A stretch of 64,000 nucleotides of DNA, taken from Engelhardtia mirabilis. Its GTDB lineage: Bacteria; Planctomycetota; UBA1135; GCA-002686595. Position 1 is the first letter of the stretch. Every line of letters starts with the position of its first letter. The notes beneath the pieces were generated by a model. The model searched no databases, had not been told where the DNA came from, and worked only from the letters and a program-made list of their open reading frames with translations. The position numbers were made by a program, and so were the translations under genes. Of the stretch, positions 1 to 64,000 are shown in pieces. The stretch is taken from NCBI GenBank assembly GCA_007751255.1, contig CP036296.1, forward strand, positions 6,510,001 to 6,574,000, given 5' to 3'.

Positions 1-1
1 C

Positions 2-514
2 ATCGCAGTCGTGCGCTGGCTGGGTGACCGCTGGTCGGATCCGGCGCTGGTGCACGCCGATGGTTGGGTCGTTGCCGGATGCCCGGTCAATGGACCGGTG
101 CTGGCAGCCCGAGGCCAACAGGTGGCGCTGGCCTGGTTCACGGCCGCGGACCGGCCCGCGATCAAGGTCGCCCTCTCCGCCGACGGTGGCCAGAGCTTCG
201 GACCCCCGCGGGAGGCCTTCGTCTCGTCACCCGGCTCCCTGGCACTGGGCCGCGTGGCCCTCGAGTTCGATGCAGGCGGCGCCCTACACCTGGTCCACTT
301 GGTGCAGTCGGGTGGCAGCGCCGAGCTGATCCACCAGGCGCGCGAGCCGGGCGGACGCTGGAGCGAACCCCAGGCGATCCTCGAATCTTCGCCCACTCGG
401 CGCAGCGGCGTGCCCGTCCTGCGCCGGACAGGCGACCGCCTGCTCCTCGCAACCACGAGCGTCGGCTCCGAAGGCCGAACCCAGGTCCAACTCCGCAGCC
501 TTCGCGCCGACTGA
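2..514 (+). CDS. BNR/sialidase-like repeat protein, C-terminal part
   Basis: The reading frame is open from the window edge, so the start lies outside and only about 170 C-terminal residues are visible. It contains an Asp-box-like motif (SADGGQSF) and repeated short strand-like segments of the kind seen in BNR or sialidase beta-propellers. No catalytic residues can be assessed in this fragment. Many exported proteins of this window are also repeat propellers, so an extracytoplasmic location is plausible but not shown. A strong hairpin about 190 bases downstream probably ends transcription. Confidence 0.6.
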   Translation: MAVVRWLGDRWSDPALVHADGWVVAGCPVNGPVLAARGQQVALAWFTAADRPAIKVALSADGGQSFGPPREAFVSSPGSLALGRVALEFDAGGALHLVHLVQSGGSAELIHQAREPGGRWSEPQAILESSPTRRSGVPVLRRTGDRLLLATTSVGSEGRTQVQLRSLRAD

Positions 515-706
515 GCGGCTCCGCGTCCGGGCCGCGACCCGCTTCGCGCTCGAGACGGGCCCATTGCGGCATGACTGGACCGCGAGTGGCGCTCCTGGCG
601 TGAGCTGCCGCCAAGCGCTCGGACGGGGCGAGCCGTTGCCAGGATCTGGCCCACTTCGGTCGCCGAATTCGGGGACGCTGCCGAGGCCCGCAGGAGCCCC
701 GAACGA

Positions 707-741
707 GGACGGCCCGCGGTGCCAGGCACTGCGGGCCGTCC
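707..741. terminator. Bidirectional hairpin terminator between convergent genes
   Basis: A perfect 11-bp stem (707-717 with 731-741) encloses a 13-base loop. It lies between the end of the plus-strand BNR gene and the end of the minus-strand gene that stops at 768, so it can serve both. There is no clear T-tract. The loop itself contains the palindrome GTGCCAGGCAC, a motif that recurs in the window. Confidence 0.6.
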
Positions 742-767
742 GGGATCGCTCTTCGGTCAGGCTCGAA

Positions 768-2288
768 TCAGGTGCCCGGGACCGTCGAGTCGTCGGTGTC
801 GGGGCACCAGCGGATGCTGTCGACACCACCCGAGCCCGAGAAGATCAGCTCGGCGCGACGGACGCCGCTGACGCCACCGGGCTGGAAGAACTCCTGCACC
901 GAGTTGTCACCGATGGGGCCCAGGTCGGCCTCGAGGATCAGCATGTTGTTCGAGTCGAACAGACGCACGGCGTCGATCTCGGTGCTGTCCACGTCGATCA
1001 CCTTGAAGCTGATCAGGCGGATGTCCTGGTCCCAACCCATGAAGATGATGCCGCCGTCCTGGTTGTCGTCCGGATCGTCGACGAGGCCGTCGTTGTTCGC
1101 GTCGACGTCGTTCTCGGCGATGATCAGCAGGTTCCCGAGGAAGGTGTCGTTGTTGTCACCGTAGCCGGGGGTGCCGAGGTCGTCGTCACCGCCGGTCGGG
1201 TTGCCCGAGTCGAAGATGATGCACTTGTCGGGACCGCCGGGGGTGCCGTTCAGGGCGGCGAAGGTCAGACCGACGTCGTTGTACTGGTTGGTCATCTCGG
1301 TTCCGGCGGGGAAGTCGAGCGGCTTGCCAGTGGGGGTCTCGTTGAAGTCGACCGTGATCGGGCAGGGCTTCAACGCGATCTCGGCCAGGGCGCCGGAGCC
1401 ACCGAGGTCGAGCTCGACCTTGGTCACGTTGGTCAGGCGCATGACGATGGTCTGCACGCCGTTGTCGCCGACGTCGACCAGCGGGTAGGTGGTGACACCC
1501 AGCCCGTCCTGCGTGACGCGGATCTCGCTCATCTGCGCGTCGTCGATGTCGACGACGGTCATCGAATCGATCTCGGTCGGCTCGGCGAAGTCGAACACCA
1601 GGATGCCGCCTTCGCGCTCGTCGTCCGGATCGTCGACCAGGCCGTCGTTGTCGGCGTCGACCGAGTTCTCCGCGATGATCAGCAGGTTGCCGAGGGCGGT
1701 GTCGTTGGCCAGGCCGTAGCCGGGGGTCGCCAAGTCGGTGTCGCCGCCGGTCGGGTTGGCCGAGTCGAAGATAATCGCCTGGTTGGGGCCGAAGCCGTCG
1801 TTGATCGCGCTGACCACCAGGCCGATCTCGATGTAGTCACCGACAATCGTCTGACCCGCCACCGGCTCGTCGAAGCCCGGGGCGTAGTCGAAGTCGAGCG
1901 GGATCGAATTCGCGGTCTCGGAGATCGGCAGGGGCGCCGTGCTGCCGAGCCAAACCTGACCCTGGCTGGCGTAGCCGGCTGCGACGGCGAACTGGGTGCC
2001 CGCCGGCAGGGCGCCGGGGACCGGGACCGAAACGCTGGCGCGGCCGGCGCCGTCGAAGAAGCCTTCGGCGACGATCAGCGAGGCGCCGAGGTCGATCGCG
2101 CCCGCCTGGGCCTCGACGTCGATCAGTTGGGCGAAGAGGGCGAAGGGGGCGCCTGCCGGACCCTCGAGCTCCGCGTACGCGGTGGTTTGCACACCGACGC
2201 GCTTGGAGTAGGCGACCAGGGCGTCACCGCCGGGAAGGGGGTCGATCGGGACCAGGGCAGGGGCGAAGAGGGCGAGCGTTGTCAGCAT
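768..2288 (-). CDS. Secreted protein with duplicated acidic-loop module (paralogue A)
   Basis: A protein of 506 residues from the ATG at 2288, chosen because it gives a short hydrophobic signal-like N-terminus (MLTTLALFAPALVP) that matches the start of the neighbouring paralogue. After an N-terminal region of about 150 residues come two copies of a module of about 150 residues. Each carries a NPTGGD-DL-TPG segment, a LGNLLIIAE segment and a DADNDGLVDDPDD-type acidic loop that looks calcium-binding. I do not recognise a function. Export is inferred from the N-terminus and the calcium-loop style. The gene is in tandem with, and clearly homologous to, the gene at 2760-4277. Confidence 0.7.
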   Translation of the reverse strand: MLTTLALFAPALVPIDPLPGGDALVAYSKRVGVQTTAYAELEGPAGAPFALFAQLIDVEAQAGAIDLGASLIVAEGFFDGAGRASVSVPVPGALPAGTQFAVAAGYASQGQVWLGSTAPLPISETANSIPLDFDYAPGFDEPVAGQTIVGDYIEIGLVVSAINDGFGPNQAIIFDSANPTGGDTDLATPGYGLANDTALGNLLIIAENSVDADNDGLVDDPDDEREGGILVFDFAEPTEIDSMTVVDIDDAQMSEIRVTQDGLGVTTYPLVDVGDNGVQTIVMRLTNVTKVELDLGGSGALAEIALKPCPITVDFNETPTGKPLDFPAGTEMTNQYNDVGLTFAALNGTPGGPDKCIIFDSGNPTGGDDDLGTPGYGDNNDTFLGNLLIIAENDVDANNDGLVDDPDDNQDGGIIFMGWDQDIRLISFKVIDVDSTEIDAVRLFDSNNMLILEADLGPIGDNSVQEFFQPGGVSGVRRAELIFSGSGGVDSIRWCPDTDDSTVPGT

Positions 2289-2759
2289 GGCCGAGTCGGA
2301 TGGTTGAGAGTCAGCGCAGCGCAGCCGCGCAGTTCGGGGGCAGGTGCTCGGGCGACCGGTCCGGGGCAGTTTGGCCCCGGGAGACGTCCCGCTCGATGAT
2401 TCGAGGCAAGACGCGCTGGGGGTCGGACCTACTTCCCTCAAGAACGGCAGGCTCGGCCGGAGCGATTGCCGCAAATCGAGAGAAGCTCGGTCCTTGTCGC
2501 ATGAATCTGGCCTCCTGGCAACAGGGGCTCGACAACCCTCGCCGGGCCATTCGCCCGGCGCTGGCGGTCCCCGCTGCAGACCTGTACATGGGAAACCGAT
2601 CCCACATCCGGCCTCCCGAAGAGGTCACTTGTCCTGAATCCGAGGCCCTGGCGCCGGGGCCCCCGTCCGCCCGAACGCGCGCGACCCGCGAGCGCCAGCC
2701 CGCGGGTCGCCAAGGGTCCGGCCTGGACCCTCCTAGGAGTCTGCGTCGACTCCGAAGAC
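2289..2759. other. Gap between tandem paralogues, no gene seen
   Basis: This 471-base stretch separates the two homologous minus-strand genes. Frames open here show no family resemblance. It should hold the promoter of the gene starting at 2288, but I cannot point to convincing -35 and -10 boxes. Near its far end it contains the hairpin described separately at 2681-2710. Confidence 0.5.
2681..2710 (-). terminator. Hairpin terminator of the 2760-4277 gene
   Basis: A perfect 10-bp GC-rich inverted repeat (2681-2690 with 2701-2710) with a 10-base loop lies about 50 bases past the stop of the minus-strand gene. A second small dyad follows at about 2713-2731. No T-run is visible, as is common in high-GC genomes. 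Confidence 0.55.
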
Positions 2760-4277
2760 TCAGAGGGCCGGCTCGCCGCCCTCGTCGTCCAGACACCAGC
2801 GGAAGTTGTCGACGCCACCGGACCCCGCGAACTCGAGCACCGCACGGCGCACGCCCCCGAACCCGCCGTTGTCGAATCCGAACATCTGCACCGAATTGTC
2901 GCCAATCGGCCCGAGGTCGCGAACCAGGAGCAGGTTGTCGAACTCGTCGTACAGGTAGAGGAAGTCGAACTCCTCGCTGTCCACGTCGATCACCTGGAAG
3001 CTCAGCACGCTCACGTCCTGGTCCCAGCGGAACTCGATCTTGCCGCCTTCCTGGGCGTCGTCGGGATCGTCGACGAGGCCGTCGTTGTCGGCGTCCACGT
3101 CGTCCTCGGCGATGATCAGCAGGTTGCCGAGGAACTCGTCGTTGCCGATGCCCGGGCCGGGCGTCATCAGGTCGAAGTCGCCGCCGGTCGGATTGCCCGA
3201 GTCGAAGATGATCGCCTTGTCGGGTCCGAAGGGGCTGCCATTCTCGGCGGAGATGCGCAGGCCCAGTTCGTCGTAGTACTGGTCCGTCATCTCGGTGCCG
3301 GCGGGCATGTCGAGCGGACGTCCCATGGTCGACTCGTTGAAGTCGGCCGTGATCGGGCAGGGAATCATGCCGATCTCGGCGATGCCCCCGGAGCCTCCGA
3401 AGTCGAGGGCGATGTTGGTGACGTCCTTGAACTGGACGAACACGGTCTGGACCCCGTTGTCGCCGACGTCGACCAGCGGCACCGTGGTCACCCCCGGTAC
3501 CCCCTCGCGAGTGAAGCGGATCTCGCTGAACTGCGTGTCGTCGATGTCGACGACGGTCAGCCAGAACACGTCGGCCGGCGGATCGTAGGTGAAGCGCAGG
3601 ATGCCGCCGCCCTGCTCATCGTCAGGGTCGTCGACCAACCCGTCGTTGTCGGCGTCGACGTCGTTCTCGGCCACGATCAGAAGCTGACCGTAGGCGACGT
3701 CGTTGCCGAGTCCAGGACCCGGTGTCAGCAGGTCGGTGTCGCCCCCGGTCGGGTTGGCGGAATCGAAGATGAGCGCGCGGTTCGGTCCGCCGCCCTTGTT
3801 GAGCGCGGAGATCCGCAGGCCGATGTCCACGTACTCATCGGTGATCTCCTGTCCGGGGACCGGCTCCTGGAATCCCGGCGCGAAGTCGAAGTCGAGGGCC
3901 AGGGCGTTCTGCGCTCCGCCGATCGGGAGCAGGGCAGCATCTGTCTGCCAGAACTGACCTTCGTCCAGGTACACCGCTGCGACCTGGAAGCAGGTGCCGG
4001 CGGGGAGGCCGGCGGCGTTGGGGACGCCGACCGCCACGCTCGCAGTGCCGGCGCCACCGAGGTAGCCGTCGGCGAACTGGAAGCCGGTCGAGTAGTCGAA
4101 AGCCTGGCCCGTCGGCTGGGCCAGGAGCACGTAGGGCGCGCCCGCGGGTCCTTGGACCTCGACGTAGGCGGTGAGTTGGTCGCCGACGCGCTTGGAGTAG
4201 GCGACCAGCGAACCGTCTGCCTGGAGCGGGTCGACGGGCAGGACTGCGGGCAGGAACAGTGCGATCGAGGGGATCAT
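2760..4277 (-). CDS. Secreted protein with duplicated acidic-loop module (paralogue B)
   Basis: A protein of 505 residues starting at the ATG at 4277 (MIPSIALFLPAVLPVDP, signal-like). It shares the architecture of the gene at 768-2288: an N-terminal part containing VAYSKRVG, then two module copies with NPTGGD, GNLLIIAE and DNDGLVDDPDD-type loops. The central acidic loops resemble EF-hand or thrombospondin type 3 calcium loops. The two genes lie head to tail and look like a local duplication, and each also carries an internal duplication. Function is unknown; a calcium-stabilised extracellular role is only an inference. Confidence 0.7.
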   Translation of the reverse strand: MIPSIALFLPAVLPVDPLQADGSLVAYSKRVGDQLTAYVEVQGPAGAPYVLLAQPTGQAFDYSTGFQFADGYLGGAGTASVAVGVPNAAGLPAGTCFQVAAVYLDEGQFWQTDAALLPIGGAQNALALDFDFAPGFQEPVPGQEITDEYVDIGLRISALNKGGGPNRALIFDSANPTGGDTDLLTPGPGLGNDVAYGQLLIVAENDVDADNDGLVDDPDDEQGGGILRFTYDPPADVFWLTVVDIDDTQFSEIRFTREGVPGVTTVPLVDVGDNGVQTVFVQFKDVTNIALDFGGSGGIAEIGMIPCPITADFNESTMGRPLDMPAGTEMTDQYYDELGLRISAENGSPFGPDKAIIFDSGNPTGGDFDLMTPGPGIGNDEFLGNLLIIAEDDVDADNDGLVDDPDDAQEGGKIEFRWDQDVSVLSFQVIDVDSEEFDFLYLYDEFDNLLLVRDLGPIGDNSVQMFGFDNGGFGGVRRAVLEFAGSGGVDNFRWCLDDEGGEPAL

Positions 4278-4470
4278 GGCCGTGTCTGTCTCGAGATGGG
4301 TTTCCCCGGGGGCCGCTGCGAGGCTCCTGGCGGGCGGGGGAAGGGTCGTTCGATGAGATCGGGGGACGCAGCGACGACTCCTCGCTTCGATTGCCGTTGG
4401 GCGAACTCGTCTACCCTCCGGCGTCCTGTCGCGGTCCCCACGACCTCGAACGCCCCGAGCCTAGCCCCGA

Positions 4471-4517
4471 TTCAAACTATTCGGGATCTTCTTATCTGCT
4501 AAATACTCCCACCCACC
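4471..4517 (+). promoter_or_regulatory. AT-rich promoter candidate for the CYTH gene
   Basis: The stretch is conspicuously AT-rich for this genome. It has TTCAAA at 4471-4476 and TAAATA at 4500-4505, which ends 12 bases before the GTG start at 4518. The spacing between the two boxes is not canonical, so only the -10-like element is suggestive. The region also lies upstream of the divergent gene that starts at 4277. Confidence 0.3.
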
Positions 4518-5309
4518 GTGGGCCCCGTGAATCCCCCTCCCATCGAGACCGAGTACTGCTGGGTGGTTCTGCCTCCCGATACCCGATCGACCCTGGACGC
4601 CGTGGCCTCTGCCACGCGCCTTGGCGCCCTGCACCTGGAGCCGCTGCCACCTGTCGACATCGACGACACGATCCTGGACCGGCCGGACGGGGCCCTGGGC
4701 GCACTGGGGCTGACCCTGCGCCTGCGGATCGAGGGCGGAGCGCCCGCACTCCTGACGATCAAGGGGCCGACCCGGCTGACGGCCGACGGCGCGACGACCC
4801 GCGCCGAGTTGGAGCGGCCCTTCTCCAAGCCGGCGTTGATCGCGGCCCTGGCCTTCCTGGAGGGTCTCGGAGGTCCCCCGACGCCGGCGCTCGACGCCAT
4901 CGGCGAGCTCGGGTCGGAGCCCCGGGCGGCCCTCGCGCAGCTCGGGTTCATCGAGGTCCAGCGGCGACGCAACCTGCGGCGGCGGTCGATGCTCCTGGGG
5001 CCGGATGGGTCTCGACTCGCCGAGCTCGCGATCGACGAGGTCCGCTTCCGCGCTGGCGAGCGTGAGGTCGGGCACGCCGAGCTCGAGCTGGAGCTGGTCG
5101 GCGGGACCCCGGACCAGGCGGCCCCCGCCATCGCCGCCCTGGAAGAGCTGGCGCGACCCCACCTGAGAGCGTGGCCCCACTCCAAGACGGCCCTGGCGCG
5201 GTTGCTGGCGGACGCGGCCCGAGACGGACGCCTCGCGGGCTGGCTGGACCCTGGCGGCCACCTGACGGCCTCCGCCTACCCAGAGCTGAGCGCACTGCTC
5301 GGCGCCTGA
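4518..5309 (+). CDS. CYTH-domain protein
   Basis: About 263 residues from a GTG start (another in-frame GTG follows three codons later). The pattern is that of CYTH proteins (CyaB and thiamine triphosphatase family), which act on triphosphates inside a tunnel of charged strands: E-T-E near the N-terminus, LRLRIEGG, a Lys in LTIKGP, ELERPF, a basic RRNLRRRS strand and an acidic ELELEL strand. The usual ExExK signature reads E10-T-E12-Y-C14 here, so the lysine position is cysteine. Substrate and activity cannot be assigned. The C-terminal 60 residues look helical. It stands alone and diverges from the paralogue pair. Confidence 0.65.
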   Translation: MGPVNPPPIETEYCWVVLPPDTRSTLDAVASATRLGALHLEPLPPVDIDDTILDRPDGALGALGLTLRLRIEGGAPALLTIKGPTRLTADGATTRAELERPFSKPALIAALAFLEGLGGPPTPALDAIGELGSEPRAALAQLGFIEVQRRRNLRRRSMLLGPDGSRLAELAIDEVRFRAGEREVGHAELELELVGGTPDQAAPAIAALEELARPHLRAWPHSKTALARLLADAARDGRLAGWLDPGGHLTASAYPELSALLGA

Positions 5310-5511
5310 CCCACCCTGGACGCCCGTGATCCCAGGCACGGGCTGGGGCGCCGAATGGGCAGCCGCGGCGCCCTGATTCCTCACGAACCGAGGCCTGGCG
5401 GTCGATTTACAACCAGGACCGCCGTTGGTGGCCTATACAACCACCCGGGCATTCCGCCGCTCCGGAGGCGCTCCCGCGCCCCGATCTCCACTTCGATCCG
5501 TCACGACTGCC

Positions 5512-7932
5512 ATGGTCCTGCTGATCCTGCTCCTGGCCCTCTTCGCCGCCGTCGCCCTGCTCTTCGTCGGGCAGACCTGGCTCGGATGGGCGGCGCCCAT
5601 CGGTGCCGTCCTGCTCTTCTGGGGCGCGAGCACGAGCTTCGCTTCGACGCTGTTCTGGGTCGTAGCCGTGCCCTTCGCGCTCCTGGCCTTGGTCACCGGC
5701 GTGCCGACCCTGCGGCGGGCGGTCTTCGCCGGCGCGCTGATGAAGGCCCTCGGCCCGATCCTGCCGCGCATGAGCAAGACCGAGAAGGAGGCCCTGGAGG
5801 CCGGCACCGTCTGGTGGGACGGCGAGCTGTTCAGCGGCCAGCCCGACTGGAAGCAACTGCTCGACTTCAAGAACCAGCCCTTGACGCCGAAGGAACGCGC
5901 CTTCGTCGACGGACCCGTCGAGCGCCTGTGCGAGATGCTCGACGACAACAAGATCGTCTCGTCGGGCGACCTCTCGCCGGAGGTCTGGCAGTTCATCAAG
6001 GCCAACGGCTTCTTCGGGATGATCATCCCCGAGCAGTACGGGGGCCTGGGCTTCAGCGCCATCGCGCACTCCGCGGTGGTGACCAAGATCAGCTCGCGCA
6101 GCGTGACCGCCGCCGTGACGGTGATGGTCCCCAACTCCCTCGGCCCGGCGGAGCTGCTGCTCCACTACGGCACCCAGGAGCAGAAGGACCACTACCTGCC
6201 GCGCCTGGCGAGCGGCGAGGAGATCCCCTGCTTCGCGCTGACCGAGCCCAACGCCGGCTCCGACGCGGCTTCGATGACCAGCGAAGGCGTGGTCTTCCGC
6301 ACCCAGCTGGGCGGCGAGGAAGTCATCGGCATCCGACTGAACTTCTCGAAGCGCTACATCACCATGGCGCCGATCGCCACGGTGGTCGGCCTGGCCTTCA
6401 AGCTGCGCGACCCCGACGGCCTGCTGGGCGACGAGCCCGAGCTCGGCATCACCTGCGCGTTGATCCCGCGCAACACGCCGGGCATCGAGATCGGCCAGCG
6501 CCACGATCCGCTCGGCATGCCGTTCATGAATGGCCCGCTGCACGGCAAGGACGTGTTCGTCCCGCTCGACACGATCATCGGCGGCCCCGCCAACGCCGGT
6601 AAGGGCTGGAAGATGCTGATGCAGTCCCTGGCCGCCGGCCGGGGCGTCTCGCTGCCGTCCATGTCGGTCGGCGCGGCGCAGATGGCCACCCGCGCGGTGG
6701 GCGCCTACGCCACCGTGCGCGAGCAGTTCGGCATTCCGATCGCGAAGTTCGAGGGCATCGAGGAGCGCCTGGCGCGCATCGGCGGCCTGACCTACGCCAT
6801 GGACGCCGCGCGCGTCCTGACCGCCGGCTCGATCGACGCGGGCGAGCAGCCCTCGGTCATCTCGGCCATCGTCAAGTGTTACCTGACCGAGTCCATGCGG
6901 GTCGTGACCAACGACGCCATGGACATCGTCGGCGGCGCGGGCATCTGCCGCGGACCGCGCAACATCATCGCCCACGGCTACCAGGCCCTGCCGATCGCGA
7001 TCACCGTCGAGGGCGCGAACATCCTCACGCGCTCGATGATCATCTTCGGCCAGGGCGCCCTGCGCTGCCATCCCTTCGCCAAGGACGAGGTGGCCTGCTT
7101 CGAGCGCCGCGACTCCGCCGGCCTGGAGCAGGCCTTCTTCGGCCACGTGGGCTTCGTGTTCCAGAACGCCGCCCGCGCCTTGGTGCACGGCCTGACCGGC
7201 GCGCGCTTCGCGGGTACGCCCATGTCGGGCGAGGCCGGACGCTACCTGCAGCAATTCGAGCGCATGAGCTCGGCCTACGCCTTCCTGGCCGACACGGCCA
7301 TGGGCACCCTGGGCGGCAGCCTCAAGTTCCGCGAGAGCCTGACCGGCCGCCTGGCCGACGCCCTCTCGTGGATGTACCTGGGCACCGCGACGGTCAAGCG
7401 CTTCCACGACGGCGGCTGCCGCAAGGAAGAGCTGCCCTTCATGCGCTGGGGTTGCGACCACGCGCTCTTCGAGATCCAGAAGGCCATGGAGGACTTCCTG
7501 GCCAACTTCCCCTACCGCCCGATCGCCTGGGGCCTGCGCCTGGTGCTGTTCCCCCTGGGTCGTTCCTACCGCGCGCCCTCGGACGCCCTGGGCGCCAAGA
7601 TCGCCCGCGCGATCACGGACGGCGGCGCCCTGCGCGAGGAGTTCTCGCCGGACGTCTTCGTGCCGCCGGTGACCGAGCTGGGCCTGGGCCAACTCGAGGA
7701 GGCCTACGGGGCCGTGCTCGAGGCGCGTGCGGTCGAGAAGGTCGTGCGCGACGCGATCAAGAAGAAGCACCTGGCCAAGAAGCCCGGGCACAACCTCTAC
7801 GAGCGCGCCCTCGAGGCCGGCGTCATCGGCCCGAGCCAGATGGCCGTGCTCGAGCGCGCCAACAGCCTGCGCGACCGCTCGGTGGCCGTCGATGCCTTCG
7901 AGCCGGGGGCCTACGCCCAGCAGGCGGGCTGA
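5512..7932 (+). CDS. fadE: FadE-type acyl-CoA dehydrogenase
   Basis: 806 residues from the ATG at 5512, close to the size of E. coli FadE. The first 60 or so residues hold two hydrophobic membrane segments. The acyl-CoA dehydrogenase body follows, with PEQYGGLGF, the FAD/substrate-region block CFALTEPNAGSDAAS and the C-terminal DUF1974-like part typical of FadE. It would catalyse the first oxidation step of fatty-acid beta-oxidation at the inner membrane. The start was chosen because it places the hydrophobic segment at the N-terminus; earlier in-frame starts give an arginine-rich extension. No other beta-oxidation gene is adjacent. Confidence 0.88.
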   Translation: MVLLILLLALFAAVALLFVGQTWLGWAAPIGAVLLFWGASTSFASTLFWVVAVPFALLALVTGVPTLRRAVFAGALMKALGPILPRMSKTEKEALEAGTVWWDGELFSGQPDWKQLLDFKNQPLTPKERAFVDGPVERLCEMLDDNKIVSSGDLSPEVWQFIKANGFFGMIIPEQYGGLGFSAIAHSAVVTKISSRSVTAAVTVMVPNSLGPAELLLHYGTQEQKDHYLPRLASGEEIPCFALTEPNAGSDAASMTSEGVVFRTQLGGEEVIGIRLNFSKRYITMAPIATVVGLAFKLRDPDGLLGDEPELGITCALIPRNTPGIEIGQRHDPLGMPFMNGPLHGKDVFVPLDTIIGGPANAGKGWKMLMQSLAAGRGVSLPSMSVGAAQMATRAVGAYATVREQFGIPIAKFEGIEERLARIGGLTYAMDAARVLTAGSIDAGEQPSVISAIVKCYLTESMRVVTNDAMDIVGGAGICRGPRNIIAHGYQALPIAITVEGANILTRSMIIFGQGALRCHPFAKDEVACFERRDSAGLEQAFFGHVGFVFQNAARALVHGLTGARFAGTPMSGEAGRYLQQFERMSSAYAFLADTAMGTLGGSLKFRESLTGRLADALSWMYLGTATVKRFHDGGCRKEELPFMRWGCDHALFEIQKAMEDFLANFPYRPIAWGLRLVLFPLGRSYRAPSDALGAKIARAITDGGALREEFSPDVFVPPVTELGLGQLEEAYGAVLEARAVEKVVRDAIKKKHLAKKPGHNLYERALEAGVIGPSQMAVLERANSLRDRSVAVDAFEPGAYAQQAG

Positions 7933-7947
7933 TCGACCTCCGGTAGC

Positions 7948-8061
7948 GTGGGACGTACGGTGGCGGGATCATTCGTCCCACCTGCCGAGGCGAGGAGCGG
8001 CCGCAGGCCGCTTCCTCGCCCCGGCAGGTGGGACGAATGATCCCGCCACCGTACGTCCCAC
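7948..8061. repeat. Long near-perfect palindrome (about 114 bases)
   Basis: Arms 7948-7987 and 8022-8061 are perfect reverse complements. The inner parts pair almost completely as well, with one mismatch and one bulge around a GCA centre. It begins 16 bases after the fadE stop and ends 19 bases before the next gene, so it can form a large hairpin or cruciform. It may act as a terminator, but its length and internal symmetry look more like a REP-type or miniature mobile element. Confidence 0.85.
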
Positions 8062-8080
8062 CAAGCAGTCAGCCCCCGCC

Positions 8081-9235
8081 GTGCACCGCCACTCACCCAT
8101 CGCCGCCTTCGCTCTCCTCGTCGTCGCCGGCTGCGTGGCCGGTGAACCCACCGGACCGCCGGTCACGATCCTGACCGTCAGCACCCGCTCGGCGCTCGAC
8201 GTCGGCGAGATCGCGCCGGGTGCCTCGGGCACCGTCGTCGAGTTGAACGCGGGCGACAGCGATTGGAACCGTCTCGCGCGCCTGATGTGCGCCGACGCGC
8301 CCGCGGTGGACGACGGCCCCTTCCCGCTGCTGCCCGGGTCCGCGGCGACCCTGGCCGAGCGCGCCAGCGACGCGGGCTTCGAGACGGCGGCCTACGTCAC
8401 CGGCGAGGCGACCCGCGAGGAGGGCGGGCTCTTGCAAGGTTGGTTCCACGGCTACGACGGGCCGAGCCTCGAGAGCCTGGCCCCCGGATCCGCCGAGCGC
8501 CTGGCGGCCTACCTGGGCGCTGACTTCGTCAAGTCGAAGCTGCCGCGGCCGATGGAGGACGCCAGCTTCCTGTGGGTGCACCTGGACTTGACCGGCTTCG
8601 ACGCTCCCGCCGCCGCCAAGTTGGCCGCGGATGCCTGGCGTCAACTGGGCGAGGCCAGCAGTTCGCGCCCCGATGCCGTGCGCGTGCTGGCGCTGCTGCC
8701 CGCCGGGAGCACCAGCGTGACCCTGGCCTCGACCGCCGGCACCCCGCCCTCGGACGCGAGCCTCTACTCGTTGATCTCGGAACAGGCGGCGCTCCCGCCC
8801 CTCGAAGCCCGCGCGACGGGGCACGAGACCTGCACCACGCACCACCCCACCGGCGAGGTCTGGAGCGTGCGGCGCTACCTCGACGGCAAGCCGAACGATC
8901 CGTGGATCGTCTGGCACGTCAACGAGCTGCCCCAGTACGAGACGGACTACGCCCGGGGGGCGCGCAGCGGTCATTGGTTCAGTCGCGCGGAGAACGGCTA
9001 TCCGCTGTTCGAGCGCCACTACGCCGACGACGAGCCGAGCGGTGAGTGGCTGCGACGCCGCCCCGACGAGTCGATCGTGTCGCGTGGCAGCTTCGAAGGC
9101 GGCCACCGCGTGGGCATCTGGAGCGAATGGCATCCGGGCGGGCAGCTGGCCCTCGAGGTGACCTTCGACGACCGGGGACGCCCGGTGGGCGAAGTTCGGC
9201 GCTGGAGCGCGAACGGCGCTCCGATCGCGCGCTAG
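8081..9235 (+). CDS. Lipoprotein: degenerate sulfatase-like domain plus MORN-like repeats
   Basis: 384 residues from the GTG at 8081. A signal peptide ends in the lipobox VVAGC, so the protein is probably a lipoprotein. Residues about 25-230 follow the layout of the alkaline-phosphatase/sulfatase superfamily (TLAERASDAGFETAAYVTG, then FLWVHLD), but the metal-binding and formylglycine-site residues normally near the start and end are not apparent. The C-terminal 130 residues hold MORN/YwqK-like repeats (GEVWSVRRY, SGHWFS, GEWLRR, VGIWSEW). A non-catalytic binding role is an inference. Confidence 0.55.
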   Translation: MHRHSPIAAFALLVVAGCVAGEPTGPPVTILTVSTRSALDVGEIAPGASGTVVELNAGDSDWNRLARLMCADAPAVDDGPFPLLPGSAATLAERASDAGFETAAYVTGEATREEGGLLQGWFHGYDGPSLESLAPGSAERLAAYLGADFVKSKLPRPMEDASFLWVHLDLTGFDAPAAAKLAADAWRQLGEASSSRPDAVRVLALLPAGSTSVTLASTAGTPPSDASLYSLISEQAALPPLEARATGHETCTTHHPTGEVWSVRRYLDGKPNDPWIVWHVNELPQYETDYARGARSGHWFSRAENGYPLFERHYADDEPSGEWLRRRPDESIVSRGSFEGGHRVGIWSEWHPGGQLALEVTFDDRGRPVGEVRRWSANGAPIAR

Positions 9236-9276
9236 TCCCTTGCGCGATGGGCGGCCGCCGGGCGACGCTCGCGGCC

Positions 9277-9666
9277 ATGTCGCGCTCCATCCGCCTGCTC
9301 GTTCCAGCGCTGCTGCTCGGAGGTCTCGGTTCCTGTGTCTCGCCCCTCGTGTCCTACGGCGGTCCGGTCACGGCCGAGGGCATCGAGGTGACCGTGGACG
9401 GGGTCATCCGGCGCTTCGGACGCGTGCTCGCCGTCGAGGGCACGGCGCGCAACGTGGGCCAGTCCGACCAGGGCCACCTGCGCCTGGTCTTCGAGCTGCT
9501 GGACGACGACGGCGCCAAGATCGGCGACGCCACCGCCCAGTCCGAGGGCCTGCGCGCCGGTCAGCTCTGGCGCTTCGATGCGGCGGCCACCGTGAAGTTC
9601 CACGCGCGGGTGGACCGGGTGCGGCTCGACCGGGTGGAGCTGGGGCCGGCCCTGAAGCTGGACTGA
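9277..9666 (+). CDS. FxLYD-domain lipoprotein
   Basis: 129 residues from the ATG at 9277; an ATG at 9247 would add ten residues. The signal peptide ends in GGLGSC, a lipobox-like site. The mature part has the pattern of FxLYD domains: an EGTARNVGQ strand, a LRLVFELLDDDG core and an AGQLWRFDA strand. FxLYD domains are small extracytoplasmic beta-sandwiches of poorly known function. It follows the sulfatase-like/MORN lipoprotein at 8081-9235 by 41 bases, so the two may share a transcript. Confidence 0.7.
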   Translation: MSRSIRLLVPALLLGGLGSCVSPLVSYGGPVTAEGIEVTVDGVIRRFGRVLAVEGTARNVGQSDQGHLRLVFELLDDDGAKIGDATAQSEGLRAGQLWRFDAAATVKFHARVDRVRLDRVELGPALKLD

Positions 9667-9855
9667 CCGGGCACCGGGGACGCCGAGCACTGCCGCCCTT
9701 GAACCCCACGCGTCCAGGGTCGTTCCTCCCACGCCACGCCGGGAGTCGGCGCCAAGAGTCTCGACCCCCGCGGCGTTCCTCGGTCGGGGCGGCGCGATCC
9801 TTGCGACTGCGGAGCGACGACCCCTGGGCCCTTCCATGGCTGAGACAGACCAACC

Positions 9856-12800
9856 GTGATCCGACTCCGAACAGCCCGCCGCCGATCCGCCGACTCGTCG
9901 ATCCGCCAGTCCGCCGCCTGGGGCTTGGCCCTGGCGGGGCTGCTCGCCTCCTGCGCCGGGCAGGGCACCGACCCCGAGCCGCAGCCCGATCCTGCCCCCG
10001 TGCCCCCGGTCACGGTCGAGGCGGCCACCCTGCTGCGCGAGGGTCCAATCGCCTGGGAGCCGGAGGACGAGGTGTTGGACAGCGAGGGGGCCTTCGAGAA
10101 CTCGATCACCGTGAGCGGGGGCGCCGGGGGGAGCTACGGCGGCCGCGCCGGCGCTGTGATCGCCGAGCTGAGCGGTGGGACGAGGCCCTCGCCGCCCGCG
10201 TCCGCTTCTCCGCCGGTGGAGACCGAGGCCCTGCGAGCCCTCGGCTACGTCGGCGGCAACTCCGACGACGGTTGGGTCACGGAGTTGGGCGAGGAAACCG
10301 ACGGGGAGCGGGCCAAGCAGGCCCTCGCCCGCCTCTGGCAGCGAGCGACCGCCAAGCCCAACACCTCGCGCCTGCTCGTGGGCGAGGACGACTCCCTGCC
10401 CCTCGAAGGCGCGTCGACCGAGGTCTGGATCGAGGGCTTCCGCGCCCGCGTCGTGGTCGACCTGGTCTACCGCAACGACCGCGATCGCCAGCTCGAGGGC
10501 AGCTTCCAACTGCGCCTGCCTGACGGCGCGTCGCCCTACTACCTGGCCTTCGGTGCGGAGACCTGGAGCCCGCAGACCCCCGACGACACGTGGACGCCGC
10601 GGCGCGACGCGGACGAGCGCGCCCAGTCCGGCTCCTCGCCCGCCGACATCGCCCGCGCCCGTGCGCCCTTCTGGGCCGGGGTCAAGGAGGCGCGCATGGT
10701 CACCCGCGACCGCGGGGCAAAGGCCTACGAGGAGACCGTCGCGCGCCAGGTGGACCCGGCCCTGCTCGAGTGGGCCGGCGCGGGCGTCTTCCGCGCGAAA
10801 CTGTTCCCCCTCGTGCCGGGCGAGCTGCACCGGGTCGTGCTCGGCTACGAGCTGGACCTGTCGCGCGTGCAAGCCGCGGAGTTTCAGCTGGCCCTCGGCT
10901 TGACCTCGGCGCCGACCCATCCGGTCGACGTCCACATCGATCTGCCCGCCGGCGCCCGGGCCGAGCTCCTCGCGGGTGATCTGCACCAAAGCTTCGGCGC
11001 CGCCGGGGGCGTGCACGAACACGTGCAGCTCGACGGCGCGACCATCGATGGCCTCGCGATCCTGGTCTCCGACCTGGCCACGCCCCTCTTGGTCACGCCC
11101 GGAGTCGCCGGCCGCGGCCTGTTCGCCACCACCGTGCAGCCGGCCCTGGAGACCGCGCCAGCCGAATCCGCGCAGCGCGCGGTGATCCTGCTCGACACCT
11201 CGCGCTCGGCGGCCGCGGGCTACACCACGTGGATGGCACTGCTCGAAGCGCTGCTCGGCGGCGAAGCCGCGCCGCGGGAGTTCGCGCTCTTGGCCTTCGA
11301 CGCCGGACAGACCTGGCTGACCCGCGGTTTCGTGACCAACGACGCCGCCGGCCGCCGCACCGCCCTCGAGGCCGCGCGGGCCCAGTGGCTGGCCGGTGCC
11401 ACGGACCTGGCCGGGGCCCTGAGCGAGGCCGTCGCGCCCGCCTGGTGGAACGGCCCCGTCGACTGGGACCTGTTCCTGCTCGGCGACGGCGCCAGCACCT
11501 GGGGCGAGGCCGACCCGGCGCGCATCACGGCCGCCCTGGATCGAGCTCCACGAACGTCCCTGTTCGCCTACCGCACGGGCCAGGCCGGCGGCGACGTGGC
11601 CCTGCTCGAGCGCCTGGTCCGGGCGTCGGGCGGCGCGGTGTTCAACGTCGCGGGCGACAGCGCGGTGGCCGCGGCGGCGACCGCTCACAGCTCGCGTCCG
11701 TGGCGCCTCGTGGAAGCGCGCGTGGACGGCGCCAGCGACCTGTTGATCGCCGGACGGCCGCGCTTCCTGTTCCCCGGCCAGGCCCTGACGGTCGTCGGTA
11801 GCGGTGCGCCGAGTGCGGGTGCGGTCTTGGAGCTCGACCTCGAACGCGACGGTCAGGTGCTGACCTGGCGCACGCCGCTCACCCAGCAGATGACCGGGAG
11901 CCTGGCCGAGCGCGCCTTCGGGCAGATCGCGGTGGCCCAGCTCGAGGAGCTCGAGCCGGCCTCGCGCACCGAGGCCGAGGACTTCGCCCTGCACTTCCGC
12001 GTGCCGGGCTCCTCCTGCTCGCTGCTGATGCTGGAGACCGAAGCGGAGTACGAGGCCTACGGTCTGGGCGAGCGCGACACCTGGGACGCCGTCGCCGAGC
12101 TGGCGGTGGCCGCGACGATCGAGCGCCTGTGGCGCGAAGCCGGCGCGTCCCTCGCCGATCCGCGGGCACGCCTGGCCAACTTCCTCGAGCGACTCCAGAA
12201 CCTGCCCGACGTGAACTTCGAGTCCGCGGGCGAGTTGGTCGCGGCCCTCGCGACGATCGATCCCGCGACCCTCACCATCGCGCCCGAGCCCCTGGAGACC
12301 ACCCGCCGCGCGGAGGACGTCGCCGAGGCGATCCGCGCCGCCGTGGGCGCCGAAGAGGTGCTCGAGTCCGAGGTGCGCGAGGCCACGGCCGCGCAGGCCG
12401 ACGCGGGACGGCTCTCCAAGGCCGATCGCCTGCGCGCCCTCTCGACCGTGGCCGAGACCCACGCGGGCGAGCCGGCGGCCGCGCGCGAGCTCGGCTTCGA
12501 CGCCCTGGCCCTGGGCTACCCCGGCCACGCCTACCACCAACTGCTGCGCGCCGCCGAGGCGCGCCCCTTCGAGCCCTCGACCTACCTGGCCCTGGCCGAG
12601 GCCGCCGCCGAGGCCGGCAACTTGCAACTGGCCTGGATCTGGTTCGAGGTCGCCCTGGGCGGCCAGTGGAGCGGGCGCTTCGGCGACTTCCGCCAGATCG
12701 CGTCCGTGACCTGCCTGCACTGGCTGCGCGAGAACGCCTCGGATCTGCCGAACGCCGCGGCCGAGCGACTGCGCGGCCTGGCCGGCCAGATCGCCGCCGA

Positions 12801-13182
12801 GGCCGGCTTTGCGGAAGCCGACATCGTGGTCTTCGTGCAGTGGAGCACCGACCGCACCGACGTCGACCTGCACGTGCTCGAGCCTGGCGGCGAGCGCTGC
12901 TACTACGGCCACAAGACCACGGCCCAGGGCGGCCGCATCTCCACCGACGTCACCCAGGGCCTGGGCCCGGAGATGTACGTCCTGCCGCAGGCCGGCCCCG
13001 GCGACTACGGCATCGGCGTCAACTACTTCGCCAGCGACCGCAACAAGACCGAGCTGCGCACCCGCGTCCACGCCACCGTCTTCCGCAACTTCGGCCGGCC
13101 CACCGAGCAGCTCGAGCGCCGCGCCCTGACCCTCGAGGACGCCGGCGGCATGCGCGACATCGGGATCCTGACCATCGAGTGA
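9856..13182 (+). CDS. VIT and von Willebrand A domain lipoprotein with C-terminal DUF2135
   Basis: 1108 residues from a GTG. Cys33 in LAGLLASC fits a lipoprotein signal. Residues about 175-360 form a VIT-like domain, and residues about 440-600 a VWA domain with the MIDAS-like DTSRSA. About 830-970 is helical and TPR-like. The C-terminus from about 990 (VFVQWSTDRTDVDLHV, then YYGHKTT and GGRIS) matches the DUF2135/YfaP type. Such proteins are surface or periplasmic adhesion or assembly factors in other bacteria. A Gly/Ser-rich stretch lies near residues 80-100. Confident on the domains, not on the role. Confidence 0.8.
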   Translation: MIRLRTARRRSADSSIRQSAAWGLALAGLLASCAGQGTDPEPQPDPAPVPPVTVEAATLLREGPIAWEPEDEVLDSEGAFENSITVSGGAGGSYGGRAGAVIAELSGGTRPSPPASASPPVETEALRALGYVGGNSDDGWVTELGEETDGERAKQALARLWQRATAKPNTSRLLVGEDDSLPLEGASTEVWIEGFRARVVVDLVYRNDRDRQLEGSFQLRLPDGASPYYLAFGAETWSPQTPDDTWTPRRDADERAQSGSSPADIARARAPFWAGVKEARMVTRDRGAKAYEETVARQVDPALLEWAGAGVFRAKLFPLVPGELHRVVLGYELDLSRVQAAEFQLALGLTSAPTHPVDVHIDLPAGARAELLAGDLHQSFGAAGGVHEHVQLDGATIDGLAILVSDLATPLLVTPGVAGRGLFATTVQPALETAPAESAQRAVILLDTSRSAAAGYTTWMALLEALLGGEAAPREFALLAFDAGQTWLTRGFVTNDAAGRRTALEAARAQWLAGATDLAGALSEAVAPAWWNGPVDWDLFLLGDGASTWGEADPARITAALDRAPRTSLFAYRTGQAGGDVALLERLVRASGGAVFNVAGDSAVAAAATAHSSRPWRLVEARVDGASDLLIAGRPRFLFPGQALTVVGSGAPSAGAVLELDLERDGQVLTWRTPLTQQMTGSLAERAFGQIAVAQLEELEPASRTEAEDFALHFRVPGSSCSLLMLETEAEYEAYGLGERDTWDAVAELAVAATIERLWREAGASLADPRARLANFLERLQNLPDVNFESAGELVAALATIDPATLTIAPEPLETTRRAEDVAEAIRAAVGAEEVLESEVREATAAQADAGRLSKADRLRALSTVAETHAGEPAAARELGFDALALGYPGHAYHQLLRAAEARPFEPSTYLALAEAAAEAGNLQLAWIWFEVALGGQWSGRFGDFRQIASVTCLHWLRENASDLPNAAAERLRGLAGQIAAEAGFAEADIVVFVQWSTDRTDVDLHVLEPGGERCYYGHKTTAQGGRISTDVTQGLGPEMYVLPQAGPGDYGIGVNYFASDRNKTELRTRVHATVFRNFGRPTEQLERRALTLEDAGGMRDIGILTIE

Positions 13183-13398
13183 GCGGCGAGCGGCGCCGGG
13201 TCCAGGCTCGCTCCATCGGCGCGGTCCATCGGGTGTCGGTCGTCGGCCGAGGCGGCCGCCATCGAGTCCCCGGATGGGACTCGCCCTCGACGACGCGGGG
13301 CCCATGGCTTTGTCGCAGGTCGGTCGAGCCCGGGTGCGCCGCCTGACACCCGGAGCGGTCCGAGGTCCTGGGCGCGGATCTTGGTGGCCGAACCGGGC

Positions 13399-13412
13399 TA
13401 GGGTTGCTGGGG
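13399..13412 (+). promoter_or_regulatory. Start-proximal -10-like box
   Basis: TAGGGT at 13399-13404 is followed by only 8 bases before the ATG at 13413, so the transcript could begin at or next to the start codon. No Shine-Dalgarno sequence is visible. It is one of several genes here with this arrangement. Confidence 0.35.
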
Positions 13413-15683
13413 ATGACGTCCTCCATTCGACTGGCCCTGGCCCTCCTGTTCGCCTTCGTCGCCGCCGTTCCGTCGGTCGCTGGCTCGCAGAACCGCGCCC
13501 ACGACCGCGACCGTGACGCGCTGCTGGGCGAGCTCGAGACAGCTCCCGCGCCCGGCGTTCCCGGGCGGCTCACGGTGTTCGGCGAGGGGGCCTTCGCGGT
13601 GCTCGCGCCCGAGCGCGATGGTGCGCCGCGGGCGGTGATGGCGGGGGCGACGGTCGGTCGCAAGGGGCACTTGGTGCTGTTCGGGCACGGGGGCTACCTG
13701 GGCCTGGGCAGCGCCGAGCGCGAGGACGGGCGCGAGCTCCTGCGGCGCAGCTTGGAGTGGGCGGGCCAGGGCCTGCCGCGCAGCGCGCGGCGCCGGGTCG
13801 AGTTGGTCGACGCCGCGCCCCTCGCGCCGGTCCTGGCGAAACTCGGCTTCGAGGTCAGCCTGCGCGATGCGCCCGGCGCGAAGCCGGCGCTGGTGGTGCT
13901 CGGACACTCGCACCCGAGCGCGCAGGAGCGTGCCGACCTCGCCGCGAGCATGGCGGGCGGCGGCGGCCTGTTGTGTGCGGCCACCGGTTGGGGCTGGCAG
14001 CAGCTCAACCCGGGACGCGACATCGCCACCGACCTGCCCCTCAACCTCCTCTTGCAGCCCTTCGGCCTGGCCGCGACCGGCGGCTCCAGCGGCGGCGACG
14101 GGGACGGCGCCTTCCGAGTCGCGCCTGCGCGGTCGGCGGCCGAGGGCGACCTGGCCCACGCCGGGCGGACCCTCGAGCGCTTGACCGCGGGCAAGCTGGC
14201 GGACCGGGACGGGGCGGCCGCCCGCGGCGTGCTACTCGACGCGGCCCTCGCGGTGCCCGAGGACGAGCCGCGGATCGGCGCGCCCATCGCCGCCCTGGCC
14301 GCGGAGCGCCTGGACCTGTGGCGCGCGGGCCGCGCGACGCCCCTGTCGCCCGATCCGCGCGATTCTCTGAGCGTGTCGATCTGGACGCGACGTTGGGAGC
14401 GCGCGGCACCGGACGACGTCCCCGCCGCGCCGGGCATCGAGGCCTTCCCCGGGTTGCTCCCGTCGGGCCTCGAGCTGGTGGATCGATCGGTGACCGTGCC
14501 CGCGGGCCCGCGCGGTCGGCGCAGCTTGGGCCTGTGGTCGCCGGCGGGGTCGGTGGTGCGCGTCGAGGTCGCGGGTGGGCAGGTGCCGGCGCGGACGGCA
14601 GTGCGCGTGGGCGCCCACTCGGACGAGTTGTGGCACAAGCCCCGTTGGGAGCGCTGGCCGCGGATCTCGCGCGCGGTGCCCCTGATCGACGGGCAAGTCG
14701 AGCTCGCGACAGCCTTTGGCGGACTGCTGTATCTGGAGCTCGATCAGGCCTTGGGCGACGACCTGCGCCTCGAAGTCAGCGGCGCCGTGGCCGCGCCGCT
14801 CCTGCGCGCGGGGGCGGACGACGCCGAGCTGGCGGCCTTTCGCGCGCAACTCGAGGCCCTGCCGCCCGCGGCCACCGCGCCCTGGGTCGAACTGGCCGGG
14901 CGACACGTGATCCTGACCGTGCCCGCCGACGCCGCGCGGGCCTGCGCCGATCCAGCCGGTGCGATCGCGTACTGGGACGCGACTTGGGAGGCCCACGTGG
15001 CGCTGCTCGGTGCGCCGCTCGCCGACCGCCCGGAGCGCTTCGTCTTCGATCGACAGATCTCCGCCGGCTGGATGCACTCGGGCTACCCGATCATGGCCCA
15101 CCTGGTCAGCGCGCGCGACGCCCTCGACACCTCGCGCCTGCGCCGCGAGGGCGATTGGGGCCTGTTCCACGAGCTCGGGCACAACGCCCAGGACCGCGCC
15201 TGGACCAGCGCCAACATGGGCGAGGTGACCTGCAACCTGTTCAGCCTGCACGCCATGGAGCGCATGGCCGGGATCGGTGTGGGCGACAACGAGCGCGGCG
15301 GCGGGTTGCTGCCGGCGCTGCGCGCCCACCGGGCGGCGGTAGCCCAGGGCGAGGCGGGCTTCGATGAGCTGCGCGGCGACCCCTTTGCGATGCTCGCGCC
15401 GTTCGTGGAGCTGCAACTGGCCTTCGGTTGGGAGCCGTTCACTGCGGTCTTCGCCGAGCACCGCGCCGTGGCCGCCGATGCGGGCGCGGATCCGCTCGGG
15501 CTCGGCCCGCCACGCGGCGCGGGTGCGGCGCGGGATCAGGCGGTGCGCGACCAATGGGCCCTGCGCTTCAGCCGCGCGGTCGGTCGCGACGTGTCGCCCT
15601 TCCTGCGCTCCTGCGGCTGGCCCCTGTCGGAGTCGGTGGGAGAGTCGCTCTCCGACCTCGATGGGTGGATGCCGGGGCAGTGA
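13413..15683 (+). CDS. M60-like (enhancin-type) metallopeptidase, secreted
   Basis: 756 residues from the ATG at 13413 (an upstream in-frame TTG is less likely). A clear signal peptide is cleaved near AGSQ. The C-terminal half has the zinc motif H586-E587-L-G-H590 followed by E604 (MGEVTCN), the HExxH plus downstream Glu pattern of M60-like peptidases. Upstream there is a glutamine-amidotransferase-like region (LVVLGHSHPS, then GGGLLCAATGWGW) that often precedes the M60 domain. Family members cleave mucin-type glycoproteins; the substrate here is unknown. A long hairpin follows the stop at once. Confidence 0.8.
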   Translation: MTSSIRLALALLFAFVAAVPSVAGSQNRAHDRDRDALLGELETAPAPGVPGRLTVFGEGAFAVLAPERDGAPRAVMAGATVGRKGHLVLFGHGGYLGLGSAEREDGRELLRRSLEWAGQGLPRSARRRVELVDAAPLAPVLAKLGFEVSLRDAPGAKPALVVLGHSHPSAQERADLAASMAGGGGLLCAATGWGWQQLNPGRDIATDLPLNLLLQPFGLAATGGSSGGDGDGAFRVAPARSAAEGDLAHAGRTLERLTAGKLADRDGAAARGVLLDAALAVPEDEPRIGAPIAALAAERLDLWRAGRATPLSPDPRDSLSVSIWTRRWERAAPDDVPAAPGIEAFPGLLPSGLELVDRSVTVPAGPRGRRSLGLWSPAGSVVRVEVAGGQVPARTAVRVGAHSDELWHKPRWERWPRISRAVPLIDGQVELATAFGGLLYLELDQALGDDLRLEVSGAVAAPLLRAGADDAELAAFRAQLEALPPAATAPWVELAGRHVILTVPADAARACADPAGAIAYWDATWEAHVALLGAPLADRPERFVFDRQISAGWMHSGYPIMAHLVSARDALDTSRLRREGDWGLFHELGHNAQDRAWTSANMGEVTCNLFSLHAMERMAGIGVGDNERGGGLLPALRAHRAAVAQGEAGFDELRGDPFAMLAPFVELQLAFGWEPFTAVFAEHRAVAADAGADPLGLGPPRGAGAARDQAVRDQWALRFSRAVGRDVSPFLRSCGWPLSESVGESLSDLDGWMPGQ

Positions 15684-15687
15684 GGTG

Positions 15688-15761
15688 GTAGGCGTTCGTA
15701 TGGTGCCAGGCACAAGACCGTTGGGCGGCGGTTTTGTGCCTGGCACCGTACGAACGCCTAC
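15688..15761. repeat. Palindrome with GTGCCAGGCAC-type core (74 bases)
   Basis: Arms 15688-15715 and 15734-15761 are reverse complements with one T/C difference, around an 18-base loop. Each arm contains GGTGCCAGGCACA or its complement. It starts 4 bases past the peptidase stop. It could end transcription, but its form, like that of the palindrome at 7948-8061, suggests a REP/RAYT-type repeat. No RAYT transposase gene is in the window. Confidence 0.85.
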
Positions 15762-15838
15762 TACCGGGCTCCCCAATCGCGCGCGGGGTCACGCCGTCGG
15801 GGCTTGACCGCACCCTGTTCCTGACGGACCCTCGATCC

Positions 15839-16360
15839 ATGGAAATCGGCCTCGCGATCATCGTCGGCTTACCCGTGCTCGTCGTCATCGTCGGTTTGAT
15901 GCTCCCGGCGGCGACCGACATGGTCGGCACGGTGCGACTCGCCGTCCCGCCCGACGTGCTCTGGCAACGACTCCTCGACGGCGAGCACTACCCGGTGTCC
16001 TGCGCCATGGCCCGTGGCGTCGAAGTCCAACCGACCGAGCACGCCGGGCCCGCCTGGCTCGAAGACATCGGACACAGCAAGGTCCAGGTCCGCACCCTCG
16101 AGGCCGACCCGCCGCGCCGGCTGGTGCGCTCCCTGGGCGACACCACCGTCTCCATGTCGGCGCAGTGGACCTTCTCGATCCTGCCCGACGGCGAGGGCTC
16201 GCTGGTCAGCCTCGAGAACCACACCATCGTCGACCGCGGCACCTGGCAGGTGCCCTTCTTCCGCGTCATGACCCGCGTGTTCGGCGCCGCGCGCAAGGGC
16301 ATGGAGCAGTACGTGCGCTCCCTCGCCGGCGGCGAGGACCTGCAGTTCGACTGGAGCTGA
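15839..16360 (+). CDS. SRPBCC-family membrane-anchored protein
   Basis: 173 residues from the ATG at 15839. One N-terminal membrane segment (about residues 3-26) is followed by a START/SRPBCC-like lipid- or ligand-binding fold: VRLAVPPDVLWQRLLD at its beginning, a SAQWTFSILPDGEGSLVSLEN middle, and a C-terminal long helix (VMTRVFGAARKGMEQYVRSL). Such proteins bind hydrophobic ligands; the ligand here is unknown. The gene converges on the DUF3052 gene with 15 bases between them. Confidence 0.65.
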   Translation: MEIGLAIIVGLPVLVVIVGLMLPAATDMVGTVRLAVPPDVLWQRLLDGEHYPVSCAMARGVEVQPTEHAGPAWLEDIGHSKVQVRTLEADPPRRLVRSLGDTTVSMSAQWTFSILPDGEGSLVSLENHTIVDRGTWQVPFFRVMTRVFGAARKGMEQYVRSLAGGEDLQFDWS

Positions 16361-16375
16361 GCCCGACCGACCGGC

Positions 16376-16786
16376 TCACTTCCCGCGGTCCGCGACCCGC
16401 ACCACGAAGCGCAGGGCGGACCAGGTCTCGTCGATCGCGCAGACCTTGTTGTCGACCAGGCCCAGGGCCAGGCCGCGGCTCTGCACCGCGTCGAAGTCGA
16501 GGTCGGTGACGACCCCCGAGGACTTCTTGGGCCAGGCGACCCACAGCCCGCCGGCCTCGTCCAGGGCGCGCCGCAGGGCCGGCAGGCGCCGCTCGAGTCG
16601 ACGCCGGTCGGGCGCGAAGGACACGAGCACGTCCCGCGCTCCACGCAGATCCCGGCGCAGGACCACACCCTCGGGCAGCGGCTCCAACTCCCCGCCGAAG
16701 CCCTCCGGCGCATCGATCAGCGCCACGCGGTGCCCCGGCTTGATGCCGAGCTTCTTCGCCAAGGGGGTCCCGGAGTAGCCGGCCAT
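16376..16786 (-). CDS. DUF3052 family protein
   Basis: 136 residues from the ATG at 16786. The N-terminus MAGYSGTPLAKKLGIKPG, the block GGLWVAWPKKSSGVVTDL and the C-terminal GLVDNKVCAIDETWSALRFV are hallmarks of DUF3052, small cytoplasmic proteins of unknown function found in many bacteria. Length is normal for the family. The start codon lies 6 bases downstream of a TAACCT hexamer. Confidence 0.85.
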   Translation of the reverse strand: MAGYSGTPLAKKLGIKPGHRVALIDAPEGFGGELEPLPEGVVLRRDLRGARDVLVSFAPDRRRLERRLPALRRALDEAGGLWVAWPKKSSGVVTDLDFDAVQSRGLALGLVDNKVCAIDETWSALRFVVRVADRGK

Positions 16787-16798
16787 CGGACCAGGTTA
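16787..16798 (-). promoter_or_regulatory. Start-proximal -10 box of the DUF3052 gene
   Basis: Read on the minus strand, TAACCT (16798-16793) is followed by six bases and the ATG. This spacing puts the expected transcription start at the start codon, so the mRNA is probably leaderless. No -35 consensus or Shine-Dalgarno is obvious. Confidence 0.5.
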
Positions 16799-17106
16799 GC
16801 GGGGAGCCCTGGGGAGCGGGTCTCGAGAGTCAGAAGGCGTCGAGGCCCAGCTCGAACACGTCGCCCCCGCGCTACGCCGGGCTCACGAACCTGGAGCGTC
16901 CGTCGTCGTCGGCCATGGGGACGCCCGAGCCGTCCGATGCGAAGAAGGGGTCTGCGGTGAAGCGCGCTCTGTAGGACCGGCCATCCTGGAGCGGCACGGC
17001 GAGCGTTCGACCCCGTGCCAGGAGGACCCTTCCGACGAGTCCTCAGCATCCCGAGCGGCTTCGACTCCTCCGAACTCGATCGGCTGCTCTGGATCCTCAT
17101 TCGCCG
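16799..17106. other. Gap before the IS66 remnant with a possible decayed gene
   Basis: No intact gene is seen. On the minus strand, about 17034 to 16880 reads as a plausible protein piece (GRVLLARGRTLAVPLQDG, then ARFTADPFFASDGSGVPM). It is broken by a stop, and a shifted frame after it ends in GDVFELGLDAF near 16840. I do not recognise the family. It may be a gene truncated when the IS66 element arrived. The left end of that element should lie here but no terminal repeat is visible. Confidence 0.3.
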
Positions 17107-17511
17107 GTGATCGACTACTGCTCTGAAGTCCGCGTCTACGTCGCGCCCGGCGTGACCGGAATGTGAAAGTCCTTCGACACGTTGGCCGCGCTGGTAGATG
17201 AGGTCGTTGCGATGGACCCGCCCTCCGATCACCTCTTCGCCTTCTGCAACCGCGGTCGCGATCGGGTGAGGGTCTCTTGGTGTGACGGTGGTGGCTACTG
17301 CGTACTGGCGAAACGCCTGGAGTCCGGACGCCTCGCTTGGCCGCGCGGTGAGGCGGATGGCGAGGCTGTGACGATGGCACCCGCGGAGCTTGCGGGACTG
17401 ATCGACTGGGTGGATCGCCCGCCGCCACTCAGCGGCGGCTCGTACGACTGGGATGTGGCACGAAGTCGCCCGCCAACTGCAGATTCCCCGCGACCTGTGA
17501 TCCGGCCTTGA
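17107..17511 (+). pseudogene. tnpB: IS66 accessory protein TnpB, nonsense-mutated
   Basis: The frame begins VIDYCSEVRVYVAPGVTGM and continues KSFDTLAALVDEVV, LFAFCNRGRDRVRVSWCDGGGYCVLAKRLESG, which is the IS66 Orf2/TnpB pattern (family: GxTDMRKSFDGL). A TGA at 17164-17166 stands exactly where the family has the Arg of MRKSF, as expected from a CGA-to-TGA change. The C-terminus looks complete. No tnpA is seen upstream, so the left part of this IS copy is lost. Confidence 0.75.
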
Positions 17512-18154
17512 ACACATTCCGCCGATGAGTACGGTGTCGCAGTGGAAGCCGGTGAGCTCGAGAGCGAGAACGCGACCCTGCAAGAGCGGGTCGACGTGCT
17601 GGTCGCTGCGCTCGAGGCCGAGCGTCGCGAGAAGCGCGACCTCGTGCACTACATCGACTACCCGCGCCGGCGGGTCTTCGGCCCGAAGGGCGAGAGACTC
17701 GACCCCGACCAGCTGCAGATCCCCTTCGAAGATCTGGTCGATGTGATCGAGGCCGAGCGCCCGAGCGTCCCCCTGACTGAGGCGACGGAGGCCCCAGACG
17801 CCGAAAGCCCCGAGGACAAGATCCCGAAGCGCTTTCGGCGGAAGGGCGCCCACGGTCGCAAGGCGCTGCCCGACGAACTGCCGCGCGTGCGGATCGTACA
17901 CGCCCTCGACGAGGATGAGCGCTGCTGCCCGTCCTGCTCGAAGTCGATGGCGCGAATCGGCGGCGTCGTCACGGAAGAGGTCGACTACGTCCCGACGTCG
18001 GTGGTGGTGCGCGAGCACGTGCGACCCAAGGACGCCTGCCGCGGATGCCAAGCAGGCGTATTGATCGCGCCGGCGCCGCCGCAGGTGATCGACAAGGGAC
18101 GCACCGGTGCGGGCCTCTTGGCCCGGGTCCTGGTGTCGAAGTACGCCGACCACC

Positions 18155-20030
18155 GTGTGCCACGAAGGATTGCTGACCAGCCGCAAGGCTGGAGGAGCAG
18201 GCCGTGTTGCATGGACGATGAGGGTAGGCCCCTCGGAATCGGAGTGCAGGCTCAGGTTCCAAACCGCCTCGAGCTGCGTGGGTTAAGAGCCCAGGTGGTG
18301 AGCGTCGAAGGAAAAGGCGCGGCGTGACTGCGTCAGGTGAGGTCCAGGGAGACGAACGCAAGTGAACCGCTGATGACGTGTCGTGAAGTATCTACTCGAC
18401 GTCGAAACCGGGCAGGGTGGTTGGCCCGGGACAAGCCCAGAGGGCACCTGTCTACCGACTGGGCGGCGTCCGGCATGAAGGCGGCGTGAACTTGGACCAG
18501 GCGTCCGTGTGGAACGTGGGAACCTGTCGTCCCGATGCGAAGGAGGGCGCCCGAGCAGGCAGACCCTGCAAGGGCATACCGACCGATGCGGGGCACAGGG
18601 GCGGAGCGACTCGTAGTAGTGGTGAAGGCTGGGAAACGAGCTGGAGCAAAGGGGTCGCGTCGTTCGGCCGCGACCATAGGTCAACCGGAAACGGGAGGAG
18701 CCTGTGGAAGTAGCAAAGCCATTTCAGATTCCGAAGAAGCTTGTTTGGGAAGCCTATCTGCGGGTCAAGTCCAGTGATGGTGGGCCCGGGGTTGATGGCC
18801 AGGCGATCGAGGACTTCGAGGTTGACCTGAAGGACAACCTCTATCGTCTCTGGAACAGAATGTCGTCAGGTTCGTACTTTCCGCCGCCGGTCAAGCTGGT
18901 GGCGATCCCCAAGGGCGACGGAGGAGAACGAAGGTTGGGAGTGCCGACGGTCGCGGACCGCGTCGCTCAGAATGTGGTGAAGACGGTCTTGGACGAGGTC
19001 GTGGAGCCTCAGTTTCATCCTGACTCCTATGGCTATCGGCCGGGCCGGTCGGCCCACGATGCCATGGCGCGAGCCAGGACGCGCTGTTGGCAATTCGACT
19101 GGGTTCTAGACCTCGACATCCGCGCCTTCCTCGACTCCCTCGATCACCACCTGGTGATGCGCGCAGTACGGCGCTACACGAGCAGTCGCTGGGTCCTCCT
19201 CTATGTTGAACGGTGGCTGAAAGCACCCTTGCAGCTCGAGGATGGATCGCTTGAGGAGAGGGATTCAGGGACTCCCCAGGGTGGGGTCATCAGTCCGGTT
19301 CTCGCGAACATCTTCCTGCACCTCGCGTTCGACACCTGGATGGCCGAGCGCCATCCGGACGTGCCGTTCGAGAGGTACGCGGATGATGTCGTGATTCACT
19401 GTCGGACCGAGGCCCAGGCAATGCAGGTACGCCGAGCTATTGTTCAGCGTCTCGCTCACTGTCGACTCGAGGCCCACCCGGCCAAGACAAAGATCGTCTA
19501 TTGCCGGGACTCCAATCGGAGAGGGCCGTACCCGAGAGTCAGCTTCGACTTCCTCGGGTACACCTTCCGGCAGCGTCGCGCGCACAACCGGGGAGGTCAG
19601 CTCTTCCTGAGCTTCTCTCTGGGGGTCAGCGACAAGGCCGCGAAGGCAATGCGACAGGAGATGCGACGATGCTGGAGGGTCGCGCGGCGAACTGACAAGA
19701 GCCTGATCGATCTGGCGAACATGTTCAACCCGAGCATGCGGAGCTGGATTGCCTACTACGGAGCGTTCCACCGCTCGGCGCTGGTGCCGGTCTTTCGCCC
19801 GCTCAACTACGCTCTCGTGCGTTGGGCGCAGCGGAAGTACCGGAAACGGTTCCGGCGTTGTGGACGACAGCCGTGGCGTTGGCTGGCGGGAATCGCCCGC
19901 CGCGACCCCACGCTATTCGCGCACTGGGCAATCCTTCGGACTGGAATGGCTGAACGATAAAGGCCGTATGAGCTGAGAGGTTCACGTACGGTTCTGGGAG
20001 AGCGCGGGGGTGCAATTCCCCCGCGCCACT
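18155..20030 (+). mobile_element. Group II intron inserted in IS66 tnpC
   Basis: The 5' end GTGTGCC matches the group II consensus GUGYG. At the 3' side a domain V-like hairpin (about 19960-19995, GGCCGTATG pairing with CGTACGGTTC) is followed by a domain VI-like stem (about 20002-20028, GCGCGGGGG pairing with CCCCCGCGC). An intact maturase lies in domain IV. Comparison with the uninterrupted copy 2 (28613-28640) fixes the site within GCCGACCACC/TTCCTC. CACC occurs at both junctions (18151-18154 and 20031-20034), so the exact 3' boundary is ambiguous by up to four bases. It inserted in sense orientation. Confidence 0.88.
18704..19960 (+). CDS. ltrA: Group II intron reverse transcriptase/maturase
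   Basis: 418 residues from a GTG with a strong GGGAGGAG ribosome-binding site just upstream. Reverse transcriptase blocks are complete: PKGDGGERRLGVPTVADRV, the SYGYRPGRSAHDA block, LDLDIRAFLDSLDH, GTPQGGVISPVLANI and the catalytic Y225-A-D-D228. The C-terminal maturase (X) domain is present (SMRSWIAYYGAFH, then LNYALVRWAQRKYRKRFR). There is no HNH endonuclease domain, so integration would rely on reverse splicing into single-stranded or replicating DNA. It binds its own intron RNA, aids splicing and copies it into DNA. It appears intact. Confidence 0.92.
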   Translation: MEVAKPFQIPKKLVWEAYLRVKSSDGGPGVDGQAIEDFEVDLKDNLYRLWNRMSSGSYFPPPVKLVAIPKGDGGERRLGVPTVADRVAQNVVKTVLDEVVEPQFHPDSYGYRPGRSAHDAMARARTRCWQFDWVLDLDIRAFLDSLDHHLVMRAVRRYTSSRWVLLYVERWLKAPLQLEDGSLEERDSGTPQGGVISPVLANIFLHLAFDTWMAERHPDVPFERYADDVVIHCRTEAQAMQVRRAIVQRLAHCRLEAHPAKTKIVYCRDSNRRGPYPRVSFDFLGYTFRQRRAHNRGGQLFLSFSLGVSDKAAKAMRQEMRRCWRVARRTDKSLIDLANMFNPSMRSWIAYYGAFHRSALVPVFRPLNYALVRWAQRKYRKRFRRCGRQPWRWLAGIARRDPTLFAHWAILRTGMAER

Positions 20031-21084
20031 CACCTTCCTCTGCACCGCCAGGAGGTGATCTTCGAGCGGCACGGCTACGCGCTCAGTCGCTCGACGATGT
20101 GCGACTGGGTCGGGGCCTGCGCCGAGCCGCTCTTCCCCGTCGTCCAGGTGATGCGAGAGCGCATCCTCGCATCGGGGTACGTGAACGCCGACGAGACGCC
20201 GGTCCTGATGCAGACCAACTTCGAGGGCGGCGGCAAGCAGTGCGCCTGGCTCTGGGGCTACGCCGATCGCGACGGCGATGTGGTCTACGACTTTCGAACG
20301 AGCCGGGGCCGTGATGGCCCTCTGTAGTTTCTCGATGGATTCCAGCGCTACCTGCAGATCGACGATTACGCCGACTACAACGAGGTCTGTCGCTCAGATG
20401 GCGTGACCAAGGTCGCGTGCTGGGCCCATGCCCGACGCAAGTTTTGGGAAGCGCTGACAAGCGCGACGGCGGACGCGTCGACAGTCCTGGCCAAGATCCA
20501 GCGCCTGTACCGCGTGGAGAAGGAAGCGCGCGATGCGGGCCTGGCTCCCGATGCGGTAGGCGAGCTGCGCCAGTCGAAGTCGAGACCGATCCTCGCGTCG
20601 ATCCACCAGGACCTCGAGCGACTCTCGAAGTCGGCGCTGCCCAAGAGCCCAGTCGGCAAGGCAGTGGCCTACACGCTCAACCTTTGGGAGGAGTTGGTCC
20701 GGCACGTCGACGATGGCCGGATCGCGATCGACAACAACTCGATCGAACGAGCCATGCGCGCGGTGGCCGTAGGCCGCAAGAACTGGCTCTTCTGCGGCGG
20801 CGAAAGCGGCGGGCAGCGAGCGGCCGTCATCTACTCCCTCGTCGAGACCTGCAAACGGCTCGACGTCGAGCCCTTCGAGTATCTCCGCGACGTGCTCTCG
20901 AGGATCCGCGAGCACCCCGCCGATGGACTCGAGAGCCTCACGCCGCGTGGATGGCGGGACGCACGCTCCCGCGCGGTAGCCACGATCGCAGGCTGAGAGT
21001 CGGGGCGCCATCGCGTCCCCGGCCAATCGCCAATCCGAGCGACCGGGCGAATTCCTGTCGGCTGCACCTCTTGGCCGGACGGAT

Positions 21085-21378
21085 ACGGTGGTGCGGGGCT
21101 GCGAGGCTTACGCCGAGGACCACTGGCGGCGTCTGCGCATCGGCGACGCCGAACTCGAGGTCGTCAAGCCGGCCTCGCGCTGCGTGTTGGTCAACGTGAA
21201 TCCGACCAGCGGCGAGCGCGACCGGCGCGGAGAGCCCCTACGAACCCTGGCCGGATATCGACGAACGGCCGGCGGCAACTACGCCCACAAGCCCGATCGC
21301 ATCTACCTCGGCGTGCGTGCCAGCGTCGCGCGGCCGGGCCGGGTGCAGCGCGGCGACATGCTCGAGATCCTCGACTGA
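21085..21378 (+). pseudogene. MOSC-domain protein, C-terminal fragment
   Basis: The frame reads GCEAYAEDHWRRLRIGDAEL, then VVKPASRCVLVNVNP, GEPLRTLAGYRR and a final GDMLEIL, the pattern of the C-terminal MOSC domain of YcbX-like proteins, including the conserved Cys in SRCV. The N-terminal half is absent and the fragment abuts the right end of the IS66 copy. No matching N-terminal half lies on the other side, so a simple insertion cannot explain it; a deletion or rearrangement followed. Confidence 0.6.
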
Positions 21379-21497
21379 ACCCGCTTCCCACCACTCGGTC
21401 CGCGACACTCGGCTCGCCAACCGCCTCGCCGCCAGCAACGTGCCCAGCCGGAGCGGCTGGGCCTTCACTCCCTGCGGGCGAACTCCAGCCTTCGCTC

Positions 21498-23132
21498 CTA
21501 ATGCGCTTCAGGACTCATGGCCACAGCGATAGCCATGGCCAGACTCTCGAGCCGATTCGCCTTGCGCTGCGCAGCGATCGCCCCAATGGGATTCGAATCC
21601 AGGGCGAGGCTGCGCCAGATCCCCTTGGACACGGCGAACTCCGAGAAGCGCCAGTCGCGCTTCGCTTCTCGTTCGCTGACAACCAAGCCCGGCTCCGCGT
21701 AGGTGACTTGCTCCCGCCAACCATCGACGCGAGCAATCAGGTCGTCCATGGACTGCGCGAGCTCAGTCCCCGCGGCCTTCAGATGGGCCCGTTCGAACCA
21801 GCCACTCTCGACCGCACCAGGCAGGTAGGTCGCGAGGTCGACAGCCATCCGCTGAAGCTCTCGGGGCTGACCGACGTCGAGGAACGGTTCTAGTTCGAGC
21901 GGTCCCCGACTGGAGCCAAGCCGACCGAGAAACGCCAGGCGCAGGCTCTCACCGCGAAGATCGACAGGAGTGTCATCGTTCGCAGCCAGTTCTTCAGCGA
22001 GCGCTTGACCCGCGGGCGCCATGTATCCGCGCCACAACCCGCGCAGCGCCGCAATCCGAAGATCGGAGGACAGGACGTTGTCGCGAATAAGGCCGACGAG
22101 CGCAACGGCGGTGGATTGGTCGGCGAATAGCCCCGCGGCCTTCAAACTGATGGCCGGATGCAGCGAGTTCGCTCCCACCAGCTCGGCGATCTCAATGCGA
22201 GCCTGGTCAGGCTCGAGCGAGACGAGATAGGTCTCGAGTAGAGCGAACTGTCGATGGCGGGGGGCGCGCGCGATCTGTTCGAAGAGCTCGGAAAGTGCGT
22301 CGGCCCCGTCCAGATGGACGAGGCCTTCCCCGAGTAGCTCCGCGTTGCGATCGTCGGATTCCGTCGCGAGCGCCGCGCCGAAAGTGTCAGTCAACCAGGC
22401 CCGGTGTTCGACCTCGTCGCACAGTCTGATCCGCAGGCACTCGAATGCAGCGAAACGCCCCGTAGAAGTCAAATGTGATTGAAGTGACTCACCGACGGTC
22501 AAGCGCGTGCTATCGAAGCGCGGGTCAGCGAACAAATAGCCGAGCCGCAACGCAGCCGGGTTGTCGGACTGCGCCAGGATCGGAAGCGCCAGCGCGTCGT
22601 AGTCTCGCCCCTGCTGAACGCAGGCCATCGACAGGAATGCCGCAAGGTCTTCGCCGAGCTCGAACGAATCATTGGCTGCCTTCGAGTAATAGTCGAAGAG
22701 CTCGACAATGAGCGGGATCGCCTCGGGGTGAGTCGCTCGATTGCGATCGATGTGGCCGAATGCGCCCCACGTCAGCACCGCCTTGATCAGTGGGTCTGTC
22801 TCCGCGACGGCGGCCCGCGCAACATGTTCGATCGCGACGTCGTCGTCCAACTCGGTCAGAGGCTCCGACCAGCGGCAATCGGTCGCGATTCCGGCAGGAG
22901 CGAACTCGGCTTCGATCACCGCGCGGCGCGTCGTCGTTAGATCGAGGTAGAGCTCTTCGTACTTGATGAGCGGGTCAGGGCCAGCGGTCAGTTGCGACTG
23001 CACGCGGGCAGGTTCCGAACTCGATGGGCCGGCAGACACGAGGACTAGAACGACCACGATGGGATACACGCGCCCGTCCAAGATCGACGATGGACGATGC
23101 CGGGGCGATTCGAATGCGAGGAGGTCGCTCAT
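21498..23132 (-). CDS. Unrecognised membrane-anchored or exported helical protein
   Basis: 544 residues from the ATG at 23132. A hydrophobic segment (about residues 20-38, YPIVVVLVLVSAG) suggests a signal anchor. The rest is rich in alternating helices with HEAT/TPR-like spacing (for example LIKAVLTWGAFGHIDR, AAGLFADQSTAVALVGLI and LRIAALRGLWRGYM), but I can assign no family. Its start codon overlaps the stop of the upstream gene by four bases (ATGA), so the two are probably co-translated. GC bias at third codon positions looks weaker than in the flanking core genes. Confidence 0.5.
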   Translation of the reverse strand: MSDLLAFESPRHRPSSILDGRVYPIVVVLVLVSAGPSSSEPARVQSQLTAGPDPLIKYEELYLDLTTTRRAVIEAEFAPAGIATDCRWSEPLTELDDDVAIEHVARAAVAETDPLIKAVLTWGAFGHIDRNRATHPEAIPLIVELFDYYSKAANDSFELGEDLAAFLSMACVQQGRDYDALALPILAQSDNPAALRLGYLFADPRFDSTRLTVGESLQSHLTSTGRFAAFECLRIRLCDEVEHRAWLTDTFGAALATESDDRNAELLGEGLVHLDGADALSELFEQIARAPRHRQFALLETYLVSLEPDQARIEIAELVGANSLHPAISLKAAGLFADQSTAVALVGLIRDNVLSSDLRIAALRGLWRGYMAPAGQALAEELAANDDTPVDLRGESLRLAFLGRLGSSRGPLELEPFLDVGQPRELQRMAVDLATYLPGAVESGWFERAHLKAAGTELAQSMDDLIARVDGWREQVTYAEPGLVVSEREAKRDWRFSEFAVSKGIWRSLALDSNPIGAIAAQRKANRLESLAMAIAVAMSPEAH

Positions 23133-23779
23133 TGCCCATCCCCTCCACCGCTGCCGCCACCGGACCCGTTCTCCTTGGCTTCGACTTCGTCGTCGAGCGC
23201 CTTCTTGTGTTTCTCGGCTTCCTCGTCGGAGCACAGCGGGTGCGCGACGCAGTCCTGCCAGTTCTTCAACAGTCGACCGATCTTCGATTCCTGCTCGCCG
23301 GTTGTCGCGGCACTCGTCAGGGCGATCGAGGGGAGGTTCAAGCCTGAACCGATCGTCTGCACCTCGAGCCGGGCGGCGCGATCGCTCTCGTTACTACCGT
23401 CCGAGGACATCGCCATCGTCGGGGCGCAGAAGGTCGAGATCGCATAGCTCGCAGCGATCGCCGCCACCATGCCAATTCGTCGCCTTGCCCAGACTCTCCT
23501 CAGGGACCCATCGCCGAATCGACGTACCCGCGACGATGCGGTGCCGAACAGATGCAACCACGGAGGACGCCTTTCGGCCGCTTCCATGCAGGTCGGCACC
23601 ACGCGAGGAACGCTGCAAGACCGCACCGCCCGACCTTCCCGAAACCAGCCTTCCCGATGCTCGTACCCCAGAAGCCTGTACCCCAGAAGCCTGTCGAGGG
23701 CGACTGCGAACGACATCGGGGGGGCAGGTTCAGGTCTGGCCGGGACGACGTTTGGCAAGGGGGTCGTGCTCCGTTCCAT
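23129..23779 (-). CDS. Unrecognised small membrane or exported protein
   Basis: 216 residues from the ATG at 23779, chosen because AGGAGG stands at ideal spacing upstream. The N-terminal 100 residues are basic and contain a short duplication (LLGYRLLGYE). One hydrophobic segment follows (about residues 103-122, GMVAAIAASYAISTFCAPTM). The C-terminal part is soluble and acidic with two Cys (NWQDCVAHPLCSDEEAEK) and ends in a Gly/Ser-rich tail. An internal start at 23470 would turn the hydrophobic segment into a signal peptide. The stop overlaps the next gene by four bases. Function unknown. Confidence 0.45.
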   Translation of the reverse strand: MERSTTPLPNVVPARPEPAPPMSFAVALDRLLGYRLLGYEHREGWFREGRAVRSCSVPRVVPTCMEAAERRPPWLHLFGTASSRVRRFGDGSLRRVWARRRIGMVAAIAASYAISTFCAPTMAMSSDGSNESDRAARLEVQTIGSGLNLPSIALTSAATTGEQESKIGRLLKNWQDCVAHPLCSDEEAEKHKKALDDEVEAKENGSGGGSGGGDGQ

Positions 23780-24276
23780 GGCTCCTCCTATTGAGCCCTG
23801 TAATTTCACGATTCGGGGGCCTGCGGGCGGGCCGGCTGTCCAGTCCGCCTTGTGCTCACGAGGGTGATGACCCACGAGATGCTCGCCCCCACAAACGGCA
23901 TTTGGGGCGGTCAAGACCCAAAAAGTGTGAATTATCAGCCGAGAGGCCTTGCATTTTCCGGATCCAGAGCCTTCAGCCCGAGCGGCCGGGTGAACGATAA
24001 GAGGTGGATGTACCCCGCATGGAGGACAAGACGGGTGTCTATTGGCAGGGCATGTTCCACATCTGAGAAGAGTCCGGGTGTGGCCCCTGCGGAGAGCTTC
24101 TTCGCGGAACAACCCCGATCGATCGACGTCACCCGCGAGAGGGCCATTGGAGGTTGCAGGCACACCTCCGGCCGTACCCTCCAGGGATGCTTCAGCAACC
24201 GAGAAGGAACGATCTCTTCTAGCGCTGAGGCACGGGAGTTGATCGAATCGGCTTCCGAGCCCGTCGAAGGAGGCCC
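23780..24276. other. Divergent intergenic region in the accessory island
   Basis: These 497 bases separate two divergent gene pairs and should contain both promoters. No open frame here looks like a known protein. The stretch has locally AT-richer patches, such as the block around 23920-23945. No clear dyad operator was found. Confidence 0.4.
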
Positions 24277-25593
24277 TTGGGAAACTCGATCGTCGCAGCC
24301 AAAGTCGAGGCACAAACGCAGCATCGTGGTGCAGCAGTGACCAGCCGGACTGGGAATTCCGCCGTCGTGGGTACCGCAAACGATCGTCCTGCAGCCGAAG
24401 CCGGCTCTGAAACGACCAAGGAGCGCGGCGGGACCACGCTCTCCCAGCGTGCGTTGATAGGGACCGCGGTGATCCTGGGCCTTGGCCTCACCTACTCGTT
24501 CCTCGTCGGCCCCTTCCTCAACGCAAGGGCAGCGAGGGTCGAAGTCCAGTCATTCGCGCAGCTCGCCCTTGGGGAAGATCGACCGAGCGACTTCGATCTT
24601 CGAGTGATGCTCGCGACGACAGCCGACGCCGGCCGTGCGCGCGGTGCGGCGCCAGTGGTCCTCACCGGACTCGCCAAGACGGCACGACGCCTGTCCGAGC
24701 GATCGACCCAAGTCGGCTCGATCGAGGCGAATAGCATGGTCGCGGCGATCCTGATCGAGCACGCGAAACTCGCATCCTTGTCCTCTGATCGCGCTCGCAA
24801 CCCGAGTCGGCCGGAGTTCGATTTTCAGAACGCTGACCTCCGAGCGCTCGACCTGTTCGAGCTCGGCGAACCGATCGACCTGGGAGGTTACAACTTCGCC
24901 GGATCGATCTTTGGCGACGCCCCCTTGCAGCCGCGAGCCGACCAAGGGGTCAGCCTGCGCGGAGCCGATCTTTCAGACTGCGTGTTCGCCGTTGCTCACA
25001 TGCGCCACGCAGACCTGACAGGAGCCAAGTTGGAGGGCACGGTATTCCGGGGTACGTGGCTGAACGGGGCCTGTTTCGACGGCGCCACATTGATCAGCGC
25101 TCGGTTCGATGGGATCAGAGCCGATGGGACAACCTGGCGGGGCACGCAACTGCGAGACGTCTCTTTCGGATCTCGATTCGATCCTAGCGGAGTCGTCAAG
25201 AATGACGCCACAGCCGGCACATCGACGAACGCCACGGGAATCCGACAGGGATTCGACCCCAGTCAAGACACAGTCTGCAACCTCGTCGACTCGGCGTTCT
25301 ATGCAGCAAGACTCATCGACGTTTCCTTCAACGATGCTGTCATGCACCGTGTGAAGTTCGGTGCCGACACAGTGCTCGAGAACTGTCGGTTCCTCGATTG
25401 CTCACTTCTCGATGCCGATTTTCGCGGAGCACGGCTGCTCGGAACCACGAAGCTCGGGGGGGCCGGGCAGCTCCTGACAGGGGCTGTGTTCGCCTCCGCG
25501 CACGAGAAGGCCCTGACAGACTTCAACGGTCGGGGCATCGGTGCCTCTCTCGTGCGATTCGACCCGACCGACCGGCCTGCCGGCAACCCCTGA
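24277..25593 (+). CDS. Membrane-anchored pentapeptide-repeat protein
   Basis: Up to 438 residues. The start is uncertain: a TTG at 24277 with AAGGAGG very close upstream, or a GTG at 24337. A transmembrane segment lies at about residues 59-80 (ALIGTAVILGLGLTYSFLVGP). After a helical region come pentapeptide repeats with A(D/N)LxX spacing (FQNADLRALDL, LRGADLSDCVF, ADLTGAKLEGTVF, ADFRGARLLG), which fold as a square beta-helix. The repeats would probably be extracytoplasmic. It is followed 179 bases later by a co-oriented membrane protein. The role is unknown; it is probably not a gyrase-protecting Qnr type because of the membrane anchor. Confidence 0.6.
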   Translation: MGNSIVAAKVEAQTQHRGAAVTSRTGNSAVVGTANDRPAAEAGSETTKERGGTTLSQRALIGTAVILGLGLTYSFLVGPFLNARAARVEVQSFAQLALGEDRPSDFDLRVMLATTADAGRARGAAPVVLTGLAKTARRLSERSTQVGSIEANSMVAAILIEHAKLASLSSDRARNPSRPEFDFQNADLRALDLFELGEPIDLGGYNFAGSIFGDAPLQPRADQGVSLRGADLSDCVFAVAHMRHADLTGAKLEGTVFRGTWLNGACFDGATLISARFDGIRADGTTWRGTQLRDVSFGSRFDPSGVVKNDATAGTSTNATGIRQGFDPSQDTVCNLVDSAFYAARLIDVSFNDAVMHRVKFGADTVLENCRFLDCSLLDADFRGARLLGTTKLGGAGQLLTGAVFASAHEKALTDFNGRGIGASLVRFDPTDRPAGNP

Positions 25594-25772
25594 TCGGCGC
25601 CCTGGGCTCGCGCGAGCGTCAGACGGCCCAAGCCTGGCGCACGCCTCCCGACCAAATCTGAGCCTCGGTCACAGACGACGCCGTTAGACTCGGCTCGAAG
25701 CGAGGGCTGAGCCGACAAGGTGCGTCGCCGCCGCTTCCTAATGCTCGCCGAGGGAAGAGAAGGGGGACGAAT

Positions 25773-27347
25773 TTGGAGCGACTGGTTGACCAGGTCCGTG
25801 GCTTGCAGCAGGTCGTCGTCCTGCTCTCGATTCTCTTCTACATCAGCTGGATCCCGCCGCGATACGAGCTCGACGCCCGTGCCGAGGAGTGTCTCAGGCC
25901 GATCATCGCGATCGATGCCCTCCGCGACCTCCGGGCGGTCAGGTCGATTCACCGAGTGGGTGGACGAGGCGCGCGGGTCTACCAGCTGAGAGAACTAGAG
26001 CAAGACTTGGGGCTGCTCGTCGACCTGCAACACCGCGAGTGGAAGGGGCTCGAGCTTCGAACCCACCAGTTTGCAGCGTCGTACACCGATGGGAGCTTCG
26101 CCGCAGGGACCGAGGCTCGCTCGATACAAGCGCAGATTGCTAGCGACCCTGCGCGAGCCAAGCCCGGCGGACAGCGCCCCCCCAGCGTGACCCTCGATGC
26201 AACGGCATTGCTGCTCGCACCGGAGAACTCGAGGCACCGCTTGCGGCCCATGCTCGTCGCGGATGGCGTGAGCGCCGCCAATCCGGAACTTCGATTCGAG
26301 CTTCGACCGGGCGAGCCTGATGTTGAGGAGCTGCAACACTACGGCTACTGGCTGCTGCTCGCCGAGGTCTGTGTCGGCTTCGACGATCGAGCACCGAGTG
26401 AGTGCCCACTCGTCGTGATCCCGCCGCCCTACTCGGACGGCTCGTGGACTCAGAAGGACAGCTCGCTGCAAGAGGCTGTCGAGCAAGTCTTGGCAGCTCC
26501 GCACGGAAGCCAAGCACCGATCCTGCTATTGAGCCCAGAGACCTGCGCCCGCGGCAGCGCGCTTCCGGCAGTCGACCCGAGGACCACATGGATAGTCGTC
26601 GACGGTCTCGATGCGGCGAGCCTCGAAGTTCTCGCGTCCTCTTGGCTTGGCGTGGAGGTGGCCGGCGAGCGCGACGTCACCGAACTCGGGCAGCGCGTTG
26701 GAGCCGAGATGACGTCACGGTGGATCGATCGGACTTTCGAGGCTCTGGCCCCCAGCCCCGACGATCGCAGGCTTCAGGACGCGGTCGACGGCATCAAGGA
26801 GATCCTCAAGAACATCGACGGCGCGACCGGCAGCTTTCGCGTCGCGGAGAACTCCACGATCGAGACCGCGCAGGAAGCGCTGCACGGCGACTTCACGATT
26901 CCGACGATCGGAGTTCCGATGAACCGGGCGACGGCGCGGACCGGGCTCGCCATCGCCATCCTCCTCCTGACCTTCCGTGCGATACAGCACCTCCAGGCGG
27001 CGCGCGATCGGCTCCTCAAGTGGGTCAAGTCCAGCGAGCGCGAATCCTCACCAGCGACCGACGGCGACGACGACCTCTCGTGCGAACCCGCCGATGCGCC
27101 CTGGTTGCAGGACTCATCGGCACCGATCTTCGCGGGTTTCCTCTTCCTGACGCCGGGCGTCTTCGCGTTCCTCCTGCTCGGCAATGCGCGCTACGCCGGA
27201 CTGGAGAACGACGGCGATCGATTGGCGCTGAGTTGTGTCCTCTTCATCCTGCTCGGCTCGATGGCGATGTCCGGATTCCAGAGCTGCCGGGCTGCGTTGC
27301 GCAGCGGATCGGGGGTCGGCACCATGCCCGCGGAGGATGGCGGCTGA
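25773..27347 (+). CDS. Unrecognised multi-pass membrane protein
   Basis: 524 residues from a TTG with a GGGGGA ribosome-binding sequence upstream. One hydrophobic segment lies at residues 10-26 (GLQQVVVLLSILFYISW), and three more in the last 150 residues (TGLAIAILLLTF, then FAGFLFLTPGVFAFLLLG and LALSCVLFILLGSMAMSG). The roughly 350-residue region between them is soluble, with ordered strands such as PILLLSPETCARG and TWIVVDGLDAASLEVLASSWLG that could be a Rossmann-like fold. No family is recognised. It probably forms a unit with the pentapeptide protein just upstream. Confidence 0.5.
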   Translation: MERLVDQVRGLQQVVVLLSILFYISWIPPRYELDARAEECLRPIIAIDALRDLRAVRSIHRVGGRGARVYQLRELEQDLGLLVDLQHREWKGLELRTHQFAASYTDGSFAAGTEARSIQAQIASDPARAKPGGQRPPSVTLDATALLLAPENSRHRLRPMLVADGVSAANPELRFELRPGEPDVEELQHYGYWLLLAEVCVGFDDRAPSECPLVVIPPPYSDGSWTQKDSSLQEAVEQVLAAPHGSQAPILLLSPETCARGSALPAVDPRTTWIVVDGLDAASLEVLASSWLGVEVAGERDVTELGQRVGAEMTSRWIDRTFEALAPSPDDRRLQDAVDGIKEILKNIDGATGSFRVAENSTIETAQEALHGDFTIPTIGVPMNRATARTGLAIAILLLTFRAIQHLQAARDRLLKWVKSSERESSPATDGDDDLSCEPADAPWLQDSSAPIFAGFLFLTPGVFAFLLLGNARYAGLENDGDRLALSCVLFILLGSMAMSGFQSCRAALRSGSGVGTMPAEDGG

Positions 27348-27593
27348 CCGACCGGAGCCGAAGCTAGTCGGAGCGCCGCCAAGACTTCTTGAGGTTCTCC
27401 TGCACCTTTAGTGGAAGCCACCGGGGCGCGTTCGAGGGGGAACCCAGCGATTGGAGGTCGTTGCGCGGAGCTTAGGGGTGATCGGTTGATGCGCACGACG
27501 AGGACGCCAGACTCGGGGTGTCATACGCCCATATCCGGGACCCCGTCATGCGCGCCACAACCCTACTCCGTGTTCTGCTCGCCATCCAGCACC

Positions 27594-27677
27594 TCATCGT
27601 CCGGCGATGCGCTCGTCGCGTTCGACAAGCTGCTCGCGCAGCCGATCGTTCTCCTGCAAGAGCGCGTCGGGCGACAT
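27594..27677 (-). pseudogene. tnpC: IS66 tnpC start fragment
   Basis: An ATG at 27677, 33 bases after the tnpB stop, opens MSPDALLQENDRLREQL and ends at a TGA after 27 codons. The sequence is the coiled-coil N-terminus typical of IS66 TnpC. Downstream, toward 27348, no transposase-like frame continues, so the rest of the gene is deleted or scrambled. Confidence 0.6.
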
Positions 27678-27709
27678 GCACGCGTTCTATATTCCCCGCG
27701 CACTCGAGA

Positions 27710-28096
27710 TCAAGGCCGTATTGCGAAGTTCGCCGAGGTCACCGTACGAGTGTCACGTTTCCAAGCACGTGCCTTCAGCTCCTTCGCGTCCAAGCCGCCG
27801 AGCAACAGCGCGAGCTCTTCGCTGCGCATCTCGACGCGTCGTTCCCCGGACGTCGGTGACGGCCACTTGAAGGTCCCACGCTCCAGCCGCTTCGCGCAGA
27901 CCCACACCCCCGACTCGTCGACGTACAAGACCTTCAGCCGATTGCGCAGCCGGTTGCAGAAGACGAAGAGATCGCCCGACTTCGGATCGCCCTGCAGCGC
28001 CGAGCGAACCACGCCGCTCAAGCCGTCGAAGGACTTCCGCATGTCCGTCGAACCTGCCACGAGGAACACCCGTCGGCCCGCTCCCAGCGTCAGCAT
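27710..28096 (-). CDS. tnpB: IS66 accessory protein TnpB
   Basis: 128 residues from the ATG at 28096, overlapping the tnpA stop by 7 bases. The family pattern is complete: RVFLVAGSTDMRKSFDGLSG, LFVFCNRLRNRLKVLYVDESG and VCAKRLERGTFKWP. TnpB is needed for IS66 transposition, although its biochemical role is unclear. The gene is intact, but its element lacks a working tnpC. Confidence 0.85.
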   Translation of the reverse strand: MLTLGAGRRVFLVAGSTDMRKSFDGLSGVVRSALQGDPKSGDLFVFCNRLRNRLKVLYVDESGVWVCAKRLERGTFKWPSPTSGERRVEMRSEELALLLGGLDAKELKARAWKRDTRTVTSANFAIRP

Positions 28097-28431
28097 CGCG
28101 ACAAGAGGCGCAGCAGACGCTCGAGCGCGGCCGCGTCGAATCCGGCCTCGAGCTCGACCCGCAGCCGGTTGTCGATCGTCAGCACGATCGGAGCCCGCTG
28201 CCTCATCCCGACCTCGTCGTCGGTGACCTGCACCTCCACGAGCTCGCCGGCCTCCACCTGGGCCGAGGCCGCCAAACGCCTACGCCACCCGTAGAGCGTC
28301 GCTGCCGAGACGCCGACCTCCCCCGCGAACTCGGTCATGCTCAGCTCGCTCTCCGCCTGCTCCTCCAGCAGCTCCCGGTAGTACTTTGCCAGGTCTGTTC
28401 CGCCACGCGATCTCGCTCGTCCTGTCGTCAT
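28090..28431 (-). CDS. tnpA: IS66 accessory protein TnpA
   Basis: 113 residues from the ATG at 28431. It has an N-terminal helix-turn-helix (SMTEFAGEVGVSAATLYGWRRRL) followed by the strand IVLTIDNRLRVELEAGFDAAALERLLRLL, the usual IS66 Orf1 layout. The gene starts 67 bases inside the GTAAGCG terminus and overlaps tnpB, so the two are coupled. Confidence 0.8.
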   Translation of the reverse strand: MTTGRARSRGGTDLAKYYRELLEEQAESELSMTEFAGEVGVSAATLYGWRRRLAASAQVEAGELVEVQVTDDEVGMRQRAPIVLTIDNRLRVELEAGFDAAALERLLRLLSRC

Positions 28432-28498
28432 GCCACCATCGCAGCCGCCGAATCGGTCGCCGGCAACGGCCTGTTGGACTTCGGCGTCGGACGCTTAC

Positions 28499-29684
28499 GA
28501 CCCAAGTACGCCTGCCGTGGATGCCAAGAGGGCGTGCTGATCGCGCCGGCGCCGCCGCAGGTGATCGACAAGGGACGCCCCGGTGCGGGTCTCTTGGCCC
28601 AGGTCCTGGTGTCGAAGTACGCCGACCACCTTCCTCTGCACCGCCAGGAGGCGATCTTCGAGCGGCACGGCTACGCGCTCAGTCGCTCGACGGCGTGCGA
28701 CTGGGTCGGGGCCTGCGCCGAGCCGCTCTTCCCCGTCGTCCAGGTGATGCGAGAGCGCATCCTCGCATCGGGGTACGTGAACGCCGACGAGACGCCGGTC
28801 CTGATGCAGACCAACTTCGAGGGCGGCGGCAAGCAGTGCGCCTGGCTCTGGGGCTACGCCGATCGCGACGGCGATGTGGTCTACGACTTTCGAACGAGCC
28901 GGGGCCGTGATGGCCCTCTGTAATTTCTCGATGGATTCCAGGGCTACCTGCAGATCGACGATTACGCCGGCTACAACGAGGTCTGTCGCTCAGATGGCGT
29001 GACCAAGGTCGCGTGCTGGGCCCATGCCCGACGCAAGTTTTGGGAAGCGCTGACAAGCGCGACGGCGGACGCGTCGACAGTCCTGGCCAAGATCCAGCGC
29101 CTGTACCGCGTGGAGAAGGAAGCGCGCGATGCGGGCCTGGCTCCCGATGCGGTAGGCGAGCTGCGCCAGTCGAAGTCGAGACCGATCCTCGCGTCGATCC
29201 ACCAGGACCTCGAGCGACTCTCGAAGTCGGCGCTGCCCAAGAGCCCAGTCGGCAAGGCAGTGGCCTACACGCTCAACCTTTGGGAGGAGTTGGTCCGGCA
29301 CGTCGACGATGGCCGGATCGCGATCGACAACAACTCGATCGAACGAGCCATGCGCGCGGTGGCCGTAGGCCGCAAGAACTGGCTCTTCTGCGGCGGCGAA
29401 AGCGGCGGGCAGCGAGCGGCCGTCATCTACTCCCTCGTCGAGACCTGCAAACGGCTCGACGTCGAGCCCTTCGAGTATCTCCGCGACGTGCTCTCGAGGA
29501 TCCGCGAGCACCCCGCCGATGGACTCGAGAGCCTCACGCCGCGTGGATGGCGGGACGCACGCTCCCGCGCGGTAGCCACGATCGCAGGCTGAGAGTCGGG
29601 GCGCCATCGCGTCCCCGGCCAATCGCAAATCCGAGCGACCGGGCGAATTCCTGTCGGCTGCACCACTTGGCCGGACGGATACGG
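28499..29684 (+). pseudogene. tnpC: IS66 tnpC copy 2, 5'-truncated, no intron, in-frame stop
   Basis: Begins mid-gene at the segment PKYACRGCQEG and runs through SKYADHLPLHRQEAIFERHGY without the intron, giving the empty-site allele of copy 1. An in-frame TAA at 28921-28923 stands at the same codon as the TAG of copy 1. The coding part ends at the TGA at 29590-29592, followed by about 90 bases of IS flank. From 28976 to the stop it is the same as copy 1. The first part of the gene is lost on the far side of the inserted element. Confidence 0.8.
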
Positions 29685-29809
29685 TCATCGCGCTCATCAC
29701 GAAGCCTGACGTCATCCGCAGCATCCTCGAGCACGTCGGCCTCCCCACCGATCCACCCGTCCTCAAGTCCGCGCGTCCCCCGCCAGGCCCCGAGTTCGAC
29801 TGGGCCTGA
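29681..29809 (+). pseudogene. IS91-type transposase C-terminal fragment
   Basis: Immediately after the IS66 end the frame reads VIALITKPDVIRSILEHVGL, then PTDPPVLKSARPPPGPEFDW and a TGA. This is the usual tail of IS91/Y2-type transposases (after the CPRCGG zinc motif, LRVIALI, then ILEHLGLPT). Everything upstream of it is replaced by IS66 sequence. It is a non-functional remnant that shows an older mobile element at this site. Confidence 0.6.
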
Positions 29810-30219
29810 GCGACGCTCCGCCCCTTCACTGCTGTCGATCCGGCCCGCCCCGGAGGCTCCCCCATGCCTGCTCCGCGCGAAGAGCGGTCCAAGCCAAGGG
29901 CTTTCCTCAGGCCCAGGCCCCGCTTTCGACCTGCCGGCGGCGAACGAGGCCCACCGTGCAGACCACCGCCTTCCTGAACCAAGGGTCTCCACTCCCGAGC
30001 GCCCGCCGCGAACTGCCCCCTTGAATCACTTCTCCTCCAGCGCGCCGGAGAGGAGCGAACGGTGTTTCATAGGGGGTGGGGGCCGGACCTGACTGCCACA
30101 AGCTAACCGGAAGGCGCGCTTTCAGGGCCCTCTGGCGCCCGGCCAAAGCCCGAGTGCTCACCAGGGGCCTCCAGCAGCTAGCCTCATGCTCGCGCCGTCC
30201 GCCCGAGCCCCACCCCTCC
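29810..30219. other. Gap downstream of the IS fragments
   Basis: About 410 bases without a convincing gene. It may include the outer end of the old IS91-type element. TAGCCT at 30179-30184 lies 35 bases before the GST start and may be its -10 box. Confidence 0.35.
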
Positions 30220-30876
30220 ATGAAACTGATCCTCGGTTCGAAGAACTATTCCAGCTGGTCCCTGCGCGCCTGGATGGCCGCCGTACTTTCCGGATTGCCC
30301 TTCGAAGAGGTCATGGTTCACTTCGACGAGGACGCGGACCGCAAGCAACGCCTGCGCCACTCACCGACCGGCAAGGTGCCCGCCCTGGCCGATGGGAACT
30401 TGACCGTCTCGGACAGCCTGGCGATCGGCGAGTACCTCGCGGAATTAGCCCCCGAACGAGGCTTGTGGCCGAAGGACCGTTCGGCGCGCGCCCACGCCCG
30501 ATCGATCTGCGCCGAGATGCACTCGGGCTTCCTGGATCTGCGCCAGGACATGCCGATGAACATCCGCATCGAGCGCCCGTGGCGCGAGCGCGCCCCCGGA
30601 GTGATGGCGGACATCGCCCGCATCGATCGCATTTGGAGCGAGACGCGCAGCGATTTCGGAGCAAAGCTCGGCGGACCGTTCCTGTTCGGCACCCCCACCC
30701 TCGCCGACGCCTACTACGCCCCGGTCGCGGCCCGGTTCCACAGCTTCCACCCGCCCCTGTCGCCGGTGGCTCAGGCCTATGTGGAGACGCTCTGGGCCTT
30801 CGAACCGATGCAGCGCTGGTGTGCTGCTGCCCGCGAAGAGGGCCACGCTCTGCCCAACTACGACGCCAAGGCCTAG
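30220..30876 (+). CDS. Glutathione S-transferase family protein
   Basis: 218 residues from the ATG at 30220. The thioredoxin-like N-terminal domain has the putative active-site stretch SKNYSSWSLRAW, the cis-Pro segment TGKVPAL and the gamma-glutamyl-binding SDSLAIGEYLAEL. The C-terminal helical domain includes GPFLFGTPTLADAYYAPV, the usual N-capping region. Length and layout match bacterial cytoplasmic GSTs of the group with SSWSLR N-termini. The substrate is unknown, and no metabolic neighbours hint at one. Confidence 0.85.
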   Translation: MKLILGSKNYSSWSLRAWMAAVLSGLPFEEVMVHFDEDADRKQRLRHSPTGKVPALADGNLTVSDSLAIGEYLAELAPERGLWPKDRSARAHARSICAEMHSGFLDLRQDMPMNIRIERPWRERAPGVMADIARIDRIWSETRSDFGAKLGGPFLFGTPTLADAYYAPVAARFHSFHPPLSPVAQAYVETLWAFEPMQRWCAAAREEGHALPNYDAKA

Positions 30877-31189
30877 TCCTCGACCGGTTGGATCCAGCCC
30901 GTTTGGCGACCCGCTCCTCACTCGATCCAACTCGGTCTTCGGCAAACGGCCTCCCGCCCCCGCCTCGCCGGGGAGCGCCGCCCCTCTCCGACCTCGACCA
31001 GGGAAAGCCTGAGGGACCGGCGGGGCCTTCCAGCCCCGGTTAAGGCGCGTCGGGTTAGCATCCGAGGGTCCGCAGCGGAGCTGCGTCCGCCGGACTTCGT
31101 CCCGTCGCGGAACCTCGGACCGCTGCCATCGGTCCGATGTAGGTCAGCCCCCCCGCGCGACCTCTCCCCGCACCCCGTCCCCATCCCCC
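30877..31189. other. Leader region of the choice-of-anchor B gene
   Basis: About 313 bases with no gene. TAGCAT near 31056 (in GGGTTAGCATCC) is a reasonable -10 box and would give a leader of roughly 130 bases. GC-rich dyads, for example around 31073-31110, could fold in it. No known riboswitch was recognised. Confidence 0.3.
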
Positions 31190-33853
31190 ATGCGTCATCG
31201 CACTGCGTCGCTCGAGCGCCGCCGGCGGCCCCGTTCCGTGGCTGCCCCCCTGTTCGCCCTGGCCGGCCTGACCCTCACGGGCAGCGTCCTTCCGGGCACG
31301 GCCCTGGCCCACGAGGGCGATCCCAAGCTCCGGGACCGCCAGCCCATGTACGAGGGCGCCGGTTGGACGGTCGGGTCGACCCGCCGGGCGGCGGGCAACC
31401 AGGGCCTGGTCGCCAGCGGGATCCAGTTCCCGGCCAGCGGCGTGCAGCTCCTCTCGTGGCTGTCCCTGTCGGACTTCGGCACCGGCGCCACCAGCGGCAA
31501 CGACTCCTGGGGCTACACCTCGCCCAGCGGCCGCGAGTACGCCCTGATGGGCCTCTCCAACGCCACGGCCTTCGTCGAGATCACCGACCCGAGCAACGCC
31601 CAGATCGTCACCACCATCTCCGGCGTCGAGAGCCTGTGGCGCGACATCAAGACCTACGGCCCCTACGCCTACGCAGTCAGTGAGGGCGGCGGCGGGATCC
31701 AGGTCTTCGACCTGACCGCGATCGATGCGGGGGTCGTCACCGAGCTCGCGAGCGTCACCACCGGCGTGGGCACCTCAGCCTCCCACAACGTCGCCATCGA
31801 CACGGTCTCGGGCTTCCTCTACCGCTGCGGCGGCGGCAGCGAGGGCCTGCGCATCTACAGCCTGGCCAACCCGGCCGCGCCGACCTACGTCGGCGAGTGG
31901 GGCGACCGCTACGTGCACGACGCGCAGATCGTCACCTACACCAGCGGCCCCTTCGCCGGGCGCCAGATCGCCTTCGTCTGCGGCGGTTTCAACGGGGGCT
32001 TCACCGAGACCTCGATGGACGTGCTGGACGTCACCGACAAGAACAACATCGTCGTGCTCAAGCGCGTGTTCTGGTCCGGCGCGGCCTACAGCCACCAGTG
32101 CTGGCTGAGTGAAGACGGCCAACTGCTGTACGTGAACGACGAGCTGGACGAGAACGGCTCGTTCAACACGAAGACCATCGTCGTCGACGTGTCCAACCCG
32201 GCCAACGCCTTCTACGTCACCTCCTTCTTCGGCACCAACACCGCGGTCGGGCACAACCTCTACACCTCGAACGGACGCATCTACGAGGCCAACTACCGCA
32301 GCGGTATGCGGATCTTCGACACGGCGGCGAACCCCACCAACCCGCCGGAAGTGGCCTTCTTCGACACCTATCCGGAGGACGACGCGGCCTCGACCAGCGC
32401 CCTGTGGAACGTCTACCCCTACTTCGAGGACGACATCGTCATCGGCTCGGACCTCGAGAAGGGTCTGTTCGTGTGGTACGTCGGCGCTCCGAAGGTGAGC
32501 TTCGAGTTCCCGAGCGGACTGCCGCAGTTGTTCGACCCGGCCGGTGAGACCATCCAAGTGCGCGTGCTCGAGGCCAGCGCCGGCGCGCTGCAGGGCGGCT
32601 CCGCCCAGCTCTTCTTCGACTACGGCAACGGCTACCAGTCGGTGCCCCTGACGCCGCTCGGCGGCGACCTCTTCGAGGCCAGCCTGCCGAGCCTGCCCTG
32701 CGGTGCGGCGCTCGAGTTCTACGTGTCGGCCACGTCCACCGACGGGCTGGTCTGGAACGCTCCGGACCTGGGCTCGAACCTGCCCTACCGCGCGCCGATC
32801 GGCACGGGTGAGACGCTCGTGGCGAGCTTCGACATGGAGTCCGGCGCCGGCTGGACCAGCGGCGCCGCCGGTGACGACGCCACGACCGGCATCTGGACGC
32901 GGGTCGACCCGGTCGGGACCGAGGCCGCGCCCGAGGACGACCACAGCGCCGCCGGCACCCAGGCCTGGATCACGGGCCAGGGCTCGCCCGGCGGCTCGGT
33001 GGGTACCGACGACATCGATGGCGGCAAGACGACCCTGCTCTCGCCGGTGCTCGACCTGGCCGGGATCGCCGGCGCCCAGGTGCGCTACTGGCGCTGGTAC
33101 TCCAACGGCTTCAACGGCGTGAAGGACGACGTCCTCGACGTGGACATCTCCAACGACGGCGGCTCGAGCTGGGTCCCGGTCGAGCGCCTCGGCCCGGCCG
33201 GTCCCGGCACCGACGGCGGTTGGGTGCCCTACAGCTTCGCGGTGGCCCAGTACGTGCTGCCCACGAACCAGGTGCGCCTGCGCTTCGTGGCCCGCGACAC
33301 CGGCGGGGGCTCGATCGTCGAGGCCGGCCTCGACGACTTCACGGTCGTCGACCTGGGCTGTGCGGACTGTGACGGCAGCGGCAAGTCGGACGGCATCGAG
33401 GTGCTGCTCGGCGCCACCGCCGACATCGACGCCGACTTCGTGCCGGACTTGTGCGAGCCCCTGGTGGGCGCTCCGTCCGTGATCTCCCTGGCCAGCGGCG
33501 GCAACCACGCCCTGAGCCTGCACGCGGGCGCGGCCTTCGCGGGCGACACCTACATCGTGCTCGGCAGCCTGAGCGGCACCGCGCCCGGCGTGGCCATCGA
33601 CGGCGTGGTCCTGCCCCTGAACCCGGACGCCTACACCACGGCGACCTTGACCGGCGCCCTCGCGCCGCTGTTCGTGGGCACCTTTGGCCAACTCGACGGC
33701 AGCGGCGCCGCGAGCGCGTCGATCGTGTTGAACGCGGGGCTCGATCCGTCCTTGGCGGGCCTGGTCCTCGACCACGCCTATCCGGTGCTCGACACCGCCA
33801 GCTTGACGGTGGTCTTCGCGAGCAACGCGGTGTCCTTGGAACTCGCGCCCTGA
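31190..33853 (+). CDS. Secreted choice-of-anchor B family protein
   Basis: 887 residues. The signal peptide (about residues 1-40, ending PGTALA) precedes HEGDPKLRDRQPMYEG. Residues about 80-430 carry LVIVP-like propeller repeats of the choice-of-anchor B family (SGNDSWGYTSPSGREYALMG, HNVAIDTVSGFLYRCGG, HQCWLSEDGQLLYVNDE). A jelly-roll-like segment (about 545-720) follows, then a calcium-loop segment (DCDGSGKSDGIEV, then DIDADFVPDLCEP). The final 115 residues form a domain shared with the C-terminus of the gene at 60333-61925. Extracellular or cell-surface, function unknown. Confidence 0.8.
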   Translation: MRHRTASLERRRRPRSVAAPLFALAGLTLTGSVLPGTALAHEGDPKLRDRQPMYEGAGWTVGSTRRAAGNQGLVASGIQFPASGVQLLSWLSLSDFGTGATSGNDSWGYTSPSGREYALMGLSNATAFVEITDPSNAQIVTTISGVESLWRDIKTYGPYAYAVSEGGGGIQVFDLTAIDAGVVTELASVTTGVGTSASHNVAIDTVSGFLYRCGGGSEGLRIYSLANPAAPTYVGEWGDRYVHDAQIVTYTSGPFAGRQIAFVCGGFNGGFTETSMDVLDVTDKNNIVVLKRVFWSGAAYSHQCWLSEDGQLLYVNDELDENGSFNTKTIVVDVSNPANAFYVTSFFGTNTAVGHNLYTSNGRIYEANYRSGMRIFDTAANPTNPPEVAFFDTYPEDDAASTSALWNVYPYFEDDIVIGSDLEKGLFVWYVGAPKVSFEFPSGLPQLFDPAGETIQVRVLEASAGALQGGSAQLFFDYGNGYQSVPLTPLGGDLFEASLPSLPCGAALEFYVSATSTDGLVWNAPDLGSNLPYRAPIGTGETLVASFDMESGAGWTSGAAGDDATTGIWTRVDPVGTEAAPEDDHSAAGTQAWITGQGSPGGSVGTDDIDGGKTTLLSPVLDLAGIAGAQVRYWRWYSNGFNGVKDDVLDVDISNDGGSSWVPVERLGPAGPGTDGGWVPYSFAVAQYVLPTNQVRLRFVARDTGGGSIVEAGLDDFTVVDLGCADCDGSGKSDGIEVLLGATADIDADFVPDLCEPLVGAPSVISLASGGNHALSLHAGAAFAGDTYIVLGSLSGTAPGVAIDGVVLPLNPDAYTTATLTGALAPLFVGTFGQLDGSGAASASIVLNAGLDPSLAGLVLDHAYPVLDTASLTVVFASNAVSLELAP

Positions 33854-33870
33854 CGCCCGCAGCAGCAACA

Positions 33871-33910
33871 GGGCCCCGCGGCGTGACGAGTCAGTCACTG
33901 CGCGGGGCCC
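33871..33910 (+). terminator. Rho-independent-like terminator
   Basis: A perfect 10-bp stem (33871-33880 with 33901-33910) contains a second inner dyad (GTGAC with GTCAC) in its loop and is followed by TCTTCG. It starts 17 bases after the stop of the choice-of-anchor B gene and lies 66 bases from the end of the convergent cytochrome gene, so it may serve both strands. Confidence 0.7.
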
Positions 33911-33976
33911 TCTTCGTTCGCGGCGGCAGCTCGGCTCGCGCGCGCTCCAGCGCTACGGGCGCAGGCACGGACGAAC

Positions 33977-35035
33977 TCAGCGCACGGGCCGGCGCAACTG
34001 ACCGGGCAGGGGCGCGGAGTCCAGGCTGCGCAGGAAGGCCTCGAGGTCGGCGATCTCGCGCTCGGACATGGGCACGGCCTTGAGGGTCACGCCCCGGGCG
34101 CGGGCCTCGACCGTGTTGCCCACCGACTCCGAGTAGAAGCGCAGCACCTCGCGCAGGTCGGCGAAGCGGCCGTCGTGCATGTACGGCGCGGTGCGCGCCA
34201 CGTCGCGCAGGGAGGGCGTTCGCACCAGGCCCGGGTTGGTCTCGCGTTGGCCCGCTTCGAGCTTGGCGAGGGGGTCGTCGGGGTCCAGGCCGAAGGCCAT
34301 CTCGGGCAGGTCCGGCAGGCCTTGGTCGCGCACCTTGCCGTCGCTGAAGTTCGGGCCGCCGTGGCAACGGTTGCAGGCGGCCCGGCCGTGGAAGAGCTCG
34401 AAGCCGCGGCGGGCGTCCGCCGCCAGGATCGAGCGCGACTGGTCGGCGGCGGCCTCGTCGAAGCGCGAGGGCCCGCCCTCCAACTGGCGCAGGTAGGCGG
34501 CCAGTGCGCGGCCGAGCTCATCGAGGGTGCGGCGCATCTCGTCGCGACCGTCGGCCTTGGGCGGGTTCCCGAACAGCGATCGGTGCTGTTCCGCCAGGGC
34601 CGCGGACTGGGCCACGAAGCGTAGGGTCGACGGCAGCGATCCACCCAGCACGTCCTCGTCGCCGAAGCCGTGCAGGCAGGCCTGCTCCAGGCTGTCGACC
34701 TCGCCGGACCACATCCAACTCGTGCGCCGCGCGACCCCCACGAGGGGCGGCACGTCCCGCGGCCCGAAGCCGCGCGTGTCGATCGCCGCAGCACCCGAGA
34801 AGGCGCGGTCGGGGCGGTGGCAACTGGCGCAGGAGCGGCGCTGGTCGAAGGACAGGCCGGTGGTGAAGAACAGCGACTGGCCGTAGGCCGCCAGGTCGGG
34901 GTTGCCAGCGAGGGAGTCTGACGAGGCCGGCGCGGGCGGCAGGGGCGAGAAGCCCTCGGCGTTCGGCAGGGCCGGGCCACGGGGAGTGCAGGCGGCCAGG
35001 GGCGCGACCAGCGCCAGGGTCACCAGGGCCTTCAC
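33977..35035 (-). CDS. Di-heme cytochrome c peroxidase/MauG-like lipoprotein
   Basis: 352 residues from a GTG at 35035 that overlaps the upstream stop by four bases. The signal peptide ends in LAAC (lipobox, Cys16). Two c-type heme sites are present, C69-A-S-C72-H73 and C221-N-R-C224-H225. The family segment TPSLRDVARTAPYMHDGRF lies in the C-terminal half. Relatives reduce hydrogen peroxide or modify proteins by long-range oxidation in the periplasm. It is translationally coupled to the NHL-repeat protein before it. Confidence 0.85.
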   Translation of the reverse strand: MKALVTLALVAPLAACTPRGPALPNAEGFSPLPPAPASSDSLAGNPDLAAYGQSLFFTTGLSFDQRRSCASCHRPDRAFSGAAAIDTRGFGPRDVPPLVGVARRTSWMWSGEVDSLEQACLHGFGDEDVLGGSLPSTLRFVAQSAALAEQHRSLFGNPPKADGRDEMRRTLDELGRALAAYLRQLEGGPSRFDEAAADQSRSILAADARRGFELFHGRAACNRCHGGPNFSDGKVRDQGLPDLPEMAFGLDPDDPLAKLEAGQRETNPGLVRTPSLRDVARTAPYMHDGRFADLREVLRFYSESVGNTVEARARGVTLKAVPMSEREIADLEAFLRSLDSAPLPGQLRRPVR

Positions 35036-36948
35036 TGACCGCCCTCGCCGGACCCTTCGCCCGCGCCGCCCCCGGCCTTGGGCACCAGCTCGTCCAGATA
35101 GGCGCGCGGCCCACTGGCGCCCACCAGGCGGCCGTCGGCCTCGACGATGGTCAGCAGGTGGTTGCCGAAGTCGATCACGACCAGCCGTCCCTCTTGGCCG
35201 AGGGCCACGCCGCGGGGCTCGCGGAACTTCGCCACGCCGGCGCCCATTCCTCGGCCCAGGCTGCCGGCTTCGGCGAAGCCACCGTCCTCGCGCGGGGTGA
35301 AGATCCGCAGGGCGCGTTGCACGCGATCGGTGACCAAGAGTCGCCCCTGCGCGTCGAATGCGATTCCGCCCGGATCCACGTCGTCGATGCGCGCGACGAG
35401 GACGCCGTCCGCATCGACGATCAACACCGCGCGCTCGCCCTGGTCGGCGAGGGCCAAGCGCCCCGACTTGTCCAGGGCCAGGTCGACGCCGCGCCGGGGC
35501 GCGGGGACCCTCTCGCCCGACAGGGTGCGCGCGCTGCCCCAGTCGGCCGCCACCTCGATCACCCGGCGCCCGGCCGCGTCCATCACCAGCACGCGACCGT
35601 CGGGCGCCAGGGCCAGGGCGTCGGCGCTGGCCAGGTCCGGCACCAGGCCGGTCAGGTCGATCGAGCGGGCGAAGGCCGCCAGGCGCCGGTCCATGCGCGG
35701 GCCGTCCTCGCCCAGGGCTCCCACCTGGAACTCGGACAGACGCCGGTCGCGACCGTCGAGGGCCAACAGGCGCTCGCCGTCGGCGGACAGGGCCACGTCG
35801 ACCAGGCCGCGGAACTGCCCCGGCCGATCGCCGAAGCCGCCGGCGCGGCAGACCAGAATCGGCGTGCCGCTGCGCGAGCCCAGGTCGTGCAGGTGCACCT
35901 CTTGGGTCTCGGGCTCGATCGTCGCCACCAGTCGCCCGGCGGCGGCGACCACCGGACCCACGTGACCGGAGCTGTCGGCGCCCAGGGTCGCCGGATCGGT
36001 GCGGTAGAGCTCCGGCGGCCCGACCGCCGGGCCGAAGTACTGCACGCGCCCGGCGAAGGCCTCGGCCACCACGGCAGCGAGGCCGTTCTCGAGCATCGCG
36101 ACGGCGCCCGGGTAATGCAGGTGCCCGTCGCCCTGGCCCGGCGCGAGGGCGTGCTTGCCCCACTCGTAGAGCAGCTCGCCACCGGGCGTGAAGACCTGCA
36201 CGCGGTGGTTGTCGCTGTCGGCCACGTAGAGGCGACCGCCTACGAAATCCAGGCCGCTGGGGCGTGAGAACTGACCTGGGAAGTGCCCGAAGCCGCCGAA
36301 GCGCAGGCGTTCGGCGCCCTCGGCGTCGTAGACCACGACCTCGTGCAGACCCGCGTCGGCGACGGCCGCCGAGCCCTCGTCGTCCAGGAAGCACAGGTCG
36401 ATCGGGTCCAACAGGCCGCCGGCCGCGAGGGGTCCGCCGAGGCCCAGGAAGCGGGCCTGGCCCTCTTCGATCACCACCACCCGGCGGTTGCCGCGGTCGC
36501 ACAGGCCCAGGCGGCCGGCCCGCGCGTCGAGGCCCTCCGGCCAGCGCAGGCCCAGGTCCACCGCGCCGCCGAGTCCGACCTCCACCCGCTCGAACTCGCC
36601 CCCGGCCGAGAAGCGCACCACGCGGTCGTTCTCGGTGTCGGACACGAGCAGGTCCCCGCCCGTGTCGATCGCCAGGCCGCGGGGAAAGCGCAGCTCGCCG
36701 GCCCCGTCGCCGAAGCTGCCCGCCGAGCCGATGCGGCCCGCCCTCGCCTCGAAGTGCGAGACGCGGTGGCCGTCGCTCTCGAGCACCCAGAGCGATCCAT
36801 CCGGCAACAGCTCCACGTCCATCGGGGCGCGCAGGTTCGGGTAGGCGCGCACGAACGGTCCCAGGCGGCCCTCGGGCGCGGGCGGCGGACCATCCTTCGA
36901 CTCGCCTGCCTGGGCCACGGCGAGCAACAGCAGAGCGCTGGCGATCAT
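35032..36948 (-). CDS. Secreted NHL-repeat beta-propeller protein
   Basis: 638 residues. A short signal peptide (MIASALLLLAVAQAG) precedes repeated NHL blades: PMDVELLPDGSLWVLES, FPRGLAIDTGGDLLVSDTENDRVVRF, FSRPSGLDFVGGRLYVADSDNHRVQVF, DPGGIAFDAQGRLLVTDRVQR and FREPRGVALGQEGRLVVIDFGNH. At least ten blades suggest two propellers. NHL proteins are binding scaffolds, sometimes with lyase activity. The four-base overlap with the cytochrome gene implies a joint extracytoplasmic function, which is inference. Confidence 0.8.
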   Translation of the reverse strand: MIASALLLLAVAQAGESKDGPPPAPEGRLGPFVRAYPNLRAPMDVELLPDGSLWVLESDGHRVSHFEARAGRIGSAGSFGDGAGELRFPRGLAIDTGGDLLVSDTENDRVVRFSAGGEFERVEVGLGGAVDLGLRWPEGLDARAGRLGLCDRGNRRVVVIEEGQARFLGLGGPLAAGGLLDPIDLCFLDDEGSAAVADAGLHEVVVYDAEGAERLRFGGFGHFPGQFSRPSGLDFVGGRLYVADSDNHRVQVFTPGGELLYEWGKHALAPGQGDGHLHYPGAVAMLENGLAAVVAEAFAGRVQYFGPAVGPPELYRTDPATLGADSSGHVGPVVAAAGRLVATIEPETQEVHLHDLGSRSGTPILVCRAGGFGDRPGQFRGLVDVALSADGERLLALDGRDRRLSEFQVGALGEDGPRMDRRLAAFARSIDLTGLVPDLASADALALAPDGRVLVMDAAGRRVIEVAADWGSARTLSGERVPAPRRGVDLALDKSGRLALADQGERAVLIVDADGVLVARIDDVDPGGIAFDAQGRLLVTDRVQRALRIFTPREDGGFAEAGSLGRGMGAGVAKFREPRGVALGQEGRLVVIDFGNHLLTIVEADGRLVGASGPRAYLDELVPKAGGGAGEGSGEGGQ

Positions 36949-36960
36949 GGGCGGATGCTA
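36949..36960 (-). promoter_or_regulatory. Start-proximal -10 box of the NHL/cytochrome operon
   Basis: On the minus strand TAGCAT (36960-36955) is followed by exactly six bases and the ATG at 36948, the same layout as the DUF3052 gene. A leaderless transcript is the simplest reading. Confidence 0.45.
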
Positions 36961-37098
36961 ACCGGGATCGTCGGACCGTCTCCGCCCGCGAGAAGGGTCG
37001 GTCGCGCGACTGAACGAATCGCCCTGGGCCTCAGGACTCGGGCGCTCGGCGGCCGAACCAAGGAGGAGGTCGGCGCGACCCTTGCCGCCGACACCGCG

Positions 37099-37395
37099 AT
37101 GCGCCCGAGCACCAACAGTCCGAACCGACGCCCCCTGGCCTTCCTGTGCCCGCGGCGGGTCAGCCCGGACCAGAGCACCCGCTGGCGGCGCGCCGGGTCC
37201 GTGGCCACCGGGGTGCCGCTGATCCTGGTCGGGGTGCTGTTGATCCCCACGCCCCTGCCCGGGGCGGTGCTGATCGCGACGGGGCTGGCAGCCATGAGCC
37301 GACACTTCCGCGCCGTGCGGCGGCTGACGATCTCGATCCAGTGGCACGTGCGCGCCTGGCGCCAGCGCCGCGATCCGGTCGCGAGCTCGGGCTGA
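37099..37395 (+). CDS. Small membrane protein, PGPGW-like
   Basis: 98 residues from the ATG at 37099. A basic N-terminus is followed by a hydrophobic hairpin (about residues 43-70) with the motif LLIPTPLPGAVLIATGLAAM, resembling small PGPGW-type putative transmembrane proteins, and an Arg-rich C-terminal helix (SRHFRAVRRLTISIQWHVRAWRQRR). Function unknown. The start is uncertain because the frame is open further upstream. Confidence 0.5.
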   Translation: MRPSTNSPNRRPLAFLCPRRVSPDQSTRWRRAGSVATGVPLILVGVLLIPTPLPGAVLIATGLAAMSRHFRAVRRLTISIQWHVRAWRQRRDPVASSG

Positions 37396-37453
37396 GACCG
37401 GGGCCGGCCCCCGAAACGGCGTCGTAGCCCTCGGACGGGCCCACCCATCCGCG

Positions 37454-37467
37454 TAACCTGCCCGCCC
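37454..37467 (+). promoter_or_regulatory. Start-proximal -10 box of the glycosyltransferase gene
   Basis: TAACCT at 37454-37459 is followed by eight C-rich bases and the GTG start at 37468. No Shine-Dalgarno sequence is seen. It fits the leaderless pattern. Confidence 0.45.
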
Positions 37468-38649
37468 GTGCGGATCCTGTTCCTCTCCCAGCGGGTCCCC
37501 TATCCGCCCAACCGCGGGGACAAGATCACCACCTGGCGCATCGTCGAGCGGCTGGCCCGACGGCACGAGGTGCGCGTGGTGGCCTTCGCCCACGACGAGG
37601 ACGACGAGCGCGCGGCCAAGGCCCTGGTGGCCAAGGGCATCCCCACCACGGCGGTCCCCCTGGGTTCGTCCATGCAGCAGAAGCTGCGCGCCCTGCCGCT
37701 CTTGGCGACGACCAAGCCCCTGACCCTGGGCTACTACGGCTCGCGCGAGCTCCAGGCTGCGGTCGACGAAGAGGCCGGCTCGGCGGACCTCGCCTACGCC
37801 TACTCCTCGTCCATGGGCGCGTTCCTGCTGCCGCACCCAGAGCTGCCCTGGATCATGCATATGGCCGAGCTCGACTCGGACAAGTGGCGCCAGTACGCGG
37901 CGCGCGAGCGCTGGCCCATGTCCTGGGTCTACGCCCGCGAGTGCCGGACCCTCGAGCACTTCGAGCGGCGCGTGGCCGCCGCCGCGCGCACCAACGTCTT
38001 CTGCACGCCGCTCGAGCGACGCATCTTCGACGAACGCATGCCCGGCAACGCCTCCGCGGTGCTCCGCAACGGCGTGGACCTCGCGCGCTTCACACCGGCG
38101 CCCGAGCGCGCCGAGCCGGACCACTGCGTGTTCGTCGGGGTGATGGACTACCTGCCCAACGTGGACGGGTGCCTGTGGTTCGCGCGCGAGGTCTGGCCGC
38201 GGGTGCGCGCCCAGCGTCCCGAGGCGCGCTTCACCATCGTCGGCTCGAAGCCCACGGGCGAGGTCACGGCCCTGGGCCAGTTGCCGGGCATCGAGGTCAC
38301 TGGCTTCGTGGACGAGCCCCGCGACTACCTCGAGCGCGCCGCCCTCTCGGTGGCGCCCCTGCGGATCGCGCGGGGCATCCAGAACAAGGTGCTCGAAGCC
38401 CTGGCCATGGGCCTGCCCACGGTCGGCACCACCTGCGCCACCCAGGGCGTGGAGGGCATCGCCGGCCGGCACTTCGTGGTCGCCGACGAGGCCGAGCCCT
38501 TCGCCCGCGAGGTCGTGCGGTTGCTCGACGATCGCGAGGCCGCCAGCGCACTGGGCCAGGCGGCGCGGGCCTTCGCCCTAGCCAACTACGACTGGGAGCG
38601 GGTGCTCGACGTGCTCGACCAGATGGTCGAGGCCGCCGGCGAGCGCTGA
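37468..38649 (+). CDS. Glycosyltransferase, TIGR03087-like (PEP-CTERM/XrtA-associated type)
   Basis: 393 residues from a GTG. The N-terminal LFLSQRVPYPPNRGDKITTWRIVERLA and the block MAELDSDKWRQYA are characteristic of the TIGR03087 group of GT4-type glycosyltransferases linked with exosortase/PEP-CTERM loci. The C-terminal Rossmann half has FVGVMDYLPNVDG, FVDEPRDYLERAALSVAPLRIARGIQNKVLEALAMGLPTV. It would transfer a sugar from a nucleotide donor during exopolysaccharide or surface glycan synthesis. No exosortase or other glycan gene is adjacent. Confidence 0.82.
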   Translation: MRILFLSQRVPYPPNRGDKITTWRIVERLARRHEVRVVAFAHDEDDERAAKALVAKGIPTTAVPLGSSMQQKLRALPLLATTKPLTLGYYGSRELQAAVDEEAGSADLAYAYSSSMGAFLLPHPELPWIMHMAELDSDKWRQYAARERWPMSWVYARECRTLEHFERRVAAAARTNVFCTPLERRIFDERMPGNASAVLRNGVDLARFTPAPERAEPDHCVFVGVMDYLPNVDGCLWFAREVWPRVRAQRPEARFTIVGSKPTGEVTALGQLPGIEVTGFVDEPRDYLERAALSVAPLRIARGIQNKVLEALAMGLPTVGTTCATQGVEGIAGRHFVVADEAEPFAREVVRLLDDREAASALGQAARAFALANYDWERVLDVLDQMVEAAGER

Positions 38650-38679
38650 GGCGCCCGCCGGGTCCCGGTGCTCCCCGAC

Positions 38680-41600
38680 CTACTGGCAGGCGCGCATCTG
38701 CAGACCGGTCGAGTAGCGCACGCCGCCCCAGACCGAGGGGGCGTAGCGGCCCGCCTGCATGAACAACGAGATGCCGGCGAAGGCCGGGATGTCGGGCAGG
38801 GTCACCAACCAGTCCGACTCCCCGGCCGCGTCGAACACCAGGGGTGCCACGGCCGGCGAGGTGGGGTCGACCAACAGCAGCCCGAAGGACAGGGGGATGT
38901 AGGCCGAGGCGGTGGAGATCATCATCAGCCCCACCGCGGTCTCGGGCAGGTCGGCGTCGCTGACCTCCATCAGGATCGGGTAGCCCGGGATCGGAGGCGT
39001 GTTGGCGCGCAGGTCCATGGTCAGCCAGAGCTCGGACGGGCTGCCGTAGCTCGTCCAACCGCAGACGGTCTCGTCGAACCAGGGGCCAAAGGCGCGCAGC
39101 TCGGCCGCGGTCACGAAGGCGTCGGTGCCGCCGGGCGTGCCGCCGATCCGCACCTTGCGCGCAACGACCGGGTCGAAGGCGATCGAGAAGGTCTCGTAGG
39201 AGAGCCCGCCGCCGGGGGTCGGCGCGCCGGGATCCGAGAACAGGCCGGTGACCGGCGTCCAGGGACCGCCGGGGTCGAGTTGGGTGCGCACGTGAAGGTC
39301 CTCGAACCACCCCCCACCGGGGAAGTGCAGGCCCTCCTGGAACAGCAGTGACTCGATCGTCTGGGGCTCGTCGAAGGCGTAGCCGAGCCAGTCCTCGCCG
39401 GCCTGGTCGCCGTTGTGGAAGGTCGAGAACTGGGCCCATTCGCTGGTCGAGCCCACCTGGGGCATGGTCCCGTTGCGCAGGAGCTCCACGTCGGGGTTGC
39501 CGAGGCCGAGGCTGCCGGGCGGGACGAGTTCGTCCACCAAGAGCTCGATCGAGCCGAGGTCCGACAGGTCGCGCCGCTCCAACTGGTAGGCGGCCGAGGT
39601 GATCATCCCGGCGCGCAGCTCGGAGCAGGTGATGTAGCCCAGCGTCCCGCCGGGCGTGCCGCGCAGGCGGATGCCGTCGCCGTACTGGGGTGTGAAGTGG
39701 AAGGTGAAGGTCTCGAAGTCGTCGCCGGGGGCTCCGGCCGGGTACTCGGGCACCGTCACCAGGCCGTCGACCGCGGCCCAGCGGCCGCCGCTCAGGATCT
39801 CGACGTCGACGTCCTCGAACCAACCGCCGCTCGGGTCCGCGGGCCCCTCGGTGAAGGTCAACGAGACGAAGCGCGCGTAGGGCTCGGGGCGCGAGGGGAT
39901 CACCATGCCGATCCAGTCGTCGCCGCCTTGGTCGCCGCCGTGCTCGGTGGAGAAGTAGTCCCCGGACGCCGCCGCGGGCTGGGGCACGACGCCGTCGCGC
40001 ACCACCTCGGTGTCGGGGTTGCCGGCGCCCTGGGGCATGGGCGGGCTGAGCTCGTCGAGGCGCGAGACCAACTGCGCCGTGCCGATCGGATCGAGCAGGG
40101 TGTCGGAGGGGAAGTACCAGGCGCGGTCGGTGACCTTGGCTCCGTCGAGCTTGGTCGCGGTCAACAGCACCTCGTAGAAGACGATCTCGACTCCGCCACC
40201 GTGGGGATCGAGGTTGGCGGTGGTCGAGGTGGCGCTGGGCCCGGTGGTGATGTCGCCGTAGACGTCCGGGTGCACGTGCACGTTGTGGTGCAGGTCCACC
40301 TGCCAGGCGAACTCCAGGTCGCCGCCGCCGGAGTCCGAGCCGATCCCGAACAGATCCAGCGAGGTGGCGTGGGGATCGACAGTGCTCCCGGTGGGCGGCG
40401 AGGTGATCGCCACCTGCGGGGGCACGCTGTCGACCGCGATCAGGACCGACGTCTCGTCGAACAGACCCGACGGATCGGTCACCCGCAGGAGAGCGTTGTA
40501 GATCCCGCTGGCGGTGTAGGTGTGAGAGATCGTCGGCACGCTGGTCTGCTGCTCGGGGCTGCCGTCGTCGAAGTTCCAGGTGTAGGCCAAGGCCTGGCCC
40601 TCGGGGTCGTTCGAGGCGGATGCGTCGAATTGCACCGTGTGCGGCGACGTACCCGTGGCCGCGTCCACCGTCAGCACCGCCGCAGGCGAGAGGTTCTCGC
40701 CGTAGCGCAGGTGCACGATGTGGCCGTCGCCCCAGGTCGTGCCCATGTCCAGGTAGTAGATGTCGCCGCTGATCGGGTGCACGGCGATGTCGACCAGGAG
40801 GTCCACCGCGTTGTTGAAATCGCGCACGGCCACCGGGTTGCCCGCGGCGTCGAGCTCGAGCGTCATCAACTTGTCGCTGGCGTAGTCGCCGAAGAACAAC
40901 AGGCCGTCGTACTCCGGCGGGTAGCTGCCTCCCGGGTAGACCGCGCCGCCGATGGAGCAGGCGCCGACCAGCGAGGTCGTCGGCTGGCCGTCCGTGCCCA
41001 GGAAGATTCCCGCCGGGAAGGTCTGCGCCCCATCGAGGTGGTGCCAGGCCACGATCGGATCGGTGGGGATCCCGACCTTCGGCGAGGTGCAGTCGAGGTA
41101 GCCGAAGGGGTTGGGGTTGACGGGCGGCAGCTCGACGAAGTCCCCGGCCGGCTTGTCGCCCTCGCGGCAGGGCCAGCCGAAGTTGAGGCCCGGGGCGTCG
41201 ACGTAGTTGAGCTCCTCGAAGCGGAAGGAGCCCACGTCGCCGACGATCAAGGTGCCCGGGTCACCCGCGGCCGGGTCCGTGGAGCCGGTGCCGGGCACCA
41301 GGGCGAAGCGGTAGGGATTGCGCAGGCCCAGGGCCCAGATGCGCGAGGGGTTGCTTGTGGGATCGCCGTCGAAGAAGGGGTTGGAGGGCAGCCCCGCCCC
41401 CGTCTCCGGGTCGATCCGCAGCACCTTGCCCGAGAGCGAACGCAGGTCCTGGGCGCGGAAGGCACCGCAGTCCTGTTCCTTCGGCAACTGCCCGCGCAGG
41501 CCCGTGACCGGGTGGATGAAGTCGTCGTAGGCCGGATCGTCGAAGCCGCCCTGGTCGTTGTAGTCGATGTGCGCCCCGTCCCCGTGGCCGATGAAGAGCG

Positions 41601-42204
41601 TCCCGTCGGGGGCGAAGATCAGCGCACAGGATGCGTGGGCCGTGTGGATCGAGGCGAAGGCATCGGGGGAGGAGCCGTCCGCCAGGCGCTCGCCGAGCAG
41701 GTACTGGACCGCCGCCTTGTCGGCGACGATGTTGCCGCCGACCGTGTCGACCGGGTAGCGCACGAGCACGCCGTGGCCGTACTTGTCGTCCGCGTTGTAC
41801 GCGGGATCCGCGCCCAGGGTCGGCGACTCGGTGAAGGCCGCGTAGAGCCAAGCCGTGCTGCCCCCATCGGGGACGAAGCCCGGGTGCAGGGCGAGGCCCA
41901 GGAGGCCGCGCGACGCAGCGTTGTAGACCTCGTCCTGGATGTTCAGGACCGGCGTCGACTGCAGCACCTCGTTCACATAGACGTAGACCCGCCCGCGCTT
42001 CTCGGCCACGAACATGTCGCCCACGGGGCTGAAGGTCAGTTCGACCGGATAGACCAACCCGCCCGGGATGTCCACGCCTTCGAAGGACGGCGGGAACCCG
42101 CCTTCGCCGTCGTGGACGGGAGCCGGACTGAAAGCGCAGTGGCCGATCGGCGCGGCGAGGAGCAAGTGGCCGGACGCAAGGACGGCGCAAAGGATCGAGT
42201 TCAT
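38680..42204 (-). CDS. Secreted PQQ-type sugar dehydrogenase-like/PKD/discoidin-like protein (paralogue 1)
   Basis: 1174 residues with a signal peptide (MNSILCAVLASGHLLLAAPIGHC). Residues about 40-500 form a glucose/sorbosone dehydrogenase-like propeller (FVAEKRGRVYVY, RGLLGLALHPGF, LSGKVLRIDPETGAG, IWALGLRNPYRFAL, FGWPCREGDKP). A PKD domain follows (VQFDASASNDPEGQALAYTWNFDDGS), then two related modules of about 170 residues (WIGMVIPSRPEPYARFVSLTFTEG and WLGYAFDEPQTIESLLFQEG) that look discoidin-like, and a C-terminal domain ending YSTGLQMRACQ. Likely extracellular. Redox activity is unproven. Confidence 0.78.
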   Translation of the reverse strand: MNSILCAVLASGHLLLAAPIGHCAFSPAPVHDGEGGFPPSFEGVDIPGGLVYPVELTFSPVGDMFVAEKRGRVYVYVNEVLQSTPVLNIQDEVYNAASRGLLGLALHPGFVPDGGSTAWLYAAFTESPTLGADPAYNADDKYGHGVLVRYPVDTVGGNIVADKAAVQYLLGERLADGSSPDAFASIHTAHASCALIFAPDGTLFIGHGDGAHIDYNDQGGFDDPAYDDFIHPVTGLRGQLPKEQDCGAFRAQDLRSLSGKVLRIDPETGAGLPSNPFFDGDPTSNPSRIWALGLRNPYRFALVPGTGSTDPAAGDPGTLIVGDVGSFRFEELNYVDAPGLNFGWPCREGDKPAGDFVELPPVNPNPFGYLDCTSPKVGIPTDPIVAWHHLDGAQTFPAGIFLGTDGQPTTSLVGACSIGGAVYPGGSYPPEYDGLLFFGDYASDKLMTLELDAAGNPVAVRDFNNAVDLLVDIAVHPISGDIYYLDMGTTWGDGHIVHLRYGENLSPAAVLTVDAATGTSPHTVQFDASASNDPEGQALAYTWNFDDGSPEQQTSVPTISHTYTASGIYNALLRVTDPSGLFDETSVLIAVDSVPPQVAITSPPTGSTVDPHATSLDLFGIGSDSGGGDLEFAWQVDLHHNVHVHPDVYGDITTGPSATSTTANLDPHGGGVEIVFYEVLLTATKLDGAKVTDRAWYFPSDTLLDPIGTAQLVSRLDELSPPMPQGAGNPDTEVVRDGVVPQPAAASGDYFSTEHGGDQGGDDWIGMVIPSRPEPYARFVSLTFTEGPADPSGGWFEDVDVEILSGGRWAAVDGLVTVPEYPAGAPGDDFETFTFHFTPQYGDGIRLRGTPGGTLGYITCSELRAGMITSAAYQLERRDLSDLGSIELLVDELVPPGSLGLGNPDVELLRNGTMPQVGSTSEWAQFSTFHNGDQAGEDWLGYAFDEPQTIESLLFQEGLHFPGGGWFEDLHVRTQLDPGGPWTPVTGLFSDPGAPTPGGGLSYETFSIAFDPVVARKVRIGGTPGGTDAFVTAAELRAFGPWFDETVCGWTSYGSPSELWLTMDLRANTPPIPGYPILMEVSDADLPETAVGLMMISTASAYIPLSFGLLLVDPTSPAVAPLVFDAAGESDWLVTLPDIPAFAGISLFMQAGRYAPSVWGGVRYSTGLQMRACQ

Positions 42205-42384
42205 GGTTCGAGTGACCTCGTTAGCGAGCGTGACGCCGGAGTTGGCAAGAGCATCGCGGACGGCAATCGGCGTTACGCGCCGGTCCGCGACCCGGGCCTC
42301 GGGGGAGTCGATCCGGTGTCCTGGATCAGAACACTAGCAGGGGTCCCATCGGCTCGGTGGTCGGCCAAATCGGGCGTCCTACCA

Positions 42385-45300
42385 TCACTGGCACACGCCC
42401 ATCTCCAAGGCCGTGGAGAAGCGCACGCCCCCCGGATAGGTCGGTGCGAAGCGACCGCACTGCAGGTAGAGCGAGACGCCTACCAGGGCCAGGTCGTCGG
42501 GGATCGTCGCGAACCAGCTCGCCTGCCCCAGGGCGTCGAAGGACAGGGGTGACAGGTTCGCCAGGGACGGATCGATCAGCAGCAGCGCGCTGCCCAGGTT
42601 GATGCTCGCGGACTGCGCCGCGATCAACATCGCACCGGGCGCCGCCTCCGGTTGCTCGTCGTCCGCGACCTCGATCAGGATCGGATAGCCCGGCAGGGGC
42701 GGGGTCTGGGTCTCGAGCGACATGTGGAGGTGCGGATTCGACAGATCCCCGTAGGCGCTCCAACCGCAGACGGCCTGGTCGAACCAGGGGCCAAAGGCGC
42801 GCAGCTCCGCCGCCGTGACGAACTTGTCCGCGCCCCCGGGGATGCCGAGGATGCGGACGTCGCGCACGATCGTGGGCGCGAACATCAGGTTGAAGGTCTC
42901 GTAGCTCTGGCCGCCCTGGAAGCCGCTGCGGAAGCTGGGATCGATGGACAGCCCGGCCAGGGGCTGCCAGGGGTCGTCCTTGGTCAGCCTGCCTTCGGCG
43001 CGCAGGGTCTCGAACCAACCGCCGTTCGAGAAGTGCAGGCCCTCCTGGAACAGGATCGACTGCAGCGTTTGCGGATCCTCGAAGCGGTAGCCGAGCCAAT
43101 CCTCGCTGCCCTGGTCGCCGCCATGGAACGTGGCGTACTGGGCCCACTCGCTGGCGGAGCCCACCTGGGGCATGGTCCCGTTGCGCAACAGCTCGCGATC
43201 GGGATTACCCAGGCCCAGCGACCCGGAGGGGTTCAGGAAGTCGACCTTGAGCAGCAGTTCGCCGAGATCGGAGAGGTCGCGACGCTCGGTGTCGTAGGCC
43301 GCCGTGGTCAAGAAGCCCACGCGCAGCTCCGAGCAGGTGATGAACCCGTCGACGCCGCCCGGCTTGCCGCGCAGGCGAATGCCCTCGCCGTAGCGCGGCG
43401 TGAAGCTGAACTGGAAGGTCTCGAAGTCCAGGCCCTGGTCGCCCACCGGGTAGGGCGGCGCGACGACCAGGTCCTCGACCGGCGTCCAGGTCCCGCCGCT
43501 CAGGATCTCGACGTCGACGTCCTCGAACCAACCGCCGTTGGTGAAGTTCGGACCCTCGGTGAAGGTCAGCGACACGAAGCGCGCGTAGGGCTCCGGCCGC
43601 GCCGGGATCACCATCCCGATCCAGTCGTCGTCGCCCTGGTCGCCGTTGTGGAAGGTGTCGATCCAATCGCCGACGTGGGTGCCGACGTCGGGGAGCTGCC
43701 CGTCGCGGATCACCTCGAGGTCGGGGTTGCCGAGTCCCAGGGAGACGGGCGGCGACAACTCTCCCAGCCGCGACACGAGCTGGCCGGTGCCGATCGGATC
43801 CAGGAGCTGGTCGGCGGGGTAGTACCACGCGCGATCGGTGGAGCTGGAGCCATCGGACTTCGAAGCCGTCAAGAGCACCTCGTAGAGGATGATCTCGCTG
43901 CCGTTGCCGTGGGGGTCGAGGGGCAGGACCGTGGTGCTCGCGGTGGCGTTCGGCGTGGAGTCGGCGTAGATCGCCGGGTGGACGTGGACGTTGTGGTGCA
44001 GGTCCACCTGCCAACCCAGGTCCACCGGCCCGCCCAGGGAGTCGTTGCCGAAGCCGCTCAGGGTCAACGAGGTCAGGGTCGAGTCGATCGCCGTGCCCGT
44101 CGCGGGGGATGCGATCGACACCGTGGGCGCCAGGCTGTCGACCGCGATGGCCACGGTCGCGAGGTCGAACAGGCCCTGGTCATCGTCGACCCGCACGACC
44201 GGGTGGAAGACGCCGCTCTGGGTGTAGGTGTGCGCGATCGTCGGCACGCTGGTCTGGACCGTAGCGCTGCCGTCGTCGAAGGTCCAGGTGTAGGCCAGGG
44301 GCTGGCCCTCGGGGTCGGTGGAGGCGGAGGCGTCGAACTGGACCGTGTGCGGCGAGGGCCCGCTGGGTGCGTCGACGGTCAGCACCGCCGTCGGCGAGAG
44401 GTTCTGCCCGTAGCGCAGGTGCACCACGTGGCCGCTGGCCCAGTTCGCCCCCATCTGCACCAGGTACAGGTCCCCGGTCACCGGATGGGCCTCGATGTCG
44501 ACCATGCGGTCGTTGGCCACCGAGAAGTCACGCACCTCGATCGGATTGCCGGCGGTGTCGAAGCGCAGGGTCTTGATCCAGTCGCCGGAGTAGTCGCCGA
44601 AGAAGAACAGTCCGTCGTACTCGGCCGGGTAGCTGCCGCCCGGGTAGACCGCGCCGCCGATGATGCAACCGCCGAGCAGTCCCGGCAGTTGGTTGCCGTT
44701 CTCGTCCTTGTAGACCCCGGGCGGGAAGGACTTCCAGTTGTCGAAGTGGTGGTAGCCGATCATCGGATCGGTGGGGATGCCCTGCTGCGGCGTCGAACAC
44801 ACCGGCCAACCGAAGGGGTTGGGGTCGGGAGCCGTGAAGATCTCGTAGCCGCTGTTGGGCTCGTTGCCCTCGCGGCAGGGCCAACCGAAGTTCAGACCCG
44901 GAGTGTCGAGCCACTCGATCTCCTCGAACAGCCCGGCGCCCACGTCGCCGACGAGCAGCGTGCCCGGATCGCCGGCGGACGGGTCCGTCGAGCCCGTCCC
45001 CGGCACCAGGGCCATGCGGAAGGGATTGCGCAGACCCAGGGCCCAGACGCGCGAGGCGTTGCTGGTCGGGTCCCCGTCGAAGAAGGGGTTGCTGGGCAGG
45101 CCCGCGCCGGTGTCGGGGTCGATCCGCAGCACCTTGCCCGACAGGGAGCGCAGGTCCTGGGAGCGAAAGGAGCCGGAGTCCTGCTCGCGCGGGATCTGAC
45201 CGCGCAGGCCGGTCACCGGATGGATCCAATCGTCGAAGCCCGGCGCGTTGACGCCCCCGGGGTCCTTGAAGTTGTGGTGCGCGCCCTCGCCGTGGGAGAC

Positions 45301-45975
45301 CAACAGGCTGCCGTCGGGGGCGAACACCAGCGTGCCCTGGGCGTGCGAGTTGTGCAGCGACGCGAAGGCGTCCGGCGCCGAACCGTCGGGCAGGCGCTCG
45401 CCCAGCAGCGTCTCGCGCGACGCGAGAACGGCGACCAACTTGCCGCTCGAATCGTCCACCCGGTAGCGCGCCAGCACACCGTGGGAGTACTGGTCGTTCT
45501 CGTTGTAGGCCAGGTCCTGGCCGGGCACCGGCGACTCGGTGTAGAGCACGTAGAGCCAAGAGGTGTCGCCCAGGTCGGGCACGAACCCCGGCGAGAGCGC
45601 GATGCCCAGAAGGCCCCGGTCGCCGTCGTTGTTGACGATGTCGCGGATGTCGAGCACCGCCTTGGTCTGCAGCACATCGTTGCGGTAGGCGTAGACCCGG
45701 CCCAGCTTCTCGGCCACGTACATGTCGCCGTTGGGCGCGAAGGTCAGGTCGACCGGGTAGACCAGGTTCCCGGGAATGTCGACGCCCTCGAAGGACGGCG
45801 GGAATCCGCCCTCGCCTTCGTGGGCGGGCCCTGCTGCGGCGGGCAATCCGACGCCCGGTGCCGCGACTGCGGGGACGAGCCTCGAGGGTGCCGACGACGC
45901 CCAGGAGGGTTCGGCGACGGCGGATCCAGCTACGAGAGCCCCAAGGGCCAACGGGGAGAGCGTGCGAGCGAGCAT
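42385..45975 (-). CDS. Secreted PQQ-type sugar dehydrogenase-like/PKD/discoidin-like protein (paralogue 2)
   Basis: 1196 residues from the ATG at 45975, chosen for its signal peptide (MLARTLSPLALGALVAGSAVA). Domain order and most motifs match paralogue 1: HEGEGGFPPSFEGVDIPGN, FVPDLGDTSWLYVLY, LSGKVLRIDPDTGAG, the PKD segment VQFDASASTDPEGQPLAYTW and duplicated WxEDVDVEILSGGxW-type modules. The ending is RFSTALEMGVCQ. The two genes are in tandem, 180 bases apart, and are clearly a gene duplication. TAGGTT at about 46065 (minus strand) is a possible promoter element. Confidence 0.78.
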   Translation of the reverse strand: MLARTLSPLALGALVAGSAVAEPSWASSAPSRLVPAVAAPGVGLPAAAGPAHEGEGGFPPSFEGVDIPGNLVYPVDLTFAPNGDMYVAEKLGRVYAYRNDVLQTKAVLDIRDIVNNDGDRGLLGIALSPGFVPDLGDTSWLYVLYTESPVPGQDLAYNENDQYSHGVLARYRVDDSSGKLVAVLASRETLLGERLPDGSAPDAFASLHNSHAQGTLVFAPDGSLLVSHGEGAHHNFKDPGGVNAPGFDDWIHPVTGLRGQIPREQDSGSFRSQDLRSLSGKVLRIDPDTGAGLPSNPFFDGDPTSNASRVWALGLRNPFRMALVPGTGSTDPSAGDPGTLLVGDVGAGLFEEIEWLDTPGLNFGWPCREGNEPNSGYEIFTAPDPNPFGWPVCSTPQQGIPTDPMIGYHHFDNWKSFPPGVYKDENGNQLPGLLGGCIIGGAVYPGGSYPAEYDGLFFFGDYSGDWIKTLRFDTAGNPIEVRDFSVANDRMVDIEAHPVTGDLYLVQMGANWASGHVVHLRYGQNLSPTAVLTVDAPSGPSPHTVQFDASASTDPEGQPLAYTWTFDDGSATVQTSVPTIAHTYTQSGVFHPVVRVDDDQGLFDLATVAIAVDSLAPTVSIASPATGTAIDSTLTSLTLSGFGNDSLGGPVDLGWQVDLHHNVHVHPAIYADSTPNATASTTVLPLDPHGNGSEIILYEVLLTASKSDGSSSTDRAWYYPADQLLDPIGTGQLVSRLGELSPPVSLGLGNPDLEVIRDGQLPDVGTHVGDWIDTFHNGDQGDDDWIGMVIPARPEPYARFVSLTFTEGPNFTNGGWFEDVDVEILSGGTWTPVEDLVVAPPYPVGDQGLDFETFQFSFTPRYGEGIRLRGKPGGVDGFITCSELRVGFLTTAAYDTERRDLSDLGELLLKVDFLNPSGSLGLGNPDRELLRNGTMPQVGSASEWAQYATFHGGDQGSEDWLGYRFEDPQTLQSILFQEGLHFSNGGWFETLRAEGRLTKDDPWQPLAGLSIDPSFRSGFQGGQSYETFNLMFAPTIVRDVRILGIPGGADKFVTAAELRAFGPWFDQAVCGWSAYGDLSNPHLHMSLETQTPPLPGYPILIEVADDEQPEAAPGAMLIAAQSASINLGSALLLIDPSLANLSPLSFDALGQASWFATIPDDLALVGVSLYLQCGRFAPTYPGGVRFSTALEMGVCQ

Positions 45976-46105
45976 TGGAGAGGGTCGGAGCGCAAGGTCG
46001 GGGTCGAATGGAGGTCCGTTGAAAGCGTCGCTTGGAGGCTCCACGGGTGTGCCTTTCCAAGAAAACCTAGCACCAGATCGCTCCAGCGGCGGTTCGATGA
46101 CGCAA

Positions 46106-46627
46106 TCAGCCGAGCAGGCCCTCGATCCAAGCCTCGACGGCGCCGGGGCTGCGCAGCCGAACGTGCTTCAGGCCGGCCAGACGGGCCTCGTAGCGACGCC
46201 TGCGACCCAGATGGACGCGCCACATGAAGAACAGGATCGAGTCGGTCGGGTGCAGCAGGCGCCACCAGCGCTCGCGGTTGCCGCCACAGACCTGCTCGCC
46301 TGTCCACGCGCGTCGGATCGAGCGCGCCAACAGGCGACGGGTGAGCACCCCCAGGTCGAGGTCGAGCCAGACCACGACGTCGGCCCGGTGCAAGTGCGGC
46401 GCCGAGAGGCTGGCGTAGTTGCCGGTGACCACCCAACGCGGTACCTCGAGCTGCTGGGCCAGGAGCTGCGCCGTCTGCGCCTGGGGTCGCTCACGCCAAC
46501 CGGGCAGCCAGTGCAGCTCGTCGAGGTCGATCCATCGGGCCCCGAGCTGCGGCGCCAGGCGCGCCCCCAGCGTGCTCTTGCCCGACCCGGGCTGACCCAG
46601 GATCCAAAGTCGCTCGGGGGCGCCCAT
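46106..46627 (-). CDS. P-loop kinase-like protein (adenylate kinase/FlaR type)
   Basis: 173 residues. Walker A is GQPGSGKST near residue 11, then WIDLDELHWLPGWRERP, VVTGNYASL, DVVVWLDLDLGVLTRRLLARSIRR and a lid-like basic stretch. This matches the small P-loop NTPases annotated as topology modulation (FlaR-like) or adenylate-kinase-related proteins. A true substrate is unknown. It diverges from the sigma factor gene with only 49 bases between start codons, so their promoters overlap. Confidence 0.75.
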   Translation of the reverse strand: MGAPERLWILGQPGSGKSTLGARLAPQLGARWIDLDELHWLPGWRERPQAQTAQLLAQQLEVPRWVVTGNYASLSAPHLHRADVVVWLDLDLGVLTRRLLARSIRRAWTGEQVCGGNRERWWRLLHPTDSILFFMWRVHLGRRRRYEARLAGLKHVRLRSPGAVEAWIEGLLG

Positions 46628-46636
46628 CGGGGCCAG

Positions 46637-46676
46637 GGTGCCAGGGCACCGATCGGGCCGCTATGCTCCACCCGCC
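46637..46676 (+). promoter_or_regulatory. Promoter with dyad operator upstream of the sigma factor gene
   Basis: A perfect dyad GGTGCC-AG-GGCACC (46637-46650) is followed at 46662-46667 by TATGCT and, nine bases later, the GTG start. The dyad covers where a -35 element would be and also lies just upstream of the divergent kinase gene (start 46627). It could be an operator or the recognition element of an alternative sigma factor. The short leader suggests leaderless translation. Confidence 0.4.
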
Positions 46677-47351
46677 GTGCACAATTCTCGCGATCGGAGT
46701 CGACCGGAGGAGCCGACCTCGACGCATCCGAGCGAGGCTGAAGCCGCGCGCGGCTCCGCCGCGGGTCGAGAACCGCACATCGACCTGGCCCTGGCCCGCG
46801 CCGCCCTCGCGGGCGACGCCGCAGCGCGGCGGGGCTTCGCCGAACGAATGCGCTGTGTCCCGCGCATCCTGACCGCCCGCAATGCCCAGATGGGAGGCCC
46901 CCTGAACGCGGACGACGTGGCCGACCTGGCCCAGGACGCACTGCTGCGCCTGTGGAAGAAGCTCGGAACCTTCGCGGGTCGGTCATCCCTGGAAGCCTGG
47001 GCCTATGGCTTCTGCTCCCTCGAGCTGATGAACGAGCTTCGGCGGGCCCAGCGACGGCCGCGGGGCCTGCCGGTGGAAGCGGGTGCCGAGGTCGAGCCGG
47101 CCGCTCCGAGCGTGGACCTGGACGCCGGGCTGATGCGCGAAGAGGGTGAAGCCTGGCTCGCGAACTTGCCCGAGCGCGAGCGGCAGATCGTTCGACTACG
47201 GCACTTCGAAGGACTCGAGGCGACGCAGATCGCCAGCTCGATCGGGATCTCGGTCTCGAGCGTCAAGACCCACTACTACCGCGCGCTCGAGAAGCTGCGA
47301 CGCTGGATCCCGGACCCCGACGCCCCGAGCGCCGATAAGGAGCGAGGCTGA
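46677..47351 (+). CDS. ECF-type RNA polymerase sigma factor
   Basis: 224 residues from the GTG at 46677; a GTG at 46638 would add 13 residues but would lie upstream of the likely promoter. Region 2 (about 65-125) includes DDVADLAQDALLRLWKKLGTF and WAYGFCSLELMNELRRAQR. Region 4 (about 160-212) includes LPERERQIVRLRHFEGL and IASSIGISVSSVKTHYYRALEKLRR. There is no region 3 insert, as in ECF sigmas. The stop overlaps the next start by one base (TGATG). It probably directs RNA polymerase to a small regulon, held in check by the next gene product. Confidence 0.9.
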   Translation: MHNSRDRSRPEEPTSTHPSEAEAARGSAAGREPHIDLALARAALAGDAAARRGFAERMRCVPRILTARNAQMGGPLNADDVADLAQDALLRLWKKLGTFAGRSSLEAWAYGFCSLELMNELRRAQRRPRGLPVEAGAEVEPAAPSVDLDAGLMREEGEAWLANLPERERQIVRLRHFEGLEATQIASSIGISVSSVKTHYYRALEKLRRWIPDPDAPSADKERG

Positions 47352-48052
47352 TGGCCGACGACCCCCGAGATGACGAGCTGATCGACCGTGCCGAGCGGCT
47401 CTGGGAGGGCGCGGACGATGCGGAGCTGGCCGAGTTGCGTGGCGTCCAGGAGCGCTTGGAGGCCGACGGCGCAGCGGCCCGCGAGGCATTCGCGCGCCAG
47501 GCCCTCGCGAGCGGGCCGGTGGAACACGAGGACGACGCCATCGCCGCCCTCTTGGAGGCGATGGAGGGCTCGACGCCGATCGACGCCAGTGCGCGCGGCG
47601 CGGCGCCCGAGCAACCCTGGCGCGCCCCGGGCGGCCCGATGCTCTCGTGGTGGTGGATCGCCGGCGCGGTAGCGGCGGTCGTGCTCGCCGTGCTGGCGCC
47701 GACCTTCTTCCCGGAGGGCAGCGGCGTCGGCGAAGGCCTGATGCTCGATCAGGGCGCCGTCGACCGCCAGTTCGCACCGGTCGGCGAGGTCGAGACGATC
47801 GACGCCTTCACCTGGCGCGGCGGACCACCGGTCGGGCTCACCCATCAGGTCAGGGTCTGGCTCGCGCCCCGGCCCTCGGGCCCGCCCGACATCGTCGCCG
47901 AGGTCTACGATGCGCCGCGATGGGAGCCCGACGCGGAGCAACTGGCCCGGATCAACGGGGCGCCGGCGGGAATCTGGTGGGAGGTGGCGGAGATCGATCC
48001 GGTCAGCCTCGACGAGGTCGTCATCGGCTCGGCGGCGTCGCGCTCGCGCTGA
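47351..48052 (+). CDS. Single-pass membrane protein, candidate anti-sigma factor
   Basis: 233 residues, overlapping the sigma gene by one base. The acidic N-terminal part (DDELIDRAERLWEGADDAE, then LRGVQERLEADGAAAREAFARQAL) resembles the cytoplasmic helix pair at the start of planctomycete FecR-like regulators. It has no HxxxCxxC zinc motif. One membrane span lies at residues 98-120 (MLSWWWIAGAVAAVVLAVL). The C-terminal 110 residues would be extracytoplasmic (HQVRVWLAPRPSG, WWEVAEIDPVSLDEVVIG). Anti-sigma function is inferred from position and topology. Confidence 0.6.
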   Translation: MADDPRDDELIDRAERLWEGADDAELAELRGVQERLEADGAAAREAFARQALASGPVEHEDDAIAALLEAMEGSTPIDASARGAAPEQPWRAPGGPMLSWWWIAGAVAAVVLAVLAPTFFPEGSGVGEGLMLDQGAVDRQFAPVGEVETIDAFTWRGGPPVGLTHQVRVWLAPRPSGPPDIVAEVYDAPRWEPDAEQLARINGAPAGIWWEVAEIDPVSLDEVVIGSAASRSR

Positions 48053-50490
48053 ACCTGCTCGCGCTGCTGCTCCCAGTTGCGCCCCTGTGGGCGGCGCCGG
48101 GCGCTACGCCAGCGGCGGTCCGACAGCAGCGCGCGACGGTCCGGGCCACGGAGCTGCTGGCGCGTCTGCGACCGGAGGAGTCGGACGCCGCAACCGAGGC
48201 CTCCGAGTTGATCGCCGAACTGGAGCGGGCCCTGCAAGGGGATCCGAGCGCCGGGCTGGTGGGCTCGCCGGTCGAGTTGGCCTGGGCCTTCGCCCGCTTG
48301 GTGGGCGCGGTCGCCCTCGATCACCCCTCGGCCCTGCCGCAGAGCGACCTCGACCGCCTGCTGGCGCGGGCCGTCGAAGTCACCGTCGACGATCCTGCCA
48401 CCCACGCGTGGGTCGCGGGGGTTCGCATCGAACTGCTGCTCCGGCGCGAGCGCTGGGCGGCGGTCCTGGAGATCGGTTGGCCCCTCTTGGACGACGAGCA
48501 GGTGGACCCGACCTACCGCGCGCCGATCGCGGTCGGAGTGGCCGTCGCGGCGCGCGCCGCGGGCTCGCTGGCCGAGGCCGACCGCGCCTGCGAGCGGGCC
48601 GCGGAGCTGCTCGCCGAGCGCCCGGGCAGCCTGCCGCAGCTCGAGCTCAGCCTGGGGCTCCAACGCTGCGCCATCGCGCGGCTGCGGGGTTTGATGGACG
48701 TTTCCGCGCGGCACTGGGCAGCGTTGGCGTTGATCGCCGCGGATTCGGGCGATGCGGGCTTGCTGGCCCAGGTCGCCGAGGAGCGGGCCAACTTCCTGCT
48801 CGCCGCACAGCAGCACGACCGGCTCGATGACCACGTACGGGCCTTGCTCGAGCAGCCTGACACGGCGCAGTTCCCAGCCACTGCGAGCGCCCTGCGCCTG
48901 GTACAGGCGATCAGCCTCGGCGTCCGCGGCGCGCAGGACTCCGACTCGCAGGAGCGGTCCATGGCGCTGCTGGTGCAAGTGGAGGAGGACCCCGCCACAC
49001 GGCCCACCGATCGCCGCCTGGCACGCCTGCGCCTGGCGACGGCCCAGGCCCGGCAAGGTCGTCTGGACCTCGCCACGCGCAGCCTCGAGTCGGTTCGAGC
49101 CAGTGCGGACGGCCCCCTGCCGCGCTCGGACGAGGCCCAATGCGCGCGGCTCGAGGCTCACCTGGGCCGACGCCTGGCCACGTCGCCGGCGGAACTGTTG
49201 GGCGTGCTCGAGCGGACCGACGCCGCCTTCGATCGCTTCCTGGAAGCCCTCACATCGGACCCCCCACGACCCGGAGGCCTGGGCTTCCTGCAGTTCGAGG
49301 AGCACCGTGGCTTCGTCGGCGAGCTGATCGAGCTGCTGCTCGCGGTCCACGGACCCGAGCGTGGCGCCGACCTGGCCCTGGACCGGATTCACCGGCTGCA
49401 GGCGACGGGATCGCGCGCGCGACTGGCGGGCTACGTCCCGGGTACGGTCGAGGAGCTGCGCGGCACCCTGTTGGCCGAGGGGCAGGGGCAGTTGATCTAC
49501 CTGCCCACGGCCGTGCAGACCCACCTCTTGACCGTCGATGCCGCCGGCACGCGGCACCACCGCTTGCCGCCGATCGGGCGCTTGCACGAGCTGCGTGCTC
49601 GCTTCCAACAGGCCTTCGCCCCCGATCGAGCGGCGCGGGCCTGGACGGCGCAAGCCGCGCGTCTGCGCGAGGCCTTGTTGCCGCAGGACGCCCTGGAGCG
49701 GTTGCTCGAATGGCGTGCTGTGACGGTGATCGGACTCGACCTGGTGCGCTACGTGCCCTTCGAGCTGCTGCCGCTCGAGGGCGGCGAGCTGCTCGGCGAG
49801 GTCCTCGACCTGGGCTATCTGCCGTCACTCTCCACCGGGATGCGTCTGGCGCGCCGCCCGGCCCGGCCGGACCGCGGCGGCCGCCTGGCCCTGGTCGTGG
49901 CGCCGACCTTCGACGATCCGCTGCTCGAAGCGATCCCCCTGGACGACGCGGTGCTCGAGCGACTCCTCGGCGGCGCGACGGACCCACTGGTCCTGTCCGC
50001 CGACGAGGCCGGTCTCGCGGGCCTCGCAGCCGCGGAGCTCGAGCAACGGGACCTCCTGACGATCGTCACCCACGGCCGCTTCGACCGATTGCGCGAGCTC
50101 TCGAGCGGCCTGGCACTCGCCGCCGGCCCCGACGGCCCGTCGACCCTGTGGCCCGAGGACGTGCCGACCATCGCGCCCTTGCCGCCGGTGGTCGTGGTCG
50201 CCGCCTGCAAGGCCGCCCGCAGCGCCGCGCGCATGGGCGAGGGCGGCCTCGACGGCTTGATCGGTGCCCTGATCGACGGGGGCGCGAGTTGCGTCGTGGT
50301 CGCCCACGAAGACGTGGAGTACGCGGCGCTGCTCGAGCTGCTCGAGGTCCTACAGCCGCGGCTCCTGACGGGCGAGGTCAGCGTCGCCCGAGCCCTGGCC
50401 GAGGCCCAGCAGGCACTGCGAGCGCGGCGACCGGAGACTCCGGCCGCCGCACTCCTGCACGCCTACGGGCTGGTCCATCGCGTCCGCTGA
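47977..50490 (+). CDS. CHAT-domain peptidase with helical (TPR-like) N-terminal region
   Basis: About 837 residues if the GTG at 47977 is used; a CTG at 48049 that overlaps the upstream stop (CTGA) is an alternative. The N-terminus has a signal-like segment (ALALNLLALLLPVAPLWAA). Residues about 40-530 are TPR-like helices. The C-terminal CHAT (caspase-like) domain has H699 in LLTIVTHGRFD and C744 in VVVVAACKAARSA, so the catalytic dyad is intact, followed by GLIGALIDGGASCVVVAHEDV. CHAT proteases cleave partner proteins after a trigger. The gene is tightly linked to the sigma factor and membrane protein, suggesting regulated proteolysis. Confidence 0.85.
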   Translation: MGGGGDRSGQPRRGRHRLGGVALALNLLALLLPVAPLWAAPGATPAAVRQQRATVRATELLARLRPEESDAATEASELIAELERALQGDPSAGLVGSPVELAWAFARLVGAVALDHPSALPQSDLDRLLARAVEVTVDDPATHAWVAGVRIELLLRRERWAAVLEIGWPLLDDEQVDPTYRAPIAVGVAVAARAAGSLAEADRACERAAELLAERPGSLPQLELSLGLQRCAIARLRGLMDVSARHWAALALIAADSGDAGLLAQVAEERANFLLAAQQHDRLDDHVRALLEQPDTAQFPATASALRLVQAISLGVRGAQDSDSQERSMALLVQVEEDPATRPTDRRLARLRLATAQARQGRLDLATRSLESVRASADGPLPRSDEAQCARLEAHLGRRLATSPAELLGVLERTDAAFDRFLEALTSDPPRPGGLGFLQFEEHRGFVGELIELLLAVHGPERGADLALDRIHRLQATGSRARLAGYVPGTVEELRGTLLAEGQGQLIYLPTAVQTHLLTVDAAGTRHHRLPPIGRLHELRARFQQAFAPDRAARAWTAQAARLREALLPQDALERLLEWRAVTVIGLDLVRYVPFELLPLEGGELLGEVLDLGYLPSLSTGMRLARRPARPDRGGRLALVVAPTFDDPLLEAIPLDDAVLERLLGGATDPLVLSADEAGLAGLAAAELEQRDLLTIVTHGRFDRLRELSSGLALAAGPDGPSTLWPEDVPTIAPLPPVVVVAACKAARSAARMGEGGLDGLIGALIDGGASCVVVAHEDVEYAALLELLEVLQPRLLTGEVSVARALAEAQQALRARRPETPAAALLHAYGLVHRVR

Positions 50491-50509
50491 GCGGCGGGCG
50501 CCCCTGGGC

Positions 50510-52759
50510 TCACGGGCAGTCGCAGGGCGTACCCAGGCCGATCGGCTGGGGCGTCGGCCCGACGTCCTCGGTCAGGCACAGGCCGAACTCCGGCGGCGGA
50601 GCGCCGCCGCTGAAGAGGTAGGCCAGCATGAAGATCGCATCCGCGATGTTGATCGGTCCGTCGTTGTTGATGTCCGCCGCCGCTGGGCACGGAAGGCTCG
50701 GTGATCCGGGCACGAACAGGGCGTTCAACAGGTACGACGGGTCCGAGATGTCGAAGCACCCGTCCGCGTTGACGTCGCCGCGCCGGAAGGCGATGAACTC
50801 GTCGGCGCCGCGGTCGGCACCCGTGCTGGTCCCGAGGATGAAGCGATCGATCACCCGCGGGTGGAAGTCGAGATCGACGCCCAGGAACAGGGTGATGCCA
50901 TCCTCGGCCTCATCGATCACCGGACTGAATCCGTCGGCCAGGTGGTAGTCGGACGGCAACAGCAGCGGAGCCGCGTCGTCATTCGCGACCCCGATCAAGT
51001 CGGCGCTGCCTGGGGGCACGACCAGGGTCATCTGCGTGAAGCGCAGGTCGTCGACCACGCCGGGTTCGCCGAACCAGTTGTCATCGTTGCCTTCGACTCC
51101 CGCGATGCGGTTGTGGAAGATGATGTTGCTGGAGCCGTCGAAGCGAGTGGGCGCGGTGAAGTGAACCCCCGAACCATCGCCCGCCGCGCCCGTGACGTCG
51201 TTCCAGGCCAGCGTGTTATGGAACAGCTCCCCGGTGACCGGCGGCGTGAACGTCGAGGGGTTGTCGAGGTAGAAGCCGCCCCCAGCGTCGGGAACCGTGT
51301 TGCGAATCGCCGCATTGCCGAACAGGCTGACTCGGTCGCTGTCGTCGTTGCGCTCCACGTCGCAGTAGAGGCCTCCACCGACGTCGTCGACGACGCTCGT
51401 GGTGAAGCCCGGGTTGGCGACGGTGTTGTCCAGGAGTCGATTGTCGAACAGGGTCGCGCTGATGCTGTTGTCCGGGAAGGGCACCGTGGCCACACCACCG
51501 GGAGCCGGCGACGTGGTCGACGAGTGGGCGAAGAAGCCCCCGACGACGATCGGTCCTTCACCCCCGTGATCGATCAGGCCGCCGCTCGAGCTACGCGCGC
51601 GGATCCAGACGCCTCCGCCCCGGTAGGCCTCGTCGATGGAGATGCCCTTGGGGTTGTCGCTGGGCGACCAGGACTCGTTGGCTGCGGAGATGTTCTGCTG
51701 CAGGTGCCCCTGGGAATGGCCGCCGTTGGTGAACAGCTCGATCCAGACCCCGCCCCCCTCCTCGGCGGCGTTGTGGTGCACGTAGTTGCCACACAGCTGG
51801 GCCAGCTCGACGAAACCTCCGCCGGTCAGGGTCGCGGCGACGCCGCCGCCCTGGCGCGGGGGCTCGGGCTCGAGGAACAGCATCTGCTCGCCGAAGTCGT
51901 TGCCGTGCACGATGTTCGCCACGTAGTCCACGCAACCACGCAACTGGTGGACGCCGCCACCACGCAGGGGGTTGCCGGCGTAGTTCCCGAACGCGCCGGC
52001 CGTGTTGCCCTCGATCTCGTTCAGCGCCACGACTCCCTGGGAGACGTCGCGCAGGTAGATGCCGCCGCCTGTCTCGCGCGCCGCGTTGCCGGTGACCACG
52101 TTGCCGACGATGTCCAGGCGACTGCCGTAGCCGGGCACGTGGATGCCTCCACCATCCTCGACCGTCAACAGGATGTTGTCGGCCACGCCGCCGGTGATCG
52201 TGAAGCCGTGCCAACCCTCGTAGTCGGCGGGCGGCAGGAGGTCATCGACCCCCGCCCCCGGATCCAGGGACGCGGTCGCCAACCCGATCCGCAGGGGCCC
52301 GCCGCTGAAGGAGAAGTTGTCCACGTAGATCGCCGGCTGAACGCCGCCGCCGTCGATCGTGGCCGTGTCGGGCCCCCACTTCGATACCAGCGTGAGGCCG
52401 AAGGGGAAGGAGTCGGAGTAGATGATCAGTGGGTCGTAGACCTCGACGACACCCGGGGCGGGCTCGAGGTCGGGGCCGACTTCGATGACCCAGTGCTCGG
52501 TCTGAGGGAAGGGCGGGAACAGGGCCAGCTCCTCGATCTTGCCCTGGAGTTCGTAGCCGCCGCCGGCGACTCGAAACTTGGTGAAGCCACCCAGGTCGCA
52601 GGTGGAGGCGGCCAGGTCGCAACCGGTCAAGTACTCGGACGGCTGCGCGGCGAGGAGATCGTTGACGCACTCCTGGGCGGTGACGCTCGCTGCTGCGAGG
52701 CCCAGTGTGGATGCAGTCAACAGCGAACGGCGGACGAGGCTTCGAGGTGAACAGTACAT
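50510..52759 (-). CDS. Secreted parallel beta-helix protein with dockerin-like tail
   Basis: 749 residues from the ATG at 52759, with a signal peptide (RRSLLTASTLGLAAASVTAQ). Residues about 200-600 show right-handed beta-helix repeats (GGGIHVPGYGSRLDIVGNVV, ETGGGIYLRDVSQGVVALNEI, HNAAEEGGGVWIELF). The C-terminus has a paired EF-hand, dockerin-like segment (DVNADGCFDISDPSYLLNAL, then DINNDGPINIADAIFMLAYL). Such proteins are common in planctomycetes and may bind surface polysaccharides; no cohesin is visible here. The gene converges with the CHAT gene with 19 bases between. Confidence 0.8.
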   Translation of the reverse strand: MYCSPRSLVRRSLLTASTLGLAAASVTAQECVNDLLAAQPSEYLTGCDLAASTCDLGGFTKFRVAGGGYELQGKIEELALFPPFPQTEHWVIEVGPDLEPAPGVVEVYDPLIIYSDSFPFGLTLVSKWGPDTATIDGGGVQPAIYVDNFSFSGGPLRIGLATASLDPGAGVDDLLPPADYEGWHGFTITGGVADNILLTVEDGGGIHVPGYGSRLDIVGNVVTGNAARETGGGIYLRDVSQGVVALNEIEGNTAGAFGNYAGNPLRGGGVHQLRGCVDYVANIVHGNDFGEQMLFLEPEPPRQGGGVAATLTGGGFVELAQLCGNYVHHNAAEEGGGVWIELFTNGGHSQGHLQQNISAANESWSPSDNPKGISIDEAYRGGGVWIRARSSSGGLIDHGGEGPIVVGGFFAHSSTTSPAPGGVATVPFPDNSISATLFDNRLLDNTVANPGFTTSVVDDVGGGLYCDVERNDDSDRVSLFGNAAIRNTVPDAGGGFYLDNPSTFTPPVTGELFHNTLAWNDVTGAAGDGSGVHFTAPTRFDGSSNIIFHNRIAGVEGNDDNWFGEPGVVDDLRFTQMTLVVPPGSADLIGVANDDAAPLLLPSDYHLADGFSPVIDEAEDGITLFLGVDLDFHPRVIDRFILGTSTGADRGADEFIAFRRGDVNADGCFDISDPSYLLNALFVPGSPSLPCPAAADINNDGPINIADAIFMLAYLFSGGAPPPEFGLCLTEDVGPTPQPIGLGTPCDCP

Positions 52760-52874
52760 GGTTTCGAATCGGTGGAAGAACGGGGTCTCGGCGGTCGCCC
52801 GGGTGACGGACGACGGACGAGGGCGTCGATGGCGCGACGTTCGGCCGACAGCGATTCCAAAACTCGACCTCGAC

Positions 52875-52915
52875 GCGCAGCGGGCGCGCCCCCGATGGGG
52901 GCGCGCCCGCTGCGC
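52875..52915 (-). terminator. Strong hairpin terminator
   Basis: A perfect 19-bp GC-rich stem (52875-52893 with 52897-52915) with a GAT loop lies 20 bases beyond the stop of the minus-strand FG-GAP gene. It is the strongest small hairpin in the window. Confidence 0.75.
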
Positions 52916-52935
52916 GATCGACGAGCGTCCGAGGC

Positions 52936-54636
52936 TCAGGGGTTGACCGGCGTCGGATCCGGCGGCGCGGGGGGCGGCGGCGGCGGCGGCACGCGCGGCA
53001 CGGGTCCGGTGCCCGACGAGCCGACCGTCGAGGCGCCGAAGGACGGTGCTGGCCCGCCCCACAGCGTGCTACCGGGCAGGGACTGGAACGCGACCGAGGT
53101 GAAGTAGCTCGCCGCGACCACGGACATCCCGGCGGGCAGTAGCTCGCCCGTGGTCGAATCCGCCAGGCAGAACTCGGCGTACCACACGGGGTGTTCGGCG
53201 GCGCCGATCTGCAGGTCGTACTGCAACTGCAAGGGCCAGGAGTTCGCCGGGACCGTGACTTCGATGGAGGGCGTCGGCGCCACTCGCGACAGGCCTTCGC
53301 TCGGCCGGTGCCACAACCTCAACAGCACCTCGTCGCCACCCGCGCTGACCGCCGGGGGGTCGAACTCCAGCTGCACCCGATAGTCGCCGGACCCACCCAG
53401 GGCCCACGCACCGCTGCCCCCTGGGTCGAGCATGGGCGCTCGATTCGAAGCCTCGACGCCGTCGCCTCGTTCGATCACGAACTCGGCTCTGTCGGTGTCC
53501 GAGCGAAACTCGATCAGATCGGCGTCGCCATCATTGTCGAGGTCGACCACTGCCGCCCCGGCGGCCAAGGCAGTCTGGATCGGCGCGAATCCGACCGGCG
53601 TCGCGACCAGCCGCAGCGACCCGCCGCCGGCAACCGAGTAGCGAGGCGCCGAGGCCCCCGTGGTCGTCGCACGCAGCAGGTACAGGGCCCCCTCAGCGCT
53701 GTCCACGAAGGCCAGGTCGGCGCGTCCGTCCCCGTCGAGGTCGCCGCTGTCCATGGCCAGCACCTGGTCGACGGCCGGATCGGCGTCCGCGCGGATGAAG
53801 CCCTGGCCCACGGTCCACAACTCGGCTCCGCCCGCGGGCTGGGCCAGCCATGCGAGCTGCTCGCCGGTCGTCCCTTGGTCCACCAACACCGCCAGCGCGT
53901 CCGGCGCGACGGAGGCGACGCCGCGGGGGTAGTCGGCCACCACGAGGCCCAGGTAATTCCTGATCCGCAGACCGAAGTCGCCCACGGCGGCAAGCTCGGC
54001 GAGTCCGTCCCCATCGAGGTCGACGGCGGCGATTGCGTTGGCCCACTCCGGCAGATTGAAGCCGGGCATGGCGGCGAAGAAGTTGCCCGACCCGCCCAAG
54101 AAGATCAGCGGCACCACCGTACGCAGGTCCTCCTTCAGGCCGTAGGCGATGCGGTAGTTGCTCGGCACCGGGTTGCCGACGGCGACCCGTGAGTAGGCCT
54201 CGCCGGGGGCGGTGATCCCGGTCGGCAGCAAGGCGTCGACGGTCGCGCTCCAGCGCCAGTGGAGGATGCCCCCGGTGCCCGCGGAGAGCAGCGCATCGCC
54301 CGGGCCGCTCGAAGCCAGCAAGGCCATGTCGGCCACATGCTCGGAGCCTCCGCCCGTCAGTTCGTACAGCGTCGTTCGCCCCTGTCGCGTACCGACCGAG
54401 TCGACCAGGAAGGCCCGCCCCTCACTGGTGCGAGCCACGGCGTCGACCCGGCCGTCGGAGTCGAAGTCTCCAGCCAGCAGCTCCACGGCCGACTCATGAC
54501 CTCCGTGGACGCCCTCCCAGTCCGTGACCGGGTCCGGGCTGAACTTTGCGGGAAAGGACTGGGTCGCGGCCGATGAGCCGACGAGGACCACGGCCACCGA
54601 GGCGGCCCACAGGGACGGGAGGTGTTGGGGCTTCAT
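52936..54636 (-). CDS. Secreted FG-GAP/VCBS-repeat protein
   Basis: 566 residues from the ATG at 54636, with a signal peptide (WAASVAVVLVGSSAATQ). FG-GAP-like blades with calcium loops recur: LLAGDFDSDGRVDAVART, AIAAVDLDGDGLAELAAVGDF, MDSGDLDGDGRADLAFVDS and AVVDLDNDGDADLIEF. The C-terminus is Pro-rich (PRVPPPPPPPAPPDP). Integrin-like propellers of this kind are extracellular binding proteins; the ligand is unknown. It is divergent from glnS. Confidence 0.8.
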   Translation of the reverse strand: MKPQHLPSLWAASVAVVLVGSSAATQSFPAKFSPDPVTDWEGVHGGHESAVELLAGDFDSDGRVDAVARTSEGRAFLVDSVGTRQGRTTLYELTGGGSEHVADMALLASSGPGDALLSAGTGGILHWRWSATVDALLPTGITAPGEAYSRVAVGNPVPSNYRIAYGLKEDLRTVVPLIFLGGSGNFFAAMPGFNLPEWANAIAAVDLDGDGLAELAAVGDFGLRIRNYLGLVVADYPRGVASVAPDALAVLVDQGTTGEQLAWLAQPAGGAELWTVGQGFIRADADPAVDQVLAMDSGDLDGDGRADLAFVDSAEGALYLLRATTTGASAPRYSVAGGGSLRLVATPVGFAPIQTALAAGAAVVDLDNDGDADLIEFRSDTDRAEFVIERGDGVEASNRAPMLDPGGSGAWALGGSGDYRVQLEFDPPAVSAGGDEVLLRLWHRPSEGLSRVAPTPSIEVTVPANSWPLQLQYDLQIGAAEHPVWYAEFCLADSTTGELLPAGMSVVAASYFTSVAFQSLPGSTLWGGPAPSFGASTVGSSGTGPVPRVPPPPPPPAPPDPTPVNP

Positions 54637-54808
54637 GGCAGGCACTTGGTCGGACTCTCGCTTCGCGTTTCTACCGGCTGCGAAGGTCGACACGATTCCC
54701 GCCTTTCCCGATCGCGACCGGCATCTCCCCCGCAGGGCCCGACGGACGTATCCTGTTCGGCCCGAAATCACGCCGGGCCACCCCGTCGGCGCCTCACGAG
54801 CCTCTGCC

Positions 54809-56521
54809 ATGGCCACCGAACACACTGCGAACGCCCCCGATGACGAGCCGGCCGAACGCCTCAATTTCATCGAGGTCCAGGTCGAGGCCGACCTGCGCGC
54901 GGGCAAGAACGGAGGGCGCCTTCACACCCGCTTCCCCCCCGAGCCGAACGGCTACCTCCACATCGGGCACGCCAAGGCGATCTGCGTGAACTTCGGGCTG
55001 GCCGAGCAGTACGCCGGCCGCTGCAACCTGCGCTTCGACGACACCAACCCCTCCAAGGAGGAGCAGGAGTACGTCGACGGAATGCGCGAGGACATCGCCT
55101 GGCTGGGTTTCAGTTGGGGCGACCGCGAGTACTTCGCCAGCGACTACTTCCCGAAGCTCTACGAGTGGGCCTGCGACCTGATCCGCGCGGGGCTGGCCTA
55201 CGTCGATGATCAGAGCGTCGAGGAGATTCGCGCCAAGCGCGGATCGGGTCACGCGCCGGGCGTCGACAGTCCCTTCCGCGCTCGCAGTGCGGAGGAGAAC
55301 CTGGCGCTCTTCGCGGCCATGCGCGCGGGTGAGTTCCCCGACGGGGCCAAGGTGTTGCGGGCCAAGATCGACATGGCGGCGGCCAACATGAACATGCGCG
55401 ATCCGGTGCTCTACCGCATCCAGCGCGCGCACCATCACCGCACGGGCGACGAGTGGTGCATCTACCCGCTGTACGACTTCGCCCACGGCCAGTCGGACGC
55501 GATCGAGGGCATCACCCACTCGCTCTGCAGCCTGGAGTTCGAGAACCACCGGCCGCTGTACGAGTGGTTCCTGGACCACCTGGACGTGCCCTATCGCCCG
55601 CGCCAGATCGAGTTCGCGCGGCTGGAGCTGGAGTACACCATCACCAGCAAGCGCAAGCTGCAGCAACTGGTGTCCGACGGCTTCGTGTCCGGTTGGGACG
55701 ACCCGCGCATGCCGACCCTGCGCGGCCTGCGCCGCCGGGGCTACACGCCGCAGTCGATTCGCACATTCATCGACGACGCGGGCGTGGCCAAGTTCAACGG
55801 CACGATCCCGCTGGTCAAGCTGGAGAACGCCCTGCGCGACGAGCTCAATCTGAGCGCAGAGCGCCGCATGGCGGTCCTGAGGCCACTGAAGGTCGTAATC
55901 GAGGATTGGCCCGCCGAGCAGGTCGTGGAGCGTCAGGCAATCAACAACCCCGAGGACGAGTCCGCCGGCACGCGACCGGTGCACCTGGGTCGGGAGCTGT
56001 GGATCGAGCGCGACGACTTCATGGAGGACCCGCCCAAGAAGTACTTCCGCCTGCAGCCCGGTGGCGACGTACGCCTGCGCTACGGCTGCGTGATCACCTG
56101 CCGCGAGGTAGTCAAGGACGCCAGCGGCGAGGTGGTCGAGCTGCGCTGCACCCACGACCCCGAGACCTACGACGGCAAGCAGCCCGCGGACCGCAAGGTC
56201 AAGGGCGTGATCCACTGGGTCTCCGCCCACGACGCGGTGCGCGCCGAGGTGCGCCTGTACGACAACCTGTTCCGCGAGCCGGCGCCGCTCGACGTGCCCG
56301 AGGGCGAGTCGTTCACGAGCAACTTGAACCCCGACTCGCTCGAGGTCGTCACCGATGCGGTCGTCGAACGCGCTCTTGCCGCCGTCGAGCCCGGCCAGTC
56401 CTACCAGTTCGAACGCCTCGGGTACTTCGTCCCCGATTCAGGCGACCACTCACCAAGCCGCCCCGTCTTCAACCGCTCCGTGTCCCTGCGCGACAGTTGG
56501 AGCAAGCAGAACAAGAGCTGA
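54809..56521 (+). CDS. glnS: Glutaminyl-tRNA synthetase
   Basis: 571 residues from the ATG at 54809. A class I synthetase with H51-I-G-H54 after RFPPEPNGYL, and the KMSKS-equivalent ITSKRKL. The RFDDTNPSKEEQEYVDGM block and YDFAHGQSDAIEGITHSLCSLEFE are diagnostic for GlnRS/GluRS, and the two-domain anticodon-binding beta-barrel C-terminus (IERDDFMEDPPKKYFRLQPG) is the GlnRS type. It charges tRNA-Gln directly. TATCCT at about 54749-54754 is a possible -10 box. Confidence 0.95.
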   Translation: MATEHTANAPDDEPAERLNFIEVQVEADLRAGKNGGRLHTRFPPEPNGYLHIGHAKAICVNFGLAEQYAGRCNLRFDDTNPSKEEQEYVDGMREDIAWLGFSWGDREYFASDYFPKLYEWACDLIRAGLAYVDDQSVEEIRAKRGSGHAPGVDSPFRARSAEENLALFAAMRAGEFPDGAKVLRAKIDMAAANMNMRDPVLYRIQRAHHHRTGDEWCIYPLYDFAHGQSDAIEGITHSLCSLEFENHRPLYEWFLDHLDVPYRPRQIEFARLELEYTITSKRKLQQLVSDGFVSGWDDPRMPTLRGLRRRGYTPQSIRTFIDDAGVAKFNGTIPLVKLENALRDELNLSAERRMAVLRPLKVVIEDWPAEQVVERQAINNPEDESAGTRPVHLGRELWIERDDFMEDPPKKYFRLQPGGDVRLRYGCVITCREVVKDASGEVVELRCTHDPETYDGKQPADRKVKGVIHWVSAHDAVRAEVRLYDNLFREPAPLDVPEGESFTSNLNPDSLEVVTDAVVERALAAVEPGQSYQFERLGYFVPDSGDHSPSRPVFNRSVSLRDSWSKQNKS

Positions 56522-56523
56522 CG

Positions 56524-57213
56524 ATGACCCGCGACAAGATCGCCGAGACCTTCACCCAGTGGGCCGAGGCCGGCCGCGACCGCGACATGGAGACCGGCCA
56601 CGGCGACGTGGTCGGCCAAGTGATCGAGAGCCTGGACGTGAAGCCCGGCCAGCAGATCCTCGACCTGGGCTGCGGCAACGGCTGGGCGACGCGCATCCTG
56701 GCCAAGCTGGGCCCGGGCGTGCAGGCGGTGGGCGTCGACGTCGCGCCCGGCATGTTGAGCCGCGCGGAGGAGCTGCACAGCTACACGATCCGCGCGCGCT
56801 ACGAGCTGATGCCCTTCGAGGAGCTGGAGTTCAAGGACGGGCACTTCGACCGCGCCTTCTCGATGGAGGCGCTGTACTACGCCACCGATCTGGACCGCTG
56901 CCTGGCCGAGCTGTTCCGGGTCCTCAAGAGCGGCGGGGAGGCCGACGTGGTGATCGACTACTTCACCGAGTCCCCGATCACGGCCCGCTGGGCGGAGCTG
57001 GTGGGTGTGCCCATGCAGCGTCTCTCGGAGGCGGAGTGGCGGGCTGCCTTCGAGCAGGCCGGCTTCGGCGAGGTCGAAACTCGCCGGGTGGTCGACAGCC
57101 GCGGCCCCGGCGACGAGGCCGACTTCGAGGCCAGCCGCTGGTACGAGAGCTTCGCCGAGAAGGTGGCTCGGCACGACGCGGGCAGCCTCTGGATCCGAGC
57201 TCGCAAGGCCTGA
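56524..57213 (+). CDS. Class I SAM-dependent methyltransferase
   Basis: 229 residues starting two bases after the glnS stop, so it is certainly in the same operon. Motif I is ILDLGCGNGWATRIL (about residue 45), followed by the acidic motif VGVDVAPGMLSRAEEL and the UbiE-like segment FDRAFSMEALYYATDLDRCLAELFRVLKSGG. The methyl acceptor is unknown. Its conserved place after glnS, if seen elsewhere, would hint at a tRNA or translation-linked role, but this is speculation. Confidence 0.8.
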   Translation: MTRDKIAETFTQWAEAGRDRDMETGHGDVVGQVIESLDVKPGQQILDLGCGNGWATRILAKLGPGVQAVGVDVAPGMLSRAEELHSYTIRARYELMPFEELEFKDGHFDRAFSMEALYYATDLDRCLAELFRVLKSGGEADVVIDYFTESPITARWAELVGVPMQRLSEAEWRAAFEQAGFGEVETRRVVDSRGPGDEADFEASRWYESFAEKVARHDAGSLWIRARKA

Positions 57214-57678
57214 CGTCGAACCTCAGGCCTGGACAACCGCAGAGCAATCCCCGAGCCGAGCGCGGGGATCGACCCCGATGCTGGGGTTCCGGCGGGGAGG
57301 GCCTACAATCCCCCCGTGAGGCTCGTAGAGGGGGGCCAAGAGGCTCCTCGATCGGGCCTCGTGGCGTCCGAGCGGCGTCGGGAGCACAGCGGCCGCCTTG
57401 GGGAGGCCCTGAACACGGCTCCAGCATCGCCGGACCCATCACGACCATCGTCGCGTTCGATTTCACCGGCCACCGGGCCAGGCGTCGATCGGTCGCCGAC
57501 GCGCCTCTCGCACCGCGACGCAGTTCGTTTCGTTCCACCGGACGATCCAGGGGCGGCTCTGCCGTGACCCCGTTCCGATCGCCCTGCTGCGACCGGCCAC
57601 AACTCAAGCACCGGCTCGCCGCTCCGCGACCCACTTCGCCAGTCGAGGCGACGGTCGCGCCTTCAATTCGACCTCCAC
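57214..57678. other. Gap with a -10-like box
   Basis: About 465 bases without a convincing gene. TACAAT at 57304-57309 is a near-consensus -10 box followed by seven or so C-rich bases and a GTG, but the frame from that GTG (57316-57567) has no protein-like character, so it more likely marks the promoter of a leader for the gene at 57679. Confidence 0.35.
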
Positions 57679-58392
57679 ATGTTGACCGCCATCCTCGAGC
57701 GCGTCGTCCAGGGTCCCCTCGATCACGAGGCCCACGAGCGCCACATCCGTATCGAGCCGACCTGCGAAACCAATCGGCCGGACACCTTCCCGACCCAAGC
57801 CGTGGTCGTGACCACCGCCGCGCGGCGGATCATCGACCTCTCCAAGAACGGTGACAAGGTCAAGAGCCTGGTCATCACCGGGGATCGGGATCCCATGGAG
57901 CACGGGGACTTCCGCGAGATCGCGGAGAACATCAAGGAGCTCCAGAAGAAGTGGTTCCCCAAGGCGACGATGGTCCTGGAGACGCGCGGTTTCCACATGG
58001 ACACCGCCGACCTGCGCCACACCCTGAGCCTGTTCGACCGGCCCCTGGTGCGCTTCGAGTACGGCACCCAGAAGAGCTTCACGGCCCTGACCGGGCGCAA
58101 GGGCACCGACCTCAAGGACATCGTCGAGAACCTCGACAAGATCGAGCTCGAGCGTTGGGTCCTGACCGCGACCTTCGTGCGCGGCGCGGCCGACAACTCG
58201 ACGCCCTCGGAGGTCAAGAACTGGCTCAAGTACGTCGAAGACTTGAAGCCCGGGGGCGTGCGCATCGGCACCCTCGCCAAGGAAGACAAGGAGCGCAAGC
58301 TCAAGCCGGTCACCAAGACCCGCATGGACGAGATCGAGGCGCAGATCGCCGAGAAGACCGGTCTGCAGGTCGAGCTCGCCAAGCCGATCTGA
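57679..58392 (+). CDS. Radical-SAM-like protein lacking the iron-sulfur cysteine motif
   Basis: 237 residues. Segments follow the layout of radical SAM TIM barrels: VKSLVITGDRDPMEHGDF, KATMVLETRGFHM, WVLTATFVRGAADNSTPSEV, VEDLKPGGVRIGTLAKEDKE and a terminal RMDEIEAQIAEKTGL. The CxxxCxxC loop expected near the N-terminus is absent; only Cys29 is there, in IRIEPTCETN. It may be a non-enzymatic barrel, or the assignment may be wrong. The frame remains open upstream of the ATG, so the start could be earlier. ispH follows 72 bases later. Confidence 0.45.
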   Translation: MLTAILERVVQGPLDHEAHERHIRIEPTCETNRPDTFPTQAVVVTTAARRIIDLSKNGDKVKSLVITGDRDPMEHGDFREIAENIKELQKKWFPKATMVLETRGFHMDTADLRHTLSLFDRPLVRFEYGTQKSFTALTGRKGTDLKDIVENLDKIELERWVLTATFVRGAADNSTPSEVKNWLKYVEDLKPGGVRIGTLAKEDKERKLKPVTKTRMDEIEAQIAEKTGLQVELAKPI

Positions 58393-58464
58393 CGCTCGCC
58401 CGCTCGGTAGCCATCGCCCGATACTCGACCACTCGGTACTCGCCCACGAAAGGGAGTCAACACC

Positions 58465-59430
58465 GTGTCCCTAGGCAGCAAGGACAAGTCCAACCGCCAG
58501 CTCGCCAACCGCTCGAACCGCGAAGGGCCCCTGACCAACCGGTTCGAGTCGCGTGACGGCAGCGTCGTGATCGACGTGGCCGAGAGCGCGGGCTACTGCT
58601 GGGGCGTGGAGCGCGCGATCGACCTGGCCGTGGAGTCCGCCGGCGACACCAGTCGCCCGACGGTCACCCACGGCGAGTTGATCCACAACTCCTACACGGT
58701 CGACAAGCTGCGCCAGGAGTACGACATCACCCACGTGTCGAACCACTCCGAGGCGCCGGACGGCTCGGCCCTGGTGATCCGCGCCCACGGCGTGCCGCCG
58801 GCGGTCAAGCGCGAGGCGGCGGCCCAGGGCCTGACCGTGATCGACGGCACCTGCCCGCTGGTGGACATCATCCACCGCAAGGCGGTGCAGCTCGTGAAAG
58901 AGGGCTACGAGGTCTTCGTCATCGGCCAGGCCTCACACCCCGAGATCATCGGCATCCTGGCCTCGGTCGAGGAGGCCGGCGGCAAGGGCACGGTGCTGGA
59001 GACCGACGAGGACGTGGCCAACGTGCCGCCGCTCAAGAAGGCCGGCATCGTGATCCAGTCGACCTTGATCGCCGAGAAGGCCGGCAAGATCGCCGCCCAG
59101 CTCGTGCCCAAGTCGCGCGAGGTCAAGGTGGTCAACACCATCTGCCACGTGACCACCGAGCGTCAGGAGGAGGCCGACCACCTGGCAGCCACCGCCGACG
59201 TGATCCTCGTCGTCGGCTCCCAGCACTCGTCGAACTCGCGCAAGCTCAAGGAGGTCTGCGGCAAGGACGGCGCGCCGACCTACCAGATCGAGGGCCTGGC
59301 CGACCTGGACATGGGTTGGTTCGTGGGCAAGCGCCACGTGGGCATCCACGCCGGCGCGTCGACGCCGCGCGAGATCATCGAGCAGATCGTCGCGCACCTG
59401 CAGGAGCATCTGGTCCAAGGCGCGGCCTGA
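58465..59430 (+). CDS. ispH: 4-hydroxy-3-methylbut-2-enyl diphosphate reductase
   Basis: 321 residues from a GTG with AAGGGAG upstream. The three iron-sulfur ligands are C45 (AGYCWGVERA), C130 (IDGTCPLV) and C227 (NTICHVTTERQ), and the catalytic region includes THGELIHN and GQASHPEIIGI. It makes IPP and DMAPP in the last step of the MEP isoprenoid pathway. The first 30 residues are a polar extension. The ABC ATPase gene begins five bases after its stop. Confidence 0.93.
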   Translation: MSLGSKDKSNRQLANRSNREGPLTNRFESRDGSVVIDVAESAGYCWGVERAIDLAVESAGDTSRPTVTHGELIHNSYTVDKLRQEYDITHVSNHSEAPDGSALVIRAHGVPPAVKREAAAQGLTVIDGTCPLVDIIHRKAVQLVKEGYEVFVIGQASHPEIIGILASVEEAGGKGTVLETDEDVANVPPLKKAGIVIQSTLIAEKAGKIAAQLVPKSREVKVVNTICHVTTERQEEADHLAATADVILVVGSQHSSNSRKLKEVCGKDGAPTYQIEGLADLDMGWFVGKRHVGIHAGASTPREIIEQIVAHLQEHLVQGAA

Positions 59431-59434
59431 CGCC

Positions 59435-60250
59435 GTGACGGACGGCGCCGCAGAGGCCGGGGACAGGTCAGGAGCTGACGGCCGCAGGGTCGTCGCGCGC
59501 CTGGTCGGCGTCGAGCGCCGCTTCGGCGAGGTCCACGCCCTGCGAGGCGTCGACCTCGACGTCTTCGCAGGCGAGGTGTTCGGCCTCCTGGGTCCCAACG
59601 GCGCGGGCAAGACCACGGCCGTGCGGATCCTCACGGGTCTGCTCGCGCCCACCGAGGGCCGAGCCGAGGTCGCCGGCATCGACGTCGCCGCCCAGCCCCT
59701 CGAGGCGCGCCGGCACTTCGCCTTCGTGCCCGACGGCGCGCCGCTCTACTCGCAACTCAGCGCGACCCAGCACCTGGCCCTCGTCGGCCGCCTGCACGGT
59801 CTGGACGAGGCGGAGATCGCCACGCGCACCGCGCGCCTGCTCGAGGGCTTCGAGTTGGCGGACCGGGCCGACGACCCCATCGGCGGATTCTCGCGCGGCA
59901 TGCGCCAGAAGGCCGCCATCGCCTGCGCCCTGATCGCGGAGCCGGACCTGTTGGTGCTCGACGAGCCGCTGACCGGCCTCGACGCGCCGTCGACTGCGAT
60001 CGTCAAGGAGCTCCTGCGCGCCTGGGCCCGACGCGGCGGCGCGGTGATCTACACCAGCCACCTACTCGACGTGGTCGAGAAGGTCTGCGACCGCATGGCC
60101 ATCGTCACCGACGGCCGCGTCCTCGCCATCGGGGGCATGGCCGAGCTGCGCGCCCGCGCCGGCCATGACGGCAGCCTCGAGCAGCTCTTCGGTGCGCTGA
60201 CCGAAGCCGACGACCCGGCGCTGCGAGCGGCGGCGATCCTGGGCGACTGA
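59435..60250 (+). CDS. ABC transporter ATP-binding protein
   Basis: 271 residues from a GTG immediately after ispH. Walker A is GPNGAGKTT at about residue 53, the signature is FSRGMRQKAAIACAL, Walker B is LLVLDEPLTGLD, and the switch His is in IYTSHLLDVVEKV. This is the ABC-2/exporter type. No permease gene follows; the next gene is convergent. It must work with a membrane partner encoded elsewhere, and the substrate is unknown. Confidence 0.85.
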   Translation: MTDGAAEAGDRSGADGRRVVARLVGVERRFGEVHALRGVDLDVFAGEVFGLLGPNGAGKTTAVRILTGLLAPTEGRAEVAGIDVAAQPLEARRHFAFVPDGAPLYSQLSATQHLALVGRLHGLDEAEIATRTARLLEGFELADRADDPIGGFSRGMRQKAAIACALIAEPDLLVLDEPLTGLDAPSTAIVKELLRAWARRGGAVIYTSHLLDVVEKVCDRMAIVTDGRVLAIGGMAELRARAGHDGSLEQLFGALTEADDPALRAAAILGD

Positions 60251-60332
60251 TTCGCGCGGTGGTCCGGCCGGCCACCATCGTTCCCAACGCGATGGCCGGC
60301 GTCACCGGACTCCGCGCCGCCCGCCCTCGGAC

Positions 60333-61925
60333 TTACGGCACGAGCTCGATGGTCGACGGCCCGCCCACGTCGGCGATCGCGCCGCCGGCGTCGATGGTGA
60401 CGAAGGCGTGGGTCACGGTCAGACCGGCCAGCGCGGGATCGCTGGCGGTGGGCAGGGTGAGCGTGGCCGTGGCGGTGCCGAGTGAATCGAGCTGGCCGAA
60501 TCCACCCGCGAGGAGACCACCCCCACCCGCGAGGGTCAGGCTCGTGTAGGCGTCGGCCACGAGCGGAAGCACCAGGCCGCCACCGAGCGGAACCCCGGGT
60601 GACCTGCCGGATGCGCTGCCGAGGACCAGGTGCAGATGCCCCGCCTCGGCTGAACCGGCGGCCAGCAGCAGGTCGACCGACCCGCCCGCGGCCACCGAGA
60701 TCGAACCCGCGCTCTGGAACAGACTGTCGCTGTCGAAGGTGCGAATTTCGCCGGATTGGGTCGCCAGGGGCCCACCGTAGCCGGGCTCGCCCACGAAGAG
60801 GGTCTCGGCGTCCTTGGCCAGATCCCAGCCGAAGTAGCGAATCTCGCCCGGGTTGCCCTTGCCGTGGTCGAGCACGGTGGACAGTTCCCATCGATTGGGG
60901 GTGGCCCTCTCGTAGACGTAGACCCGTCCGTACGAATGGTTGGGATCGCCGACGATCAGGCGCTGCGCCTCGAGGACGATCGAATAGCCGAAGGTCCCGA
61001 CTTCAGCCGGCGGACCGACGATGCGGTCGAGGTGGGTCGGCCCACCGGCGGCAGTGACCTCGAAGACGTCCACGGCAGCGACGTCGGTCGCCCCCACCGC
61101 GACCAGCAGGTCGCCTCCGACTTCCAGCGCCTCGACGCGGATCCCGAAGTTCTGGTCCCCGGTCAGGTCGAGGGGGTGCAGCGTGGAATGCAGGGGCCAG
61201 GAACCGTCGCTCCGGCGGCGGTAGACGAATGCCGTCGGCGTCTGCGTTCCGGTGTCGTCCGCCGCGCCCACCACGAGCCAGTCCCCGACGATCGCAACCG
61301 AGCATGCGAACCATTGCGCAGTCGGCGCAGGAGGCAGCACCTCCGCCTCGACGGCCCAGGTCCCGTCCTGCTGACGTGCGAAGATCACGACTTCCTTCGG
61401 CGAGGTGGATGACACGCCGAAGTTGCCGACGGCCAGTCGGCCGGAGTCGACCGAGAGCGAATCTCCGAAGGACGCGAAGCTCGTGGGGCCTGGCGGGCCG
61501 AGGACTTGAACCAGGGGCCAGGAGCCGTTCGATTGGCGGCGGTAGACGTGCACTGCCCCCTGGTCCACGGCGAAAGTGTCGTCGGCCGTCTCCGCGACGA
61601 AGACGGTGTCACCCTCGACGGCGACCGCATCGCCGAAGAACCCGAGCAGTGTCGGCGTGGGCGGCAAGAGGGTCACAGCCTCCAGCCACGAGCCGTCGGG
61701 CTGGCGCTCGAAGATGGTCGCGGTCCCAGCGGTGGTCGCGATCTGCGAGTAGGCCCGCGCGCCGACGACCAGCACGTCGCCATCGATTGCCACGGACTCG
61801 CCGAACTTGTCTCCGGTGGTCGATGTGCTGGCGGTGATCGTGCCGGTCGGGACGGCGACCTGGGCAGTTGCCGGGCCGAGGAGGACGAGGCTCGTGACGA
61901 GCGCGGACGTCGGATCGAAGCTCAT
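60333..61925 (-). CDS. Secreted FG-GAP (integrin-like) protein with shared C-terminal domain
   Basis: 530 residues with a signal peptide (TSALVTSLVLLGPATAQ). Six or so FG-GAP blades of the type GDKFGESVAIDGDVLVVGA, LGFFGDAVAVEGDTVFVAE, ASFGDSLSVDSGRLAVGNFG and GTFGYSIVLEAQRLIVGD, each ending in YxR(R/Q)xxGSW, form a propeller. The last 115 residues (ISVAAGGSVDLLLAAG, GGGFGQLDSLGTATATLTLP) match the C-terminal domain of the gene at 31190-33853. Extracellular, ligand unknown. Confidence 0.8.
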   Translation of the reverse strand: MSFDPTSALVTSLVLLGPATAQVAVPTGTITASTSTTGDKFGESVAIDGDVLVVGARAYSQIATTAGTATIFERQPDGSWLEAVTLLPPTPTLLGFFGDAVAVEGDTVFVAETADDTFAVDQGAVHVYRRQSNGSWPLVQVLGPPGPTSFASFGDSLSVDSGRLAVGNFGVSSTSPKEVVIFARQQDGTWAVEAEVLPPAPTAQWFACSVAIVGDWLVVGAADDTGTQTPTAFVYRRRSDGSWPLHSTLHPLDLTGDQNFGIRVEALEVGGDLLVAVGATDVAAVDVFEVTAAGGPTHLDRIVGPPAEVGTFGYSIVLEAQRLIVGDPNHSYGRVYVYERATPNRWELSTVLDHGKGNPGEIRYFGWDLAKDAETLFVGEPGYGGPLATQSGEIRTFDSDSLFQSAGSISVAAGGSVDLLLAAGSAEAGHLHLVLGSASGRSPGVPLGGGLVLPLVADAYTSLTLAGGGGLLAGGFGQLDSLGTATATLTLPTASDPALAGLTVTHAFVTIDAGGAIADVGGPSTIELVP

Positions 61926-62326
61926 GGCAAGGTCGAATTGGGGTCGTCAACGGCGAGTCGCCGCTGCAGTGGTCGCAGCGAACACGCGCTCGCAGTCGGT
62001 GAACCCGACCCCAACACGACCCTCACGGAGGTGCAACTGCCCAATCCTCGCAATCGGGTTCGCCCCCGCCTCGGGCTGTACCGCCGACCCGCCCGGTCGA
62101 CGGTGGTCCGCCTCTCCCCCGCAAGTTCTGTGCAATCGCGCCTGCGCCACTCGGGCGACGCGCCACGGGGCGCGCGTACGTCCCGGCCGCCAGTGTGATC
62201 CAGCGCCGGTCGATCGCAGCGATTCGGCCCAGGTCCCGCGGGCGCCGCCGACGGTACCGGGGCTGGCGCGTCCTCGCGGAACCGAGCCGTGCTCTCGAAG
62301 GCGGCTTCGGCCGCCTCGAGGTTGAA
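61926..62326. other. Gap between two minus-strand genes, no gene seen
   Basis: About 400 bases. No protein-like frame on either strand and no clear hairpin. It should carry the promoter of the FG-GAP gene starting at 61925 and the terminator of the gene ending at 62327, but I cannot identify either. Confidence 0.35.
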
Positions 62327-62785
62327 TCAGCCGACTTCGTGCTCGGATTCCGCCGTCCGCTTGGCCGACGGCAGCGCCTGCGAAACGCCTTCCAGCACTG
62401 CGGCCCTGGTCAGCCCACAGATCCGCGATTCCAGGTGGCGGATGTAGACCGCGGCCATCCGCAGCAGGGCCAGCTTGTCGATTCGATCGTCGGCAAGGGC
62501 CACGTCGAGGACGTGGGGTGACTGCTTGGTCTGGACCTCGATCATCTTCTCCACCTGGGCGAGCGTGCAGAAGCCTTCCTTCACGGCGATCTCGCCGAAC
62601 AGCGCGGTGGGATCGTCCGCTTGGCGACCCAGGATCACACCGACCTGGTGGACCGACAGGAGCTGCCGTTCCAGCATCATCCGACCGATGGGGTTGACCG
62701 GCCTCGATGCCTTGTCGCTCAACTCGGCCGCAAGGTCCGCGTCGACGACGCCGCTGTTGTTCAGGATTCTCAGGAGCGGTTCCAT
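62327..62785 (-). CDS. Conserved-looking small soluble protein of unknown function
   Basis: 152 residues from the ATG at 62785. It is helical, with a segment (IGRMMLERQLLSVHQVGVIL, then LFGEIAVKEGFCTLAQVEKMIEVQ) whose pattern recalls the short helical repeats of MshEN/GspE-N-like domains, where a Gly-rich turn follows a helix and a Q(V/L) helix ends it. No signal peptide. It could be a regulatory adaptor; this is only a fold guess. It stands alone. Confidence 0.5.
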   Translation of the reverse strand: MEPLLRILNNSGVVDADLAAELSDKASRPVNPIGRMMLERQLLSVHQVGVILGRQADDPTALFGEIAVKEGFCTLAQVEKMIEVQTKQSPHVLDVALADDRIDKLALLRMAAVYIRHLESRICGLTRAAVLEGVSQALPSAKRTAESEHEVG

Positions 62786-64000
62786 GGATGGTCTCAGATG
62801 GATAGGAAGGTCTGGCTGCTTCTGGTCTCGCGCGCGGCGAGGGTGTCGTGACCGGGACGCCCCGGGGCGGGGCACAGCCAGCTGGGCCGAGGGGACTCGC
62901 GCAGCGAGTGCTTCGTTGGGAGAGCGTCTTGCGTGGGTTTCGGAGCACCGCGGTGCAAGGGTGTCTTCGAGCGCATGCGCCCAACTTCTTGACCCTCGGG
63001 TTGGAGCTTTCTTTGGGCCTTTTCCGCTTGTGACACAGGCTCGCATCTCCAGGGAAGCGGGCTCGAACCCAGGCGACCAATGACGCCGCGCCTCACGGAT
63101 TCGACGCCGCCCCCCGACCGGGGTCACCCGTCCAGCGGAGCTCGAATGGTCGCCACCATCGCCAACCCTCGAGCGACCTGGGTCCGCCGCAACCCCATCG
63201 CCCCTGTTCAGCGATTGGACGCTGTATTGCAGCTTTGTAGGGGAATTGGCCCCTGCGGCCGAGGAACGACACCTACGTCGGTCCTCGGAGCGCTCGATGT
63301 CGTCCGGAAGACTCGATCAGCAGTGTCTTCCAGCCCCCTCCGGAGGACCGACTCATGCTTGTGCCGCACGAGTACAAAGCGCTCGACGCCACGCGCCGAT
63401 CAAGTCCACATCAGCGCCCGATTAGCCGACCAGGTCCCCGTGTAGATCGGACCCTCGGCCTCCGCCATTCCGACTTACTAGGACGGCCATTTCGATCGCG
63501 AAAGGACACTCGATAGCCCCGGCGGACCCTGAACACCCTCCGCTGGCCCTTCAGCCGAGTTGGATCTGCGAAGACCCGCGCGCCCGACGGCGGTCTGCGG
63601 GTGGAGCGACTACCCCTCGGGCAGTCGCACCTCGCTCCCCCACCGCATCAATTTTGGGGAGAGCGTCACCCGGCGCCCGTTGCTCGCCGGCAGATGCGTC
63701 GAACTAGCCGGGCAGCGCTGTCTTCCGGATCGATCCCCGCCGACGGGGTCCCATGACCGATGGGGAAGGGTCGGCCCCCATCGTCGGTCGGCGGGCGAAA
63801 GACGGCCGCAGGACGCCCATGGGACACACCGGACGTGGATCACCACGACCGCCAGGGATCGCCCCACGCGGGGCCGCGGCGGCAGGTCCGCACCCCGGAA
63901 GCGGGATTGCCCCGTCCCGCGCCCGATCGACTTGTGGCCCCGAGCCTCAAGTCCACGGATTGAGGATTCGAAGAATCGCTGTCCGGAGGCACTCCTCCCC
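62786..64000. other. Gene-poor end of the window
   Basis: About 1.2 kb where open frames on both strands are short and lack protein-like patterns. Near 63050 a TTCGAGCC stretch on the minus strand resembles a T-loop, but its stem does not pair. A small dyad (CGATGGGG with CCCCATCG) lies around 63756-63783. No recognised RNA. Confidence 0.4.

Follow-up and report, generated by a model that had tools for sequence, protein, structure and literature searches.

Overlapping genes and their neighbours

The window analysed here, a 64,000-nucleotide stretch of contig CP036296.1 from Engelhardtia mirabilis, contains a compact group of genes centred on a predicted TPR-CHAT peptidase. The features discussed below are as follows (window positions):

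46106-46627, minus strand: divergent kinase gene
46677..47351, plus strand: ECF sigma factor gene
47351..48052, plus strand: predicted anti-sigma factor gene, 233 aa (N-domain ~47351-47650, span ~47654-47710, FN3/Ig-like ectodomain ~47770-48049)
47920..50490, plus strand: TPR-CHAT cysteine peptidase gene, product predicted to be exported (probable start ATG 47920, alternative GTG 47977; signal-peptide core ~48037-48093; CHAT domain ~49651-50424)
50071..50073, plus strand: catalytic His codon (H622 of alignment row 1; invariant)
50206..50208, plus strand: catalytic Cys codon (C667 of alignment row 1; invariant)
50510..53062, minus strand: beta-helix/dockerin frame between the CHAT and FG-GAP genes, with its true start inside the frame
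52936..54636, minus strand: predicted secreted FG-GAP propeller protein (family profile E 3e-105; FG-GAP_3 54 bits; start and signal peptide located)

A preliminary description had proposed that the genes for a sigma factor, a one-span protein and a CHAT peptidase overlap head to tail, and the plus-strand reading frames between 46638 and 50490 confirm this. The first gene is indeed that of an ECF sigma factor, containing both region 2 and region 4, with matches to Sigma70_r2 (34 bits), Sigma70_r4_2 (52 bits) and TIGR02937 (89 bits) that all exceed the cut-off. Its frame is open from GTG 46638, although GTG 46677 is the more likely start. The middle gene begins at ATG 47351, whose A is also the final base of the sigma stop.

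The middle protein, previously described as having one span, crosses the membrane once, at residues ~102-120; the span was examined together with an alignment of 62 sequences. The N-terminus had been called FecR-like and acidic. Acidic it is, with 24 Asp/Glu versus 9 Lys/Arg in 95 residues, but no Pfam family matches the window protein significantly (best E 0.12), and the FecR domain (PF04773) is missing both here and from the families listed for 60 members. A profile of the middle-protein family, searched against all PDB chains, gave 3hug_B as its best match (positions 8-68, E 0.0029), which we take to be the anti-sigma factor RslA with sigma-L. This homology was seen for the family profile and not for the window sequence alone. 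The CxxC motif and upstream His are kept in 17 of 60 family members; the window copy lacks the CxxC motif that would mark a zinc-containing anti-sigma (ZAS) factor. Across 60 middle proteins, Lys and Arg around the span number 229 before it versus 95 after it, placing the N-domain inside and the C-terminal part outside. Structure modelling gave the latter the form of an FN3/Ig-like sandwich, with similarity scores that do not exceed noise. By the homology of its N-domain, the middle protein is thus predicted to be an anti-sigma factor, in support of the role first suggested for it, and the overlap with the sigma gene, the single span and the family-level homology are together those of a sigma/transmembrane anti-sigma pair.

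The third gene encodes a CHAT domain (PF12770, 69 bits versus a cut-off of 24), and the CHAT fold also appears in its structure model. A Foldseek search with this model returned the transmembrane anti-sigma factor DdvA (PDB 8rot, 8rw5) as the best match and closest solved structure, and DdvA carries His and Cys at the dyad positions; the model also resembles and aligns to Csx29. The dyad is invariant in 40/40 aligned CHAT rows whose mean column identity is 27%, which suggests that catalysis has been retained. Across a wider set of 95 CHAT frames, 92 have the His and 90 the Cys; the missing cases are gaps where a contig end truncates the frame. The intact dyad reported earlier therefore stands, and its numbering as His699/Cys744 is correct if translation starts at GTG 47977. 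A start at ATG 47920 yields a 133-nt overlap with the middle gene and the numbering His718/Cys763.

Several regularities of this junction bear on the choice of start. The CHAT gene occupies the same relative frame in 56/60 exported-type modules, the middle-gene stop reads CTGA or CTAG in 53/60, and in many of the junctions inspected this stop lies inside the hydrophobic segment of CHAT's signal peptide. A Trp codon is located 86-150 nt before the middle-gene stop in 54 of the 56 same-frame modules (where several were present, the first closely followed by Pro was chosen, otherwise the first). The base preceding this TGG is A in 23/54 cases, compared with 8.3% of third bases and 25/288 other Trp codons. 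Because such an A creates an ATG in the CHAT frame, its enrichment makes selection for a start codon likely. The CHAT start of the family is thus probably an NTG overlapping a Trp codon of the middle gene, corresponding to ATG 47920 in the window. In three loci (L064, L074 and L093), the interval from 150 nt ahead of the middle-gene stop to the hydrophobic stretch has no start codon.

Conservation of the gene order and a fourth member

The three-gene order was followed first in the E. mirabilis genome and its relatives and then across the phylum. A search with the window CHAT in 61 genomes gave matches in 26, from which 68 stretches were taken, yielding, together with the window, 69 CHAT frames of this kind. 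Five frames running off a contig end (L055, L059, L068, L111 and L112) were left out; among the remaining 64, a sigma gene and a middle gene lie just upstream on the same strand in 62, the exceptions without an adjoining sigma gene being L084 and one of two tandem CHATs in L091. These triples comprise 60 of the exported type and two of a soluble type (L046 and L047). With 95 sigma-r4 matches in the E. mirabilis genome, a hand calculation puts the chance of a same-strand sigma gene within 1.2 kb upstream at ~0.8% of genes.

A profile of the 60 middle proteins was then searched in a 246-genome sample of the phylum, where 82 genomes had matches. All 30 loci of the strong rows (E < 1e-20) outside the genomes already used were examined. 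The sigma gene precedes the anti-sigma gene in 29/29 loci uncut on that side, and a CHAT gene follows in 27/29 loci uncut on the other; L157 and L170 have a sigma/anti-sigma pair with no CHAT nearby. Modules occur in ten families of the phylum (numbered f1, f2, f6, f8, f24, f27, f41, f47, f54 and f71), so the order is conserved far beyond close relatives of E. mirabilis. The search also returned 102 weaker rows, mostly covering the N-domain and span only. A sigma gene is close in 18 of 20 such loci inspected (L130-L148 and L179; none at L131 or L136) and nearby in 10/10 loci with long frames, one of which is identical to L133. In a Pfam scan of ten of these weak-row proteins, five matched zf-HC2 or RseA_N (L137 slightly below the cut-offs) and four matched FecR.

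All-versus-all clustering of neighbouring genes produced a single dominant family, an FG-GAP gene on the opposite strand just after CHAT, at 39 loci. This gene, absent from the preliminary description, was first noticed at L114 and L118. A profile search located it within 2.5 kb downstream in 51/53 exported-type modules with at least 1 kb of downstream sequence, convergent with CHAT in 50 of the 51; L097 and L110 have none within that distance. In the distant families it accompanies 24/24 modules uncut by a contig end, lying on the operon's other side at L163 and L171. Five whole genomes, picked as CHAT-rich, were used for a census. Of the 43 family members found there (E < 1e-20), 41 have such a CHAT gene no more than 3 kb away and 38 of these are convergent, a result favoured by the fact that the profile was built from CHAT-adjacent genes. 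Counted in reverse, 41/45 CHAT rows in these genomes have an FG-GAP neighbour, versus ~0.4 expected (45 of 47 strong rows were used, two second pieces of the same frames being left out). On these counts, the predicted propeller is a dedicated fourth member of the module.

In the window, the FG-GAP gene lies 2.4 kb from CHAT, whereas elsewhere the two are usually directly convergent; the intervening beta-helix/dockerin gene is probably not part of the module. The divergent kinase gene, also drawn into the earlier account, is present beside the sigma gene, but it is not a conserved neighbour: no kinase occurs among neighbour clusters of at least four loci. The E. mirabilis genome itself contains four exported-type modules, and another (G255) gave 24 rows matching CHAT, weak or split ones among them. 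Such multiplicity suggests that the modules of one genome act as parallel channels for different signals.

Topology, co-variation and the proposed switch

Under a simple rule requiring an AxA-like or lipobox motif after a hydrophobic stretch, 55/60 exported-type CHAT members have an N-terminal export signal. The other five (L082, L085, L096, L103 and L110) fail, although L082 and L096 are signal-like by eye; the soluble-type CHATs L046 and L047, serving as a control, fail too. A C-terminal hydrophobic segment with a basic tail is present in 57/89 CHAT frames intact at the C-terminus (near and far loci); L070, L072, L096 and L163 failed this anchor rule yet look similar, and the window copy has no such anchor. 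The signal peptide had been overlooked in the preliminary description. From the export signal of the family and the frequent anchor, the peptidase is predicted to be exported and to act from outside, unlike that of Craspase.

Co-variation was assessed in 50 complete modules from 22 genomes by correlating distance matrices while controlling for that of sigma or CHAT; the 14 and 13 partial tests across two distance measures are uncorrected. With the first measure, the anti-sigma N-domain co-varies with sigma (partial r 0.31) and not with CHAT (0.07), the ectodomain co-varies with CHAT (0.29) and FG-GAP (0.41), and the two halves are mutually uncorrelated (-0.01). The second measure agrees in the main (N-domain/sigma 0.25, ectodomain/FG-GAP 0.39), and also gives weak values for N-domain/CHAT (0.18) and N-domain/ectodomain (0.14). 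Within the peptidase, the ectodomain follows the TPR part more closely than the CHAT domain with both measures (0.34 versus 0.18; 0.36 versus 0.26). The FG-GAP/CHAT partial r values are 0.26 and 0.28, and a whole-protein correlation of FG-GAP with sigma was not above the permutation maximum. Physical linkage alone could produce part of this co-variation; yet the ectodomain co-varies with FG-GAP at least as strongly as CHAT does, although the CHAT gene lies between them, which argues against linkage alone. The domain-resolved pattern thus lends indirect support to contacts between the module proteins.

Gene order, homology, topology signals, the intact dyad, the dedicated FG-GAP gene and the domain-resolved co-variation are the observed basis for an interpretation; from them we infer physical contacts, a signal, cleavage and an order of cleavage. 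In this scheme, the one-span anti-sigma factor would keep sigma bound through its cytoplasmic N-domain. Signal reception would fall jointly to three parts lying beyond the inner membrane: the ectodomain of the anti-sigma factor, the exported TPR-CHAT protein and the secreted FG-GAP protein. Upon activation, CHAT would most likely cut the ectodomain or the juxtamembrane linker, in a site-1 role, after which an M50 site-2 protease (the E. mirabilis genome has four M50 frames) and cytoplasmic proteases would complete the process and sigma would be released. For an exported peptidase that retains its dyad and whose gene adjoins that of a membrane anti-sigma factor, cutting that factor is the simplest function to propose. 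We put at about even the chances that the module is such an extracytoplasmic sigma switch, most likely triggered by cleavage of the anti-sigma ectodomain by CHAT. Counting against this reading are the lack of a Pfam match and of CxxC in the window's anti-sigma copy, the absence of a promoter motif common to the operon and the FG-GAP gene, the two sigma/anti-sigma pairs with no CHAT and the five CHATs that fail the signal rule. The combination of a sigma/anti-sigma pair, an exported protease and a secreted propeller is a repeated bacterial module that probably turns an outside signal into gene expression. More tentatively, the secreted FG-GAP protein may gate an exported separase-/Csx29-like caspase that serves as the site-1 protease for its partner anti-sigma factor, with paralogous channels operating in parallel in one cell and without CRISPR.

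The same switch might work without cutting, with TPR-CHAT serving as sensor or scaffold and either retaining the ectodomain or letting it go, in the manner of a split DdvA. This alternative is rather unlikely but draws on the placement of TPR-CHAT inside the anti-sigma factor in DdvA and on the closer co-variation of the ectodomain with the TPR part; an invariant dyad in otherwise divergent sequences speaks instead for kept catalysis. It is less probable that CHAT and FG-GAP are outputs, with sigma activating its own operon and FG-GAP or other surface proteins being processed by the peptidase. Many ECF factors are self-regulating (PMC10028731), and FG-GAP is a dedicated neighbour that co-varies with CHAT, but it co-varies at least equally with the anti-sigma ectodomain, the operon and the FG-GAP gene share no promoter motif, and in DdvA the TPR-CHAT part belongs to the regulator itself. 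A cytoplasmic switch resembling Craspase without CRISPR, as first suggested for this locus, is very improbable given the signal peptides and C-terminal anchors of the CHAT family.

Comparison with known systems

Membrane anti-sigma factors encoded beside their sigma genes are familiar from RseA/DegS/RseP and RsiW, named as cases of regulated proteolysis in PMC10028731, and their proteolytic release from outside provides a model for the module. The difference from the RseA system is that the site-1 protease would be an operon-encoded, caspase-like CHAT protein rather than DegS. The zf-HC2/RseA_N and FecR-type proteins encoded beside sigma genes in the phylum match the middle protein over its N-domain and span; the middle protein differs from them in its FN3-like ectodomain, the lack of a FecR domain and the sporadic occurrence of CxxC.

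A link between CHAT proteins and ECF sigma factors is already in print for ECF54, whose genetic context includes CHAT, subtilase and carboxypeptidase proteins and for which control of sigma by proteolysis has been proposed (PMC8999054). ECF54 is described there without an anti-sigma factor, with an example from Geodermatophilus; the anti-sigma gene found here thus speaks against membership in that group.

Type III-E Craspase (Csx29/Csx30/CASP-sigma) likewise unites a CHAT peptidase, a sigma inhibitor and an ECF-like sigma factor in one locus, and its CHAT protease relieves sigma inhibition within an RNA-guided complex (PMC10028731). The preliminary description suggested that the same roles may occur here without CRISPR. 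The three roles do occur together, the CHAT model resembles Csx29, and cas1 (PF01867) has no match in the E. mirabilis genome; a cytoplasmic mode of working is not supported, given the family's export signals and DdvA as best structural match. Csx29 belongs to an RNA-guided effector complex, whereas the module would pair an exported CHAT protein with a transmembrane inhibitor and a propeller.

With DdvA as the closest structure, the module resembles a DdvA divided into separate proteins and supplemented by a propeller. In DdvS/DdvA, TPR-CHAT lies within the anti-sigma polypeptide (991 aa); in the window and all 62 triples the genes are separate, the predicted exported TPR-CHAT protein standing beside an anti-sigma factor with its own FN3-like ectodomain and a dedicated FG-GAP partner. 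What is new relative to known sigma/anti-sigma switches is this extracytoplasmic TPR-CHAT split into its own gene and joined by a dedicated FG-GAP protein. If the proposed switch is correct, a caspase-fold protease would join the proteins acting outside the membrane to free sigma factors, bringing caspase-type regulated proteolysis of anti-sigma factors to the outside of the cytoplasm without CRISPR, and the exported CHAT family and the FG-GAP proteins would gain a testable function. DdvA and Craspase would then be two forms of one idea, namely a CHAT protein controlling a sigma inhibitor.

Gene overlap and neighbouring genes

The genes of the anti-sigma factor and the CHAT peptidase repeatedly overlap by ~90-150 nt, both in the window and in relatives, and the CHAT start codon is apparently formed out of a Trp codon of the anti-sigma frame.

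Window 47920-48052: overlap of the anti-sigma and CHAT genes, recurring in relatives
Window 38680-46044 (-): two adjoining large proteins, similar-looking in translation

In the second of these large proteins, Pfam identifies glucose/sorbosone dehydrogenase and PKD domains. Large opposite-strand genes lie upstream of the sigma gene in six fetched stretches (L052, L058, L069, L070, L078 and L094), where they belong to a single cluster spanning 11 loci; CxxCH-like motifs occur in some of these genes.

Variation in module composition

L091, 2827-10561 (-): tandem CHAT pair behind one sigma/anti-sigma pair
L177, 6989-7909 (-): single frame matching the sigma profile, then the anti-sigma profile

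In L091, a lone sigma/anti-sigma pair is followed by two tandem CHAT genes, and two FG-GAP genes are present too; downstream of the sigma/anti-sigma pairs of this family in L157 and L170, no CHAT match was found over ~7 kb. Within the E. mirabilis genome itself, the L177 frame first matches the sigma profile, in its N-terminal portion, and then the anti-sigma profile, across its span and ectodomain; the frame may be either the remnant of a deletion or a fusion of sigma with anti-sigma. In L113, from the same genome, a protein shortly after a sigma-r4 match fits the anti-sigma profile over its ectodomain only.

Soluble-type loci

G000:C1, ~4.93 Mb (L046) and ~6.07 Mb (L047): two further sigma-X-CHAT loci of E. 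mirabilis, X being the middle gene

At both loci, no membrane span and no export signal is clearly discernible in X or in CHAT, and X of L046 contains a CxxC near its N-terminus. These two loci, rather than that of the window, are candidates for a cytoplasmic switch resembling Craspase (the Csx29/Csx30/CASP-sigma system of type III-E CRISPR) and operating without CRISPR.
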